From Pelosinus fermentans DSM 17108 (GTDB lineage: Bacteria > Bacillota > Negativicutes > DSM-13327), in NCBI RefSeq assembly GCF_000271485.2, contig NZ_AKVN02000001.1, forward strand, positions 2,112,001 to 2,176,000: 64,000 nucleotides of DNA, read 5' to 3'. Numbering within the stretch: the first letter of the stretch is position 1; every line of letters begins with the position of its first letter. A program made the translations under genes and the position numbers. The notes under the pieces were generated by a model. That model was not told the origin of the DNA. It saw only the letters and a program-made list of their open reading frames with translations, and did not search any database. Shown here one piece after another: positions 1-64,000 of this stretch.

Positions 1-36
1 GGTACTATACGGGATTGAATAAAAATAGAGTTGTGA

Positions 37-100
37 GCAACTGACTAGTTACCTACTAGAGGTTGCGTTCCATAGAGTTGGAATGCAGCCGTTTTAATTT
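37..100 (+). promoter_or_regulatory. Leader element L1: antiterminator hairpin plus terminator
   Basis: This is the clearest copy of a repeated leader element. Outer stem GCAAC (37-41) pairs with GTTGC (62-66). The internal loop is UGA (42-44) facing AG (60-61). Inner stem CTAG (45-48) pairs with CTAG (56-59) around a 7-nt loop. The right strand runs into a terminator stem (61-71 with 80-90) followed by a T-rich tract, so the two folds compete for the same bases. The promoter would lie at the window edge; TACTAT at 3-8 could be the -10 box. It precedes the first nifD-like gene. Confidence 0.75.
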
Positions 101-178
101 CTATTATTTTCAGGGAGTTGTCATTGGCTAAATGGTATAAGAAATTCATAGGATTGAGTAAATTAGGGAGGAATTTTA

Positions 179-1645
179 ATGCCGATTAATTTAAACGTAA
201 CTTCAGCAGGCACCCGGGAAAACAGGTTAGGATCGATTACGGGATATGCAGGGGATCTTCATGATTTAGTTAACCAGAGCAGATGCGGGACGCTAAAAGA
301 AAGGGAAAGGTGCTTTAGTCAGTCAAGTTCTTGTGATGCGGGATGCGCCTTGAGCCAGCTTGCCTACATTCGGGATGTTGCCATCATCAATCATGCGCCC
401 TCAGGCTGCACTGCAATGGCATCAGCAACGATTGTGGCTCATACACAGCTTGCAGCGAAGAGAGGACTTGCCTATGATACTATTTTTCTAGGAACAGATA
501 TGGATGAGAATGATACGATTTTTGGTGCAACCATCGGTCTTCGGGAAATCATCTTGGAGACATATAACAGATATAAACCCAATGCCATTTTCGTCGGAAC
601 CTCTTGCGTATCTGGGATTATCGGTGAAGATGTGGATAGCGTAATAAATGAACTTGCATCAGAGATTCCGATTCCTTTAGCAGCAGTCCATTGTGAAGGA
701 TTTAAATCGAGAGTATGGGCATCCGGTTTTGATGCAGCAGATCATGCTGTACTTACAAGTCTGGTAAAACCACCCCAGAGAAAGACAAATCTCATTAACT
801 TTAAGAATTTTAATGAAAATGCTAGAGGAGAAATCACTGAACTATTTGCTAATTTCGGTGTAGAGCCTTTTTTCTTGTATTCAAATTCAACGGTTGAGGA
901 ACTGTCACATATATCCGAAGCCCTTGCTACAGTATCCATATGCGGTACATTAGGTACGTATTTAGGGAATGCCCTGGAAGAAAAATATGGGGTTCCTTAT
1001 ATAAAAACAATCAATCCTTTAGGCATTGCCGGTTTTGAAATTTGGCTAAGAGAAATAGGTCGTGTGATTCATCAAGAAACAGAAGTGGAAGCTTATATTG
1101 AACGGGAGAGGGCAAAATATCTGCCTAAAATTGAAGAAATAAAAAAAGAACTCAAAGGACTGCGTGCCGTTTTAGGCATGGGGGCCAGCTATGCTTTTCA
1201 AATATCGCGTGTTTTACAGGAGCTTGGGATAAAAGTAGTATGGGTGGCTTCATGGCATTATGATACGAAATATGATAACAATGAAATTCCGCCTCATGTA
1301 GAGTATTTGGAAAAAGAAAGTCCCTATAATTTTAAAGTAAGTGTTTCCGATCAACAGAATTTTGAAATTCTTAATATATTAAATACCTATCAGCCCGATA
1401 TTTATCTAGCTAGGCACCCTGGTACGACGGTGTGGGCGATTAAACAAGGGATTGCAGCCTTCTTTTTAGCAGATGAGTATAAGACATTTGGGTATCGTGG
1501 TACGTTGGATTTTGCTCAGACGATACTCGATACGATTCGCAACCGAAGCTTTGAAAAAAATTTAGCAGCTAGGATTACCCTTCCTTACACTGATTGGTGG
1601 TATCAGCAGAATCATGCAGCTTTTTTAAAGGAGGATTCAAAATAA
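179..1645 (+). CDS. Nitrogenase component 1-like alpha subunit (NifD-like, copy 1)
   Basis: This 488-residue protein belongs to the nitrogenase component 1 family (oxidoreductase/nitrogenase, NifD/NifE/BchN/MarD type). Cysteines at about residues 52 and/or 56, 77 (in APSGC) and 143 (in TSCVSG) match the three alpha-subunit P-cluster ligands. Cys255 (in SICGTLG) sits where the NifD FeMo-co cysteine lies. The NifD cofactor histidine context (HSWDYSGPYHG) is absent. A conserved ARHPG and DEY..FGY segment, shared by all three copies in this window, takes its place. The ATG follows a GGGAGG ribosome site. Its stop directly abuts the beta-subunit start. The protein is therefore a nitrogenase-like reductase subunit and not clearly a dinitrogenase. 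A methylthio-alkane-reductase-like role is possible but inferred. Confidence 0.85.
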   Translation: MPINLNVTSAGTRENRLGSITGYAGDLHDLVNQSRCGTLKERERCFSQSSSCDAGCALSQLAYIRDVAIINHAPSGCTAMASATIVAHTQLAAKRGLAYDTIFLGTDMDENDTIFGATIGLREIILETYNRYKPNAIFVGTSCVSGIIGEDVDSVINELASEIPIPLAAVHCEGFKSRVWASGFDAADHAVLTSLVKPPQRKTNLINFKNFNENARGEITELFANFGVEPFFLYSNSTVEELSHISEALATVSICGTLGTYLGNALEEKYGVPYIKTINPLGIAGFEIWLREIGRVIHQETEVEAYIERERAKYLPKIEEIKKELKGLRAVLGMGASYAFQISRVLQELGIKVVWVASWHYDTKYDNNEIPPHVEYLEKESPYNFKVSVSDQQNFEILNILNTYQPDIYLARHPGTTVWAIKQGIAAFFLADEYKTFGYRGTLDFAQTILDTIRNRSFEKNLAARITLPYTDWWYQQNHAAFLKEDSK

Positions 1646-2943
1646 ATGCCAAAAATATTAGATCAACCTAGATATAAATGTGCCCTTGGAGCCATGCAAA
1701 CGGTGCATAGCATTACTAAAGCCCTGCCAATTTTGCATTCAGGACCTGGTTGTGCTGACAAATTGTCAGGCAGCCAGGGCGGTTCAGGGCATTTTGCACC
1801 TCGTATTTTTCCTTGTACAAATCTTAACGAAAAAGATGTAATTTTTGGTGGGGAAGAAGGACTGCGGGATGTCATTACAAATGCCTTAAAAATAGTAAAT
1901 GCGGATCTGTATGTTGTATTAAGCGGTTGTTCTTCAGAAATTGTTGGTGATGATATGCAAGAAGTCGTCAGATCTTTCAAAGATGCGGAGAAGCCAGTTG
2001 TTTTTGCATCGACAGCCGGGTTTAAAGGAAATAATTTTTTAGGGCACGAGTGGGTCATTCAAGCGATTATCGAGCAATATTTAAAACCAGCAGATAAAAA
2101 AGCAAAAGGGTTGGTGAATATATGGGCGAGTGTCCCTCAGCACGATCCCTTTTGGTATGGCAATTTATTCGAATTGGAAAATTTGATTACGCAGCTTGGA
2201 TTAACGCCCAATACAATTTTTGGTTATGATAGGGGTATTAAAAATATTGATAGGATACCAGAGGCTGAATTTAACCTTCTTGTATCGCCTTGGGTGGGGT
2301 TAAGTAATGTGAAATTATTAGAAGAAAAATTTCAGACTCCTTATTTGCATCTTCCCACTCTTCCCATTGGAGCCTTTGAAACCAGTAAATTTTTGCGGGA
2401 AGTAGGCGATTTTGCTGGAATTGATAAAGAAAAAGTGGAAAATATTATTACAGAAAGTGAAAAAAATATTATTATTTTATTGAGCGATTTGCTGATGTAT
2501 TTCTGGAAACACGAATTATGTCAAAACGATTTGTCGTGATTTCCGATGCGCAATATTCCTTGGCAATCACTAAATTTCTGGTAAATGACGTTGGTTTGTT
2601 CCCTTCCAAACAATACATTACTGATAATGCACCCGAAGAATACCAGGAGGCGATAAGAGGATATTTTAAAGACTTAAATTGGAATATAGAAGCAGAAGTG
2701 GGATTTATATCTGATGGACATTTGATACAAAATGAAATCAAAGAGACTTATTTTAGCGGCTACCCTTTAATTATCGGCAGTTCATGGGATAAAAAAGTTG
2801 CAGAGCAAACACAGGCACATTATTTATCTGTTTCTTGGCCAGTAAATGAACGACTTGTTATCAATAGTTCTTATGTAGGCTATGGTGGCGGGCTTAAGCT
2901 GCTTGAGGATATCTATTCTGTAGTACTTACACGATTTAATTAA
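1646..2943 (+). pseudogene. Nitrogenase component 1-like beta subunit (NifK-like, copy 1), frameshifted
   Basis: The reading frame from 1646 matches the intact paralogue at 6018 for about 270 residues. It carries the beta P-cluster cysteines at about residues 12, 36 and 95 (PGC, SGCSSEIVGDD). At an A7 run (2460-2466) the frame breaks. Homology continues in the -1 frame as KYYYFIERFADVFLETR, which aligns with the paralogue's YDYYIERSADYLLQAR, and runs to 2943. One extra A restores a protein of about 430 residues. It could be a true mutation, a homopolymer sequencing error, transcriptional slippage on A7 or a -1 ribosomal shift. The upstream alpha gene is intact and directly adjacent. Confidence 0.8.
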
Positions 2944-2976
2944 AAAGAGTAGGAAAAGTAAATCAGCAGGTAAAAT

Positions 2977-3011
2977 AAGCAAAGCCACCTCTATAAAAGG
3001 TGGCTTTGCTT
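2977..3011. terminator. Bidirectional stem-loop terminator between converging genes
   Basis: A perfect 14-bp stem (2977-2990 with 2998-3011) with a 7-nt loop lies between the converging nifK-like and nifH-like genes. The T-rich flank on the plus side is only moderate. Confidence 0.7.
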
Positions 3012-3035
3012 AAGTATAAGTTTTTAGTACTTTTT

Positions 3036-3070
3036 CCCCTTTGTGTTCTTCGCGTCTTCGCGGTTCAAAA
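3036..3070 (+). repeat. Dispersed extragenic repeat (TTCGCGTCTTCGCGGTTCAA type)
   Basis: The sequence reads CCTTTGTGTTCTTCGCGTC followed by TTCGCGGTTCAAAA. The same unit appears twice more, as an inverted pair, at 26394-26496. It is a small extragenic repeat of REP-like character near the 3' end of the nifH-like gene. Confidence 0.7.
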
Positions 3071-3122
3071 TGTTTTTATTCTTTTAGATGTGAAAATTTT
3101 TTCTCATGACCATAGTTCTTCT

Positions 3123-3977
<855 letters not shown>

Positions 3978-4011
3978 TCAATGATGAATCATTTGAATAG
4001 GAAGGCATAGA

Positions 4012-4078
4012 AAAACAAAAAAAGGCTATGTAGATAGGAGTATCTACATAGCCTTCAGTTTACCTACTGATCAGCGCT
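4012..4078 (-). promoter_or_regulatory. Leader element L2 (minus strand) ahead of nifH copy 1
   Basis: Read on the minus strand: GC, then UGA, then TCAG, an 8-nt loop, CTGA, AG and GC. The right strand continues as the left arm of a strong 15-bp terminator stem (4021-4055) followed by a U-rich tract. The outer stem is short (2 bp), or longer with a bulge. Confidence 0.7.
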
Positions 4079-4149
4079 ACCAAATGAGTTGCTAAATTAG
4101 AGGTACTAATGTTAACAACTGGTAAATAATGAGCAATTGTTTCAAACAG

Positions 4150-4178
4150 ATGGTATCATTATTTATAAATAGTGTCAA
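4150..4178 (-). promoter_or_regulatory. Promoter of nifH copy 1
   Basis: On the minus strand TTGACA (4173-4178) is 17 bp from TACCAT (4150-4155). The -10 context TGATACCAT is shared with the divergent promoter at 4280. The transcript would carry about 70 nt before leader L2. Confidence 0.65.
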
Positions 4179-4279
4179 GTACAAATAATAGAAAAACGAT
4201 CGAAAAAATGCAATCAAAAATCAAGATAAAGAAAAGCATTTTAGTACTGAGACGTTCTTGATTTTTTTAAAAATAAGTA

Positions 4280-4308
4280 TTGACAGGATAGTATCTTAGT
4301 GATACCAT
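4280..4308 (+). promoter_or_regulatory. Promoter of the second nifDK-like operon
   Basis: TTGACA (4280-4285) is followed by a 17-bp spacer and TACCAT (4303-4308). Apart from the two promoters and leaders L2 and L3, I see nothing else in the 570-bp divergent region. Confidence 0.65.
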
Positions 4309-4367
4309 TTGTTCATAATAATTGAATACAGTTCTACCTAATTCTGCCAGGATAGCTAGCAGATAGG

Positions 4368-4424
4368 AAACTGGTCAGCTAATAAACTGAAGGTTAAAGA
4401 ATGAATATTCTTTGGCCTTTTTTC
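4368..4424 (+). promoter_or_regulatory. Leader element L3 ahead of nifDK-like copy 2
   Basis: Outer stem AAC (4369-4371) pairs with GTT (4393-4395), a compensatory change relative to other copies. The internal loop is UGG facing AG. Inner stem TCAG/CTGA encloses an 8-nt loop. The terminator stem GGTTAAAGAAT with ATTCTTTGGCC is followed by T6. Confidence 0.75.
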
Positions 4425-4515
4425 TTTTGTACAGAGTAAATAGGCTGTACTAAATCCAAAGAGATATTTCATGTATTCATGATTAGTTTATTAAAAATGA
4501 CAAGGGGTTGAATTT

Positions 4516-6018
4516 ATGTCAATTAATCTTACGACACCAGAAGCTCAAATAAGAGAAAACAGATTGTCTTCTATAACTGGTTACAAAGGCTCTATAAAAG
4601 ATTTGGCAACGCAAGCTGGTGGATGCTCTTTAAAAAGTGGGGAGCGAGGGTTTACGCAAACAACTGCTTGCAGCTTAGGTTGTGCTCAGGGGCAATTAGT
4701 GCTGATTAAAGATGCTGCGGTAGTTGGTCATAGTGCCATTGGATGCGGCTCAGATACGATACAAAGTAATATAAACAATCGCCGCGGTCAATTTTCCAGA
4801 GAGCTGGAATATACCAATATTAATTATATTAATACCAACATGACGGAAGAAGCCACTGTCTTTGGTGGTGCTGCTAAACTGCGAGAAGGTATACGAGAAG
4901 CTTATCGGCGGTTTAACCCTAAAGTAATATTTGTGACAACATCCTGCGTATCCGGGATCATTGGAGAAAATATTAGTGGAATACTGGAAGGATTAGCAGA
5001 AGAAATACCAGTACCCTTAGTTCCTGTTCATTGCGAAGGTTTTCGTTCTAAACTGTGGGCATCAGGGTTTGATGCAGCTTTTCACGCCATTTTGACTTAT
5101 ATTGTTAAACCGGCCGAAAAAAAGAACCCGAATCTGATCAATATTATTAACTTTTCCGGTATTGGCAGAAAAGAGGTTGTCCGATTACTGGGTCGTTTAG
5201 GTTTAGTGCCACAATTTCTCGTTCAATTCACTACTGTGGATCAACTAAGCAAAATATCAGAAGCGGCAGCGACTCTCAGCTTTTGCGGAACTTTAGGAAG
5301 TTATCTAGCCAGCGGTCTGGAAGAACATTTTGGTGTTCCCTACATCAAATCCTTACAACCACATGGAATCGCTGGTATCAATAGCTGGCTAAGAGAATTA
5401 GGGAAGGTACTGGGAAGAGAAGAAGAGGTTGAAAAACTCATTGAGGAAGAAACCGCTGCCATCGCTTCAGAGTTAGAGGAATTAAGGGAGAAGCTGAATG
5501 GTAAGCGAGTGGTCATTGGTATGGGACCAAGCTTTTCCCAAAATTATACGAGACTGTTGCAAGAGCTTGCCTTAGAAGTGGTATGGGCAGCAAGCTGGCA
5601 TTTTGATCAGCGTCATGATTATGGTGAGATTCCGGCTACGATTTTAGATCTTGCTAAAAATGAAAAAGATATTCCTGCTTGCGTCAGTGAGCTTCAAGTT
5701 CATGAAATCAACAATCTACTGAGACAATTAAAACCGGATCTTTTTGTTTGCAGGCATCCTGGCATGGCAATTTGGTCTGCGAAACTAGGAATACCTACTA
5801 TTTTTATTAATGATGAATATCAATCTTTCGGTTACCAAGGTTTAATTAATTTTGGCAATCGCGTTGCGGATACTCTAGCCAATCCAACTTTTGTCCAATA
5901 TCTTGCTAGTAAAATTAAGCTGCCTTATACGAACTGGTGGTTAGAACAAGACGCCTTTACATTTTTGGGTGAGGCGCCTCCGAAGAAGAAAGAAAGAATT
6001 ACTAAGGCGGTGGTGTAG
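4516..6018 (+). CDS. Nitrogenase component 1-like alpha subunit (NifD-like, copy 2)
   Basis: This 500-residue paralogue of the protein at 179 shares the N-terminal RENRLSSITGY signature. Candidate P-cluster cysteines lie at about residues 52/56, 77 (AIGCG) and in TSCVSGIIGE. Cysteine in SFCGTLG matches the cofactor-cysteine position. CRHPG and NDEYQSFGYQG replace the NifD histidine region. The C-terminus is extended by a short lysine-rich tail. Its stop overlaps the GTG start of the beta gene by one base, so the pair is translationally coupled. The substrate cannot be read from sequence. It is a nitrogenase-like reductase subunit, divergent from NifD. Confidence 0.87.
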   Translation: MSINLTTPEAQIRENRLSSITGYKGSIKDLATQAGGCSLKSGERGFTQTTACSLGCAQGQLVLIKDAAVVGHSAIGCGSDTIQSNINNRRGQFSRELEYTNINYINTNMTEEATVFGGAAKLREGIREAYRRFNPKVIFVTTSCVSGIIGENISGILEGLAEEIPVPLVPVHCEGFRSKLWASGFDAAFHAILTYIVKPAEKKNPNLINIINFSGIGRKEVVRLLGRLGLVPQFLVQFTTVDQLSKISEAAATLSFCGTLGSYLASGLEEHFGVPYIKSLQPHGIAGINSWLRELGKVLGREEEVEKLIEEETAAIASELEELREKLNGKRVVIGMGPSFSQNYTRLLQELALEVVWAASWHFDQRHDYGEIPATILDLAKNEKDIPACVSELQVHEINNLLRQLKPDLFVCRHPGMAIWSAKLGIPTIFINDEYQSFGYQGLINFGNRVADTLANPTFVQYLASKIKLPYTNWWLEQDAFTFLGEAPPKKKERITKAVV

Positions 6019-7355
6019 TGGCTAAAGCTGCTAAGAAGATTAAAGTAATTGAACAAGTACGATACTCTTGTGCTTTGGCTGCCCTGCATTCTGTTTTGGC
6101 GATTGATAGGGCGGTTCCCATTCTTCATGCTGGTCCCGGCTGCGGTCAAAGATTATCGACAGCATTAAGCACTACGAATGGCTACCAAGGTACTGGCTAT
6201 GCAGGGGGGCATGCTATGCCCTGCACCAACAGTACCGAAGCAGAGGTTATATTTGGCGGTGAAAAAAAATTAAAAGAGTTAATCACTCATAGTCTGGAAG
6301 TAATGGATGCAGATTTATATGTGGTTCTTACTGGGTGCACAGCTGATATTGTGGGAGATGATTCCACAGAAGTGGCAAGAGGCTTTCAAAAGCAAGGTAA
6401 ACCAGTGGTTTGTGCTCAGACAGGGGGGTTTAGCGGCAATAATTTTGTTGGACACGAATTAATACTCGGTGCTATTATTGATCAATACTTGCAGCCATCA
6501 GAGGAAATAGAACCTGGTTTGGTTAATGTTTTTTCTATCGTTCCTTATTATGATGCTTTCTGGACCGGAAATTTAGAGGAAATTCGTAAGTTACTAGAAG
6601 CGATTGGCTTAAAAGCCAATATTATTTTTGGACCTGGCGGCGGAGTGAATGCGCTCAACAAGATCCCTAAAGCACAGTTTAATCTGTTATTGTCACCTTG
6701 GATTGGTTTAACCAATGTTCAGCAGTTAGAAGAAAAATTTAAAACTCCTTATTTACATTATCCAGTTCTGCCAATTGGACCGACTGAGACAAGTAAGTTT
6801 CTGCGAGCTATTGGTAAATATGCAGGACTGCCATCAGAGCAGGTGGAGGCCTCTATTGCGGAATTAGAAAAACCTTATGATTATTATATTGAAAGATCAG
6901 CTGATTATTTACTGCAAGCACGGGTAGGATTACCGAGCCGCTTTATCACAATTTCTGATAGTTTTTACGCACTGGGAATTTCTAAATTCTTAGTGAATGA
7001 TCTTGGTCTTTTGCCAGGAACCCAGTTTATCATTGATAATATTCCTGCAAAATATCAGGCAGACTTAGAAAAAGAGTTTAAAGATTTAAGTCCAACAATT
7101 TCTGCGCCCGTCGTATTTACCAATGACAGTGGAACCATTCGTGAAAAGTTAAGAGAAACGAAGTTTCGTGGCAAACCGCTAATTCTTGGAAGTGCTTGGG
7201 ATCAAATGATCGCGAAAGAGCTGAATGGATATCAGTTAAGTGTTTCTTTTCCTGTTGCGGATCGATTTATATTAAATAGCACCTACATCGGCTATAATGG
7301 AGCCTTACGTTTGGCCGAAGATATTTTTTCTGTGTTGGTAAGTTCCAATTATTAA
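6018..7355 (+). CDS. Nitrogenase component 1-like beta subunit (NifK-like, copy 2)
   Basis: This 445-residue beta subunit begins at a GTG that overlaps the alpha stop. Cysteines in YSCALAAL, GPGCGQRL and LTGCTADIVGDD match the three NifK P-cluster ligands. A fourth (PCTNST) sits at the usual conserved site before VIFGG. It is full-length and serves as the reference for the broken copy at 1646. Partner Fe proteins are encoded at 3123 and 21018. The P-cluster set suggests a working two-component reductase; its electron acceptor is unknown. Confidence 0.87.
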   Translation: MAKAAKKIKVIEQVRYSCALAALHSVLAIDRAVPILHAGPGCGQRLSTALSTTNGYQGTGYAGGHAMPCTNSTEAEVIFGGEKKLKELITHSLEVMDADLYVVLTGCTADIVGDDSTEVARGFQKQGKPVVCAQTGGFSGNNFVGHELILGAIIDQYLQPSEEIEPGLVNVFSIVPYYDAFWTGNLEEIRKLLEAIGLKANIIFGPGGGVNALNKIPKAQFNLLLSPWIGLTNVQQLEEKFKTPYLHYPVLPIGPTETSKFLRAIGKYAGLPSEQVEASIAELEKPYDYYIERSADYLLQARVGLPSRFITISDSFYALGISKFLVNDLGLLPGTQFIIDNIPAKYQADLEKEFKDLSPTISAPVVFTNDSGTIREKLRETKFRGKPLILGSAWDQMIAKELNGYQLSVSFPVADRFILNSTYIGYNGALRLAEDIFSVLVSSNY

Positions 7356-7490
7356 TGAAATAATTGGCAATATCTTAGGAATCAATCATTAATAGTTGCT
7401 TGATCATCTGCTTTAATTACTGGAAGTGAGACTCTTAGGTTGGCAGTTTAGTTTTGACAGAAGAGAGGATCAATTGAGTAGCAAGAAAAA

Positions 7491-7530
7491 AATGAACTGC
7501 CGCCTGGATTGAAGGCGGCAGTTCATTTTA
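7491..7530. terminator. Bidirectional terminator between nifK-like and purB
   Basis: A perfect stem (7491-7504 with 7514-7527) has A-rich sequence on the left and T-rich on the right. It therefore ends both converging transcripts. Confidence 0.85.
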
Positions 7531-7546
7531 GAGTATTGTCGTTTTC

Positions 7547-8905
7547 TTACTTTATGTGCTTAACCAGTTCTACGGCCAAGCCGATATACTTTTGCGGCGT
7601 CAAAGCGAGTAAGCGAGTTTTATCTTCTTTTGGCAACTCTACGCTTTCGATAAAAGAACGAATTTCTGCTTCCCCAATTGCTTTTCCTCGAGTAATTTCT
7701 TTTAACTTATCATAGGCATTCGTATGTCCATGCTTACGCATCACGGTTTGTACAGCTTCTGATAGGACCTCCCAAGCATCAGTCAAGTGACTTTCAATAA
7801 CCTGATTATTAGCCAGGGTTTTGCCAAAACCTTTTAAAGCATAAGACAAGGCTATATGAGAATATCCAATGGCAGCTCCTATATTGCGTTGCGCCGAGGA
7901 GTCGCTAAGATCTCTTTGTAAGCGGGATATAGGCAGTTTATTTGCAAGATGATCCAGTAGCGCGTTACTAAGCCCCAGATTTGCCTCTGAGTTCTCAAAA
8001 TCGATAGGGTTGACCTTATGAGGCATGGTTGATGAGCCAACTTCACCGCTTATGGTTTTTTGTTTAAAATAACCCAAAGAGATATACAGCCACATATCTC
8101 GGTCAAAATCCAGGACAATATTATTAAAACGGTTGATGGCATGAAAACACTCTGCAACATAATCATGAGATTCTATTTGGGTTGTCAGCGGATTGTATTC
8201 CAGACCCAGTCCCTCGACGAAATTCTTGGCAACATTTTCCCAGTCGATTTCAGGATAGGCAATTTGATGAGCGTTAAAGTTACCAACGGCTCCATTGAAT
8301 TTTCCTAGAAACTCAAGACTGCGGATTTGTTTCAACTGTCGATTCCATCTGTATACAAATACAGCAAGCTCTTTTCCCATAGTGGTAGGAGACGCAGATT
8401 GTCCATGAGTATGTGCCAGCATTGCAACGTCTTTTAAGGTTTCGGCCTTGTTTGCCACTTCGGCAGCAAGCTTTTTAGCTGCTGGCAGCCAAACTGTATG
8501 GATTCCGTCCTTTAGCATTAATGCATAGGATAAGTTGTTGATATCCTCAGAAGTACAAGAAAAATGAATAAACTCAAGAACATCAGATAATGAAGTCGTA
8601 CTCAGTGTATCTCTTAAGAAATATTCAACAGCTTTCACATCATGATTCGTAATTTTTTCGATCGCCTTAATTTTTAAAGCAACTTCCTCATCAAAAGTAG
8701 TAACAATCTTTCGCAGCAACTGTACTTCGTCAGATGTAAAAGTTCGTACTTGTTTGAATGCGGGGTTAGATGCCATGGTAATCAGCCATTCAATTTCTAT
8801 ATGGGTGCGATATTTCATTAATGCCCATTCTGAAAAAAAGTCGCCTAATGGTTTGGTAACAGATTCATAGCGTCCGTCAAGCGGAGTTAAAGATTTAATA
8901 CTCAT
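7547..8905 (-). CDS. purB: Adenylosuccinate lyase
   Basis: This 452-residue fumarase/aspartase-superfamily enzyme cleaves adenylosuccinate and SAICAR in purine synthesis in the cytosol. The N-terminal SLTPLDGRYES and the signature SSTMPHKVNPIDFEN identify the longer, E. coli-type PurB, of typical length. The start follows an AGAGGG ribosome site. It is a housekeeping gene lying between nitrogenase-like blocks, with its own upstream region and no copy of the leader element. Its presence suggests that accessory genes were inserted around a core gene. Confidence 0.95.
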   Translation of the reverse strand: MSIKSLTPLDGRYESVTKPLGDFFSEWALMKYRTHIEIEWLITMASNPAFKQVRTFTSDEVQLLRKIVTTFDEEVALKIKAIEKITNHDVKAVEYFLRDTLSTTSLSDVLEFIHFSCTSEDINNLSYALMLKDGIHTVWLPAAKKLAAEVANKAETLKDVAMLAHTHGQSASPTTMGKELAVFVYRWNRQLKQIRSLEFLGKFNGAVGNFNAHQIAYPEIDWENVAKNFVEGLGLEYNPLTTQIESHDYVAECFHAINRFNNIVLDFDRDMWLYISLGYFKQKTISGEVGSSTMPHKVNPIDFENSEANLGLSNALLDHLANKLPISRLQRDLSDSSAQRNIGAAIGYSHIALSYALKGFGKTLANNQVIESHLTDAWEVLSEAVQTVMRKHGHTNAYDKLKEITRGKAIGEAEIRSFIESVELPKEDKTRLLALTPQKYIGLAVELVKHIK

Positions 8906-8935
8906 AAATACCCTCTTTATTCTATAGATTTTTGT

Positions 8936-8973
8936 AAAAACCCTAAGTAAGCAGCGTAAGCGTAAGATAGGGT
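8936..8973 (-). promoter_or_regulatory. Possible leader hairpin of purB
   Basis: On the minus strand an imperfect stem (ACCCTATCTTACG with its complement) is followed by T5, 5' of purB. It could be an attenuator or the terminator of a short upstream transcript. The rest of 8974-9207 shows nothing I can assign. Confidence 0.3.
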
Positions 8974-9207
8974 GTCAAATGCATGACGCACTGTATACAT
9001 TTTTGGGTTGCTAGTATTATTTTATCACTATAGTCAAACTTTTTCCAAGAAGAAATATCGTATTTCGATATATATTGTCAAAAAAGATAGTGATAGAAAC
9101 GAAAGCAACAGTGCTTGCGGCCAATACACTAGGTTTAAGATATTTATCAAGGGTTCTTTTTAAAGACTTGACAGATAAAGTTAATAAGTACTGGAGTTAA
9201 AAAGGAC

Positions 9208-9236
9208 TTGAATTCTAAATCCAAATGCAGTAATAT
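9208..9236 (+). promoter_or_regulatory. Promoter of the cysteine-desulfurase-like operon
   Basis: TTGAAT (9208-9213) is followed by a 17-bp spacer and TAATAT (9231-9236). Confidence 0.5.
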
Positions 9237-9263
9237 TTAAGCGACTAGTAATTTAGAAACAAA

Positions 9264-9335
9264 ATTAGGACTGAGAAAATATTTAAGGCTAAGATCGTTG
9301 TATCCTAACAAAGGAGATGTCTTAGTCTTTTTTAG
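9264..9335 (+). promoter_or_regulatory. Leader element L4 (weak match)
   Basis: GGAC-UGA, an A-rich/T-rich inner stem and AAG-GCTAAG resemble the family. TTAG/CTAA can form the outer stem with a two-base bulge. A terminator stem GGCTAAGA with TCTTAGTC is followed by T6. The element is degenerate compared with the others, so assignment rests mostly on position and the shared-strand arrangement. Confidence 0.45.
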
Positions 9336-9369
9336 ATTTGTAGTTTAATAGTTAGGAGGTGTAGTTTCT

Positions 9370-10527
9370 ATGATCTATCTGGATAATGCTGCCACCTCTT
9401 GGCCTAAACCGGAAAGCGTATATCAAATGGTTGACAAGGTTATGCGGCAAATCGGAGCAAATCCTGGCCGTTCGGGGCATACCATGGCAATTGAAGCTGG
9501 CAGGCTGGTTCAAGAAACAAGAGAATTAGCGGCAGCATTGTTTGCGATTCCTCATCCGTCTCAGGTGGTATTTACCTTAAATGTTACTGATTCTCTTAAT
9601 CTGGCTTTAAAAGGATTGTTGCAGCCAGGTGATCATGTTATTACCAGTTCTATGGAACATAATGCTATGGCTCGCCCCTTAGAAGCGCTGCGTAAAAATG
9701 GAGTAACTGTTACCAAGGTGGCGACATCGCCTGTTAATGGAATTTCTCTCCGGGAGATTCAGAATGCTATTCAGGCAAATACCAAGTTAATTGCCATAAC
9801 TCATGCTTCTAATGTGACTGGTACGTTAAATCCCATTGGGGAAATTGGAAAAATTGCAAAAGAGTTTGGTGTTGCCTTTTTAGTGGACTGTGCTCAAACT
9901 GCAGGTGTTTTTCCAATCAATGTGCAGGAAATGGGAATTGACCTTTTGGCTTTTCCAGGTCATAAATCTTTATTAGGCTGTCAGGGTGTTGGCGGGCTAT
10001 ATGTCCATAAGGGGATTACGCTAAAAACCTTGCGTGAAGGCGGTACTGGCAGCCATTCCGAGTCTTTAGAACAACCGGATGAATTACCAGAACGATATGA
10101 GAGCGGCACACTTAATACTTCAGGAATTGCCGGACTTGGAGCCGGAATTCGATATATCATGGAAACCGGTATGGAAAAGATAAAGCAGCGGGAAGGAAAA
10201 TTGACAAATCTGTTAGTAGCAGGTTTGGCGAAAATACCGGGAGTGGTGCTTTATGGTCCGCCATTGGGACAGCAGCGAGCTGCTGTTGTGTCTTTTAATC
10301 TTGAGCAGATCAGTGCGAATGAGCTGTGTATGATTTTGGATAAATCCTTTCAAATTGCTGTCCGTCCAGGTCTGCATTGTGCCCCGGATGCTCATCGAGT
10401 ACTGGGAACCTTGCAGGGAGGCACAATCCGTATTAGTCCAGGCTATTTTACTACAGAAGAAGAAATAGAAACGTGTTTGCAGGCAATTACTGCGATTGGG
10501 AAAGAATTGGTGGAGGAAATGAAATGA
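9370..10527 (+). CDS. Cysteine desulfurase-like class V aminotransferase
   Basis: This 385-residue PLP enzyme is of the NifS/CsdA superfamily. The PLP lysine lies in FPGHKSLLG. The catalytic cysteine lies in RPGLHCAP near residue 335. The N-terminus MIYLDNAATSWPKP is typical of the cysteine-desulfurase-related subfamily of Firmicutes. It would mobilise sulfur from cysteine (or selenium from selenocysteine) as a persulfide. It overlaps the next gene by ATGA, so a joint role with the E1-type protein in sulfur transfer is likely. Leader L4 and a promoter precede it. Substrate and acceptor are not fixed by sequence. Confidence 0.85.
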   Translation: MIYLDNAATSWPKPESVYQMVDKVMRQIGANPGRSGHTMAIEAGRLVQETRELAAALFAIPHPSQVVFTLNVTDSLNLALKGLLQPGDHVITSSMEHNAMARPLEALRKNGVTVTKVATSPVNGISLREIQNAIQANTKLIAITHASNVTGTLNPIGEIGKIAKEFGVAFLVDCAQTAGVFPINVQEMGIDLLAFPGHKSLLGCQGVGGLYVHKGITLKTLREGGTGSHSESLEQPDELPERYESGTLNTSGIAGLGAGIRYIMETGMEKIKQREGKLTNLLVAGLAKIPGVVLYGPPLGQQRAAVVSFNLEQISANELCMILDKSFQIAVRPGLHCAPDAHRVLGTLQGGTIRISPGYFTTEEEIETCLQAITAIGKELVEEMK

Positions 10528-11546
10528 TACATGTACCAGAACGATACTCCAGGCAAGCTATTTTTCAAGGTATTGGTCCAGAAGGTCAGGAGAAGATTGG
10601 GCACAGTCGGGTGGCGATCATTGGTTTAGGAGCACTGGGAACTGTAGTTGCCAATAACTTGGTGAGAGCTGGGGTTGGATATATACGCTTAATTGACCGT
10701 GATTTTGTAGAGCTAAGCAATTTACAGCGGCAAACGATTTTTGATGAAGCGGATGTTCGTGAGCAACTACCTAAAGCCGTTGCAGCTGCTCAGCATTTGG
10801 AAAAGGTCAATTCAGAAATAACACTAGAGGCAATTGTCAGCGATGTGAATGCCGCAAATATTGAAACGCTGTTAACGGATATTGACCTTGTTATGGATGG
10901 CACCGATAATTTTGAGACTCGCTTCCTTTTAAATGATATCTGTTTAAAAAAGAATATTCCTTGGGTGCACGGGGCTGTATTGGGGAGTTATGGTCTTACT
11001 GCGAACATGATTCCAGGACAAACTCCATGTTATCGATGCTTCATGCCTGGAATACCAGAAACAGGGGCTAGCGGCACCTGCAGTTCAGTTGGAGTGCTGA
11101 ATATGATTACGGGTATCATTTCATCTTATGCATCTGCAGAAGCTTTAAAAATACTGGTTGGCAGTTCTGATATCAGAAAGTCAGCCCTTTTCATTGATGT
11201 TTGGAATAACTCTTTTCATAGCAAAGAGCTATCGAGGCAATCAGACTGTCCTGCCTGTGTTAAACATGAATATCATTATCTTACTAAAGAAAAAGGAACC
11301 TATACGACTTTGCTATGTGGACAAAAGGCGGTGCAGATTGTGCCAGGTCAGGTACGCAAGATGGATTTTACCGATCTTCTAAAGCGTTTGGCTCATGTAG
11401 GAGAAATTCAATCCAATCGTTTTCTTTTGCGTTTGAAAATTCATGAGATAGAAATAACTCTTTTTGCTGATGGACGGGCGATTATCAAAAATGTTGAAAA
11501 TGAAAATAAAGCCAAGGCCCTTTATACAGAGTATTTTGGATTGTGA
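10524..11546 (+). CDS. ThiF/MoeB/HesA-family adenylyltransferase (E1-like)
   Basis: I chose the ATG at 10524 (340 residues), which overlaps the preceding stop as ATGA; the longer upstream frame lacks a ribosome site. The Rossmann motif is GLGALG. Catalytic-type residues include DNFETR. Two zinc CxxC pairs (CYRC and CPAC) define the ThiF/MoeB family, which adenylates the C-terminal glycine of sulfur-carrier proteins. About 70 residues follow the second CxxC as an extra C-terminal domain that I do not recognise. HesA-type relatives often sit in nif clusters. No sulfur-carrier protein is visible nearby. Confidence 0.85.
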   Translation: MIHVPERYSRQAIFQGIGPEGQEKIGHSRVAIIGLGALGTVVANNLVRAGVGYIRLIDRDFVELSNLQRQTIFDEADVREQLPKAVAAAQHLEKVNSEITLEAIVSDVNAANIETLLTDIDLVMDGTDNFETRFLLNDICLKKNIPWVHGAVLGSYGLTANMIPGQTPCYRCFMPGIPETGASGTCSSVGVLNMITGIISSYASAEALKILVGSSDIRKSALFIDVWNNSFHSKELSRQSDCPACVKHEYHYLTKEKGTYTTLLCGQKAVQIVPGQVRKMDFTDLLKRLAHVGEIQSNRFLLRLKIHEIEITLFADGRAIIKNVENENKAKALYTEYFGL

Positions 11547-11611
11547 TCAATATGCAATGCATTACACGTTGTATATTGCTTGCTATAAGGAAATCAATTA
11601 AGTGAAAATGA

Positions 11612-11640
11612 TTGACAAAAATAGTTAAAAATGATATGTA
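11612..11640 (+). promoter_or_regulatory. Promoter candidate for the phosphoesterase gene
   Basis: TTGACA (11612-11617) is followed by a 17-bp spacer and TATGTA (11635-11640). Confidence 0.45.
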
Positions 11641-11803
11641 TGCTATAAGACTGATTAGAAAACTAAAGGTCAAAATAAATTTGGTTACGGCCAAGTTTGC
11701 TTTGATCTTTTTTTATGGAAATCATTATAATATAAAAGTAGCATCAGGAGAGCATTCTACATTGGAGCACTATCAACATGTTCATTTGAAAGGGGGCAGT
11801 TCT

Positions 11804-13075
11804 GTGCTGAAGAAAATCTTTTTACGTAGCTTATGGATCATGACATTAGTGATTGTCATTATGATTGTTCCGAGTGTACGTTTTCTTTTCTCAGCGGCGT
11901 CCTTGGGAAGTGCCGTTCCAGATCATATCACCTTAACGTGGAGGGATGATCCATAGACAACCCAGGCCATAACATGGCGAATGGATAAAGATGCTAAAGA
12001 TGGGTTTATTGAATATGGGGAAAGGTTTACGGAGGGACCTCTTCCCTATGATACTAGAACCGTTACTTCAATTGTAGAGGAATTATCAACTAATGCGGGA
12101 GATATGAGTATTCATTCAGTGAATCTCACTGGACTAAAACCTGGAACCTGTTATTATTATCGGGTAGGATATGGGAACATATGGACTGATTGGTACGAAT
12201 TCACAACTGCACCTAAGAGTTCTTCTGCCTTTACATTTTTCATTTTTGGTGATTCTCAAAGTGTTGATTACAGCACTTGGGGTGCCACTTTGCATCAGGC
12301 CTTTCAAAACAATTCAAAAGCTGCATTTTTTATTAATACGGGAAATTTAGTGGCTGTTGGACAAGATTTCATGCAATGGAACGCTTGGCTGGAAGCCGCT
12401 AAAGGAGTTATTGATACCATTCCGGCTATGACAGTATTAGGAAAGCATGAAACCTATACAAAAGATAAAAAAATATCTCAGCCGATATTATACCAAACTC
12501 TTTTTAAACTGCCATCTAATGGTCCAGAACATTTGAAAGGAAAGGAGTATTCATTTGATTATGGTGATGTACATTTTGTGATGCTTGATAGCCAAATGAA
12601 TGAAGAATGCTGTTCCTTTTCAGATGTATTGAGGGAAGAAAAAGCATGGTTAGAAAGAGATCTGCAAAATACGAATAAAAAATGGAAAGTGGCAGTTTTT
12701 CACCAGCCGATTTATAGCAATCAAGCAAATGCTATCGACGATGATAGTAAGAACGCCTTTGTGCCGATTTTCGATACATATCATGTTGATATTGCTTTCT
12801 CGGGATACGAACAGGTATATGCTCGGACCTATCCTTTGTATAATAATGAGAAGGTGGATGGTGCCAGCCAAGGGACAATTTATGTTACTGCCGGGAAAAG
12901 TGGTACAAAAGCATATCAGAGTTCAAAGGCTAAGCCATGGGATGAAGCTTATAATCCCTTAGATGAACCGACCTATCTTACAGTAGAAGTAAAACATTCG
13001 AGTATGGAGGTAAAGGTGTTCACCGGGCAAGGTTCTGTAATAGATGATTGGAAAATTGAGAAATTATCGGAATAA
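11804..13075 (+). pseudogene. Secreted purple-acid-phosphatase-like metallophosphoesterase, disrupted
   Basis: A GTG start after AGGGGG opens a signal or anchor segment. A fibronectin-like N-domain (HITLTWRDDP, then TTQAITWRMD) and a metallophosphoesterase domain follow. A TAG at 11954-11956 interrupts the N-domain in frame. The metal-site motifs are also degraded. GD(L/N) is TGNLV, GNHE is GKHE, and GHxH is GYEQ. The first GDSQ and the histidine of VFHQP remain. With ligands lost as well as the stop, the gene is probably decaying. A translated remnant could start at the downstream ATG near 11981. Confidence 0.8.
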
Positions 13076-13154
13076 AAGACATACATGCTAGGAAGGGATA
13101 GGATTGGTTCCAGAAATACTGAGAAAGCAGTATTGAAAGACAAGACTGCTTAAA

Positions 13155-13183
13155 TTGACTTTTATAATAATCAATGATATGAT
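13155..13183 (+). promoter_or_regulatory. Promoter of nifDK-like copy 3
   Basis: TTGACT (13155-13160) is followed by a 17-bp spacer and TATGAT (13178-13183). Confidence 0.65.
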
Positions 13184-13212
13184 TTATTTAAATTTTATAA
13201 GTGGCGTTGTGT

Positions 13213-13280
13213 AAGCTGACTGTATGAAACAACAGAGGCTTCGAGCAAAATGTGTATTTTGCTCGAAGCCTCTTTATTTT
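13213..13280 (+). promoter_or_regulatory. Leader element L5 ahead of nifDK-like copy 3
   Basis: Outer stem AAGC/GCTT (13213-13216 with 13238-13241). Internal loop UGA facing AG. Inner stem CTGT/ACAG, a covariant form, around an 8-nt loop. The right strand is the left arm of an 18-bp terminator stem followed by a T-rich tract. Confidence 0.8.
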
Positions 13281-13302
13281 CTGATTAACTAGGAGGTTCG
13301 GT

Positions 13303-14784
13303 ATGAGTGTCATTAATCTTAAAGCATCAGAGGTTCAAACCCGAGAAGCACGTCTGGGGTCTATTACGGGATTTGCAGGAACTGCAGGTGAACTGGTTGG
13401 GTGCGCGCGCGCAGGTACGTTGAAAGAAAGTGAAAGAAGTTTTAGCCAATGTATGGGATGCAGCTCAGGCAATGCGTTTTGTCAATTTTCCATGATTCAG
13501 GACGCTATTGTTGTCAACCACGCTCCAGTCGGTTGTGCTGGAGATTTCTTTACTTTTAATTTTGTATATCGGGTGGGTCAAATGGAAAGAGATCTTTCAC
13601 CGGTAATAGGAAGATACTTCAGTACAAATATTGAAGAGCAAGATACTATTTTTGGTGCAACTCAGAAGCTTGCTGATACGATTCGTAAAGCCTATGAAAG
13701 AGTCAGGCCAAATGCGATTTTCATTACAACTTCTTGTGCATCTGGAATTATTGGAGATGATGTGGAAGGTGTTGCAAATGACTTATCAGAAGAATTGGGG
13801 ATCCCTGTAATCGCCTGTTTTTGCGAGGGTTTTAAATCAAAGATTTGGACTACAGGGTTTGATGCGGCATATCATTCCATTGTTAGAAAGCTTGTAAAGC
13901 CGCCAGAGAAAAAATCAAATAAGGTTAATGTTATAAATTTTTGGGGAAGTAAAATATTTGACGAACTCTTAAATCCACTAGGGTATGAAGTAGACTATAT
14001 TGTTCCATTTTCAACAGTAGCCCAGTTGGAACATATTTCAGAAGCGGCAGCTACCATTCAAATTTGTTCCACCCTTGGGACTTATATTGGCGCTGCTTTA
14101 GAACAGGTTTATGGTGTGCCTGAGATCAAATCGCCGCCTGCTTATGGTATAGCGGGTACGGATCGCTGGATGAGAGAAATCGGCAGAGTTCTTGACAGCC
14201 AAGGGGAGATTGAAGAGGTGATTGCTAAGGAGCATGAACGCGTATTGCCGAAGCTTGAGGAATATCGTAATAAACTTCAGGGTAAAACAGCCTATCTAAC
14301 GGCTGGTGCTGCCCACGGGCATGCTTTAATTGCACTTTTGCAGGAATTGGGAATGACCGTGCAGGGGGCGGCAATTTTTCACCATGATCCTATTTATGAT
14401 AATGGTGATGTGGTCTCAGATGCATTGGCTCATGCTGTCAATACCTATGGTGATGTTCCCAATTATAACGTTTGTAACAAACAAGCTTATGAATTAGTTA
14501 ATATTTTAAATAAAGTAAGACCTGATATCATGATTGCCAGACATGGCGGTATGACGATGTGGGGAGCAAAATTGGGGATTCCTACCCTTTTAATTGGCGA
14601 TGAACAACTCAGCTTTGGCTATCAAGGGGTTCTAAACTATGCCGAAAGAATTTTAGAATCTCTTGATAACAAAGAGTTTGTCATTAACCTTGCTAAACAC
14701 AGTACGATGCCTTACACCAAATGGTGGTTGGAGCAAGATCCATTTTCTTTTCTTAGGAGTGACTTAGATGTTAAAATTTATTGA
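13303..14784 (+). CDS. Nitrogenase component 1-like alpha subunit (NifD-like, copy 3)
   Basis: This 493-residue third alpha paralogue starts MSVINLKASEVQTREARLGS. Candidate P-cluster cysteines are in MGCSSG or the preceding cysteine, APVGC (about 78) and TSCASGIIGDD. Cysteine in QICSTLG matches the cofactor-cysteine position. ARHGG and DEQLSFGYQG occupy the region of the NifD histidine. It is clearly different from copies 1 and 2, implying a different substrate or an old duplication. It overlaps the beta gene by 17 bases. A strong AGGAGG ribosome site precedes the ATG. Confidence 0.87.
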   Translation: MSVINLKASEVQTREARLGSITGFAGTAGELVGCARAGTLKESERSFSQCMGCSSGNAFCQFSMIQDAIVVNHAPVGCAGDFFTFNFVYRVGQMERDLSPVIGRYFSTNIEEQDTIFGATQKLADTIRKAYERVRPNAIFITTSCASGIIGDDVEGVANDLSEELGIPVIACFCEGFKSKIWTTGFDAAYHSIVRKLVKPPEKKSNKVNVINFWGSKIFDELLNPLGYEVDYIVPFSTVAQLEHISEAAATIQICSTLGTYIGAALEQVYGVPEIKSPPAYGIAGTDRWMREIGRVLDSQGEIEEVIAKEHERVLPKLEEYRNKLQGKTAYLTAGAAHGHALIALLQELGMTVQGAAIFHHDPIYDNGDVVSDALAHAVNTYGDVPNYNVCNKQAYELVNILNKVRPDIMIARHGGMTMWGAKLGIPTLLIGDEQLSFGYQGVLNYAERILESLDNKEFVINLAKHSTMPYTKWWLEQDPFSFLRSDLDVKIY

Positions 14785-16084
14785 ACAACCGCGCTATTCT
14801 TGTGCTTTAGGCGCACAGCAATCTGTGATTGCCATAAAAAGAGCGGTTCCTATTTTGCATTCCGGACCTGGCTGCGGTGATAAAATCAACAGACTTCTTG
14901 GGCAAGGTGAGGGATACGCAGGTGGAAATACTGTACCTTGTACAAATGCAAGTGAATCTGAAATTGTTTTTGGCGGCGAACAAAAATTAGGTAATGTGAT
15001 TGAGGGTGCTTTTAAAGTAATCGATGCAGATCTTTATGTTGTATTGACTGGCTGCACCTCTGATATTATCGGGGATGATATCGGGCAGGTGACAAGCGCT
15101 TACCAAGAACAGGATAGACCAATTGTATATGTTGAAACAGGTGGCTTTAAGAGCAATAATTATGTGAGCCATGAGACCGTGGTTAAAGCTATTATTGATC
15201 AATATGTAGATAAATTTAAAAAAGGAACGGACAAAATCAAAGGGCTGGTGAATGTATTTGCTACGGTTCCTTATCAAGATCCTTTCTGGAATGGGAATCT
15301 AGAGGAAATTAAGAGAATTTTGGAAGGGATAGGTCTTGGGGTTAATATTCTTTTTGGTGCAGAATCTGGTGGCATCAACGAATGGCAAAGTATTCCCCAA
15401 GCTGAATATAATGTTGTTATTAGCGCCTGGGCAGGCCTGGGAATTGCTCAGTACTTAGAGGGAAAATATGGGACTCCTTATATTCATTTCCCCTATTTAC
15501 CCATTGGTGGTGAGGAAACAACGAAATTCTTGCGACAGGTTGCTGAGGTTACTGGTATTGATAGAAGTTATGCAGAAGCCTTTATTAAAAAAGAAGAAGA
15601 AAAGTTTTATATGCATATTGAACGTATGGCTGATTTTATATTGGAATTCAGGTATGGGCTTCCACGAAGATTTTATACAATTTTAGATGCTTCCTATGGG
15701 GTTGGTCTTTCAAAATACTTATTAAATGAACTTGGTATTCTTCCAGCCAAACAATTTATTATTGATGATACGCCAGAAGAATTTCAGGAAGCCATTCAGG
15801 AGCAATTTAATAAGATTTCTTCTCTACGCTCTGCCAAAGTCAGTTTCAATGTTGACGCTGGTGCTATTCAAGAGGAAATTAGAAAGGATGATCATAAACA
15901 TCGAGCCTTGATTGTGGGAAGTGCCTGGGAAAGGGATTTGGCTACAGAAATTGGTGGTGACCTTCTAATCCTAAGTGTACCTGTTGCTTATCGACTTGTT
16001 TTAAATTGCGGTTATGCCGGTTATAATGGCGGACTGCGGGTAATTGAAGATATTTATGGAAAAGTCCTGGATACATACCGTTAG
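14768..16084 (+). CDS. Nitrogenase component 1-like beta subunit (NifK-like, copy 3)
   Basis: This 438-residue beta subunit begins inside the 3' end of its alpha partner, indicating translational coupling. The three P-cluster cysteine contexts (YSCALGAQ, GPGCGDKI, LTGCTSDIIGDD) and PCTNAS are all present. It is full-length against copy 2. Copies 1-3 share the same domain plan but differ through the C-terminal half, where substrate access would be shaped. A leader element (L6) follows directly, linking it to the trmO/NifX-like genes. Confidence 0.87.
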   Translation: MLKFIEQPRYSCALGAQQSVIAIKRAVPILHSGPGCGDKINRLLGQGEGYAGGNTVPCTNASESEIVFGGEQKLGNVIEGAFKVIDADLYVVLTGCTSDIIGDDIGQVTSAYQEQDRPIVYVETGGFKSNNYVSHETVVKAIIDQYVDKFKKGTDKIKGLVNVFATVPYQDPFWNGNLEEIKRILEGIGLGVNILFGAESGGINEWQSIPQAEYNVVISAWAGLGIAQYLEGKYGTPYIHFPYLPIGGEETTKFLRQVAEVTGIDRSYAEAFIKKEEEKFYMHIERMADFILEFRYGLPRRFYTILDASYGVGLSKYLLNELGILPAKQFIIDDTPEEFQEAIQEQFNKISSLRSAKVSFNVDAGAIQEEIRKDDHKHRALIVGSAWERDLATEIGGDLLILSVPVAYRLVLNCGYAGYNGGLRVIEDIYGKVLDTYR

Positions 16085-16113
16085 GAATTGATATCATAAG
16101 TACATAGCTTTAG

Positions 16114-16178
16114 AAGCAACTGACTAGGTGATGAACTAGAGGCTGTATTTCCCAGGTAATTTGGAATGCAGTCTTTTT
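16114..16178 (+). promoter_or_regulatory. Leader element L6, internal attenuator before trmO
   Basis: GCAAC-UGA-CTAG, an 8-nt loop, CTAG-AG-GCTGT. The sequence is very close to L1. The terminator arm CTGTATTTCC pairs with GGAATGCAG, then T5. No convincing promoter separates it from nifK-like copy 3, so it probably acts on read-through transcription. Confidence 0.7.
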
Positions 16179-16217
16179 GTTATGATGTATATATAAATAG
16201 TAAAAGAGGTAGGAAAC

Positions 16218-16697
16218 ATGATTACGTATCGAGAGATTGGCATTGTTCAGTCGCCTTTTAAAGAACCAAAAGGAACGCCCATTCAGTCACCAGCAGCACA
16301 AGATATTGATGGTGTGATCAGCATATATCCAGAATATGTGGAAGGATTGAAAGATATTGAAGGATTTTCTCATATTATTTTGTTATATCATTTTCATTTA
16401 GTGAAAGAGTCTTCCTTGCTGGTAAAACCATTTCTAGATACTAATTTACATGGTGTTTTTGCTACCCGATCGCCAAGCAGACCCAATCCGATTGGGTTTT
16501 CCATAGTGCGTCTTCTCAAAGTGGCAGAAAATAAACTCTATATTCGGGATGTAGATATTGTAGATGGAACGCCCCTTTTAGATATCAAACCCTACGTAGC
16601 GGAATTTGATGTAAGGAAACCAGAGCGGACTGGGTGGTTTGAGAAAAATTTACATAAGTTATCAACAACAAAAGACGATGGTCGTTTTGTTGAATAA
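16218..16697 (+). CDS. TrmO (TsaA/YaeB family) tRNA methyltransferase
   Basis: This 159-residue protein has the TsaA/TrmO signature GVFATRSPSRPNPIG and the N-terminus EIGIVQSPF. TrmO uses S-adenosylmethionine to methylate t6A37 of certain tRNAs. Members of this family are often encoded in molybdenum or nitrogenase gene neighbourhoods, where their role is uncertain. It lies between leader L6 and the NifX-like gene. A good AGAGGTAGG ribosome site precedes the ATG. Confidence 0.85.
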   Translation: MITYREIGIVQSPFKEPKGTPIQSPAAQDIDGVISIYPEYVEGLKDIEGFSHIILLYHFHLVKESSLLVKPFLDTNLHGVFATRSPSRPNPIGFSIVRLLKVAENKLYIRDVDIVDGTPLLDIKPYVAEFDVRKPERTGWFEKNLHKLSTTKDDGRFVE

Positions 16698-16764
16698 ATG
16701 TCATGCGCCAAGGGTTTACTTTGGCTGCATTTTAATAAACAGAATAAATAAGAGGAGTGGTATT

Positions 16765-17178
16765 ATGTCTAAGGTTGCTGTTGCCAGTACGGATGGAATC
16801 TCTATTAATGAACATTTTGGCAGGTCGAAAGAATTTTTGATTTATGAAGTGGATGAAAAAGGAGAATATACATTCCTTGAGAGTCGTGACAATATCTCGC
16901 CTAACTCTCAGAATGTGCATGCCCATATTGCTAGTACGACAGCCGATTTGCTTACTGATGTGGAAGTAGTGCTGGCAAAGCAAATCGGGCCCGGAGCAGA
17001 GCAAGAGTTGAGAAATAAGGGAATTCTTGCTCTGTCAGTTAATAGTTCCATTGAAAAAGCATTGCAAGCTTATGGAAAACGAGGGAAATTTATAAAAAAT
17101 AGTATTAAGCGGTCCGCTGGTTGTCAATCATCTTGTGGCACTGGTTCTTGCGGGGGATCTTCTCAGGGATGCAAATAG
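16765..17178 (+). CDS. NifX/NafY-type iron-molybdenum-cofactor-binding protein with Cys-rich tail
   Basis: The start is the ATG at 16765 after AGAGGAG (138 residues); the longer open frame upstream has no support. The domain is the dinitrogenase cofactor-biosynthesis fold, with EHFGRSKEFLIYEV typical of NifX, NafY and the NifB C-terminus. These proteins hold or escort NifB-co or FeMo-co. The last 25 residues hold five cysteines (CQSSCG, GSCGG, GCK) in a Gly/Ser-rich tail, which suggests extra metal binding. It fits a cofactor carrier for the NifDK-like proteins here. Confidence 0.85.
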   Translation: MSKVAVASTDGISINEHFGRSKEFLIYEVDEKGEYTFLESRDNISPNSQNVHAHIASTTADLLTDVEVVLAKQIGPGAEQELRNKGILALSVNSSIEKALQAYGKRGKFIKNSIKRSAGCQSSCGTGSCGGSSQGCK

Positions 17179-17202
17179 CTCTTTGATGCAAAAAAAAATA
17201 AT

Positions 17203-17266
17203 GATAGGGATCAGTGTGCAGACTGAAGGCTAGGGCGGAGGTATAATCTGCACTGGCCTTTTCTTT
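17203..17266 (+). promoter_or_regulatory. Leader element L7 before the UroD/MtaA-family gene
   Basis: TAG, GGA, TCAG, an 8-nt loop, CTGA, AG, GCTA. The internal loop is GGA facing AG and the outer stem is TAG/CTA with one extra base. The terminator arm AAGGC...GGCCTT is followed by a T-rich tract. No clear promoter is seen. Confidence 0.6.
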
Positions 17267-17337
17267 TTTACAAGTTGATAAACAATGAATGAGAATGGTG
17301 CAGAATTAAAAAGTCGGGAAAGAAGAGAGGGATTTTG

Positions 17338-18384
17338 ATGAATAACAAGGAAATCATTTTAAATTCAATAGTCGGTAAGGGGCGGGGAAGCGGAACGCGG
17401 CTGCCAGTGTCTTTGTTATCCGGAGGGACTTGGACCTTTAAACAAAAAGATTTTTCTTTATTAGATGTTCTCAAGCAGCCTCAAATTGCTTCTGAGAGTA
17501 TTGTTGAAATGAGCCAGATTATACAATCCGATATTGTTTGGCCAGGTTCTGGCTATCACAACTTATTAGTCCATGTATTCGGAGGTGAAGTGAAGTTTCG
17601 CCATTTTGGAAATATTGATGTGCTGCGGCCCTTATTCCACAGGATTGCTGATTTAGATCAACTTCATCTCGAACAGTTGGATCAGCACGAATGGATTGCT
17701 AATCTTCGCTGGATCATTGGAGATGTGGCTGACAAGAGCGGAGAACAATATTTGGTCGGGACATCAAGCTGGGGACCTTTTACACTGGCGGGACAATTTT
17801 ATGGTGTGGAGAAGCTGATGACAGGTGTATATAAAGATAAACAAGGCATACATGCCTTAATGGACTTAATGACAGAAATCTGTTTTCGCTATCTGGCTCC
17901 AGCTATTGATAAAGGTGCAGCCATATTGTCGATTGCTGAACCTACGGCATCAGGAGATTTGATATCATTAAGGCATTTTGAAGAATTTATTGCGCCTTAT
18001 TTGGCAAAAGTAATTCGTAAGTTAAAAGAACATAAGGCTTTAATTGCGCTGCACATATGCGGCAATATTAAAGATCGTATTCACCTGGCTCCAGAATTAG
18101 GTGTGGATTTATTATCAGTAGATTATAAAGTTGATTTGCCCTTGGCTCAGAAAGCATTAAATGGGAAAATAGCATTAGCCGGCAATGTAAATCCTGTCAT
18201 ATTAAAAGATAAGTCACCGGAGGAGGTTGAAATAGCTGTAATAGAGTCGTTGCAGCACGTAAATACTGATCGTTTTGTAGTAATGCCTGGATGCGATATT
18301 CCACCTGGTGTTCCCTTAGCAAATGTGCAGGCATTTATTGCTGCTGGATCGAAATATAAAAGGATGATGAAGACATGTCAATGA
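17338..18384 (+). CDS. Uroporphyrinogen-decarboxylase-family methyltransferase (MtaA/CmuA-like)
   Basis: This protein of about 348 residues is in the UroD/MtaA/CmuA superfamily. The segment LHICGN supplies an H-x-C pair and PGCDIPP a later cysteine. Together these form the H-x-C...C zinc site of corrinoid:thiol methyltransferases (MT2 enzymes), which true uroporphyrinogen decarboxylases lack. It probably moves a methyl group from a corrinoid protein to a thiol or the reverse. The acceptor is unknown. No corrinoid protein is encoded beside it. The ATG at 17338 has a GAGAGGG ribosome site. It overlaps the radical SAM gene by 10 bases. Confidence 0.75.
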   Translation: MNNKEIILNSIVGKGRGSGTRLPVSLLSGGTWTFKQKDFSLLDVLKQPQIASESIVEMSQIIQSDIVWPGSGYHNLLVHVFGGEVKFRHFGNIDVLRPLFHRIADLDQLHLEQLDQHEWIANLRWIIGDVADKSGEQYLVGTSSWGPFTLAGQFYGVEKLMTGVYKDKQGIHALMDLMTEICFRYLAPAIDKGAAILSIAEPTASGDLISLRHFEEFIAPYLAKVIRKLKEHKALIALHICGNIKDRIHLAPELGVDLLSVDYKVDLPLAQKALNGKIALAGNVNPVILKDKSPEEVEIAVIESLQHVNTDRFVVMPGCDIPPGVPLANVQAFIAAGSKYKRMMKTCQ

Positions 18385-18980
18385 CGATCACTTATGAATT
18401 GGAGGATTCTTTATATCTTAATATTACGAATCGGTGCAGCAGTCACTGCTCTTTTTGTGTAAGAAATAATGCAGATGGTGTCATGGATGGAAAGAATCTC
18501 TGGCTGGAGCGGGAACCTACTATTGATGAAGTAATTGCCGATATTCAAAGGTATGATATTTCTAAGTATAAAGAATTCGTATTTTGCGGCTACGGAGAGC
18601 CTATGATGAGGGTCTATGATGTTATTGAAATATGCAAGAAACTAAAAGCTGAATATCAGCTCCCCATTCGTATTAACACGAATGGTCATGGAAATTTAAT
18701 TTGTGGCTTTGATATTACTTCACAATTGAATGGAGTAATTGATTCTGTTTCGATTAGTCTTAATGCAAAAAATAAGCAGATTTATCAGGAACTGTGTCGA
18801 TCTGATTATGGTGAGGCATCTTTTGATGGCCTTTTAGATTTTGCGGTTAAGTGCAAAAGGTATGTTCCACATGTGGCATTATCAGTAGTTAATGTGATGT
18901 GCGATAATGACATACGGGCTTGCAGAGCGATTGCTCAAAAGATCGGTGTAGATTTTAAAGTAAGAAAATTTGTACCATAA
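18375..18980 (+). CDS. Small radical SAM protein (TatD-associated type)
   Basis: This 201-residue protein has the radical SAM cluster motif CSSHCSFC near residue 22 (CxxxCxxC), followed by FCGYGEP, the SAM-binding GGE-like segment. N-terminus LYLNITNRC is characteristic of the short radical SAM family often linked to TatD nucleases. No SPASM or other C-terminal domain is present. It overlaps the methyltransferase gene, so the two are likely co-translated. Its reaction is unknown. Confidence 0.8.
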   Translation: MSMTITYELEDSLYLNITNRCSSHCSFCVRNNADGVMDGKNLWLEREPTIDEVIADIQRYDISKYKEFVFCGYGEPMMRVYDVIEICKKLKAEYQLPIRINTNGHGNLICGFDITSQLNGVIDSVSISLNAKNKQIYQELCRSDYGEASFDGLLDFAVKCKRYVPHVALSVVNVMCDNDIRACRAIAQKIGVDFKVRKFVP

Positions 18981-18998
18981 ATTGATGAATTACATATA

Positions 18999-19028
18999 TT
19001 GACATTCCAATATGGATTGTGCTATCAT
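18999..19028 (+). promoter_or_regulatory. Promoter of the YeiH-type transporter gene
   Basis: TTGACA (18999-19004) is followed by an 18-bp spacer and TATCAT (19023-19028). Confidence 0.6.
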
Positions 19029-19050
19029 AGCAAGTAATTGAATATCTTTC

Positions 19051-19115
19051 TGCTGATCAGATAACTGAAGGCTAAGGAATTCCTTAACAGGGGGTTCGTT
19101 AGCCTTTTTTATTTT
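19051..19115 (+). promoter_or_regulatory. Leader element L8 before the YeiH-type transporter
   Basis: GC-UGA-TCAG, a 4-nt loop, CTGA-AG-GC. The terminator GGCTAA...TTAGCC encloses a smaller hairpin and ends in T6. Confidence 0.7.
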
Positions 19116-19162
19116 TCTGCTCAGTTAGTAGGTTATGAAAATAAAATTGGGGGTGTCTACAA

Positions 19163-20527
19163 GTGAGCCAAATTGAAGTATCAAAAAAGACGAAGCAAGA
19201 ATCTGAGGTGGGCAGGTGGCTGAAAAAGGAAGATTCGTGGGCGATTATTATTGCCTTAGGTCTTGTTATCTTAACCACTATTACATTCTTTACTGGTGGC
19301 AGTAAATTTTTTACGACAATGGCTGTTGCTATTCCCGGTTGGTCTAATGATGCTAGTAAGTTAGCTGGTGGACTAGGGAAAAGTTTTCTTGGACTTATTT
19401 ATTTATATGTTTTTTTCACAGCTGTTTTTGGTATTGGTGCTAAAGTTCTAGGATTTAATGTTAGACAATTCATAGCTGGCTTTACAACATTGTTTGTGGC
19501 GTCAATTCTTGTTACTGTTTTAGGATCTAATACATTTATTAAAGAAATGCAGTTGGAAACCCCTCTATTAGCACTAATAATCGGTTTATTGTTTGGCAAC
19601 ACGATGAAGCTTCCTGAATGGCTACATCAGGCTTTGCGTACTGAATATTACGTTAAAACGGGTATTGTCTTGATGGGGGCCACACTGCCTTTTACCATTA
19701 TACTTAAAGCAGGACCAGCGGCAATTACTCAGGCTCTAATTGTATCTGTCGTAACCTTTGGTATTATTTATTTTGCAGCTACCAAATTGTTTGGCTTAGA
19801 TCCCCGTTTAGGAGCTTGCCTTGGTGCTGGTGGCTCTATTTGCGGTGTATCTGGGGCAATCGCAATTGGCGGAGCTTGCCGAGCAGAGAAGCAGCATGTT
19901 TCAATAGCGATTTCAATGGTTATTATTTGGGCTGTTGCTATGATTTTCTTATTACCCTTTTGGGCAAAATCTTTAGGTTTAGCACCAGGGATTGCTGGTG
20001 CTTGGATCGGAACATCAGAATTTGCTGATGCAGCTGGGTTTGCCGCTGCTGAAGCAATTGGTGATGAACGGGCGGTTAAAACCTTTACCTTGATGAAGGT
20101 AGTAGGGCGAGACATGTTTGTTGGTATATGGGCATTTTTAGTGGCAATTTTATCCGTTACGGTATGGGAAAAGAAAAGTGCGAAAGACTCGGAACGTATT
20201 GATAAAAAGGAAATTTGGAATCGATTTCCTAAATTTATCATTGGCTTTTTTATTGCCTCTATCCTCACTACCGTAGTCATCTCTTTCCTGGATCAGAAAG
20301 CGGGTGCGGCCTATTCTAAAGATATTATTGGCACTCTTAAAACGCTGCGTGGCTGGACATTTACATGGACCTTTTTATGCATCGGTTTTACTACACGATT
20401 TCGTGAATTAACATCCGTAGGATGGAAGCCATTAGCAGCTTTTACCCTTGGTGTAATCGTTAATGTACCCTTGGGATATTGGCTGTCTAATGAAGTATTT
20501 GCAAGTTATTGGCTGAGTATAAAATAA
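19163..20527 (+). CDS. YeiH-family membrane transporter (putative sulfate exporter family)
   Basis: This 454-residue integral membrane protein has about ten hydrophobic segments. It belongs to the family annotated as YeiH / putative sulfate exporter. The conserved glycine-rich segment GAGGSICGVSGAIAIG is visible near residue 220. The start is GTG at 19163 after GGGGGTG. The transported substrate is not proved for the family; a sulfur or anion compound fits the neighbourhood. It is followed one base later by a small gene of unknown function. Confidence 0.8.
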   Translation: MSQIEVSKKTKQESEVGRWLKKEDSWAIIIALGLVILTTITFFTGGSKFFTTMAVAIPGWSNDASKLAGGLGKSFLGLIYLYVFFTAVFGIGAKVLGFNVRQFIAGFTTLFVASILVTVLGSNTFIKEMQLETPLLALIIGLLFGNTMKLPEWLHQALRTEYYVKTGIVLMGATLPFTIILKAGPAAITQALIVSVVTFGIIYFAATKLFGLDPRLGACLGAGGSICGVSGAIAIGGACRAEKQHVSIAISMVIIWAVAMIFLLPFWAKSLGLAPGIAGAWIGTSEFADAAGFAAAEAIGDERAVKTFTLMKVVGRDMFVGIWAFLVAILSVTVWEKKSAKDSERIDKKEIWNRFPKFIIGFFIASILTTVVISFLDQKAGAAYSKDIIGTLKTLRGWTFTWTFLCIGFTTRFRELTSVGWKPLAAFTLGVIVNVPLGYWLSNEVFASYWLSIK

Positions 20528-20528
20528 A

Positions 20529-20855
20529 ATGGTAGAATATATTACACGTATTACGATGAAGGTCATTAACAGGGAAGAGTTAGATACTAATAATCTCAAA
20601 AAGGTCAGCGAAATTGATGCAAATTGCGTTCGTAGTTTTGGTCATCAACTGGCAGAACGCAGTGAGCGTGTTGCAGCGATGATGGAGAGATTAGCAGAAA
20701 AAGGATTTACTTTTACTGCCAATCAAGATTCTGTTATTGCTGAATCAACAAAAGTAGAAGCGCAAGCTGCTAAGATATATTTATTACAAGAGGGATTCCA
20801 TGATTCAGAGTTTCAAGTGTATTTGGAATACACTCGTAAATGGGGAATGTTATAG
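20529..20855 (+). CDS. Small protein of unknown function
   Basis: I do not recognise this 108-residue protein. It is soluble, mixed alpha/beta by appearance, with an internal segment rich in Glu/Arg (ERSERVAAMMERLAEKGF). It starts one base after the transporter stop and is probably co-transcribed with it. A later ATG (20556) would drop nine residues. It may be specific to this island. Confidence 0.65.
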   Translation: MVEYITRITMKVINREELDTNNLKKVSEIDANCVRSFGHQLAERSERVAAMMERLAEKGFTFTANQDSVIAESTKVEAQAAKIYLLQEGFHDSEFQVYLEYTRKWGML

Positions 20856-20871
20856 AAAAATAAAAAAACAC

Positions 20872-20899
20872 TTGCATTTTTCAAATCATTGAGTATAAT
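20872..20899 (+). promoter_or_regulatory. Promoter of nifH copy 2 operon
   Basis: TTGCAT (20872-20877) is followed by a 16-bp spacer and TATAAT (20894-20899). Confidence 0.65.
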
Positions 20900-20923
20900 A
20901 ATACAAAGAGCAACTTTATATTA

Positions 20924-20996
20924 TTGCTGATTAGTTATTAGACTAAAGGCTGTGGACACATTTCTATTTAGAAGTGTTCCTCAGCCTTTTTATTTT
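20924..20996 (+). promoter_or_regulatory. Leader element L9 before nifH copy 2
   Basis: GC-UGA-TTAG, an 8-nt loop, CTAA-AG-GC. The inner stem TTAG/CTAA shows a compensatory change from TCAG/CTGA. The terminator AAGGCTG...CAGCCTT ends in T5. Confidence 0.75.
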
Positions 20997-21017
20997 TAAA
21001 TTATAGGAGGACTAAAA

Positions 21018-21893
21018 ATGAGTAAAAAAATTAAACAAATCGCTATTTATGGAAAAGGTGGAATTGGTAAATCTACCACGACTTCCAATATTAGTGCAGC
21101 TTTATCGAAAATGGGTTTAAAGGTTATGCAGTTTGGGTGTGATCCAAAAGCAGATTCCACGAATACACTGCGTGACGGAACTTACATCCCTACCGTACTG
21201 GATACCTTGCGTGAAAAATCTCAAGTCAAAGCAGAAGATGTGATATTTCAAGGTTTTAATGGAGTCTATTGTGTAGAAGCTGGCGGCCCAGCTCCAGGAG
21301 TAGGGTGTGCAGGTCGAGGTATTATTACTTCCGTTCAATTATTAAAGCAGTTAAAGGTTTATGAAGAACTTGATTTAGATGTAGTCATTTATGATGTTTT
21401 AGGCGATGTTGTGTGTGGTGGATTTGCTGTTCCGATACGAGAAGGGATTGCTGAACATGTATTTACTGTATCGTCCTCTGATTTTATGGCCATCTATGCT
21501 GCAAATAACCTGTTCAAAGGAATTAAGAAGTATTCTAATTCCGGCGGTGCTCTACTGGGAGGATTAATTGCAAATTCAATTAATGCACCTTATGCGAAAG
21601 AAATTGTAGATGATTTTGTAGATAGAACAAAAACACGTGTTGTAGAATATGTTCCTCGTTCTGTAACCGTAACCCAGGCAGAGCTTCAAGGAAAAACTTC
21701 AGTGGAAGCCTTCCCAGATTCAGAACAAAGTAAAGTTTACAGTAAGCTGGCACAAAAAGTATATGAAACTACGGAATCAAAGGTTCCATCACCTCTGGAT
21801 ACTGCGGAATTAAGAGACTGGGCTTCTAAATGGGCGGATCATTTATTAGCAATGGAAACTGGTGAAGTGCGGGGCAGAGCCGCTGCTATTTAA
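21018..21893 (+). CDS. Nitrogenase Fe protein-like (NifH family), copy 2
   Basis: This 291-residue Fe protein has the P-loop [13 protein letters not shown] and [4Fe-4S] cysteines in GVGCAGRGI and [13 protein letters not shown]. Divergence from canonical NifH is strong in the middle region, and a C-terminal extension is present. This is as expected for the Fe protein of a nitrogenase-like (Mar/Nfl-type) system. It is likely to serve one or more of the three DK-like pairs. It is followed by leader L10 and nifB, a set (H plus B) also seen in mar clusters. Confidence 0.88.
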
Positions 21894-21936
21894 TCCATAG
21901 ATACAATTGAAAATAGTAAACTTGTCAGGAAACTAA

Positions 21937-21998
21937 CAAGCTGGTCAGACAAACTGAAGGCTACAGAAATGATTTATTTCTGTAGCCTTCAGTCTAAG
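21937..21998 (+). promoter_or_regulatory. Leader element L10 between nifH copy 2 and nifB
   Basis: AGC-UGG-TCAG, a 5-nt loop, CTGA-AG-GCT (21939-21962). The right strand continues into a perfect palindromic stem (21954-21970 with its complement) without a downstream T tract. It could be a processing or pausing site in place of an intrinsic terminator. Confidence 0.6.
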
Positions 21999-22090
21999 AA
22001 AAAAGAGAGTTCATTTGGGGGTATAAGCTTCTTTACCAAGGAGCTTTCCACGAGAGTAAGATAGATGAAATAGAAAGAAGGAGTATTTAT

Positions 22091-23356
22091 ATGAGTTGCG
22101 TTTGCCCAGGTACTACAAAAAGCCAAGAGATAATAGAGAAAACAAAAAAACATCCTTGTTATTCCGCAGAAGCGCATCATACATATGCGCGTATGCATTT
22201 GCCTGTAGCACCGCAGTGCAATGTACAATGCAACTATTGCAACCGTAAATTTGATTGCGTAAATGAAAGCCGTCCTGGTGTAACGAGTGAGGTTCTAACA
22301 CCGGATCAGGCGTTAGATAAATTTGAATGGGTTAAGGAGAAAATTGATCAGCTTAGTGTGGTTGGCATTGCCGGTCCAGGGGACGCTTTAGCCGAATGGA
22401 AGCTGACAAAGCAAACTTTTGAAAATATAAAAGCTGTCAATTCCGATGTTACATTTTGCTTATCGACGAATGGGTTGTTGCTGCCAGAGTATGCGGAAGA
22501 AATTATTCAGCTTGGCGTTCAGCATGTTACGGTGACCGTAAATACGTTAGATCCAGAGATTGGAGCCAAAATTTATAAATTTGTGGTTTATAAAGGAATA
22601 CGCTATGAAGGTGTTGAGGCAGCAAAGTTGCTTTTGAAAAATCAATTGGCAGGGATTGAATATTTAACTAAAAGAGGAGTTTTGGTAAAAATCAATATTG
22701 TTATGATCAAAGGTATAAACGATCATCATATCCCTGCAGTAGTAAAAAAGGTTAAAGAACTTGGTGTTTTTGTTACGAATATTATGCCTTTAATTCCTGC
22801 ACCTGGCAGCGCATTTGAGCATTTTTCTCAAACGAGCATGAAAGAAATAAATGAACTTAGAAATGTTTGTCAGCTGGATATTCAGCAAATGCGTCACTGT
22901 CAGCAATGCAGAGCTGATGCAATAGGGTTATTAAACGAAGACCGGTCCCAGGAATTTCGTATGTGCAACCGTCAGACTGCAGAGGTGAAAACAGCACAGA
23001 ATCTTAAGAAAAAGCAATACAAAATTGCTGTGACGTCTAAGTATGGTAAGTTAGTTGATCAGCATTTTGGTCATGCCTCAAAATTTATTATCTATCAAGG
23101 AGATGGTCAAGATTTTAAAATAGTGGAAAATCGCTCTGTGGAAAAATTTTGTTCCGGCATGGAAGAATGCGACAGTGGTGAAGTACAAAGAGATAACATT
23201 ATTAATGCCCTGCAGGATTGTGATGCAGTTTTAACGATGCGAATTGGTCATCATGCTAAGGAACGGTTAAATAAGAAGGAAATTTATAGCGTGGAATATT
23301 GTGACACTGTAAATAATGGACTGCAGTATGCAGTGAGTCAGTTGGCTGATCGATAA
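22091..23356 (+). CDS. nifB: NifB: radical SAM nitrogenase-cofactor precursor synthase with NifX domain
   Basis: This 421-residue protein opens with SCVCPG and carries the radical SAM cluster CNVQCNYC (Cys43, 47, 50), NRKFDCVNESRPGV typical of NifB, and CxxCRADA near residue 275. The C-terminal 110 residues form a NifX-like domain (DQHFGHASKFIIYQ). NifB makes NifB-co, the 8Fe-9S-carbide precursor of the nitrogenase M-cluster. Its presence without nifE/nifN suggests that the DK-like proteins use NifB-co or a close derivative directly. It is 33 bases from the ABC permease genes. Confidence 0.93.
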   Translation: MSCVCPGTTKSQEIIEKTKKHPCYSAEAHHTYARMHLPVAPQCNVQCNYCNRKFDCVNESRPGVTSEVLTPDQALDKFEWVKEKIDQLSVVGIAGPGDALAEWKLTKQTFENIKAVNSDVTFCLSTNGLLLPEYAEEIIQLGVQHVTVTVNTLDPEIGAKIYKFVVYKGIRYEGVEAAKLLLKNQLAGIEYLTKRGVLVKINIVMIKGINDHHIPAVVKKVKELGVFVTNIMPLIPAPGSAFEHFSQTSMKEINELRNVCQLDIQQMRHCQQCRADAIGLLNEDRSQEFRMCNRQTAEVKTAQNLKKKQYKIAVTSKYGKLVDQHFGHASKFIIYQGDGQDFKIVENRSVEKFCSGMEECDSGEVQRDNIINALQDCDAVLTMRIGHHAKERLNKKEIYSVEYCDTVNNGLQYAVSQLADR

Positions 23357-23389
23357 AATATAAATGAAGGAGAAGGAGGGACGAAATAA

Positions 23390-24172
23390 ATGAAAGAGAG
23401 TTTTAAAGATTTTACTGCGAGACTTGTTGATTTTTCCGGCATTATTACTTTTTTTCTGCTATGGGAAATTCTGCCTCGTATCGGAGTAGTAGATGGGCAA
23501 TTTATACCACCCATATCAGAAGTACTGGTAGCTTTGTGGATACTAGCCTCTGATGGTTCTTTGTTTATTCATATTGCTGCCAGTTTACAGCGAACAGTTA
23601 TTGGCTTGGTTCTTGCTATTGTTGTTGCCGTTCCTATGGGATTTATATTAGGAGGGGTATTTCCAGCGCTATCAAGGCAACTCAGACCATTGTTTCGCCT
23701 ATTTGGACAAATTAACGGTTTCTCTTTATTTCCTGTTTTTATGTTGTTCTTTGGAATTGGAGAAAGTGCGAAAGTGAGTATTATTTTTTGGTCTACTCTT
23801 TGGCCGGTACTTTTTACTACGATCTCCGGTGTTCAGCAAGTCGATCCCTTATATATAAAAAGTGCACGTTCTATCGGTGCAAATAAATTCATCATTTTCC
23901 GTAAGGTTCTTCTGCCGGGAGCGGCCCCTGTTATTTTCACTGGTGTGCGTACTGGGGCAACCATTGCTTTCCTTTTACTTATGGCGGCTGAAGTGATTGG
24001 AGCCAGTGCTGGTTTGGGCTGGTTAATTCATAATTCGGCAATGAATAATATTATCCCCAGGTTATTTGCTGGCGTTATCACGATTGCAGCACTGGGGGTA
24101 TTCATCACCTATTTAATTGATTACGTGGAAGATAGTATTGTGGATTGGAAGCATGCAGGAAAAGAAAATTAA
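23390..24172 (+). CDS. NitT/TauT-family ABC transporter permease 1
   Basis: This 260-residue inner-membrane permease of the SsuC/TauC/NrtB type has about six hydrophobic segments. The EAA-like loop is seen around SARSIGANKFIIFRKVLLPGAAP. It shares the N-terminal pattern LWEILPR(I)G with the next gene and with the permease remnant at 33409. The family imports nitrate, taurine, sulfonates, cyanate or thiamine precursors; the substrate is not fixed here. No ATPase lies in this operon. Confidence 0.85.
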   Translation: MKESFKDFTARLVDFSGIITFFLLWEILPRIGVVDGQFIPPISEVLVALWILASDGSLFIHIAASLQRTVIGLVLAIVVAVPMGFILGGVFPALSRQLRPLFRLFGQINGFSLFPVFMLFFGIGESAKVSIIFWSTLWPVLFTTISGVQQVDPLYIKSARSIGANKFIIFRKVLLPGAAPVIFTGVRTGATIAFLLLMAAEVIGASAGLGWLIHNSAMNNIIPRLFAGVITIAALGVFITYLIDYVEDSIVDWKHAGKEN

Positions 24173-24221
24173 ATTTTTCATGGAGATTTGCTAGCGATTT
24201 AAATTAGAAAGGAGAAGGAGT

Positions 24222-25061
24222 ATGGAGATTGTGTTAGATAAAGTTACAGCAAGTGGTAATGAAAAGAAACTAAATATATTTCGCAAAGTTCTAAATCGGG
24301 TTCTAAATATTTTACATAATGGGATATCCATTATTATCTTTCTGGTGCTTTGGGAGATTGCTCCTCGTGCCGGTTGGGTTCCAGAAACATTCATTACGCC
24401 CCCCAGCCTTGTGTTAAGTACACTCTGGGATTTACTGATAACCGGAGTGTTGACCAAACATATTGAAACGAGTATGTTTAGGGCTGTTGTTGGCTTTATA
24501 CTTGCTGCTATTGTTGGTGTTCCATTAGGATTTTTCTTAGGAGGCGGATTTAAATTATTTGAACGTATTGTAACTCCTGTTCTACGTTTGTTAAATGCGG
24601 TAAATCCATTCTCATTGTTTCCTGTATTTATTTTATTGTTTGGTATTGGTGAAATATCTAAAGTAGCGATGATTTTCTGGGTGTGCCTGTGGCCAATTAT
24701 GCTTAATACGACCACAGGGGTTAAAAATGTGGATAGCTTATTGATTAAATCTGCTCGCTCTATGGGCGTAACGGGGAAGGAGCTGTTCTTCAAGGTTGTA
24801 TTATTGGCTGCATTACCCAGTATTTTTCATGGTTTAAAAACCAGTTGTGCTACTGCATTTTTCATGCTGATAGCTGCTGAAATGATCGGTGCCAGCAGTG
24901 GATTAGGATGGTTAGTATTCAATGCCCAGACTAATTATCAAATTCCTAAATTATTTGCGACTACCGTTACGATTTCAATATTAGGATTGTCTCTGAATTA
25001 TTTATTTACTGTATTGGAAGGGAGGCTGCTTAGTTGGCAAGAACGTCCTGCGGAATATTAA
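24222..25061 (+). CDS. NitT/TauT-family ABC transporter permease 2
   Basis: This 279-residue paralogue of the preceding permease has LWEIAPRAGW near the N-terminus and the coupling loop SARSMGVTGKELFFKVVLLA. Two permeases in a row suggest a heterodimeric channel or two related systems. An AGGAGAAGGAG ribosome site precedes the ATG. It is followed by a deleted binding-protein gene and then an intact one. Confidence 0.85.
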   Translation: MEIVLDKVTASGNEKKLNIFRKVLNRVLNILHNGISIIIFLVLWEIAPRAGWVPETFITPPSLVLSTLWDLLITGVLTKHIETSMFRAVVGFILAAIVGVPLGFFLGGGFKLFERIVTPVLRLLNAVNPFSLFPVFILLFGIGEISKVAMIFWVCLWPIMLNTTTGVKNVDSLLIKSARSMGVTGKELFFKVVLLAALPSIFHGLKTSCATAFFMLIAAEMIGASSGLGWLVFNAQTNYQIPKLFATTVTISILGLSLNYLFTVLEGRLLSWQERPAEY

Positions 25062-25122
25062 AAGGTAAATGAGTGAATGTGACCTGCGTAGTTAATGAAA
25101 AAGTTGTAAGAGGGGAATGAAG

Positions 25123-25194
25123 ATGGCTGAGAAAAATACTTCATAAAGGTAAAATTAAACCTTCGGATATGGTTATTCATACTTTCGACAATTA
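25123..25194 (+). pseudogene. Deletion scar of a substrate-binding-protein gene
   Basis: A start (ATGGCTGAGAAAAATACT) resembling that of the intact gene at 25239 is joined at once to a copy of that gene's last 16 codons. The copy reads GKIKPSDMVIHTFDN plus stop, ending at 25194, and is out of frame with the start. The body of about 1 kb is missing. It records a former tandem duplicate that lost its interior. Confidence 0.8.
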
Positions 25195-25238
25195 AAGCTA
25201 GTAGTAATTTCTTTGTTCTATAAAAGGAGGCAATATAA

Positions 25239-26279
25239 ATGGCTGATAAAAAGACGATTAAAAAAATTATTGCAGGTGTTTTAAGTTTAGCTGTGGTAGG
25301 ACTTGTTGCTTACGGTGCTAATCTGGGTAATAAGCATGCTGCCGCTGGTAAGGAATCTGCCGCCGCCGCTGATGGCGGATTGTATCCGATTCGCACGGTT
25401 TCTCAGACCGCTTGCAGTTCTACTCCATGGGTTGTAACCGACCAATTGGGCTTTTTTAAAGAAGAAGGTTTACAAGTCATTTACACTGGTGATACCCAGC
25501 CCAATCAAATTATTCCATCCATCTTGAATGGTTCGAATGATGTAAGCAGTGCTCATCCCAATAATCTTGCGGTTGCTATAGCTGGAGGCGCTAAAATAAA
25601 AGGAGTTGTGCGAGCAGGTATCGATCCGACGCCGGATCAAGATCCGAAGCTTCGTCACATGAACTGGTATATCAATCCCAATGTAACTCCTGACATTCAT
25701 ACTTTTGCAGACTTAAATAAGATACCAGGGCAGGTCAAATTTTCATTAATAACGCCAAATCAATGCTCTGACTTTTTAGGCAATAGTATTGCTGATAAAA
25801 ACAATGTTCCTAGAAGTAAAATTGAATGGGTGACGATGCCTGATATTCAGGCTGTGCAGGCTTTAAAGCAGGGCCTCGTAACAGTAGCGGGTGTGCATCC
25901 TCCTTTTTATAAATCAATGGAAGATGCGGGTATGGTTAAAATTGCCGATAGCTTGGATGCTGGTGTAGGTGTAGCAGGCGGTATTGGTTATTATTATTTC
26001 ACCACTGATTTTATTGAAAAACATCCAGATATTATTAAGAAATTTGCCAGAGCGATTGCCAAAGGGCAAAAATGGGCGAATGATCATCCGGAAGAAGCAC
26101 GGAAAATGACAGAAGACTGGATCCATGTACCCGTTAATGCTACTCACTATTATGCTACGGATACTAAAATAGTAGAGTCGGAGATTGATCCTTGGCTTGC
26201 AGACTTAGAAAAAACAGGTGTGCTTCCTAAAGGAAAAATTAAACCTTCGGATATGGTTATTCATACCTTTGATAATTAG
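25239..26279 (+). CDS. NitT/TauT-family ABC substrate-binding protein
   Basis: This 346-residue binding protein is of the NMT1/SsuA-like fold. The N-terminal hydrophobic segment (IIAGVLSLAVVGLVAYGA) acts as a signal or anchor. No lipobox cysteine follows, so it is probably an N-terminally anchored protein. VVTDQLGFFKEEGLQV and DVSSAHPNNLAVAIA are typical of family ligand-binding lobes. It belongs to the operon of permeases 1 and 2. The matching ATPase is probably the one at 32503. Confidence 0.85.
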   Translation: MADKKTIKKIIAGVLSLAVVGLVAYGANLGNKHAAAGKESAAAADGGLYPIRTVSQTACSSTPWVVTDQLGFFKEEGLQVIYTGDTQPNQIIPSILNGSNDVSSAHPNNLAVAIAGGAKIKGVVRAGIDPTPDQDPKLRHMNWYINPNVTPDIHTFADLNKIPGQVKFSLITPNQCSDFLGNSIADKNNVPRSKIEWVTMPDIQAVQALKQGLVTVAGVHPPFYKSMEDAGMVKIADSLDAGVGVAGGIGYYYFTTDFIEKHPDIIKKFARAIAKGQKWANDHPEEARKMTEDWIHVPVNATHYYATDTKIVESEIDPWLADLEKTGVLPKGKIKPSDMVIHTFDN

Positions 26280-26320
26280 GTAGCGAAAACAATATTTTCT
26301 CTAACTTGTAAAAAATAAAC

Positions 26321-26370
26321 AAACCTTCTGTGGAAGAATGTGATTAGCATTCTTCCACAGAAGGTTTTTC
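26321..26370. terminator. Strong bidirectional terminator
   Basis: A 20-bp perfect stem (26321-26340 with 26348-26367) with a 7-nt loop is followed by T-rich sequence. It ends the nifB/ABC operon and faces the converging minus-strand operon. Confidence 0.85.
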
Positions 26371-26393
26371 TTTGTAAGAAAGTATAAAAAAAC

Positions 26394-26496
26394 ATTGAAC
26401 CGCGAAGGTCGCGAAGAAATGCAAAGAACGCAAAGGAATCTTATGAATATTTCAGTCTTTAGATTCGATCTATTCTTAGCGTCTTCGCGGTTCAAA
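26394..26496. repeat. Inverted pair of the extragenic repeat seen at 3036
   Basis: TTGAACCGCGAAGGTCGCGA (26394-26413) faces GCGTCTTCGCGGTTCAA (26478-26494) across about 65 bp. Each is a copy of the repeat at 3036-3070. The stop codon of the minus-strand ABC ATPase lies inside the right copy, so the pair may also end that transcript. Confidence 0.7.
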
Positions 26497-27184
26497 AAGT
26501 TTTTTTAAGATGCGGCGTTATCGTATATGATGGTTTTAGTGTTCCATCTTCTAGACGAAAGGTTTGATCAGCCTGATTTGCCAAATTAGGGTCATGGGTA
26601 ACGATGACGACTCCTGCTCCTTCTGTACGTGCCGTAAGCAGGCACTCTGCTACCTCTTTGACCAGGGCCGGATCAAGGTCATTGGTTGGCTCATCTGCAA
26701 GCAATATAGGGGGTTTAAGCAGCAGAGCGCGAGCGAGGGAAATTCGTCGTAATTGACCAAGACTAAGTTCTTGTGGTTTATGATCCAAACGATGGCTTAA
26801 ACCGAAGCGTTCCAGCAAGTCTTTAGCCTGTTGTTCCATGTTAGCGCCTCTTCTAATAAACCACGCAGGTGCCATGACATTTTCTAGGGCAGTAAGAGAG
26901 TTGATCAAACGAGCTCTTTGAAAGACAAAGCCAAGATACTGTCCTCGCAGTTTGGCTAGTTGATAAGAATCCAATCCCCCAATATCAATAGCATCTACCA
27001 GTACATTGCCGGAAGTTGCCTGCTGCAGCAGTCCCATAATCGATAACAGCGTGGTTTTACCGCCGCCAGAGTGTCCAATAATAGCAATTGCAGTTCCTTT
27101 CGCCAGAGTAAAGGAAACCTTTGATAAAATAACATCATCGCCATATTTCTTTTCAATATTACGGAGTTCTAGTAGAGTATTCAT
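26492..27184 (-). CDS. LolD/MacB-type ABC ATPase
   Basis: This 230-residue ATPase has Walker A GHSGGGKTT, the signature LSLGQLRRISLARAL (a variant of LSGGQ) and Walker B ILLADEPTND. Sequence type matches the LolD/MacB/FtsE group that works with FtsX-like permeases. It is the last gene of the minus-strand operon with the frameshifted FtsX protein and DUF4418. Its substrate is unknown. Confidence 0.88.
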   Translation of the reverse strand: MNTLLELRNIEKKYGDDVILSKVSFTLAKGTAIAIIGHSGGGKTTLLSIMGLLQQATSGNVLVDAIDIGGLDSYQLAKLRGQYLGFVFQRARLINSLTALENVMAPAWFIRRGANMEQQAKDLLERFGLSHRLDHKPQELSLGQLRRISLARALLLKPPILLADEPTNDLDPALVKEVAECLLTARTEGAGVVIVTHDPNLANQADQTFRLEDGTLKPSYTITPHLKKTF

Positions 27185-27196
27185 ATTTGTCCTCCA

Positions 27197-28395
27197 TCAA
27201 TCAAATTCTCCACGGGTCATAACCGTGCTGGGGTCAATGCGACTGCCCTGATATGCAGGCAGCCAGGCAGCTAAAGCTCCTAATCCAGTGAACACTATGA
27301 TAATTCCAATTGCAATGCTGGCAAGAAACCCCCATGAAGGATGAACAAAGGGAAAGGATTGATAGGCTTCTAATAATGTTAAGCTCCCTTTATATAATCC
27401 ACTACCTAATAATAAGCCGATGATTGAGCCTGTTAAGGATACGACTGCCGCTTCGCCGACAATCACCAATCCGATATCCCGTCCTGTTGCGCCAAAGGCC
27501 AGATAAAGTCCCCACTCTGCTTGACGTTCCCATGTCAAGGTATAAAAGCGGGAAAACAGATGCAACAAAGAGGTCAATACAGTTAAAGATCCAATACCAC
27601 CGATTAATATGGCGAAAACGGTAAATTGGTCCGCAATACGTTTTTTTACTTCAGCAGCGACAATCGGCTTCATGAGTCCAACTTCTTGAATATCACTGAC
27701 TACTTTATCAATATTGGCATCATCATCAACTTTCACCAAAATAGTGGAAATGAGACCAGAAGGAGGGCCCATCTTGTCCCAAACTTTTTTTAATGTTCCA
27801 TCACTAGATACACCCTTCTAGCCTCGTTCATGCTGACTAACAAAGAGTAGTCAAGAGTCGTTCCCGTTTCTTCGGCGATGGCAATAATGTTGTACCACTT
27901 ACCTAATATAGAAATTTTATTTTGAGCCCAAACCGGTACTTTTGCACCTAAAATTACTTCATCATCTTTAAGTTCGGTTTTGTGCACCTTCTTTAGCCAG
28001 GGAGCAAGAATCCAATCGCTGGCAGGGTCATATCCAATCATGCGGTTTTTTGTTCCAATATCATGGCAATCTGCTGATAAAGAATGGGTGAAGAATTGAG
28101 GTGTAATCGCATGTACCCCCTTAACAGCCCGTACGCCATCTACTAGTTCTTTTGGCATATAAGAATTAGCCGTAGCTCCTCCAAATAAAAGCAGGCTGGG
28201 TTCTAGCGTCTCACCAAAGGGGACAATAACGATGTCCGCCCCCATACGCTGTTTGGAAAGCTCCATGCCTGACGAAACTCCGTTATAAACAGCTAAGATG
28301 CTAAAGACAATAGCTGCGCCAACGGCGATAGAGCCAACGATGGTTAGGCTTTGCAGCCTACGATGCAGTAAGCTTTTCCAAATAAGTAATAGCAA
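27197..28395 (-). pseudogene. FtsX/MacB-type ABC permease, frameshifted
   Basis: The first frame (probable TTG start at 28395 after AGAGGAG) gives an N-terminal membrane segment and a MacB-like extracytoplasmic domain ending MNEARRVYLVMEH. The second frame resumes as DGTLKKVWDKMGPPSG and covers three C-terminal membrane segments. The break is near 27813-27815, where adding one base to a GGG (minus strand) joins the two. It is either a genuine knock-out or an assembly error. The neighbouring ATPase and small membrane genes are intact. Confidence 0.75.
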
Positions 28396-28450
28396 AATCT
28401 TTTCTCCTCTCAGCAATCCTTTGATTGAATAATGTAAATAAGCTATAAGG

Positions 28451-28852
28451 TTAGCTATCCTTGCTGCTGCCCCAAGCAGTCCAGACAATTCCCGTCCCTG
28501 TTACAGCCAGTAGGGCGGCGCCAATAGTAAGGAAAAAGGTGGTTTTTAAACAAGAACCATTTTCACAAATGCCGATAGCCCAGGATTGGGGCAGAAGGAT
28601 ACTGCTAATTCCCAGCAATATAATGATAAATCCAGCTAATAAGCGGGCTTCGTTTGTACGCAATACCAGCAATGCAGCAGAAACAATAACAGCTAACAAC
28701 GTGATAATGAATTCTGCCTGATAAGTATAATGGCAGGTCATTGGGCTGCCAGTCTTCGTAAGTCCATCGCAAATCGGTACAAGTCTCGGCAAAATCAGTA
28801 AAAAGAGACTGATGAAGACTGCAATCCAGGATAGTAGCTTATACTTTTTCAT
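28451..28852 (-). CDS. DUF4418 membrane protein
   Basis: This 133-residue protein has four predicted membrane segments and the conserved pair MTCHYTYQAE and ICENGSCL typical of DUF4418. I chose the ATG at 28852 after AGGAG. It precedes the FtsX-like permease, a pairing known in Clostridia and Negativicutes. Function is unknown. The paired cysteines and histidine hint at metal or thiol chemistry, which is inference. Confidence 0.75.
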   Translation of the reverse strand: MKKYKLLSWIAVFISLFLLILPRLVPICDGLTKTGSPMTCHYTYQAEFIITLLAVIVSAALLVLRTNEARLLAGFIIILLGISSILLPQSWAIGICENGSCLKTTFFLTIGAALLAVTGTGIVWTAWGSSKDS

Positions 28853-28857
28853 TTTAA

Positions 28858-29085
28858 TCAACTCCTTTTTTCATTTTCTGGTATCATGTTAATGTTGCTC
28901 GTTCGCATTGTAATCAAGATATCTCTGCTGCTGTTAAGGGCGGCATCATCAGTTAATAAATTAGACTGGTGATGCTCGTGATTTTTGCTGTTGCGAAAGG
29001 GTACGCGGTTTACTCCAGTGTATAGAATCCCAATTCCCAGCAAGAATATCAAAAATGCGATGGCCAAAAACTTTTGTACTGTCAT
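28858..29085 (-). CDS. Small single-pass membrane protein of unknown function
   Basis: The ATG at 29085 after GGAGGG opens a 75-residue protein. One N-terminal membrane helix (FLAIAFLIFLLGIGILYTGV) is followed by a histidine-containing hydrophilic tail (KNHEHHQSN). The longer upstream frame overlaps leader L11 and is not coding. It is the first gene of the DUF4418/FtsX/LolD operon. Confidence 0.65.
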   Translation of the reverse strand: MTVQKFLAIAFLIFLLGIGILYTGVNRVPFRNSKNHEHHQSNLLTDDAALNSSRDILITMRTSNINMIPENEKRS

Positions 29086-29137
29086 GATTATATTCCCTCC
29101 TTTATAATTTAAAAAAATATAAACATCAAGCTGTAAA

Positions 29138-29206
29138 ATAAGAAAAGGCCAGATCAAAATTTCCGCAGAAAAATTAATCTGACCTTTGGTTATACCAATC
29201 AGTCGT
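29138..29206 (-). promoter_or_regulatory. Leader element L11 before the DUF4418/FtsX operon
   Basis: On the minus strand CGAC-UGA-TTGG, loop TATAA, CCAA-AG-GTC. Outer GAC/GTC and inner TTGG/CCAA are both covariant variants, strong support for the fold. The terminator AAGGTCAGAT...GATCTGGCCTT ends in T4. Confidence 0.78.
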
Positions 29207-29230
29207 GTAAATAGATTATGTTGTAGTGTC

Positions 29231-29239
29231 ATTATATCA
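29231..29239 (-). promoter_or_regulatory. Extended -10 promoter for the minus-strand operon
   Basis: On the minus strand TGATATAAT gives an extended -10. No good -35 is seen. The 317-bp region to the histidine kinase holds this, L11 and a weak divergent promoter near 29333. Confidence 0.5.
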
Positions 29240-29401
29240 TACCTTTTTCTTATTATGATTGAAAACAGTATCATTGTCTACTGTCCTAAAGTACTATTCA
29301 TTACTAAAAATACTAATGAGAAAGATTATTATTGACAAAATTGAATTTTCCTATTAAGTTTTAAATGAAATATGTAATGATTTTTGTTATGGAGTAAATG
29401 T

Positions 29402-30238
29402 ATGAATATGAAAAGAATGAAATGGATCTCTGCATTATGTACCACTCTCTTCATTGGTGTATTTGAATTTGTACGGCATTATTTCTTGGATTTTATTTCG
29501 ATGAGCTGGGGAAATCTACTGGTTGCTGTTGTGACTGGACTATTGTTTTATATCTATTTTCATGGTATTTTTTCTCTATTGGAAAGTCTTTATTATAAAC
29601 TGCAAAAGGGACAAGAAGAGAGGGCTGTTTTGCAAGAGCGAGACAGAATTGCTCGGGAATTACATGATAGTGTTTCTCAAGCTTTATTTTTTATGAATGT
29701 TAAGGTGCTGGAGATTGGTACTGCTCTTAAGCAGCAACGTCAGCCTCTAACAGAAGTAAAAGAATTGCAGGAGGCCATTAAATTTACCGATGCAGATATA
29801 CGGCAGCATATCTTTGCATTGCAGAAAGTGACTCATGAGAATATTAATTTAGTGGACGTTATCCAAACCTATATTAATGTTTATAAAGAGCAAAATAATA
29901 TAAATGTGGACCTAATGATAAAGGGTAATGGCAATAGTAGGTTAAGTAACTATGTAAAATCCCAGTTGTTTCGTATTTTTCAGGAACTTTTATTTAATAT
30001 TCGTAAGCATGCTGAAGCGAAGCAAGTGGATGTCAGTTTGCTAGAGGATGAGCATCAATTTTCCATGATCATTTGTGATCATGGAAAGGGGTTTCCTAAA
30101 GAAGAATTAAACCCCAATAAAATGTCCTTTGGTTATAAAATGCTAAAAGATGCTGCTTGTGCAATTGATGCTACACTGCAGATAGAAAGTATTTCAGGCA
30201 AGGGAACTACGGTAACTGTTAGCTTGGAACTAAAATAG
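29402..30238 (+). CDS. NarL-type sensor histidine kinase
   Basis: The ATG at 29402 follows GGAG (278 residues). Two N-terminal membrane helices with almost no external loop precede a HisKA_3 domain (ERDRIARELHDSVSQALFF, His the phosphorylation site) and an HATPase_c domain (QELLFNIRKHA, DHGKGFP, GKGTTV). With no sensor domain, it probably senses within the membrane or via a partner. The response regulator follows 12 bases later. Confidence 0.9.
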   Translation: MNMKRMKWISALCTTLFIGVFEFVRHYFLDFISMSWGNLLVAVVTGLLFYIYFHGIFSLLESLYYKLQKGQEERAVLQERDRIARELHDSVSQALFFMNVKVLEIGTALKQQRQPLTEVKELQEAIKFTDADIRQHIFALQKVTHENINLVDVIQTYINVYKEQNNINVDLMIKGNGNSRLSNYVKSQLFRIFQELLFNIRKHAEAKQVDVSLLEDEHQFSMIICDHGKGFPKEELNPNKMSFGYKMLKDAACAIDATLQIESISGKGTTVTVSLELK

Positions 30239-30250
30239 GAGGCTAAGTGA

Positions 30251-30886
30251 ATGACGATTAAGGTGTTAGTGGTAGATGATCATTTATTATCCCGAAAAGG
30301 TATTATCAGTATCCTTTCATCTCATGCCATGTTTGAGATTATCGGGGAAGCAACGAATGGTCAAGAAGCTTTAGCAAAAGCAAAAGAGCTGATGCCAGAC
30401 CTTATTTTGATGGATATTCGAATGCCTGGTGGCAGTGGTTTAGAAGCTACAAGGCTGATTAAGGAAGAAATGCCATATGTAAAAATTGTAATTTTAAGTG
30501 TATCTGATGATGTACAGGATTTTTTTGAGGCTATAAAGAAGGGGGCTCAGGGGTATTTATTAAAAAATATGGAGCCTGAATACTGGTTAGATTATATTAT
30601 CAGTATTGTTCAGGGAGAAGCACCTATTTCCCGAGAAGTTGCTAGTAAAATACTCCAGGAATTTTCGATTCAAAAGACGGATGCATCAGGGAGTAAATTA
30701 TCAGAAAGAGAAAAGGAAGTACTTCAATTAGTTAGTCAGGGTCTAGGAAATAAAGAGATAGGGAAAGTACTTTTCATTACAGAGAGTACTGTCAAAAATC
30801 ATTTGCGTAATATTTTAGATAAGCTTCATTTACAAAATCGTATGCAGCTCATTGCTTTTGCTTATAAAAATGGCTTGATATCATAG
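30251..30886 (+). CDS. NarL/LuxR-type response regulator
   Basis: This 211-residue regulator has a receiver domain (VDDH near the N-terminus, phospho-Asp in LILMDIRMPGG, conserved Lys in GYLLKN) and a C-terminal LuxR-type HTH (LSEREKEVLQLVSQGLGNKEIG, TVKNHLRNILDKL). It is paired with the kinase at 29402. Targets are unknown; nearby candidates are the flanking transporter operons. It has no ANTAR or other RNA-binding domain, so it is not itself the likely reader of the leader elements. Confidence 0.92.
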   Translation: MTIKVLVVDDHLLSRKGIISILSSHAMFEIIGEATNGQEALAKAKELMPDLILMDIRMPGGSGLEATRLIKEEMPYVKIVILSVSDDVQDFFEAIKKGAQGYLLKNMEPEYWLDYIISIVQGEAPISREVASKILQEFSIQKTDASGSKLSEREKEVLQLVSQGLGNKEIGKVLFITESTVKNHLRNILDKLHLQNRMQLIAFAYKNGLIS

Positions 30887-30938
30887 TCGGGAATTGTGAA
30901 TAAAAATAAACTGATAACTTAGATTGTTGCATTTATAA

Positions 30939-30948
30939 TGGAAATCAT
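30939..30948 (+). repeat. Left 10-bp target-site duplication
   Basis: TGGAAATCAT is repeated exactly at 32153-32162 on the other side of the insertion sequence. Confidence 0.9.
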
Positions 30949-32152
30949 CACGTCAATCTAATTTAAAAAATGCTTTTCAAAAGCCCAGAGGAATAGTAAA
31001 ATTTTCTTTGGGGTGAAGAAAATGGATATTTTAAACGAATTGCAAAGAACAATGCTGGAAGTGGAAAGAGAATCGGAACACAAAGGATACTGGTATCGTG
31101 TCAGCGATATTCTAACAATCCTAATATGTGGAATGCTGTGTAGCTTGCAAACTATTGATGATATTCATGAATGGTCTTTGTCCGCTCCGGCGCATAGATT
31201 CTTAGAGGAGTTCTTTGGAATAAAAAAAATTCCGTCCAGAGCCCAATTTTATAATATTTTGTCCTATGTAGATTCCAAAACATTCAATGAATCCTTCATC
31301 AAATGGATGCAAATCGTTCTGCATGGAAACATAAGCGGAAAGACTGTTGCGATAGACGGAAAAACAATCCGTTCAACCGATAAACTCACAAAAGATGGGA
31401 GCATTCTGCACATCGCAAGCGCAATTGTCTCGGAACACGGATTAGTAATTGGTTCGCGCGAGTGCGGAACAAAGACGGGAGAGATCACGGCGTTTCGGGA
31501 ACTAATTGAAATGCTTGATGTGAAAGGTGCGGTTGTGGTAGCGGATGCCTTGCATTGCAACCATAAGTCAGCCGAGGCGGTTGTTGCTGCCGGAGCAGAC
31601 TATCTGTTTGTTGTCAAAGATAACGTGCCAACACTCAAAGAGGACATCGCACTTTTTGTGAAAGAAGAGAAGCTTGAAAAATGTGTGAAAGTCGAAAAAA
31701 ACGGCGGACGCATAGAAAAACGTACAGCATACGCATGCTGTGAAATTGATTGGCTTGACGGGCACGAAAGCTGGAAAAACCTACAGAGCATTGGCGCTAT
31801 TCACACCGAATTTGAAAAGGGTGGAAAGCTCTCCAGCGAGTGGCACTACTATATTTCCAGTATACCGCTAACCGCTGAATCGCTCCTTCATCATGCACGT
31901 CTTGAATGGGGCATTGAATCCATGCACTGGCTGTTGGATGTACATTTTGCTGAAGATAAAACGCGGGTATGGGATATGAATGTGCAAAAAACGCTTAATA
32001 TCATGCGAAAAATCGCGTTAAACCTCGCGAAGGATTACAAAGCAAAAACCAAGAGCAAATTACCTATTTCGGGACAGTTAAAGCGAAATCTGTTTGATGT
32101 CCAAAACCTTTCCGCATTTTTAACATTTTTTACCTTAAATTAGATTGACGTG
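30949..32152 (+). mobile_element. ISAs1-family insertion sequence, intact
   Basis: The element is 1,204 bp. The ends are matching inverted repeats, CACGTCAATCTAATTTAA at the left and its exact complement at the right. A 10-bp target duplication flanks it. It holds one intact transposase. The perfect ends and duplication indicate recent insertion. It landed in the gap upstream of the ABC ATPase promoter without removing it. Confidence 0.93.
31022..32143 (+). CDS. ISAs1-family transposase
   Basis: This 373-residue DDE transposase (ATG at 31022 after GGGGTGA; a GTG three codons earlier is possible) has VAIDGKTIRST with the first catalytic Asp, VVVADALHCN with the second, and WGIESMHWLLDVHFAEDKTR with the Glu. 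Length and motifs are typical of ISAs1. Reading frame intact. Confidence 0.93.
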   Translation: MDILNELQRTMLEVERESEHKGYWYRVSDILTILICGMLCSLQTIDDIHEWSLSAPAHRFLEEFFGIKKIPSRAQFYNILSYVDSKTFNESFIKWMQIVLHGNISGKTVAIDGKTIRSTDKLTKDGSILHIASAIVSEHGLVIGSRECGTKTGEITAFRELIEMLDVKGAVVVADALHCNHKSAEAVVAAGADYLFVVKDNVPTLKEDIALFVKEEKLEKCVKVEKNGGRIEKRTAYACCEIDWLDGHESWKNLQSIGAIHTEFEKGGKLSSEWHYYISSIPLTAESLLHHARLEWGIESMHWLLDVHFAEDKTRVWDMNVQKTLNIMRKIALNLAKDYKAKTKSKLPISGQLKRNLFDVQNLSAFLTFFTLN

Positions 32153-32162
32153 TGGAAATCAT
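32153..32162 (+). repeat. Right 10-bp target-site duplication
   Basis: TGGAAATCAT, identical to 30939-30948. Confidence 0.9.
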
Positions 32163-32171
32163 AAAAGCATA

Positions 32172-32199
32172 TTGACAAATCAGTGCAAAGCATTATAAT
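32172..32199 (+). promoter_or_regulatory. Promoter of the orphan ABC ATPase / metY operon
   Basis: TTGACA (32172-32177) is followed by a 16-bp spacer and TATAAT (32194-32199), only ten bases beyond the insertion sequence duplication. Confidence 0.7.
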
Positions 32200-32304
32200 A
32201 GAAGAAAAGTAACAATTAGCAGTAATTAATTTGCGGGTTGCAATAATTTTAAGGTTATCTGTTTGGAGCATTGTAACGCAAATAATGACAAATCAATAAT
32301 GATA

Positions 32305-32378
32305 TAGCTGATCAGTAGTATATGCTGAAGGTAAAGAAGTGATTACGATACGGTAAATCATTCTTTGCCTTTTTTTAA
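32305..32378 (+). promoter_or_regulatory. Leader element L12 (first of a tandem pair)
   Basis: AGC-UGA-TCAG, a 9-nt loop, CTGA-AG-GT (32306-32332). The terminator AAGGTAAAGAAGTGAT with its complement ends in T7. Confidence 0.7.
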
Positions 32379-32407
32379 TAATTAAATTGCTTTATTAAGA
32401 AGCAGCC

Positions 32408-32470
32408 ACTTGCCCGACTATAAAAAAAGTAGAGGTCAAGTTCCTAATTTAGGAACTTGACCTTTTTTAT
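32408..32470 (+). promoter_or_regulatory. Leader element L13 (second of a tandem pair)
   Basis: Outer stem ACTTGCC (32408-32414) pairs with GTCAAGT (32435-32441) with one mismatch. The internal loop is CGA facing AG. Inner stem CTAT/GTAG encloses a loop of seven A. The right strand is part of a perfect 12-bp terminator stem (32433-32444 with 32452-32463) and a T tract. Two complete switches therefore stand in series before the ATPase gene. Confidence 0.75.
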
Positions 32471-32502
32471 ATAAAACCATAAATATGAGGAGTGAAAAAC
32501 AC

Positions 32503-33390
32503 ATGTCAGAGAATAATATACCATTTGTAACATCAGTGCAGGAAAAAAGTGATAAAATTGTTGCTCGTAATATTCATCAAGTTTATAAAATTAAACAGCA
32601 GGATAGTGACAGTCTAACGAACTTTGAGGCAATTAAACAATTAGATCTTACTGTAAAACAGGGAGAATTTCTTGCAATTGTAGGACCAAGCGGTTGCGGA
32701 AAATCAACATTTCTCGATATGATTGCTGGATTGGCAAAGCCCAGCTCAGGAGAAATATTCATTGATAATAGAAAAATCACTGGTCCAGCATTAGATCGAG
32801 GGATTGTATTGCAAGGTTATGCGTTATTTCCCTGGCGGACGGTACGGAAAAACGTAGAGTTTGGTTTGGAAATAAAAAAAATCCCCGAGAAAGATCGTAA
32901 GGATATTAGTCAGCGATATATCGAATTGGTTGGATTAAAGAATTTTGAAGAGCGCTATCCCCATGAATTATCAGGCGGTATGAAGCAGCGCGTAGCCATC
33001 GCCAGGGCGCTGGCATATGATCCGGAAGTGTTGCTGATGGATGAGCCTTTTGCTGCTGTAGATGCACAAACTAGGGAAACTCTGCAGGAAGAATTATTGC
33101 GTATTTGGGAACAAACAAAAAAAACCATTGTGTTTGTTACTCATGGTATTGATGAAGCTGTATTTTTAGCTGATCGGGTTGCGGTAATGACTGCCAATCC
33201 AGGTACAATTAAAGATATTATTACGATTAATCTGCCAAGACCGCGAGATGGTATACGTTCTTCAGCTGAATTTGGCTGGGCAAGACATAAAATTTGGGAG
33301 TTATTGCAGAATGATCCATCTGCCGCAAATAAGGTAAAACCAGAAAATCAGGATATTGCAGATTTTATATCACCATCAGCAGCACTATAA
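32503..33390 (+). CDS. NitT/TauT-family ABC ATPase (SsuB/TauB-like), orphan
   Basis: The ATG at 32503 follows GAGGAGTG (295 residues). Walker A is GPSGCGKST, the signature [15 protein letters not shown] and Walker [12 protein letters not shown]. It belongs to the SsuB/TauB/NrtD group. The permease gene behind it has been deleted internally, so this ATPase may now energise permeases 1 and 2 at 23390-25061, which have none. It carries an extra C-terminal region of about 40 residues. Confidence 0.88.
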
Positions 33391-33408
33391 GCAGTGAAGG
33401 TGTAGTTT

Positions 33409-34986
<1,578 letters not shown>

Positions 34987-34994
34987 TATAAAAT

Positions 34995-35031
34995 AAACCG
35001 GTCTCTTCAGTTTGAGACCGGTTTGTTTTTA
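34995..35031. terminator. Bidirectional terminator after metY
   Basis: An 11-bp perfect stem (34995-35005 approximately, with 35014-35024) is followed by GTTTTT. Confidence 0.85.
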
Positions 35032-35430
35032 TACTGTTTTCATCCACTTTTCAAATTCCTCAACGACTTCCTCGCGGGCAACTTGCACGGCTTCGCCGCT
35101 CCACTCTTGCCCGGTATCCCCATCATACCAGAGGTCCTTATTGCTGAATGTACCTGTAGGGTATAATTTTTCTTGTATGGCTGTGTGCATGCCATCAAGT
35201 AGGCTTTGCTTAATGGTTTTACGTGATGTTCTATGACCTGATTTTTCTGTAGGGGTTACTTCAAGACCCGTCTCCCCTTTGCTGATTTCAATATGAGATA
35301 ACATTTTTCCTTGTGCTTGGGCTGCTGAAATGGACTGTCTGGCAGCACTAGTTGCTTGTTCATGGCTAATCGTATCGTCAGACACTGTAATTCTAATATT
35401 TCCTATGATTAGTTTATACATAGAATACAC
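35029..35430 (-). CDS. Conserved hypothetical protein
   Basis: This 133-residue soluble protein (or 130 from the second Met) has a Gln/Ala-rich helix early (HEQATSAARQSISAAQAQG) and an acidic end (AREEVVEEFEKWMKTV). I do not recognise a domain. It lies alone between metY and the leuS leader with an AGGAGG ribosome site. It may belong to core DNA and not to the island. Confidence 0.65.
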   Translation of the reverse strand: MYSMYKLIIGNIRITVSDDTISHEQATSAARQSISAAQAQGKMLSHIEISKGETGLEVTPTEKSGHRTSRKTIKQSLLDGMHTAIQEKLYPTGTFSNKDLWYDGDTGQEWSGEAVQVAREEVVEEFEKWMKTV

Positions 35431-35498
35431 CTCCCAAGAAAAAATATATGCATTTAAAAAAAATATAGAACTAGATAGTAGACACCAATAGTGTTAAT

Positions 35499-35527
35499 TT
35501 GACTTTCAAGATAGGGTGGGATATAAT
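35499..35527 (+). promoter_or_regulatory. leuS promoter
   Basis: TTGACT (35499-35504) is followed by a 17-bp spacer and TATAAT (35522-35527). Confidence 0.7.
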
Positions 35528-35534
35528 ATTATCT

Positions 35535-35775
35535 AAGTCCTAAGATACAGAGTAGTAGGCTTTATTTATGGTGCAGAAAGTTGGCGGATGATGCGAGCCA
35601 GCCCTTAAATCCGCTGAACTCACTGTGGAGGATCAGCTATGAATTAGTAATAGCTGACGCTTGATTAGTGTTAACAATCATTGAGAGGATGGCAACAGCT
35701 GTCAATCAGGGTGGTATCGCGGGTGTATATAACTCGTCCCTGGCTAATAAGCCAAGGGGCGGTTTTTTATTTTTT
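35535..35775 (+). promoter_or_regulatory. T-box leader of leuS
   Basis: The antiterminator T-box sequence AGGGTGGTATCGCGGG lies near 35708. A stem I region contains a GAACTC segment near 35618, where CTC would be the leucine specifier codon. A terminator stem (CCCTGGCT...AGCCAAGGGG) ends in T6. Uncharged tRNA-Leu should promote read-through. The element is unrelated to the L1-L17 leaders. Confidence 0.9.
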
Positions 35776-35794
35776 ATAAATAGGAGGATTTTAA

Positions 35795-38275
35795 ATGAAC
35801 GAAAGATATAATCCTAAAGAAATTGAATCTAAATGGCAGAAATACTGGGCTGAAAATAATGCTTTTAAAACGGAACTCAATCGTCAGCGTCCAGAATATT
35901 ATGTTTTAGAAATGTTTCCTTATCCTTCCGGCAATTTACATATGGGTCATGTTCGCAACTATTCTATTGGTGATGTAATTGCGAGATTCAAAAGCATGCA
36001 AGGTTATAATGTACTTCATCCTATGGGATGGGATTCTTTTGGGATGCCTGCTGAAAATGCGGCGATCAAGCATGGTGTTCATCCAGCAGAGTGGACCTGG
36101 GAAAATATTACCAACATGCGGCGTCAACAGCAGGAACTAGGCTTATCTTATGATTGGGATCGAGAAGTGGCAACCTGTCATCCTGATTATTATCGTTGGA
36201 CTCAATGGTTGTTCTTATTGTTCGTAGAGCGTGGACTTGCCTATAAGAAGAAAGCTGCAGTGAATTGGTGTAATGAATGTAATACAGTGCTCGCAAATGA
36301 GCAAGTAATTGATGGTGCTTGCTGGCGCTGCGATTCTGTCGTAGTTAAAAAAGAATTAGAACAGTGGTTTTTCAAAATTACAGACTATGCGGACCGGCTT
36401 TTAAATGATCTTAGTGAGCTGAAGGGGTGGCCTGAGAGAGTTAAAACGATGCAGGAAAATTGGATTGGTCGTAGTGAAGGTGCAGAATTCAGCTTTGCTG
36501 TGGCAGGTTCTGAAGAAAAAATTGCTGTATATACCACACGGCATGATACGGCTTTTGGTGTAAGTTATGTAGTCTTGGCGCCGGAGCATAAATTAGTAGA
36601 AAAGCTGATTGCTGGTAAAGACAATGCAGGAGAAATTCGTCAATTTGTTGATAAAGTACGCAATATGAGTGAGATTAGCCGAACCTCCAGTGAATTTGAA
36701 AAAGAAGGTATATTTACAGGGGCTTATGCTGTAAATCCCTTCACTGGTCAAGAGGTGCCAATTTGGGTAGCAAATTATGTTTTGGTGGAATATGGTACTG
36801 GGGCAGTTATGGGTGTTCCAGCTCATGATGAACGAGACTGGCAATTTGCCAATAAATATAATTTAACCAAAAAGATCGTTGTACAGCCTGAAGGGCAGGA
36901 ATTGGCACTAGACACGATGGAAGGCGCATACAGCGGCGATGGTATCATGGTCAATTCTGGGCAGTTTAGTGGCATGGAGAGTGAAGCAGGTAAAGTAGCA
37001 ATTGCAAAGTGGTTAGAAGAGCAAGGCTACGGCAAGCGTCATGTAAATTATCGTTTGCGTGATTGGCTGGTATCTCGTCAACGCTATTGGGGAGCACCAA
37101 TTCCTCTTATCAATTGTGCTGACTGTGGTAGTGTGCCTGTTCCAAAGGAGCAGTTACCTGTTTTATTGCCCGAAAATGTAAATTTTGCTGCAGGATCGGT
37201 TTCGCCGTTAGCCAAGGTAGAAGAGTTTGTAAATTGTACATGCCCTAAATGTGGCGGCCCTGCGAAGCGTGAGACTGATACGATGGATACTTTTATTTGT
37301 TCCTCATGGTATTATATGCGTTATGCAGACCCTAAGAATACAAATCTTCCTTTTGATTCCTCAAAGGCTGACTATTGGGCACCTGTCGATCAATATATTG
37401 GTGGTATTGAGCATGCGATACTACATCTTTTATATTCAAGGTTCTTTACAAAAGTGCTTAAAGATGCAGGATTAGTAAATGTAAATGAGCCATTTAAGAA
37501 CCTATTAACACAAGGAATGGTTATAAAAGATGGTTCCAAAATGTCTAAGTCTAAGGGGAATGTCGTGTCTCCTGAAGAAATTATTGCAAAATACGGGGCT
37601 GATACAGCTCGATTATTTATTTTATTTGCTGCTCCGCCGGAACGTGACTTAGAATGGAATGATCAAGGCGTAGAAGGTTCTTATCGATTCCTTGGACGTC
37701 TATGGAGAATTGTGGATCACTATGCTTCGTTCATGGCAGGAGAAGAATCGGGATATGACAATAACACTCTTAGTAAAGAGGAACGAAATCTTAGACGTGT
37801 ATTGCATGCAACGATTAAGAAAGTAACAGAAGATATTGGTGATCGTTTTAACTTTAATACCGCCATTAGCTCTATTATGGAATTAGTAAATGCGATGTAT
37901 ACCGCTAAGGATCAGAATCTAGCTGTCAATCCTGGGTTAGTGCGAGAACTTGTTTCAAGTTTATTGTGCTTGTTAGCTCCTTTCGCGCCTCATATCACAG
38001 AAGAATTGTGGAGTGAAACTATTGGTCAAGGTAGTGTGCATAAACATATATGGCCTGTGTTTGATGAGGAGGCTATAAAGTTAGAAGAAGTAGAAATTGT
38101 TGTACAGATTAATGGGAAAGTGCGGGAAAAAATTGTTGTTTCTGCCACACTTACGTCAAAGGAATTAGAAGAAAAAGTATTAGAGCAAGAAAAAGTGCAG
38201 GCACTACTTCAAGAGAAACAAGTGATAAAAGTAATTGCCATAGCAGGAAAATTGGTTAATATCGTAATACGTTAA
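35795..38275 (+). CDS. leuS: Leucyl-tRNA synthetase
   Basis: This 826-residue class I synthetase has the HIGH motif as HMGH ([17 protein letters not shown]) and KMSKS ([15 protein letters not shown]). The editing CP1 domain and a C-terminal domain are present at standard length. It is a housekeeping gene with its own T-box leader. It marks a stretch of core chromosome inside the accessory region. Confidence 0.97.
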
Positions 38276-38297
38276 TGAATTTATTTTAGAATGTAAT

Positions 38298-38349
38298 GAT
38301 ATAGAAATAGTCCGGTCGAATATAGCGATCGGACTATTTCTATATATCA
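38298..38349 (+). terminator. Terminator after leuS
   Basis: A stem of about 16 bp (GATATAGAAATAGTCCG with its complement) is followed by an A/T-rich tract. The remaining gap to 38607 shows only the small repeat below. Confidence 0.7.
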
Positions 38350-38457
38350 TTTACGTGGAACTGCTTCTTAAAAACAGATCTCCTTTAATTGAATCAAGAA
38401 ACTTTTCTGAAAATAAATTGCCAAGAGAATCAAGGACATGTATAATAATACTAATAA

Positions 38458-38488
38458 GATAATATCAAAATGATAATATCAAAATGAT
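38458..38488 (+). repeat. Short tandem repeat upstream of nrtR
   Basis: Two exact copies of a 14-bp unit (GATAATATCAAAAT) followed by a third GAT lie about 120 bp ahead of nrtR. It could be an operator for that regulator (inference). Confidence 0.55.
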
Positions 38489-38606
38489 GATATAAGAATT
38501 ATCTTAAAGTGGAAACCGCCAATTACTCTATTTTTTCTAACGAAGACTTGATTCTGGTGGGGTCTTAGCTTCCATCGGATATGATAATTAGCGGGAGGTT
38601 AAGGAT

Positions 38607-39518
38607 ATGAATGAATCCAAACAAGGTTTTTTTAAAGATGATGGCAGCAATCATCAAATACACTCCTCGAATACGGTAGATATGGTTATTTTCAGCGCAA
38701 TTGATAGTGAAGATAAAGATCCAAGACGACTGCCTGATAAAGTACTGCAAATTCTTTTGGTAAAAAAGAAAAGGGATGTATTAAAAACAAATGGCAATGC
38801 ATCACAAGAGGGAAAATGGTCTTTGCCGGGAGGGTTTGTTAATTACGAAGAAAGCATTGATGAAGCTGCTGTAAGAGAATTGAAGGAAGAAACAAACTTG
38901 GAGAATGTATATATGGAGCAGCTTTATACATGGGGGCGAGTCTATCCTAACCTTCATAGAAGGGTGATCAGTACATCCTACATGGCCTTGGTAGATCGAA
39001 AAAAGTTTACTGTAAAATCAGGTGAAGATGCAGAAGATGTACGATGGTTTAACGTCCGCAGCAATGTCATTGGCAAATATAAACATCCAACGATAAATGG
39101 ATATATTCTTGAGCAAACCTTTGAAATTATAATAGAAAATAAAGAGATTACCATAAAAGATCATGTGATAGTAAAAAATACAGTAGAGGGACATATCTCA
39201 AAAACAGAAAACACGTATGTTGAGAATAAAGATGGCTTAGCTTTTGAACATGCTAAAGTAATACAGTATGCTCTTGATAGGTTGAAAAATAAAGTAATGT
39301 ATACGGACATTGCTTTTAGCTTGATGCCAGAATTATTTACGCTTACAGAATTACAAAAAGTATATGAGGTTTTATATCGCCGGGAATTAGCAGATGCTTA
39401 TTTTCGAAAAAAAGTTAAAAGAATGCTTACCAAAACAGCATTATTATCAGAAGGTAAGCAGTTTAGACCTTCCAAGTTATATCTTTTTAATCCGCGATGG
39501 AAGGATGAAGAAGAATAG
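38607..39518 (+). CDS. NrtR-type Nudix-domain transcriptional regulator of NAD metabolism
   Basis: This 303-residue protein has an N-terminal Nudix domain with the box GGFVNYEESIDEAAVREL followed by KEETN, and a C-terminal winged-helix region (FTLTELQKVYEVLYRRELAD). This architecture is that of NrtR, an ADP-ribose-responsive repressor of NAD biosynthesis. It lies 90 bp upstream of a nicotinate phosphoribosyltransferase, the usual NrtR target, which supports the call. Whether it still hydrolyses nucleotide is unknown. Confidence 0.85.
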   Translation: MNESKQGFFKDDGSNHQIHSSNTVDMVIFSAIDSEDKDPRRLPDKVLQILLVKKKRDVLKTNGNASQEGKWSLPGGFVNYEESIDEAAVRELKEETNLENVYMEQLYTWGRVYPNLHRRVISTSYMALVDRKKFTVKSGEDAEDVRWFNVRSNVIGKYKHPTINGYILEQTFEIIIENKEITIKDHVIVKNTVEGHISKTENTYVENKDGLAFEHAKVIQYALDRLKNKVMYTDIAFSLMPELFTLTELQKVYEVLYRRELADAYFRKKVKRMLTKTALLSEGKQFRPSKLYLFNPRWKDEEE

Positions 39519-39609
39519 CAGAGTGAGGCGCTGCAAGGAAAATAAAGAATCATAGTTTGTGAGTTTAAATAGTCTGTATCTTTATTCAATGTGAGAGAGG
39601 GGCAAAAAA

Positions 39610-40950
39610 ATGGCTATATTTAATGGTGAAAGATTAGCAGCAGAAATTTTTAAAATTGAAGCAGATAAAATTCGGCGAGGCTGGTATTCTGATAAATATT
39701 TTAGTAATAATGTAATTTTATTAGAAGCATTGGCAAAGGAAGGGTATACGTTTGCCGGCAATAGTGACATAAAAGATGTGGATTGTTCTATGGTGCAGGT
39801 TGGCGATGTAGAAGTTGAAATGCAATTTTTTACTCGCAGAAGACCATGGAGTTTAGTCGCTGGGGTAGATGAGGCGTTAGCAATTATAAAAATGTGTACC
39901 GGTTACTTTGATGAAGAAGGAAACTTTGTAAATACCTACCATACATTAGAGGTTGAAGCAGTGCAGGATGGCACTTTTGTTGAGTATGATGGAGATCCAT
40001 TGAGTGTGCAACCCGTTATTAGAATTCGTGGCCGTTACCGGGATTTTGCTAATCTAGAGACGGTGATCTTAGGGGTCATTGCTGAGCCAACTCGAATTGC
40101 CACAAATGTATATAATACATTAGTCGCTAGCCGCTCTAAAGATATTTTGTTTTTTCCCGCACGATTTGCTCACTATAAAATGCAGGCTTTGCATGGATAT
40201 GCCTATTCATTGGCGATTCAAGCCTACAACCAAAAATATAGTAAGAAAAATTCTCGATTTGTAAGTACAGATGAACAGGGAACTTGGTGGGGCGGAGAAG
40301 GTGGAGGAACCATTGCCCATGCGACAATTTGTTGTTTCTTGGGAGATACCGTTGAGACTATGATGCAGTATTCCCGCATTTTTGATAAAATCGTTTCCAG
40401 ATTGGTATTAGTTGATTTTCATAATGATTGTGTCGGTGAAACGAAAGCTGTAATGACGAAGATGTTTGCTGCCTACCTTGCTTATTATAAAAAGGGCCAA
40501 TTTGATGAAGCAGAAAAATATAAGCTATATGGGGTACGTCCTGACACCTCTAAAAATATGCGGGATAAATCCATTGTTCCTACGGGAAATAAGCAGCAGG
40601 ATATGGGAGTGTCACCGAGACTTGTCTGGAATTTGCGAGAAGCAATTGACAGCGTTTATCATGAGTGGGACCTAAATGAAGAGGAAACTGCAATTGCCAA
40701 AGAGTGGTGTGAACAAGTCAAGATTTGTGTCACAGGGGGATTTAATGCAAAAAAAATAAGAGAATTTGAAGAGATGGATGTACCTGTGGACATTTATGGA
40801 GTTGGTTCTTCTTTACTGGAAAACTCCGATGAAACCAATAATGATTTTACTGCGGATATCGTTCGTGTAAAGATTAATAGTCAATGGTACAATCTATCTA
40901 AAATTGGTCGCTCTGTCTGCGAAAATCCTAATTTGGAAAAAATTCAATAA
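39610..40950 (+). CDS. pncB: Nicotinate phosphoribosyltransferase
   Basis: This 446-residue enzyme of the NAPRTase family shows FFTRRRPWSLVAGVDEAL, the central DFHNDCVGET and CVTGGFNAKKIREFE, the phosphate-binding region. It converts nicotinate and PRPP to nicotinate mononucleotide for NAD salvage. It probably forms an operon or regulon with NrtR. Confidence 0.88.
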   Translation: MAIFNGERLAAEIFKIEADKIRRGWYSDKYFSNNVILLEALAKEGYTFAGNSDIKDVDCSMVQVGDVEVEMQFFTRRRPWSLVAGVDEALAIIKMCTGYFDEEGNFVNTYHTLEVEAVQDGTFVEYDGDPLSVQPVIRIRGRYRDFANLETVILGVIAEPTRIATNVYNTLVASRSKDILFFPARFAHYKMQALHGYAYSLAIQAYNQKYSKKNSRFVSTDEQGTWWGGEGGGTIAHATICCFLGDTVETMMQYSRIFDKIVSRLVLVDFHNDCVGETKAVMTKMFAAYLAYYKKGQFDEAEKYKLYGVRPDTSKNMRDKSIVPTGNKQQDMGVSPRLVWNLREAIDSVYHEWDLNEEETAIAKEWCEQVKICVTGGFNAKKIREFEEMDVPVDIYGVGSSLLENSDETNNDFTADIVRVKINSQWYNLSKIGRSVCENPNLEKIQ

Positions 40951-40965
40951 TTATATAAAAAAATA

Positions 40966-41030
40966 ATCCCTATTGTAAAGGAAAAACTATGTTTTTGTCG
41001 AAGGAATAGGCAAGTTACAATAGGGGGGAT
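40966..41030 (+). promoter_or_regulatory. Hairpin covering the comEA ribosome site
   Basis: ATCCCTATTGTAA (40966-40978) is complementary to TTACAATAGGGGGGAT (41015-41030). The right arm includes the GGGGGG ribosome site six bases ahead of the comEA start. The fold would hide that site. Confidence 0.55.
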
Positions 41031-41034
41031 ATCG

Positions 41035-41625
41035 ATGGTTGAGCAGCGGAATAAGTTATTATTTATTGTGATGCTGGCGATATTGATTGTAGCAGGCAGT
41101 TTCTATAGTTTTTGGCAGAAGAACACAGTGGCCGAAGTAGCATCTTCCGATGGCGTTGCAGTTAAAAATGAATCTCATCAGCCAGAACAATCTGATGAGA
41201 TCTTCGTATATATAAGCGGTGCTGTTCATAAACCAGGTGTATTTAAAGCATCTCCTAATTCTAGAGTATTTGATATCGTAGCGATGGCTGGCGGTCTTAC
41301 AGCTGAGGCTGATGTGGCTAAAACCAATTTGGCTCAGGGAATCAAAGACGGTATGCATATTCATGTAGTGGATAAGCTTCCGGTTTCCAATGAGCATTCA
41401 GCAACGACTGGCACCACTAAGACAAACGTAGGTAATAAAGTCAATATTAATCATGCTGATAAAGGCGAACTAGACACACTGCCAGGTGTGGGACCTGCGT
41501 TAGCAGAGCGAATCATTGAATATCGCCAAACAAATGGCAGTTTTACCAGTATTGATGAACTAAAGAATGTTCCTGGAATCGGATCAAGTAAATTTGACAA
41601 AATGAAAGAAAAAATCACAAATTGA
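41035..41625 (+). CDS. comEA: ComEA competence DNA-binding protein
   Basis: This 196-residue protein has one N-terminal membrane anchor, an SLBB-type domain (IFVYISGAVHKPGVF) and a C-terminal double helix-hairpin-helix (VNINHADKGELDTLPGVGPALAERII). ComEA binds exogenous DNA at the cell surface for transport through ComEC. The comEC gene, usually next to it, lies 7.3 kb away at 48955. Confidence 0.92.
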   Translation: MVEQRNKLLFIVMLAILIVAGSFYSFWQKNTVAEVASSDGVAVKNESHQPEQSDEIFVYISGAVHKPGVFKASPNSRVFDIVAMAGGLTAEADVAKTNLAQGIKDGMHIHVVDKLPVSNEHSATTGTTKTNVGNKVNINHADKGELDTLPGVGPALAERIIEYRQTNGSFTSIDELKNVPGIGSSKFDKMKEKITN

Positions 41626-41702
41626 TAATTAGATCAATTTCAGCATGGACCGGATAGTGTGGAAAATGCCGAATATTTCCGAAGCATTCTAAATGAAAAT
41701 AC

Positions 41703-41731
41703 TTGACAGCTTATTTATCGTGGTGTAATAT
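41703..41731 (+). promoter_or_regulatory. Promoter of the second NitT/TauT transporter operon
   Basis: TTGACA (41703-41708) is followed by a 17-bp spacer and TAATAT (41726-41731). Confidence 0.7.
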
Positions 41732-41770
41732 CTATATAAAGTTACATATCTTAAAAAAAATAATGATTAT

Positions 41771-41826
41771 GGTTGATCAGTTGAGCTGAAGACCAGAGAT
41801 GTTTTTATACGTCTCTGGTCTTTTTT
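41771..41826 (+). promoter_or_regulatory. Leader element L14 before the second transporter operon
   Basis: Outer stem GGT/ACC (41771-41773 with 41792-41794) is a full compensatory change from AGC/GCT. UGA faces AG; inner TCAG/CTGA encloses a 5-nt loop. The terminator AGACCAGAGA...TCTCTGGTCT ends in T6. Confidence 0.8.
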
Positions 41827-41938
41827 GTCGTCTTTTTGACAAGAAAGAACAGAGGATGACAAAGAATTATATTCATTATTTTCGAATTGTATCTTTTATG
41901 CAATTGGTATATAAAATCAGAAAAGGAGGTTGATAGTA

Positions 41939-42886
41939 ATGAAAAAGCTAAATGCATGGCTACCGGTATTATCGGCAATTTTGGCAATCCTTGTAGATTA
42001 TGGAGTTGGAAATATTGATAAACATACGCCTGCAAAACATCCTTATTTCATGTATTTACTTGTGGTTTTGCTTGGAGCTTTTACAATCATTGCATTATTA
42101 TCATATTTTAATCCAAAAGTAAAGGAATGGATTGAAGACAGATCTTTATTTATTGCCGCAACAATTTTATTTCTAAATGTAATTAATATAGTGACCAAGA
42201 AACTAGGACTTCTTCCTGTGATCTTCTTTCCAACGCTTGACAAAATATTAAGCATTATTATAGAAGACCGGGATTTTCTTGCCTTGTGTCTCGGTTCTTC
42301 AGGAAAGCTTCTTTTTACAGGATATTTTTTTGGTGCAATTGCTGGGTTTGCTACAGGTATAGCTGTAGGATTCAGCAATTCGGCAAACTATTGGATTAGT
42401 CCTCTAATCCGTATATTGGGGCCAATTCCTGCGACGGCATGGATTCCACTAGTACTCATTAGCTTTCCAACAACATTTACGGCCAGTGCATTTTTGATTG
42501 CCCTTTCAGTATGGTTTCCGACAACTGTTATGACAAGCAGCGGTATTTTTAATGTTCGCAATGCGTATTTTGAAGTGTCAAGCACATTGGGAGCGGGAAA
42601 GTATTATCAAATATTTATGGTTGGTGTTCCTGCCGCTATGCCTCATATGTTTATCGGGCTTTTTAATGGAACGTGTGCTTCCTTTATCACATTGATGACA
42701 GCTGAAATGTTAGGTGTTAAAAATGGCATAGGCTGGTACATTAATTGGCAGAAGGAGATGATGGCTTATGCAAATGTCTACGCAGGACTGATCATAATTG
42801 CTGTTACATTCTCGATTCTCATTACACTGCTGTTTAAAGTGCGGGATAATGTGCTTGTGTGGCAGAAGGGAGTCATAAAATGGTAG
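41939..42886 (+). CDS. NitT/TauT-family ABC permease
   Basis: The ATG at 41939 follows AGGAGG (315 residues). It is longer at the N-terminus than permeases 1 and 2, with extra hydrophobic segments. The coupling loop is seen around VSSTLGAGKYYQIFMVGVPAA. It overlaps the ATPase gene by seven bases. It forms a complete system with the ATPase and lipoprotein that follow. The substrate is unknown (sulfonate-like compounds fit). Confidence 0.87.
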   Translation: MKKLNAWLPVLSAILAILVDYGVGNIDKHTPAKHPYFMYLLVVLLGAFTIIALLSYFNPKVKEWIEDRSLFIAATILFLNVINIVTKKLGLLPVIFFPTLDKILSIIIEDRDFLALCLGSSGKLLFTGYFFGAIAGFATGIAVGFSNSANYWISPLIRILGPIPATAWIPLVLISFPTTFTASAFLIALSVWFPTTVMTSSGIFNVRNAYFEVSSTLGAGKYYQIFMVGVPAAMPHMFIGLFNGTCASFITLMTAEMLGVKNGIGWYINWQKEMMAYANVYAGLIIIAVTFSILITLLFKVRDNVLVWQKGVIKW

Positions 42887-43659
42887 GAGAAATTAAAGTA
42901 GAGGGGGTTGTGAAACGCTTCCAACAACAAAATGCAGAAGAGGTTATTGCCTTAAGTGGTATTGATCTTAGGATTGAGACAGGAGAATTTGTATCACTTA
43001 TTGGCCCTTCTGGCTGCGGGAAATCTACGCTTCTTCGTCTGATTGCCGGTTTAAATGGTGCTGATGAAGGCAAGCTGTATATCGATGATGAAGAAATAAA
43101 AAAGCCATCTTACGAACGGGGCTTGGTATTTCAAGATCCTATGCTTTTTCCTTGGCTGAGTGTCTATGATAATGTTGCATTTGGATTGAAGGCGCGCAAC
43201 ATATACAAAGCAAATCATGCGGAAGTTCAAAAGTTTATTGATTTAGTAGGATTATCAGATTTCAGCAGATCCTATCCTCATCAACTTTCTGGTGGCATGG
43301 CACAAAGAGCGTCTCTTGCCCGGGCATTAGTAAATCATCCTAAAGTGCTGTTGCTGGATGAGCCTCTTGGAGCTCTTGACGCTTTTACGCGAATGAACAT
43401 GCAAGATGAACTCATTCGTATTTGGAAGGAGCGAGGTACGACCATGATCATGGTAACCCATGATGTAGATGAAGCGATCTATTTATCCGACCGCGTAATT
43501 GTCATGACACCAAGACCAGCCAAAATCGAAAGATGTATTGAAGTACAGCTTGCAAGACCGCGGGCGCGGAACAATCCGGAGTTTCTTAGCTTACGTTCAA
43601 AAATACTGGAAATTTTACATTTTACAGGGACTGTAACAGAGCCTAATTATTATTTATAA
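42880..43659 (+). CDS. NitT/TauT-family ABC ATPase
   Basis: The ATG at 42880 lies inside the permease end (259 residues). Walker [10 protein letters not shown], signature LSGGMAQRASLARAL and Walker B LLLDEPLGALD are all intact. It is of SsuB/TauB type. It is distinct from the orphan ATPase at 32503 and dedicated by position to the neighbouring permease. Confidence 0.9.
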   Translation: MVGEIKVEGVVKRFQQQNAEEVIALSGIDLRIETGEFVSLIGPSGCGKSTLLRLIAGLNGADEGKLYIDDEEIKKPSYERGLVFQDPMLFPWLSVYDNVAFGLKARNIYKANHAEVQKFIDLVGLSDFSRSYPHQLSGGMAQRASLARALVNHPKVLLLDEPLGALDAFTRMNMQDELIRIWKERGTTMIMVTHDVDEAIYLSDRVIVMTPRPAKIERCIEVQLARPRARNNPEFLSLRSKILEILHFTGTVTEPNYYL

Positions 43660-43672
43660 GGGAGATATGTTA

Positions 43673-44680
43673 ATGAAAAAGAAGATTGCAATTATTTTAG
43701 TCGCTGTAGTATCAATCGTATTGACACTTGCAGGTTGCGGAGAAAAACCTGCAGCGGTTAAAAGCGATGATTATGTTTTAAAGATTGGTTATAGTGGCAG
43801 CCTATGCGAGGCTCCGTTGCATATGGCCATTGAGAAAGGCTTTTTTGAAGCAGAAGGTTTGAAGGTTGATGTGACCAAGCTAGCGCCAGGCACAGCCTTT
43901 GAGGCTGTTACGGCAGGAAAGACAGAAGCAGGCTTTGGACTGCTTGCCAGTTTGGTTCAGCCGCTTTCTAATGGATTGCCAATCAAAATTACTTCCGGCT
44001 TGCATACAGGATGCGATAAGGTGCTTGCTCCTAACAATTCCGGCATTAATTCCCTTGCAGATTTAAGAGGCAAACGAATCGGGGTTCCTAGCATGAACAG
44101 CAGCCCTATCATTTTTGCAAAACGTGCCCTTGCAGATGCAGGTGTTGGCGTGAGTGAAAAGAATATGGAAGTGGAATTCATTGTATTCAGTGCAACTGAC
44201 TTACCTCTTGCTTTGAAAAATGGTGCAGTTGATGCACTTGCAATGAACGACCCGACAGCTTCTATTACGCAAAAAGAGTATGATTTAAAAAGTATCGTTG
44301 ATTCTGCAGTTAATGCGCCATATAAAGATCAATATTGCTGCTCTGCTTATGTTCGTGACAGTATAGCAAGCGAGCATCCTGAGGTTGCTGCAAAATATAC
44401 CCGTGCTATGCAAAAAGCAAGTGCATGGATACAGAAGAATCCAGATGAGACTGCAAAAATTCAGGTTGACAAGAAATGGGTTGCAGGTGATGCTGCATTC
44501 AATGCAAGCGTATTAAAAACCTATAATTTCATTCCATCTGTTAGTGGAGCATACGATGCTTTTGGTATTACTGCAAAACAATTGCAAGAAGTTGGCATGC
44601 TTGATAAGAACGTCGATGCTGATGCCTTGCAAAAGAAAAGCTTTATTAAATTTAAAGATGTACCAGATGTAGTTCAATAG
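43673..44680 (+). CDS. NitT/TauT-family substrate-binding lipoprotein
   Basis: This 335-residue protein has a lipoprotein signal (VSIVLTLAGCGEK, lipobox Cys near residue 24). The NMT1/SsuA-like binding domain begins YVLKIGYSGSLCEAPLHMAI. Unlike the binding protein at 25239 it has a true lipobox. It is the third gene of a complete importer. Confidence 0.88.
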   Translation: MKKKIAIILVAVVSIVLTLAGCGEKPAAVKSDDYVLKIGYSGSLCEAPLHMAIEKGFFEAEGLKVDVTKLAPGTAFEAVTAGKTEAGFGLLASLVQPLSNGLPIKITSGLHTGCDKVLAPNNSGINSLADLRGKRIGVPSMNSSPIIFAKRALADAGVGVSEKNMEVEFIVFSATDLPLALKNGAVDALAMNDPTASITQKEYDLKSIVDSAVNAPYKDQYCCSAYVRDSIASEHPEVAAKYTRAMQKASAWIQKNPDETAKIQVDKKWVAGDAAFNASVLKTYNFIPSVSGAYDAFGITAKQLQEVGMLDKNVDADALQKKSFIKFKDVPDVVQ

Positions 44681-44730
44681 TTCAATTACCTGATTTTAAA
44701 GATGATTGTATCTGCTATGCAATCGAATAA

Positions 44731-44773
44731 ATTAAAGGCCAGAGACTTTTTTGATGAAAGCTCTGACCTTTAA
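44731..44773 (+). terminator. Terminator of the second transporter operon
   Basis: The stem ATTAAAGG(c)CAGAG pairs with CTCTG(a)CCTTTAAT. The gap from here to 45089 holds the promoter and two leaders below. Confidence 0.7.
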
Positions 44774-44891
44774 TTATATTCGTTATGACCTGTCTGCTTA
44801 CTAAAAGATGTGAATATAATACATTCTCTTATATTGAACTTCGTTTAGATATCAGATGTAATGAAAAAATACTGGATAAGTTGAAAAGATG

Positions 44892-44920
44892 TTGACGTAG
44901 TTTAATTCTTGTGTTATGCT
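44892..44920 (+). promoter_or_regulatory. Promoter of the DUF2325/YezD operon
   Basis: TTGACG (44892-44897) is followed by a 17-bp spacer and TATGCT (44915-44920). Transcription would begin about ten bases before L15. Confidence 0.65.
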
Positions 44921-44938
44921 ATTTTAAACATAATAATT

Positions 44939-45001
44939 GCTGATCAGGATAACTGAAGGCTAAAGGCATCTCTATAACGGAGATTCTTTTAGCTTTTTTT
45001 A
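44939..45001 (+). promoter_or_regulatory. Leader element L15 (first of a tandem pair)
   Basis: GC-UGA-TCAG, loop GATAA, CTGA-AG-GC. The terminator AAGGCTAAA...TTTTAGCTTT ends in T7. Confidence 0.72.
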
Positions 45002-45008
45002 TATTACT

Positions 45009-45068
45009 AAGCTGACTGGATAACCAGAGGCTGGCTTCTTTCGTAAAAACGAAGAAACCAGTCTTTTT
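45009..45068 (+). promoter_or_regulatory. Leader element L16 (second of a tandem pair)
   Basis: AGC-UGA-CTGG, loop ATAA, CCAG-AG-GCT. The inner stem CTGG/CCAG covaries. The terminator AGGCTGG.TTCTT...AAGAA.CCAGTCT ends in T5. Confidence 0.78.
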
Positions 45069-45088
45069 GATTTTAAGGAGGTGAGAAA

Positions 45089-45385
45089 ATGTCAATTATG
45101 CTAGTTGGCGCAGATCATTTAGGAAGTATCGAAAAAAAATTGCAGACATTAGGAATTCATGCAATTGATCATGTTACAGGTAGAAATGTTTCTGATCGAA
45201 AACGCTTTAAGTTTCCGTTATCAACAACTTTAATTGTGATCTTTATTGATTATATTAATCATACTACAGCGAAAAATATTAAACAGCTGGCTAAATCCCA
45301 AGGGGTTCCCCTTGTGTTCGCAAATCGTTCTTGGAGTTCATTACAAGATAAATTAGTCGATTTCAATTTAAAAGAACTAGGATAA
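45089..45385 (+). CDS. DUF2325 family protein
   Basis: This 98-residue protein opens SIMLVGADHLGSIEKKLQ and is a small Rossmann-like DUF2325 member. It follows AAGGAGG. Function is unknown. Its start behind two leader switches and its neighbour (double YezD) tie it to the sulfur-type regulon. Confidence 0.75.
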   Translation: MSIMLVGADHLGSIEKKLQTLGIHAIDHVTGRNVSDRKRFKFPLSTTLIVIFIDYINHTTAKNIKQLAKSQGVPLVFANRSWSSLQDKLVDFNLKELG

Positions 45386-45420
45386 TTATACTATGTTTTA
45401 TTAAAAAGGAGGTCTTTGTA

Positions 45421-45810
45421 GTGCAATCCTGTTCCGATGCGAAGAATAATGTGGCAAATTTAAGAGGAGCAATTAAACCATTGCCGTCTCAAGTGTTTGA
45501 TATTATTGAGCATTTTTTATTAAACGTTCAACATGGTCACTTAATTTTAATGATACAAGATGGATTTGTTGTTAAAATAGATAAAATTGAAAAGTTTATG
45601 ATCTCGGCTAAAAGTAGAGAGGGCAGTTTTTTAATAAAGGAAAAGACAAAGAAAAAACATCCTATGCAAATGAAAATTTTATCTGATTTACAAAGTATAC
45701 GATACGGACAATTGGTCATTCATGTGAATAATGGGCAAGTAGGACAAATTGAAAAGACTGAAAAAAGGCGTATTGATGAGCTAGAAGGACTGTATGGTGA
45801 TGGCATCTGA
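45421..45810 (+). CDS. Double YezD-like (DUF2292) protein
   Basis: GTG start after AAAGGAGG; 129 residues. Two tandem copies of the short YezD/DUF2292 domain are visible: residues about 25-60 (HGHLILMIQDGFVVKIDKIEK) and about 88-122 (YGQLVIHVNNGQVGQIEKTE). YezD is normally a single domain of 50-60 residues, often encoded next to sulfate, sulfonate or cysteine genes. Function is unknown. The duplication in one polypeptide is unusual. Confidence 0.8.
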   Translation: MQSCSDAKNNVANLRGAIKPLPSQVFDIIEHFLLNVQHGHLILMIQDGFVVKIDKIEKFMISAKSREGSFLIKEKTKKKHPMQMKILSDLQSIRYGQLVIHVNNGQVGQIEKTEKRRIDELEGLYGDGI

Positions 45811-45886
45811 AATCTGCGAAGTCTTTTAAGAGTTAGTAGCTTATATAATGAAGGTATACTTTTGTAATGATTTTTTAATGCTATGG

Positions 45887-45914
45887 TTGACAACAACATT
45901 TATAAGCGTATAAT
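45887..45914 (+). promoter_or_regulatory. Promoter of the DUF1847 gene
   Basis: TTGACA (45887-45892) is followed by a 16-bp spacer and TATAAT (45909-45914). Confidence 0.7.
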
Positions 45915-45965
45915 AAAATGAGAAAGTTATTGTTGTTGATAATTGTATAGATGCATTATTATCTT

Positions 45966-46024
45966 GGTTGATCAGACACACTGAAGACTGGAGATGCTCT
46001 TTTTAGGCATCTTCAGTCTTTTTT
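45966..46024 (+). promoter_or_regulatory. Leader element L17 before DUF1847
   Basis: GGT-UGA-TCAG, loop ACACA, CTGA-AG-ACT. The terminator AAGACTG.AGATGC...GCATCT.CAGTCTT ends in T6. Confidence 0.78.
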
Positions 46025-46056
46025 ATTGTGATAAAAGTAAAAGTGGAGGAATAAAG

Positions 46057-46731
46057 ATGAGTAGAAAAAAAGATATAGAGAATTTAAGTTGCACAGACTG
46101 CAGTATTTACAATTGTAAGAGCCAGGACAAGAAATTCCCGGGGTTCTGTTTGACGACTAAAGATAATGATGGGCATTCCATTGCAGATGATATTGAAGAA
46201 ATTAAAAAGTATCTGCAAGGGGATGAACAGGATGCAGTGGTTGCTAGAGCATCAGCCCAAGTGGAGGGGCTTTTTTATGGCAAGTTAACAAGGGTAGAGG
46301 AAATTATTGAATTTGCTAACCGCATTGGTGCTAAAAAAATTGGTATTGCAACTTGTGCTGGTTTGATAGAGGAATCAAAAATCTTTACCAATATTCTTAC
46401 AGCCAGAGGCTTTGATTATTATAGTGCCATTTGCAAAGTGGGGTCTGTCGACAAAACGGAAATTGGCATATTAGAAGAGCATAAAATAAGACCTGGCGGT
46501 CATGAAGCAATGTGCAATCCTATCTTGCAAGCTCGTATTTTAAATTACCATAAGACAGATTTAAATGTCGTGGTTGGTTTGTGTGTAGGACATGATTCTT
46601 TATTTATAAAATACTCTGATGCATTGGTTACTACTCTTGTAACTAAAGATCGAATCACAGGTCATAATCCAGTTGCGGCTTTATATACGGCTCACTCGTA
46701 CTATAGAAAATTACTGCAAGCGAAAGAATAA
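46057..46731 (+). CDS. DUF1847 metal-binding-type protein
   Basis: ATG at 46057 after GGAGGA; 224 residues. Cysteines cluster at the N-terminus ([13 protein letters not shown] and FCLTT), with later cysteines in IATCAGL, SAICKVG, AMCNPIL and LCVGHD. This is the DUF1847 pattern, thought to bind metal or Fe-S; the function is unknown. It has its own promoter and leader L17, which puts it in the regulon. Confidence 0.78.
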
Positions 46732-46783
46732 TTCGGCTTTTGTATGTTCAAGAAAATGTGAATGGCTTTTGAGGTGGAGTGGT

Positions 46784-47536
46784 ATGATACAAGTAAAAGG
46801 AGTACGCAAATCATTTGGAAAGCAGCAAGTATTAAAAGGAATTGACCTTACTGTAGAGAAAGGTGAGGTAGTTGTGCTATTAGGTCCCAGTGGCTCTGGC
46901 AAGACAACTTTTTTACGGTGCCTAAATTTTTTGGAGCATCCAGATGATGGAGAAATTACAATTGGAGAGACTCATGTTAATTGTAAAACCGTTACTAAAA
47001 AGGAAATATTGCAGCTTAGAAGAAATACTGCAATGGTTTTTCAATTATATAATCTGTTCAAAAATAAAACTGCACTGGAAAATGTAATGGAAGGACTGGT
47101 CACTGCCCGAAATATTCCTAAAATAGAAGCAGAAGAGATCAGCCGAAAGATTTTAGACAAAGTGGGATTGGCTGCTAAATATGATGCATATCCCAGTGAA
47201 TTATCAGGAGGGCAGCAACAGCGGGTTGGCATAGCAAGAGCCCTTGCCTTAAATCCGGAAGTTATTCTCTTTGATGAGCCGACCTCTGCTTTAGATCCAG
47301 AATTGGTTGGGGAAGTACTGGCTGTAATGAAACAAGTGGCCAAGGAAGGGTTAACTATGATTGTTGTAACTCATGAAATTTCTTTTGCCAGGGATATTGC
47401 TGATAAGGTATTGTTTATGGATGGAGGAGTTGTTGTGGAACAAGGTACTCCTGAAGAGGTCCTTGTTCATCCAAAAGAAGAACGGACGAAGCAATTTTTA
47501 AAACGAATTTTACCTGTTTCGGATTATTCTATATAA
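46784..47536 (+). CDS. Amino-acid-type ABC ATPase (GlnQ/TcyC-like), orphan
   Basis: The ATG at 46784 follows GGTGGAG (250 residues). Walker [10 protein letters not shown], signature [15 protein letters not shown] and Walker [12 protein letters not shown] are present. The sequence type is that of polar-amino-acid/cystine importers (TcyC/TcyN, GlnQ). No matching permease or binding protein is next to it. It follows DUF1847 closely and may be co-transcribed. Confidence 0.85.
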
Positions 47537-47609
47537 AAAATAAAGACAGTTATTGCTGCTGTTTAATTATATAAATGAACAACATAATGTTCAGTGAGGA
47601 TGTGGTAAC

Positions 47610-48809
47610 ATGACAAATCGTAAGATACTTTTTGATTTTGATAAAATAATACCTCGCCAAGGGACTGGCAGCCGCAAATGGGATGCTTTGGAGAATGTAT
47701 TTGGCAGTAATGATGTGCTGCCTCTTTGGATCGCTGATATGGATTTTTCTTCACCCAAAGCAGTGTCTACAGCGATCATAGAACGTGCTAATCATCCAAT
47801 CTATGCATACAATACCCAGGAGAAATCTATTTATCAGTCCGTAATCGAGTGGGCGAAGAAACGTCATGGCTGGGAAATTGAAGAAGAGTGGATTCTTCTT
47901 GCTCCTGGTGTTGTTCCATCAATAAGTCTGTCAATTTTTGCACTTTCAGAACCAGGCGATGGTATTATTATTCAACCTCCTGTGTACCCGCCATTTTTTG
48001 CTTCTATTAAAGATAATGATCGTAAGGTAATTGAAAATCCCCTTCTCTCAAAAAATGGTCGTTATGAAATCGACTTTGAGGACTTAGAGCAGAAACTAGC
48101 AGAGCCAAATAATAAATTGCTTTTATTATGCAGCCCCCATAATCCTGTTGGTCGTGTGTGGAGCAGAGAAGAGCTGAAAAAGGTATATGAACTTTGCCAA
48201 AAATATGAGGTTGATGTATTGGCAGATGAGATACACAATGATTTAGTATTTCAAGGTCATAAGCATACTGTTTTTGCCTCATTAGGCACACCCGTATGTA
48301 AACAAAGTGTTACTTTTATGGCTGCTAGCAAGACTTTCAATGTAGCTGGACTCAATTTTTCTTTTATAATTGTTCCGTGTAAACGCAGACGTGGGCTGAT
48401 TCAAAATTGGATTACCAAATTGCATATCAGCCGAAATAATGTTTTTGGCGGAATTGGTACTGAAGCTGCTTACAGAGACGGCGAAGCCTGGTTGGATGCA
48501 TTGCTGATATACCTTGAAAAAAATGCGGATACATTAGTTGATTTTATTCAAACCAGGTTGCCAGAAGTGAAAGTAAGTAAACCAGAAGGCACTTATTTAG
48601 TGTGGTTAGATTTCCGTGCATATTTTACAAATGATAAAGAACTGCAGAAGTTTCTTGTACAAACAGCGAAGGTTGGATTAAATGCAGGCAGAAATTTCGG
48701 AACGCAAGGTGAAGGATTTGCTCGTATTAATATTGCCACGCAAAGAAGTGTCTTGCTAGAAGCGTTGACAAGAATTGAAAATGCATTGTTGAACTACAAA
48801 AAAATATAA
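47610..48809 (+). CDS. PatB/MalY-family C-S lyase
   Basis: This 399-residue PLP enzyme has LPLWIADMDFSSPKAV at the N-terminus, YAYNTQEKSIY, the Asp of VDVLADEIHNDL and the PLP lysine in AASKTFNVAGL. PatB/MalY proteins act as cystathionine beta-lyases, releasing homocysteine, and also cleave other cysteine S-conjugates. It closes the sulfur-related block. A small inverted repeat (TGAAC...GTTCA) lies just upstream. Confidence 0.87.
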   Translation: MTNRKILFDFDKIIPRQGTGSRKWDALENVFGSNDVLPLWIADMDFSSPKAVSTAIIERANHPIYAYNTQEKSIYQSVIEWAKKRHGWEIEEEWILLAPGVVPSISLSIFALSEPGDGIIIQPPVYPPFFASIKDNDRKVIENPLLSKNGRYEIDFEDLEQKLAEPNNKLLLLCSPHNPVGRVWSREELKKVYELCQKYEVDVLADEIHNDLVFQGHKHTVFASLGTPVCKQSVTFMAASKTFNVAGLNFSFIIVPCKRRRGLIQNWITKLHISRNNVFGGIGTEAAYRDGEAWLDALLIYLEKNADTLVDFIQTRLPEVKVSKPEGTYLVWLDFRAYFTNDKELQKFLVQTAKVGLNAGRNFGTQGEGFARINIATQRSVLLEALTRIENALLNYKKI

Positions 48810-48834
48810 AAGACTAGACAAAAGAAACACTACA

Positions 48835-48869
48835 AAAAATCCTGCACATTCATGCAGGATTTTTGTATT
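48835..48869 (+). terminator. Terminator after the C-S lyase gene
   Basis: The 12-bp stem AAAAATCCTGCA/TGCAGGATTTTT with a 6-nt loop has A-rich and T-rich flanks. Confidence 0.85.
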
Positions 48870-48954
48870 TTAGTGGAAAACCTATATGATTATAAAGAAT
48901 AAAGGTATCTGATCATTAAGAGATAAAAGTAATCATTGAAGGGGTAATTGTCAT

Positions 48955-51336
48955 ATGCCCAAGATCATTATCTTGATTACAGCAGCATTTACAGCTGGTA
49001 TTTGGTGCGCTAGTTATTTTATATGGCTGTTACCTTTTTTATATGTTGGCAGTTTTATTATTACTGTTATTTTGATTTGGAAAATTTACAAACAGCAGTC
49101 AGTGACTTGGCTGCTGGCGGTATTATTCTTTATAGTTGGTATGTTGCGCTTTATTCATGCAGATGCTTTTGCTATAAACGATGTCAGCCGCTATGCTGGG
49201 GAAAGGATAACTGTAGATGCTATCATTGAAGAACCAGCTCATGTGACGTATTTAGCACAAGAGAAATGTAGAGTCAGATACATCCTGGCAATTGATGAAG
49301 TGCAAGCTGAAAATACTAAAAAAGAAACTGCTTCAGGAAAATTGTATTTGTATGCTAGACAAGCAAATCAGGAGCGGGTTTTTAAAGCAGGGGACAAGAT
49401 TAAAGTAACTGCTGAAGTTATTGCATTACATGGCTATAATAATCCAGGACAGTATGATAGTGTCGCAGCTGCACATCTACAGGGGATTAGAGGACGAATG
49501 TCTGCTTCGGGTAATGCTATACACTTAGTTAGTGAAAATCACTCAATCTGGAAAGAAAGTATGGAAGAACGGCGGACAGCAATAATCAGTAATATTGAAC
49601 GTGTAATGCCATCGAGCCATAAGGCGATTCTTATAGGAATGCTGTTTGGCGGCTATAGCGAAATTCCTCGTGATGTGGTGGCTGATTTTGCTACAACAGG
49701 AATTGTGCACATCTTATCCGTATCCGGCTCACATATTGCTTTGGTAGTAGGGGTCATAACCGTATTAGGCACAGGAATGTTCAGGCGTTTTACCTATGCG
49801 AATCAACTAATCCCCTTATTTGCAGCTTTTTTTATTACTTTATATGCTATGTTTTGTGGATTGACACCACCAGTGTTGCGTTCTCTTATAATGGGGTTGA
49901 TTGGGTTAGGTGCGGTATGTTTGAATCGGGAGAAAGATGCTGCAGTTGCATTATGTTTATCTGTGTTAAGTATGCTGATTTATCAGCCAGCATTAATTTA
50001 TGACCTAAGTTTTCAATTGTCTTTTACCGCAACTGCAGGCTTAGTGTTTTTAAATGCTAAAACTGTAAATATGCTGGAAAGTATGATTCCGCTTTATTTG
50101 GCTCGGCCTTTGGCTGTTACCATAGCTGCCCAAGTAGGTGTATTTCCTTTTATTGCTTGGCATTTTAATAGTTTTTCTCTTAGCTCTTTTGTAGCGAACC
50201 TATTCATTGTTCCTATTATTGAAGGGATTGTCATATTAGGCTTGCTTGGTGCCTTTAGTAGTATGATCGTTGGTGTTATTGGAGCAATATGCTTAGTGGC
50301 TTGCAGTTTAATGATTAGTTTGGTTTTGCAATTGACACAATGGCTGGCAGACATGCCTGCAGCAAAGCTGTATGTGCCTTCGATTGGACTGGCTGGTAGT
50401 ATAATATATTATGTTTTGGTAAGCTGGGTATATGGGTATAAACCGAAAAATATGTTATCCTTAAAAGATACGGTGGAACGATGGCCTCAAAGAAGTGCTG
50501 TAGTAGTGTTGATGCTTGTTTTTTGCACTCTAGTATATCGTGTTTATCCTGCTCCTCTTTTTGTTCATTTTATTGATGTGGGGCAGGGAGATGCGGCTCT
50601 TATCATAACGCCCCATGGACGAACAATTTTAGTGGATACAGGAGGCACTTTAGGGGAAAGTACAGATTTTGATATTGGTTATAGAGTTCTGCTGCCGTAT
50701 TTAAGACATTATGGCGTACTGACAATTGATTATCTTTTTTTGACCCATGGTCACCAAGATCATGCTGGGGGAGCGGCAGGAATCGCTGGAGAGATACCGA
50801 TAAAGCATATTATGTTGTCTCGCGAGAACTATACCCAGGCAGTGCTAAATCTATTGAAGGCAGCACCTAACAGTACCCGTATTGCGGTTTATGAAGGGCA
50901 AAAAGTGGAGCTTGATGGTGCAGTTGTCAATGTACTGCATGCTGGTACAGGAGTGAAACAAAAACAACCAAGTAATGAGGTGTCCAGCGTCATACAGGTA
51001 CGTTATGGAAAACATAGTTTTTTATTTACTGGAGATCTTCCAGCCCAAGGAGAAGAAGAGATAATACATAGTGGTAGGGATGTTTCGAGTACGGTATTAA
51101 AAGTAGGCCATCACGGTTCAAAAACATCTTCTACCATTAAATTCTTGCAGACTGTTGATCCGGAATATGCAGTTATTTCTGTAGGGAAAAATAATTCTTT
51201 CGGGCATCCTCATGAAGAGGTCATCCAGCGTTTGTTGTTTTATGGGAGTAAAATCTATCGTACAGATGAGCAGGGAGCTATCGTATTTAAGACGAATGGC
51301 AATACGATAACAATTGATACGTTTTTAAAAGATTGA
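48955..51336 (+). CDS. comEC: ComEC/Rec2 DNA-uptake channel
   Basis: This 793-residue protein has N-terminal membrane helices, an extracytoplasmic OB-like region, the ComEC competence domain (GIVHILSVSGSHIALVVGV) and a C-terminal metallo-beta-lactamase domain (FLTHGHQDHAGG, HHGSKTSS). It forms the channel for single-stranded DNA import. It lies 19 bases before holA. Confidence 0.95.
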   Translation: MPKIIILITAAFTAGIWCASYFIWLLPFLYVGSFIITVILIWKIYKQQSVTWLLAVLFFIVGMLRFIHADAFAINDVSRYAGERITVDAIIEEPAHVTYLAQEKCRVRYILAIDEVQAENTKKETASGKLYLYARQANQERVFKAGDKIKVTAEVIALHGYNNPGQYDSVAAAHLQGIRGRMSASGNAIHLVSENHSIWKESMEERRTAIISNIERVMPSSHKAILIGMLFGGYSEIPRDVVADFATTGIVHILSVSGSHIALVVGVITVLGTGMFRRFTYANQLIPLFAAFFITLYAMFCGLTPPVLRSLIMGLIGLGAVCLNREKDAAVALCLSVLSMLIYQPALIYDLSFQLSFTATAGLVFLNAKTVNMLESMIPLYLARPLAVTIAAQVGVFPFIAWHFNSFSLSSFVANLFIVPIIEGIVILGLLGAFSSMIVGVIGAICLVACSLMISLVLQLTQWLADMPAAKLYVPSIGLAGSIIYYVLVSWVYGYKPKNMLSLKDTVERWPQRSAVVVLMLVFCTLVYRVYPAPLFVHFIDVGQGDAALIITPHGRTILVDTGGTLGESTDFDIGYRVLLPYLRHYGVLTIDYLFLTHGHQDHAGGAAGIAGEIPIKHIMLSRENYTQAVLNLLKAAPNSTRIAVYEGQKVELDGAVVNVLHAGTGVKQKQPSNEVSSVIQVRYGKHSFLFTGDLPAQGEEEIIHSGRDVSSTVLKVGHHGSKTSSTIKFLQTVDPEYAVISVGKNNSFGHPHEEVIQRLLFYGSKIYRTDEQGAIVFKTNGNTITIDTFLKD

Positions 51337-51355
51337 AGGATAACAGGAGGTAGCT

Positions 51356-52393
51356 ATGGGGTATGCAGAGGTTATTCAAGGGCTAAAAAAAGGGCAGGTA
51401 AAATCTGTTTACCTATTATACGGCGAAGAGGCTTATTTTATAAAGCAGCTCGAGCAGGCAGTGATCACTGCCGTATTAGCACCTGAGGAAATAGACATGA
51501 ATCTTCTAACTTTAGATAAGGACCCTGCTATAAATGAATTAATTGCCTTAATTGAAACGGTTCCGTTTATGGGGGGGAAGAATGTAATTCATATTCGGGG
51601 CACTACGTTACTGCGTCCACGAAAAAGTGGTGGAAATGAGCAAGGGGAAATTAGTGACAAAGTTGAGGAACGCTTATTTAAGGTCATCAGTGATATGCCG
51701 GATTATACGCATTTGATTCTTTCGACTACGGATAAAGTAGATAAACGGCGTAAATTGTTTAAACTAATCGAAAAACACGGGGTCGCTGTAGAACTAGCCA
51801 ATATCAAGGCAAGGGATGTAAGAGGCTGGCTTACGGCTAAATTGACTGAACTGAATAAGAAAATGGATAGCGATGCTATGGAATATTTTCTGGGAGTAGT
51901 TAGCATTATGCCTCAAATTTCCCTAAGTTTTTTGCATAACGAATTAGAGAAAGCTGCTTTATTTACAGACGGAAAAACTAGAATTAGTCAATCTGATCTT
52001 ATAATGATTATGTCGAGTATACCGGAAATTTCTATATTTTCAATGATTGATGCGGTTAGTCAAAAGCAAATGGGTAAAGCATTACAGTTAATGGGAGAGC
52101 AGTTAAAATCCGGAGAACATCCTCTGAAGTTGGTATCTTTATTAGCCCGGCAAGTACGCTTGATGTGGCAGGCTAAAGAGATGTCAAAGGATGGATATGG
52201 CAATAGAGAAATCGCCGAAAGACTGGGTTTAGTACCTTTTATCGGTGAAAAAATGCTGAAACAAAGTAAGAATTTTACCTCAGAAATATTAAAGGAAGTT
52301 ACGTTAGCCTTAGCAGCAGCTGACTATGATCTAAAATCTGGCAGGGCTAATAAATCGGCTTTAGAGGAAATCATCATTGCGATGTGTAGATAA
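51356..52393 (+). CDS. holA: DNA polymerase III delta subunit
   Basis: This 345-residue clamp-loader delta subunit has the N-terminal VYLLYGEEAYFIKQLE, central PDYTHLILSTTDKVDKR and a C-terminal helical domain. comEC-holA-rpsT is a standard Firmicutes order. The ATG follows GGAGGTAG. Confidence 0.93.
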   Translation: MGYAEVIQGLKKGQVKSVYLLYGEEAYFIKQLEQAVITAVLAPEEIDMNLLTLDKDPAINELIALIETVPFMGGKNVIHIRGTTLLRPRKSGGNEQGEISDKVEERLFKVISDMPDYTHLILSTTDKVDKRRKLFKLIEKHGVAVELANIKARDVRGWLTAKLTELNKKMDSDAMEYFLGVVSIMPQISLSFLHNELEKAALFTDGKTRISQSDLIMIMSSIPEISIFSMIDAVSQKQMGKALQLMGEQLKSGEHPLKLVSLLARQVRLMWQAKEMSKDGYGNREIAERLGLVPFIGEKMLKQSKNFTSEILKEVTLALAAADYDLKSGRANKSALEEIIIAMCR

Positions 52394-52452
52394 AGGTAGA
52401 GGGAGAAGAATCAGTGGGTGCGCCCACTTGATTCTTCTCCCTCTACCTTTAG
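52392..52452. terminator. Long stem-loop after holA
   Basis: A perfect 22-bp stem (52392-52413 with 52429-52450) overlaps the holA stop. It may serve holA. Confidence 0.8.
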
Positions 52453-52465
52453 TAGAAATGATAAC

Positions 52466-52505
52466 GTAAAAAGCCTCTGAACATAGCAAAATGAACAGAG
52501 GCTTT
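52466..52505 (-). terminator. Terminator of rpsT
   Basis: AAAGCCTCTG (52470-52479) pairs with CAGAGGCTTT (52496-52505). A U tract follows on the minus strand. Confidence 0.8.
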
Positions 52506-52513
52506 AATCTTAA

Positions 52514-52780
52514 TTAATTAGCTAAAGCATTAATTTTACGAGCTAATCTCGATTTTTTACGAGCTGCGGCATTTTTATGAACAACACCTTTGCTGGCTGC
52601 CTTGTCAATAGTTTTGCTGGCATTAATTAGAAGAGCTTTCGCTTCATCAGTGTTACCAGCAGTTACAGACTCAACTACTTTGCGAGATACAGTTCTAATG
52701 GTTGATCTCACCGCAAAGTTTCTAGCACGTCGCTCAGCATCAGTTTTTACGCTACGTTCAGATGACTTAATGTTTGGCAA
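52514..52780 (-). CDS. rpsT: Ribosomal protein bS20
   Basis: The start is TTG at 52780 (reads (M)PNIKSSERSVKTDAERR), 8 bases after AAGGAGGTG; 88 residues. The longer frame upstream contains the ribosome site itself. Basic helical sequence and length are typical of S20. Confidence 0.95.
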   Translation of the reverse strand: MPNIKSSERSVKTDAERRARNFAVRSTIRTVSRKVVESVTAGNTDEAKALLINASKTIDKAASKGVVHKNAAARKKSRLARKINALAN

Positions 52781-52999
52781 GTGATTCACCTCCTTAAAGA
52801 GCATGTTACCTATAGTATCTTAGCATGTGGTTATGGAAAATGCAAGTAACAAATAATAATTTATAGCTATAAGTTGGGAATTTTCCAATGGTTTGTATAC
52901 TTATAGGAAGATACTTTTATTACGGGATGTGTTAATTGCATAGCTAGTAACATTTTAGGGCAAAATAATTTTGATTTTAGACCTAAGGAGTGGATAAAA

Positions 53000-53980
53000 G
53001 TGGAGCATTTTACAGGTACTTCTCGTACTGATTTAGCATTAGAAGCAAGGGAATTATTAACCAAACAAGTGAGTGAAGATATTCCAGGGGTTTTGGTGGA
53101 AACATCAGAAGATGAAGAAGTTGTTCTTACTAAAGTTGATATTACTACACCGGAAGCGGAAAAGATCATGGGAAAGAAACAGGGAACTTATGTCACGATA
53201 GAAGCTCAGGGACTCCGTTATAAGAATACTCCTCTGCAAGAAAAAATAATGAAACTATTAGCAGATGAGTTGGTAGGTATGGCAGAACTATCCAAAAAAG
53301 CAACAGTCTTAGTTATTGGTTTAGGCAATCGTAATATTACTCCTGATGCTTTAGGCCCGCGGGCTATTGACAAAATTGTAGTGACACGACATTTGCAGGA
53401 AATCTTATCACCTGAGCTCAAGGGAGGAGTACGGTCAATTTGTGCCATTGCACCAGGTGTTTTAGGGATTACTGGTATGGAGACTGTAGAGATTGTACAG
53501 GGATTGGTTAGTAAAATAAAACCAGACCTGGTTATTGCTATTGATGCCCTAGCAGCAGCTTCCAGCCGTAGGGTGATTACCACTGTACAATTAGCCAATA
53601 CTGGTATCAGTCCTGGTTCTGGTGTAGGCAACAAACGATTTGGTTTGACTCAGGAATCCTTAGGAGTGCCTGTAATTGCTATTGGCGTACCGACCGTTGT
53701 TCATGCTTCTACCATTGCCATGGATACGATTAATGTCTTGCAAGAACATGCGCCATTTGCTCGCTACTTTAAAAGCATGGAGAATTTATCCGATGCAGAC
53801 CGTCATACGATATTGCGTCAAGTATTGCCAGAGGTATTGGGTGATTTGATGGTAACCCCCAAAGAGGTAGACCGTTTTATTGACGATATTGCAGTGGCTG
53901 TCGCGGGGGAATTAATCAAGCTATGCATCCTCATATTGATTACGAAAACATACATGCTTATTTGCATTAATAAAATGTAA
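53000..53980 (+). CDS. gpr: Germination protease GPR, C-terminal frameshift
   Basis: GTG start after AAGGAG. GPR degrades small acid-soluble proteins during spore germination. The N-terminal propeptide region TSRTDLALEAREL and TVLVIGLGNRNITPDALGP are typical. The last codons as read (ELIKLCILILITK...) do not match the family. The other frame gives GINQAMHPHIDYENIHAYLH with a stop at 53970, the normal end. Adding one G to the G5 run at 53905-53909 restores it. Only about 20 residues are affected. Confidence 0.9.
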   Translation: MEHFTGTSRTDLALEARELLTKQVSEDIPGVLVETSEDEEVVLTKVDITTPEAEKIMGKKQGTYVTIEAQGLRYKNTPLQEKIMKLLADELVGMAELSKKATVLVIGLGNRNITPDALGPRAIDKIVVTRHLQEILSPELKGGVRSICAIAPGVLGITGMETVEIVQGLVSKIKPDLVIAIDALAAASSRRVITTVQLANTGISPGSGVGNKRFGLTQESLGVPVIAIGVPTVVHASTIAMDTINVLQEHAPFARYFKSMENLSDADRHTILRQVLPEVLGDLMVTPKEVDRFIDDIAVAVAGELIKLCILILITKTYMLICINKM

Positions 53981-54130
53981 TTTGGCAGAAAAAAAGCTTT
54001 GTTCCTCCTGTGGATCTCTAAGCGTATTTCAGTACTATCCCTTTCCTCCCAAGCATATACATTGTATGTAAACAAAAAAGTGTGACAACCTGTGCATTAT
54101 TTCGCAGCGCAGATGTCAGGGGAGGAAAGG

Positions 54131-55192
54131 ATGTTAACAAGGCGTGCACGTCACCAGGCAAAGTATCTCTGGCATAAAAAAATAGGATTTGCAATACTTG
54201 CTCTGCTTTTCTTAAGCGTAGTAATGTGGCAAGGTTTAGATAAATCTCAAGAGGCTGTCCCAGCAAGTGCAAATGGTTCCTTGCGACAAGAACAATATGG
54301 ATTGCCTCAATGGCGTGATATATTATTTTCCGGCATTCCCGGTTTGATTTATACTACAGAGCCTAGACCAGTTGTAATTGTAAAAAATGAGCAGAGTGCA
54401 CAGCAGCTGCTAAGAGAGACGATGCGGTTTTTAATTGGCGTAGATATTGCCGATATACGTTCTATATTGCAGGTTGAAATTCCCTTGTTGACAAAGGTTA
54501 AATCTGTACCGCAAACAGTGAGTGCTATGACCTTGCCCAATTTTCCCAAGTTTGAAAAAAGCGAAAAGGTACCAAGCGGGAAGCCTTTGGTTGGTCTTTA
54601 CTATACACATACAGCAGAATCCTATGTTCCTAATACGGGTGCTACTCATAAACCGGGAGGGCAGCTAGGCGACATTGTAGATGTAGGGGGAGCCCTCGCC
54701 AAGCAGTTAGGTACTTATGGCATTTCTACGCTGCAAAATACTACTGTTAATGATTATCCAAGCTTTATGAAAGCTTATGATGCTTCAGAGGTTACAGTAA
54801 GAAAAATGATAGCTGAGAACCCATCAATTCAGATGTATTTTGACATTCATCGTGATGCTGGTAATAAAGAAAGTCACACCGCGATGGTAAACGGCGTAGA
54901 AGTTGCAAAAATCAAAATATTGGTTTGCATAGGGCAGCAGGATTTAGTTCAGCCTCATTGGCAGCAGAATCATGCTTTTGCTAAGTTAATTGATGCTAAA
55001 TTAAATCAGCGTTTTCCAGGTCTTTCTTTTGGAATTCAAATGGAAAATTGGCGATATAATCAGCATCTTCATCCACGGGCTTTATTGCTTGAGGTAGGGT
55101 GCCAGGAGAACACAAAAGAAGAAGCACAGCGTGCCATGGAAATGTTTGGTGATGTATTAGCTGAGATTATTAATGAAAATAATATACAGTAA
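54131..55192 (+). CDS. spoIIP: Stage II sporulation protein P
   Basis: The ATG at 54131 follows GGGGAGG (353 residues). There is one N-terminal membrane helix, then an amidase domain with GLYYTHTAESY, MYFDIHRDAG and LLEVGCQEN carrying the zinc and catalytic residues. SpoIIP is a cell-wall amidase/endopeptidase for engulfment. It follows gpr as in other spore-formers. Confidence 0.93.
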   Translation: MLTRRARHQAKYLWHKKIGFAILALLFLSVVMWQGLDKSQEAVPASANGSLRQEQYGLPQWRDILFSGIPGLIYTTEPRPVVIVKNEQSAQQLLRETMRFLIGVDIADIRSILQVEIPLLTKVKSVPQTVSAMTLPNFPKFEKSEKVPSGKPLVGLYYTHTAESYVPNTGATHKPGGQLGDIVDVGGALAKQLGTYGISTLQNTTVNDYPSFMKAYDASEVTVRKMIAENPSIQMYFDIHRDAGNKESHTAMVNGVEVAKIKILVCIGQQDLVQPHWQQNHAFAKLIDAKLNQRFPGLSFGIQMENWRYNQHLHPRALLLEVGCQENTKEEAQRAMEMFGDVLAEIINENNIQ

Positions 55193-55262
55193 AGAATGTC
55201 GATGTATCTTTTTATTAAGAGGTGAGGATGTGTTTTGCTCCTTAGCTTATAGGGATGTTTTA

Positions 55263-55646
55263 ATGATTATTCGTGGTTTAATGATTTTAGTTGTAGTTAT
55301 AGCCCTAGGGTTATCTGTAGCAGAACAACAATTAAATACGTTAACACAGCGACAGGAATTTGTGCGTATTTTTGATATAAGCCGCAATCGCGAGGGTGTT
55401 TATACTATGGAAGTGTTAGGTTCTGACTGCAGTATCAGTGCAGTGTATGCAATCGCTGAAATTAAGAATCAGGATGCTAGTGTAACGATTAAGACTCCCT
55501 TGATTACCTGGACGGTTCCTAAGTATTTATATATTGATTGCCGTAAAGAGCTTGCTTGGCTGACTTCAAAAAAGAAGTATTTGGAAAAGTATCTAAAACA
55601 AGGATGGGAAATCACAAATGTTTATCCGATGACTAAGCCGCTCTAA
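55263..55646 (+). CDS. Small membrane-anchored hypothetical protein
   Basis: ATG at 55263 after AGGGATG; 127 residues. One N-terminal membrane helix (LMILVVVIALGLSVAE) and an external domain with two cysteines. I do not recognise the family. It lies between spoIIP and lepA, so a spore-related or envelope role is possible. An earlier start is not excluded. Confidence 0.6.
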   Translation: MIIRGLMILVVVIALGLSVAEQQLNTLTQRQEFVRIFDISRNREGVYTMEVLGSDCSISAVYAIAEIKNQDASVTIKTPLITWTVPKYLYIDCRKELAWLTSKKKYLEKYLKQGWEITNVYPMTKPL

Positions 55647-55680
55647 GACTCCACCATTCTAAGTGGAGTTAAGAGCGGCT
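55636..55680 (+). terminator. Stem-loop at the end of the small membrane protein gene
   Basis: Outer AGCCGCTCT/AGAGCGGCT and inner ACTCCAC/GTGGAGT stems form one long hairpin that overlaps the stop codon. No T tract. Confidence 0.55.
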
Positions 55681-55698
55681 AAGTCCCTGGATAAGCGC

Positions 55699-55750
55699 GA
55701 CTAAGATTCAGATAGAATAAAACTTTATCTGAATCAAGTCTTCTTTATTT
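55699..55750 (+). terminator. Terminator before lepA
   Basis: GATTCAGATA pairs with TATCTGAATC, extended by flanking GACT/AGTC, followed by TTCTTTATTT. Confidence 0.7.
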
Positions 55751-55769
55751 ACGGCAATTTAGGTAATAC

Positions 55770-55799
55770 TTGCAGGTGTTAGGTTCCAGGTGATATAAT
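55770..55799 (+). promoter_or_regulatory. lepA promoter
   Basis: TTGCAG is followed by an 18-bp spacer and an extended TGATATAAT (-10 at 55794-55799). A 10-bp inverted repeat (55798-55824) overlaps its downstream edge and could be an operator. Confidence 0.55.
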
Positions 55800-55841
55800 C
55801 AATAGCAGTAATTATGCTATTGATTTCGAGAGGAGGCCTAT

Positions 55842-57638
55842 ATGAAGACGAATAATATCCGCAATTTCTCGATAATTGCTCATATAGATCATGGAAAATC
55901 TACCCTTGCTGATCGCCTGATTGAGTATACAGGCACCCTATCTTCCCGTCAGATGGAAGCTCAGGTTTTGGATAATATGGATCTGGAACGAGAACGTGGT
56001 ATTACAATTAAAGCCCAGTCTGTAAGGCTGGAATATACGGCTAAAGATGGCGAGACTTATATGTTAAATCTTATTGATACACCAGGGCACGTTGACTTTA
56101 CCTATGAGGTATCACGCAGTTTGGCAGCTTGCGAGGGAGCACTCTTGATTGTAGATGCTGCTCAGGGGATTGAAGCCCAGACTTTGGCAAATGTGTATTT
56201 AGCTTTAGACAATGATTTAGAAATCATTACAGTTATTAATAAGATAGACCTGCCAAGTGCTGACCCAGAAAGAGTAAAACAAGAAGTAGAAGATGTAATT
56301 GGCCTGGATACTTCAGAGGCTGTGCTAACTAGTGCTAAATCGGGTATTGGCATTGAAGAAGTACTAGAAGCAATTGTGAAGAAAATTCCACCTCCTAAAG
56401 GTACCGTTGAGGAACCATTATGTGCACTTATTTTTGACTCCCATTTTGATGCTTATAAGGGTGTTATTGCCTATGTAAGAGTAATTAATGGTATTATTAA
56501 GCCGGGTATGAAAATGAAGATGATGGCTACAAATAAAGTTGTAGAAGTAACTGAAGTAGGCGTCTTTAGACCTGCTATGACTAATGTCAGTGAACTTGCA
56601 CCTGGTCATGTAGGGTTTGTAGCTGGGAGTATTAAAAATGTAAAAGATGTTCGTGTTGGCGATACGATTACAGATGCCGATCGTCCTGTTGCCGAGGCAT
56701 TACCCGGCTATCGTAAAGTTACACCCATGGTATACTGTGGCTTGTATCCAGTAGACAGTTCGGAATATGATCTTTTGCGGGATGCTTTGGAAAAATTAAA
56801 GCTGAATGATGCATCATTGGTCTTTGAACCAGAGACTTCCAGTGCTTTAGGTTTTGGTTTTCGTTGTGGATTCTTAGGACTATTACATATGGAAGTGATT
56901 CAAGAACGATTAGAACGTGAGTATAATATTACCTTAATTACCACAGCACCAAGTGTTATTTATAAAGTCTTCAAAACAGATGGAGAGATCTTTGAAATTG
57001 AAAACCCTTCTAAATTGCCAACACCTCAGGAAATTGAACATATTGAGGAACCGTATGTTAAAGCAATGGTTATAGTGCCTAATGATTATGTAGGTGTGGT
57101 CATGGAACTATCACAAGAAAAACGTGGCGAATTTAAAGATATGAAGTATTTAGATGTGACTAGAGTAATGCTGACATATGAATTGCCTTTGAGTGAAATT
57201 ATTTATGATTATTTTGACCGTCTAAAATCGGCTACAAGAGGCTATGCATCCTTAGATTATGAATTGTTGGGTTATCGAGAATCTAAGCTTGTTAAATTAG
57301 ATATTCTACTAAATACAGAACCTGTGGATGCTTTGTCAGTTATTGTACATCGTGATAAAGCAACCTATCGAGGACGAATTTTGGTCGAAAAGCTAAGAGG
57401 AATCATTCCCAGACAAATGTTTGAAATTCCTATTCAAGCTGCGATTGGCAACAAAGTAATTGCTCGTGAAACAGTAAGAGCCATGCGTAAAGATGTTCTA
57501 GCGAAATGCTACGGGGGCGATATTAGCCGTAAACGTAAACTTTTAGAAAAACAAAAAGAAGGTAAAAAGCGTATGAAGCAGGTAGGTAATGTAGAAGTAC
57601 CGCAAGAAGCCTTCATGGCTATATTAAAGATTGATTAA
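55842..57638 (+). CDS. lepA: Elongation factor 4 (LepA)
   Basis: This 598-residue GTPase has G1 [10 protein letters not shown]3 DTPGHVDF, G4 NKIDLP and the LepA-specific C-terminal domain. It back-translocates or rescues stalled ribosomes. Full length. Followed by hemW after nine bases. Confidence 0.97.
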
Positions 57639-57647
57639 GGTGATGAA

Positions 57648-58784
57648 ATGAAGACGGGTTTATACATTCATATCCCTTTTTGTCAACAAAAATGTTTATA
57701 TTGCGATTTTCCTTCCTATGATAATCTTACCCATCTATATCAGCCTTATGTTGCCGCCTTATGCCAGGAGATTTCTGGCTGGGGCGGTGTTTTATCTGGC
57801 ACCTTGATTGATACAATTTATATTGGCGGGGGAACACCGACTCTTTTACCTGCAGATGCTTTAAAAACCATCTTAACTAAGGTGCATGAAAGCTTTTCCA
57901 TTGACGAAGCTGCAGAATTTAGCGTAGAAGCCAATCCCGGCACGACGAATCAAGAGAAATTATTAGCTTTAAAATCAGGTGGCGTCAACCGGATTAGCTT
58001 TGGTGTGCAAACTTTTTCCGACGCATTATTAAAGTCAATTGGCAGGATACATAGTGCTGATCAGGCTGTAAGATCAGTAAAGGAAGCACAAGATTTAGGT
58101 TTCAGTAATATTAATCTTGACTTGATGTATGGATTGCCAGGTCAATCCTGCAATGATTTAAAGGTTAGTATCCAAGAGGCAATGAAACTTGATATTACTC
58201 ATATCTCGGCTTATGGATTGAAAGTAGAAGAAGGTACACCTTTTGCTGCGATGGATCAGATAGGAACACTTATATTGCCAGAAGAAGATGAAGATGAAGA
58301 GATGTATACCTTTACAACTGAATATTTACCTCAGCATGGCTTTAAGCGCTATGAAATATCAAATTTTTCTAAAGCAGGGTATGAATGTCGTCATAATTTT
58401 AAATATTGGAAATATCATCCTTATGTAGGGGTGGGAGCCGCGGCTCATTCCTTTTTTCAGAAACAGCGGCTTAGTAACATAACTGATGTATCTCAATATA
58501 TAGATTGTGTGGAAAAAGGAACGCTGCCAATTGAATTTCGAGAAAATCCTAGCACTACGATTGCTATGGCAGAATATATTTTTTTAGCCTTGCGGACGGT
58601 ACACGGTTTATCTATTTTAGATTTTCAGGAATATTTCAACCGTGGATTTTACTTGGAGTATGGAGAAATTGTGTCAGAACTACTTCATAAAAAGTTGATT
58701 GCTGTAAAAGAGAATCAGGTAAATCTTACTGTTTTAGGCATGAAGTATGGAAATGTTGTATTTCGTGCATTTTTACCTGGATAA
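57648..58784 (+). CDS. hemW: HemW radical SAM protein (coproporphyrinogen oxidase-like)
   Basis: This 378-residue radical SAM protein has the motif CQQKCLYCDF, GGGTPTLL and a HemW C-terminal domain. HemW is a heme chaperone related to HemN. lepA-hemW-hrcA is the usual Firmicutes order. Confidence 0.93.
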   Translation: MKTGLYIHIPFCQQKCLYCDFPSYDNLTHLYQPYVAALCQEISGWGGVLSGTLIDTIYIGGGTPTLLPADALKTILTKVHESFSIDEAAEFSVEANPGTTNQEKLLALKSGGVNRISFGVQTFSDALLKSIGRIHSADQAVRSVKEAQDLGFSNINLDLMYGLPGQSCNDLKVSIQEAMKLDITHISAYGLKVEEGTPFAAMDQIGTLILPEEDEDEEMYTFTTEYLPQHGFKRYEISNFSKAGYECRHNFKYWKYHPYVGVGAAAHSFFQKQRLSNITDVSQYIDCVEKGTLPIEFRENPSTTIAMAEYIFLALRTVHGLSILDFQEYFNRGFYLEYGEIVSELLHKKLIAVKENQVNLTVLGMKYGNVVFRAFLPG

Positions 58785-58799
58785 ATCAATTATTATATC

Positions 58800-58828
58800 T
58801 TGACATTCAGGCGCAGGAGTGGTATTTT
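58800..58828 (+). promoter_or_regulatory. hrcA operon promoter
   Basis: TTGACA (58800-58805) is followed by a 17-bp spacer and TATTTT (58823-58828). Confidence 0.7.
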
Positions 58829-58839
58829 TTTAGTAGGTG

Positions 58840-58866
58840 TTAGCACTCTACAAGGTCGAGTGCTAA
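58840..58866 (+). promoter_or_regulatory. CIRCE operator
   Basis: TTAGCACTC-N9-GAGTGCTAA, a perfect CIRCE inverted repeat, the HrcA binding site, between the promoter and hrcA. The whole heat-shock operon is therefore under HrcA control. Confidence 0.97.
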
Positions 58867-58886
58867 CAATAGGAGGTGGAACTCAT

Positions 58887-59915
58887 ATGCTAGATAAGAG
58901 AAAACGTAGTATTCTTCAAGCGATTGTTGATGATTATATTTCCACCGCGGAGCCTATTGGCTCACGAACTATTGCCCGCAAACATGATTTAGGCGTTAGC
59001 CCTGCAACCATTCGCAATGAAATGGCTGATCTTGAACTGTTGGGTTATATTGAGCAGCTTCATACTTCATCGGGGAGAATTCCTTCTGCAAAAGGGTATC
59101 GCTTTTATGTAGATTCTCTATTATCACCGACCCAAATGTCTGAAAGGGAAATTGCATTAATTAAAAATTGGTATCAGGAGAAAACTCGTCATGTTGAAGA
59201 GGTTTTTCAGGAAACCGCAAAAATATTATCCAAAATAACAAGTAATATTTCATTAGTTTTAGTACCGCAAGTAACTCAATGCGCCTTTAAGTATCTAAAA
59301 TTTCTACCTTTTGATGACTGTCGCACGATTTTGGTTGTCGTGACAGATACAGGATTTGTAGAAAACAAGGTGATTGATATACCAACAGGGCTTTCATTTA
59401 ATGATTTGCAGCGTATTGCAGAACACATTAATAGACGTTTATCAGGATTATCCTTTGAGAATATTGAATTATCCATTCTGCGGGAAATTCAAAATGAAAT
59501 GCTAATTGATGTGGACTTGTTTGAAACTGCTTTAGGGATACTAAAACAGGCATTGGTTGTGGAAAAAAATGAGCGGTTGTATCTTGGTGGCACCACACAA
59601 TTATTAAGTCAGCCAGAATTTAAAAATATCGAAAAAGTAAAATCTTTTTTAGATATGCTGGAAGAAGAACATTTGCTGGCGAATATTTTGCAAAATCAAA
59701 AAAATGATGGTGTTATTGTTACAATTGGCGATGAAAACAAATATAGCGGAATTCAAGACTGCAGTATGGTGCAGGCTACTTATCGCATTGATGGTCAAGT
59801 CGTGGGAACAGTAGCTGTATTAGGTCCGACCAGGATGGATTATGGCAAGGTCATGTCAGTTTTAGAGTTTATGCATAATCATTTAGGAGAAGTACTTAAA
59901 AAGTATAAAATATAG
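58887..59915 (+). CDS. hrcA: Heat-shock repressor HrcA
   Basis: The ATG at 58887 follows AGGAGGTGG (342 residues); the longer frame runs through CIRCE. Winged-helix N-terminus (ILQAIVDDYISTAEPIGSR, SPATIRNEMADLE) and the HrcA dimerisation/GAF-like body are present. It represses its own operon through the CIRCE site. Confidence 0.95.
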   Translation: MLDKRKRSILQAIVDDYISTAEPIGSRTIARKHDLGVSPATIRNEMADLELLGYIEQLHTSSGRIPSAKGYRFYVDSLLSPTQMSEREIALIKNWYQEKTRHVEEVFQETAKILSKITSNISLVLVPQVTQCAFKYLKFLPFDDCRTILVVVTDTGFVENKVIDIPTGLSFNDLQRIAEHINRRLSGLSFENIELSILREIQNEMLIDVDLFETALGILKQALVVEKNERLYLGGTTQLLSQPEFKNIEKVKSFLDMLEEEHLLANILQNQKNDGVIVTIGDENKYSGIQDCSMVQATYRIDGQVVGTVAVLGPTRMDYGKVMSVLEFMHNHLGEVLKKYKI

Positions 59916-59917
59916 AG

Positions 59918-59953
59918 AGGTAATACCTTCCTTCTATAGTAAAGGGTATTACT
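59918..59953 (+). other. Hairpin between hrcA and the chaperonin gene
   Basis: AGGTAATACC pairs with GGGTATTACT around a 16-nt loop. No T tract follows. It may be an mRNA processing or stability site. Confidence 0.45.
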
Positions 59954-60000
59954 GACTCTATTATACATATAATAGAACTGTAATTTGGGAGGAACCAGGG

Positions 60001-61533
60001 ATGAAGCTAAAGCAAGCTAATAGTGGTTCTGAAGTAGATGAAAGGTTAGCGGCACTCATGACAAACGGGAACGCTATCAGAGTGGTTACGTCAGCTGTTG
60101 AGGGAACTATTGGTCCTAAGGGGCTAGATACTATGCTGTTAGGTTCTTCCGGTGAAGTCATAATCACAAATGATGGCGTTACTATTTTAGATAAAATGGA
60201 TGTAGATCATCCGGCAGCCAGAATGCTGATCAATGTTGCCAGAGCTCAGCAAGCCGAAATTGGAGATGGTACAACAACTGCAACTATTATGGCGGGTGGT
60301 CTGGTAGGTGAAGGTGTAAATCAAGTTATAAGGGGTGTGCCCATTGCCCGTGTCATCGAAGGAATCAGACATGGTGTGGCGCTGGCATTAGAGCAGATTA
60401 AGGATCGGGCAAAACATATTTTTGATATACAAGATCCCATTCTACACCGTATTGCTATGATTGCTGGCCGCGAATATAGTGATATTGCTCAATTGGTTAT
60501 TAAGGCCGCAGGACTTATCGGTATTGAAAAATTACGTGAGTCCAGTTTTAAACTGTCAGAGATTATTTTCTCCCAGGAAGGCGCTGAGAATGAGGTCTTT
60601 ATGGGCGTTATCGTTGATAAACAGCGATTAAATCAAGATATGCCTGTAAAGAGTAGTCAAGCAAAAGTATTGGTCATTGATGATGCCTTAGAGCCTGAAG
60701 AAATTGGTGATGAGGCGTTAAGTACAGAAGCTGGCTTTAAGCGGTATCTGGAATTGCAAAATGAGTTCAAGACAAATGTACATAAGATTGTAGAACTTGG
60801 TGTTAAGGTAGTATTGGTAGATCGGGGTGTCCATAATAGTGCAGAAGAAATACTGACGGATGCCGGTATTATGGTAATTCAGCGAGTGGTGCCAGAGGAA
60901 CTTCGCCGTGCCGCGGATCATGTAGGAGCGCGTATGATTAAACGCACAGGTCTTAAGAAAGATATTACGAACATTGCTAGTTCTTTGGGTTTGGCGAAGA
61001 ACGTGTATGAAGATGAAAAATTGAAGCATATTCGTATGTTGGGCGGTGCTGGTAAGCCGATGGCTACCATTTTAGTGGGGGCTGCTACCAAAGAAGTGGT
61101 TGGTGAACGGCAGCGTATTGCCAAAGATGCAGCCTCTAGTGTGCAAGCTGCTGTTAAAGGTGGTTATGTGCCTGGCGGCGGGTCTATTGAAATTGCTATT
61201 AGCCGTGACATTGCTAAGACTAGGGATGCAGTTAAAGGTATGGCGGCTTATGGGGTAGATTGTGTAATACATGCATTACGCAGACCGTTAGCACAAATTG
61301 TAGAAAATGCTGGCTATAATCCTCTGGAGAAGGTAGAAGATGTCATTGCAGCCCATGCCAATCAAAATAAAGATTCTTTAGGCATTGATTGCGATACTGG
61401 TGAAGTGATTGATATGATGACTCTTGGCGTAGTGGATCCTACAACAGTGAAATTACATGCCGTGAAGGCGGCGGGAGAAGTTGCTATTGCTATTTTACGC
61501 ATTGATACGATTATTAAGAAAAAAGAAGAGTAG
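60001..61533 (+). CDS. Group III (archaeal-like) chaperonin
   Basis: This 510-residue protein resembles thermosome/CCT subunits and not GroEL. VTSAVEGTIGPKGLDTMLLG and IITNDGVTILDKMDVDHPAA are near the N-terminus. AEIGDGTTTATIMAGGL carries the nucleotide-site GDGTT. The C-terminal GGGSIEIAISRDIA matches group II/III. Bacterial group III chaperonins are known from Carboxydothermus and some other Firmicutes, where they also lie in the dnaK operon. They fold proteins without a GroES lid. Here it is placed between hrcA and grpE under CIRCE control. Confidence 0.93.
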   Translation: MKLKQANSGSEVDERLAALMTNGNAIRVVTSAVEGTIGPKGLDTMLLGSSGEVIITNDGVTILDKMDVDHPAARMLINVARAQQAEIGDGTTTATIMAGGLVGEGVNQVIRGVPIARVIEGIRHGVALALEQIKDRAKHIFDIQDPILHRIAMIAGREYSDIAQLVIKAAGLIGIEKLRESSFKLSEIIFSQEGAENEVFMGVIVDKQRLNQDMPVKSSQAKVLVIDDALEPEEIGDEALSTEAGFKRYLELQNEFKTNVHKIVELGVKVVLVDRGVHNSAEEILTDAGIMVIQRVVPEELRRAADHVGARMIKRTGLKKDITNIASSLGLAKNVYEDEKLKHIRMLGGAGKPMATILVGAATKEVVGERQRIAKDAASSVQAAVKGGYVPGGGSIEIAISRDIAKTRDAVKGMAAYGVDCVIHALRRPLAQIVENAGYNPLEKVEDVIAAHANQNKDSLGIDCDTGEVIDMMTLGVVDPTTVKLHAVKAAGEVAIAILRIDTIIKKKEE

Positions 61534-61590
61534 CATAAGGCCGCTGAATTTGCAGCAGAAGTTCGTATATTTTAAGATGGGGTGATTTAT

Positions 61591-62139
61591 TTGAACGAAA
61601 CAAAAGAAGAAGTACAAGAGATAATTGAGGATCGATGTGTTGCACCTGATGAAACAATAGAAGTTTTAGATGAGATAGAAACTAAAATGCAGACGGAACT
61701 TGCAGAAAAAGAGCGTCTGTTAGAAGAGAGTAATGATCGCTATAAACGATTGCAGGCGGATTTTGATAATTTTCGAAGACGTACTCGTCAGGAAAAAGAA
61801 GAGCTATCAAATATCGTAGCACAAAATCTTATTTTAGAATTACTGCCTGTTATTGATAACTTTGAGAGAGCCTTATGCAGTGTTGCTACTCAGGATGCGA
61901 ATAAAATGCTGTCAGGAGTAGAAATGATTTATCGTCAATTAATGCAGGGGTTGGAAAAAAATGGACTGGTGGCTGTGGAGGCAGTTGGCAAAACCTTTAA
62001 CCCTCAAGAGCATGAAGCTGTAATGAGAGTGGAGGATGCTGATCAGCCTGACGGTATAATTGTAGAAGAGCTGCAAAAAGGATATTCCGTAAAAGGTAAG
62101 GTTATTAGACCCAGTATGGTTAAAGTCGTAAGTAATTAG
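61591..62139 (+). CDS. grpE: GrpE nucleotide-exchange factor
   Basis: The start is TTG at 61591, spaced correctly from GGGGTGA; the GTG at 61582 lies within that site. 182 residues: an acidic N-terminus, a long coiled coil (ERLLEESNDRYKRLQADFDN) and the C-terminal beta domain (NPQEHEAVMRVE). It releases ADP from DnaK. Confidence 0.93.
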   Translation: MNETKEEVQEIIEDRCVAPDETIEVLDEIETKMQTELAEKERLLEESNDRYKRLQADFDNFRRRTRQEKEELSNIVAQNLILELLPVIDNFERALCSVATQDANKMLSGVEMIYRQLMQGLEKNGLVAVEAVGKTFNPQEHEAVMRVEDADQPDGIIVEELQKGYSVKGKVIRPSMVKVVSN

Positions 62140-62201
62140 AAGTTACTTAAAAACTTCATTTTAAAAATAAAATTTTACATATTTCAAGGAGGAAGAAAAA
62201 A

Positions 62202-64000
62202 ATGGCAAAAGTAATTGGTATAGATCTTGGTACTACAAATTCATGTGTGGCAGTAATGGAAGGTGGAGAGCCGGTTGTTATTGCAAATGCTGAAGGAAAC
62301 AGAATTACTCCTTCCGTAGTAGGTTTTTCTAAAAATGATGAGCGTTTGGTTGGTCAATTGGCAAAGCGCCAAGCTGTGTCCAATCCTGAGCGTACGATTA
62401 GTTCCATTAAAAGACATATGGGTACTGATCATAAAGTGAAAATTGATGATAAGACTTATACTCCTCAAGAAATTTCTGCAATGATTTTGCAAAAATTAAA
62501 AACAGATGCAGAAGCTTATTTGGGTCAAACTGTTACGCAAGCTGTTATTACTGTACCTGCTTATTATAATGATAGTCAACGTCAAGCAACAAAAGATGCT
62601 GGAACCATTGCAGGCTTAGAAGTACTTCGTATTATCAATGAACCAACAGCTGCAGCTTTAGCTTATGGTATTGATAAAGGCAACGATCATACAGTATTGG
62701 TTTTTGACTTGGGTGGTGGTACTTTTGACGTATCGATCTTAGAACTTGGCGAAGGTGTGTTTGAGGTAAAGGCTACCAATGGTAATAATCGTTTAGGCGG
62801 AGATGATTTCGATGAACGTGTTATGAAATGGTTAGTTGCAGAGTTCAAAAAAGAAAATGGTATTGATTTGTCAAAAGATCGTATGGCAGAACAACGCTTG
62901 CGCGAAGCTGCTGAAAAAGCAAAAATTGAACTTTCTGGTGTATTGACAACTAATATTAATTTACCATTTATTACTGCGGATCAAACTGGTCCTAAACATT
63001 TAGAAGTGAACTTAACAAGAGCTAAGTTTGATGAATTAACTGCTGATTTGGTTGAATCTACTATGGGGCCAACTCGTCAGGCAATGAGCGATGCGGGTTT
63101 GTCACCTAAGGATATTGAAAAAGTAATTTTGGTGGGTGGTTCTACTCGTATTCCTGCAGTGCAAGAAGCTATCAAAGGATTCCTGGGCAAAGAACCGCAT
63201 CGTGGTGTAAATCCTGATGAGTGTGTAGCGGTAGGTGCTGCGATTCAAGCTGGTGTATTGGTAGGAGAAGTTAAAGATGTTCTTTTACTTGATGTAACTC
63301 CATTATCATTGGGAATTGAAACATTAGGTGGAGTATACACTAAAATTATTGAACGTAATACTACTATCCCTACATCAAAAAGCCAAGTGTTCTCTACTGC
63401 GGCTGATAATCAACCATCTGTAGATATTCATGTTCTGCAAGGTGAAAGAGAAATAGCGGCTTATAATAAAACATTAGGACGTTTTGAATTAAAAGACATT
63501 CCACCTGCACAACGTGGCGTACCTCGTATTGAAGTTTCCTTTGACATTGATGCTAACGGCATTGTTCATGTATCAGCGAAAGATTTGGGCACTGGTAAGG
63601 AACAAAAAATTACCATCACTTCATCCGGCGGTATGAGCAAAGATGATATTGAACGTATGGTAAAAGAAGCAGAAGCACATGCAGCGGAAGATAAGGCTCG
63701 TAAGGACGAAGTAGAAGTTCGTAACAATGCTGATTCTTTGGTATATCAAGCTGAAAAGACAATCAAAGACATGGGTGATAAAGTCGAAGATAAGGATTTG
63801 CTTGAAAAAGTACAAAAAGCTGCTGACGCATTAAAAGAAAGCCTCAACGGTACTGATACCGAAAAGATTAAAGCAGATACAGAAGAATTAACAAAGCCAT
63901 TGTATGAAATGACATCTGCAGTCTATAATAAAGAGCAAGAGGCTACTGCTGAGCAAGCGCCTGGAGCAGGCACTGAAGAAAAAGTGGTTGATGCTGAGTA
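62202..64000 (+). CDS. dnaK: DnaK (Hsp70), cut by the window end
   Basis: ATG after AAGGAGG. The sequence starts [20 protein letters not shown]. ATPase motifs ([25 protein letters not shown]) and the substrate domain follow. About 599 codons are present, to VVDAE plus the first two bases TA of the next codon. Family ends usually read VVDAEY and continue a few residues, so TA is probably tyrosine and not a stop. Confidence 0.97.

Follow-up and report, generated by a model that had tools for sequence, protein, structure and literature searches.

A group III chaperonin gene in the CIRCE-led dnaK operon of Pelosinus fermentans

Gene order and control region of the locus

The analysed window comprises 64,000 nucleotides of Pelosinus fermentans DSM 17108 (contig NZ_AKVN02000001.1, positions 2,112,001 to 2,176,000), whose 5.03 Mb genome is contained in two contigs. 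The chaperonin gene, designated here cpnIII, occupies positions 60001–61533 of the forward strand, starts with ATG and encodes 510 amino acids without internal stop codons; residues 30–508 match the Pfam family Cpn60_TCP1 (6.5e-108). As was proposed in the original prediction, it is located between hrcA and grpE. The gene of the heat-inducible transcription repressor HrcA (58887–59915; TIGR00331, 341.8 bits with a cut-off of 197.2) lies directly upstream, and those of the nucleotide exchange factor GrpE (61591–62139; Pfam GrpE, 3.3e-48) and of DnaK (Hsp70; 62202–64000) directly downstream, all on the forward strand. The start codon of grpE is TTG, with GTG at 61582 as a possible alternative. 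The dnaK gene runs to the end of the window with its stop codon at the border and is followed outside it by dnaJ and then by reading frames read as prmA-, rsmE- and mtaB-like, while lepA-like and hemW genes are found upstream of the hrcA operon. The Bacillus subtilis-type operon has the order hrcA-grpE-dnaK-dnaJ and a CIRCE operator; the Pelosinus operon shares both the order and the operator and differs by cpnIII between hrcA and grpE, i.e. it is the classical Firmicutes arrangement plus one extra gene. The best loci among named genomes belong to Pelosinus, that of P. fermentans JBW45 being 98% identical.

The CIRCE operator at 58840–58866 (forward strand) is a perfect inverted repeat, TTAGCACTC-N9-GAGTGCTAA, with 0 mismatches, so the predicted position of the gene within a CIRCE-led dnaK operon holds as well. 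The chance expectation for such an element in shuffled sequences is 0 even if up to 3 mismatches are allowed. The locus thus bears both marks of membership in the HrcA/CIRCE regulon, a CIRCE ahead of the genes and an hrcA gene among them. The consensus scan also gave a sigma-A-type promoter candidate at 58800–58828 of the forward strand (TTGACA-17-TATTTT with TG before the -10 box, 10 of 12 positions). The scan as a whole returned 18 hits with 19 expected by chance, and the candidate is plausible because it is situated 12 nt before CIRCE. Between CIRCE and cpnIII no terminator-like site was found on the forward strand. Together with the position of the promoter candidate this makes co-transcription of hrcA, cpnIII, grpE and dnaK likely, and cpnIII should, as we strongly infer, be heat-inducible through HrcA and CIRCE.

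The spacer between hrcA and cpnIII is 85 nt long and carries two repeats within 59918–59981 (forward strand): an 8-bp inverted repeat (59920–59927/59945–59952) and a 9-bp palindrome (59957–59965/59968–59976), TCTATTATA-CA-TATAATAGA. The two repeats and the leader are conserved in Pelosinus, the repeats partly in a sister genus as well. Elsewhere in the genome the palindrome does not occur at 0 mismatches, and the single site with 2 mismatches corresponds to the control level; its uniqueness speaks against an operator with other targets, which was rejected. A spacer RNA was discarded too, since the Rfam search of the spacer gave nothing above threshold and no compensatory or covarying pairs were supported. 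One possibility is that the palindrome and leader form an mRNA-processing or stability element. Their conservation in Pelosinus and their uniqueness in the genome could also suggest that cpnIII is driven mainly by its own promoter or leader in the spacer, with read-through from the CIRCE promoter being minor. This appears improbable to us: the spacer lacks a good -35 box combined with a TATAAT -10 box and offers only a site matching 9 of 12 positions, which is no better than chance. Outside Pelosinus the spacer is short in most relatives, and supported compensatory pairs are absent.

Assignment of cpnIII to the group III chaperonins

In a sequence search of the PDB the best natural solved-structure match of cpnIII is Ch-CPN (5x9u/5x9v), which is the group III chaperonin from Carboxydothermus hydrogenoformans; it scores 455.8 bits, compared with 231.6 bits for the top archaeal thermosome. 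Unlike the host of Ch-CPN, Pelosinus is a Negativicute and not an extreme thermophile; Thermosinus carboxydivorans is also a Negativicute. The two chaperonins are about 45% identical over the full length and share the predicted fold, the short loop, the lid and the catalytic residues, as well as location in the dnaK operon (PMC5635000). The closest PDB sequence overall is 9rwq (652.9 bits), which is a reconstructed ancestral group III chaperonin rather than a natural protein. The sequence table calls it 'Ancestral Group II' and the fold search ACIII; according to its paper 9RWQ is ACIII, and the best natural hit for ACIII reported there comes from T. carboxydivorans (PMC12696368).

In the IQ-TREE phylogeny (LG+C20) group III forms a single clade with support of 97/90 which holds both the window cpnIII and Ch-CPN, and groups I and II likewise form one clade each. 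Since the root of this tree is arbitrary and the branches of groups I and II are long, it is silent on which group is the oldest. The nucleotide-sensing loop of cpnIII is six residues shorter than in group II; in the alignment (residues 145–200) this deletion is present in the group III rows and not in the archaeal ones. Asp58, Arg157 and Asp376 of cpnIII correspond to the catalytic Asp56, Arg155 and Asp373 of Ch-CPN, and Leu240, Phe246, Tyr249 and Phe256 to its hydrophobic lid residues Leu237, Phe243, Tyr246 and Phe253; each of these positions is at least 90% conserved among 52 proteins. The short loop and the catalytic and lid residues were described as group III traits by An et al. 2017 (PMC5635000). 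The AlphaFold monomer model of cpnIII (pLDDT 91.1) has 5x9v as its best PDB fold match (Foldseek 9.6e-49; Z 46.0, TM 0.90, 2.4 Å over 492 residues). The predicted group III identity is therefore borne out by tree, sequence, predicted fold and diagnostic residues, and cpnIII is an intact, well preserved but ordinary member of the published bacterial family.

Two other origins were weighed. The protein could be a divergent GroEL paralogue (group I) which owes its archaeal look to fast evolution: it shares the Cpn60 family with GroEL and gives weak matches to GroEL models, and several GroEL copies are common in bacteria. We give this reading practically no credence. The curated GroEL model TIGR02348 is not reached (145.8 bits, cut-off 582.1), and the groups are cleanly apart in the tree, where cpnIII stands with group III and not among GroEL proteins. 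GroEL depends on GroES, possesses a GGM tail and lacks a built-in lid, whereas cpnIII has the lid and no such tail; the tree and the inserted lid refute a placement with GroEL. The search for groEL in the genome revealed a true one (C1:3292828–3294327), which is accompanied by groES and, like the cpnIII operon, is under the control of a perfect CIRCE of its own. Alternatively, Pelosinus might have recently gained a group II thermosome gene from archaea. The nearest named models are indeed those of the archaeal thermosome, which (e.g. Mm-Cpn, 3kfb) shares the overall fold and the built-in lid with cpnIII at about 30% identity; it has a longer loop and a different lid and belongs to a separate clade. 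This origin is hardly more credible than the former one, as the score with the thermosome model TIGR02339 is below the cut-off (296.9 and 671.1 bits, respectively) and relatives in Negativicutes and other Firmicutes that share the operon position are 62–77% identical. Recent archaeal transfer is refuted by the identity of about 31% to archaeal thermosomes and by the agreement of the cpnIII tree with that of hrcA; whether an ancient transfer took place at the base of group III continues to be discussed (PMC5635000, PMC12696368). Carriage of group III by viruses or plasmids was rejected: a group III pattern search of viral contigs gave no match, and plasmid and phage matches to cpnIII were all below 60% identity, those listed being thermosomes or GroEL (26–32%).

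Distribution and inheritance of the family

According to An et al. 2017, all but one of 195 group III members are found within the dnaK operon (PMC5635000). Among the 80 related loci collected here, hrcA lies directly upstream of cpnIII in 78 (one of the exceptions is cut by a contig end) and grpE directly downstream in 73 (3 of the remaining 7 are cut). A perfect CIRCE is present in 64 of the 76 loci with enough upstream DNA, and 4 more have one or two mismatches. The CIRCE link is hence what this family normally shows in Firmicutes and not a speciality of the Pelosinus genome. Eight loci (L061, L066, L068, L069, L071, L075, L079 and L080), all from Armatimonadota/Zipacnadia-type MAGs with hrcA-cpnIII, have no CIRCE, which means that control by this operator does not extend to every member of the family. 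As the gene pair is kept there while a recognisable CIRCE is absent upstream, HrcA in these organisms may use another operator.

The original prediction regarded group III chaperonins as rare in bacteria and described from a few Firmicutes; neither statement agrees with the counts. In an even draw of 398 genomes from the phylum, 124 carry the gene (31%; 85 of 271 genera). At class level it was found in 60 of 380, every one of the 8 Pelosinus genomes tested has it, and it also occurs in MAGs of Armatimonadota and Zipacnadia. The cpnIII and hrcA trees share 20 supported splits with 0 conflicts, and their distances correlate with r = 0.91 (55 loci); the dnaK tree has a few conflicts with each of them. 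The absence of supported conflict indicates that cpnIII and hrcA were inherited together; most simply, transmission as a unit has long been vertical, with losses elsewhere in the Negativicutes. Two MAGs named Deltaproteobacteria and Armatimonadetes (L046 and L053) have their cpnIII deep inside Desulfotomaculum-type Firmicutes in the tree and are probably misbinned or misnamed.

In four loci (L043, L059, L077 and L081) cpnIII is kept without an intact grpE-dnaK behind it and DnaK is encoded elsewhere in the genome, so local dnaK is not essential. In L059 and L081, one of which is a Symbiobacterium MAG, hrcA-cpnIII is followed by dnaJ without grpE-dnaK. In L043 (5162–5452) and L077 (about 5094–5390) the place of grpE-dnaK directly behind cpnIII is taken by a lone reading frame of ~100 amino acids. 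These frames match only DnaK subdomain IIB (residues 199–281 of the window DnaK; Pfam 26.6–32.8 bits). In L043 dnaJ follows directly, and both genomes encode a full-length DnaK elsewhere. A frameshift in L077 and an apparent insertion in L073, which is a run of N, are assembly matters.

Proposed function beside GroEL-GroES

Besides those of the hrcA and groESL operons, a third perfect CIRCE is located at C1:3550117–3550143 (L138, 1518–1544), about 46 nt before htpG. Exactly three perfect CIRCEs were counted in every Pelosinus genome tested. This number, along with the htpG operator, suggests that HrcA may control Hsp90 in the genus.

The best explanation of the locus, of which we are highly confident, is an HrcA/CIRCE-controlled group III chaperonin in an hrcA-cpnIII-grpE-dnaK-dnaJ operon, which most likely works beside GroEL-GroES. 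A promoter overlapping CIRCE upstream of hrcA would give rise to a transcript of all five genes, whose expression would be kept low by HrcA bound to CIRCE. Upon heat or accumulation of unfolded protein HrcA would become inactive, and the chaperonin and the DnaK machine would rise together. By analogy with the C. hydrogenoformans protein, cpnIII probably forms a double 8-fold ring with ATPase activity, i.e. an ATP-driven folding chamber with a lid built into each subunit, and would fold its clients independently of GroES. Clients released by DnaK would most likely pass to cpnIII; the basis for this hand-over is the gene order, and a DnaK relay proposed in the literature has the same basis (PMC5635000, PMC5220055).

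A stricter form of this idea makes cpnIII the downstream half of a fixed, HrcA-coregulated relay from Hsp70 to chaperonin, in which DnaK delivers directly to the cpnIII lid and replaces prefoldin. No prefoldin match was found in the genome by a search that was positive in four archaeal controls. The variant operons neither prove nor exclude a DnaK relay. We consider the fixed relay rather unlikely; if it is true, exceptions such as the operons with a lone subdomain IIB are informative relay variants.

The single gene adds little by itself, since the literature already covers the family together with its structure and its place in the operon. What changes is the notion of rarity: about a third of the sampled phylum genomes have a group III chaperonin, co-inherited with hrcA. 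The role of such a chaperonin beside GroEL has been called uncharacterised (PMC5220055). Cultivable Pelosinus, which has cpnIII alongside CIRCE-controlled groESL and htpG, is a candidate host in which this role could be studied.
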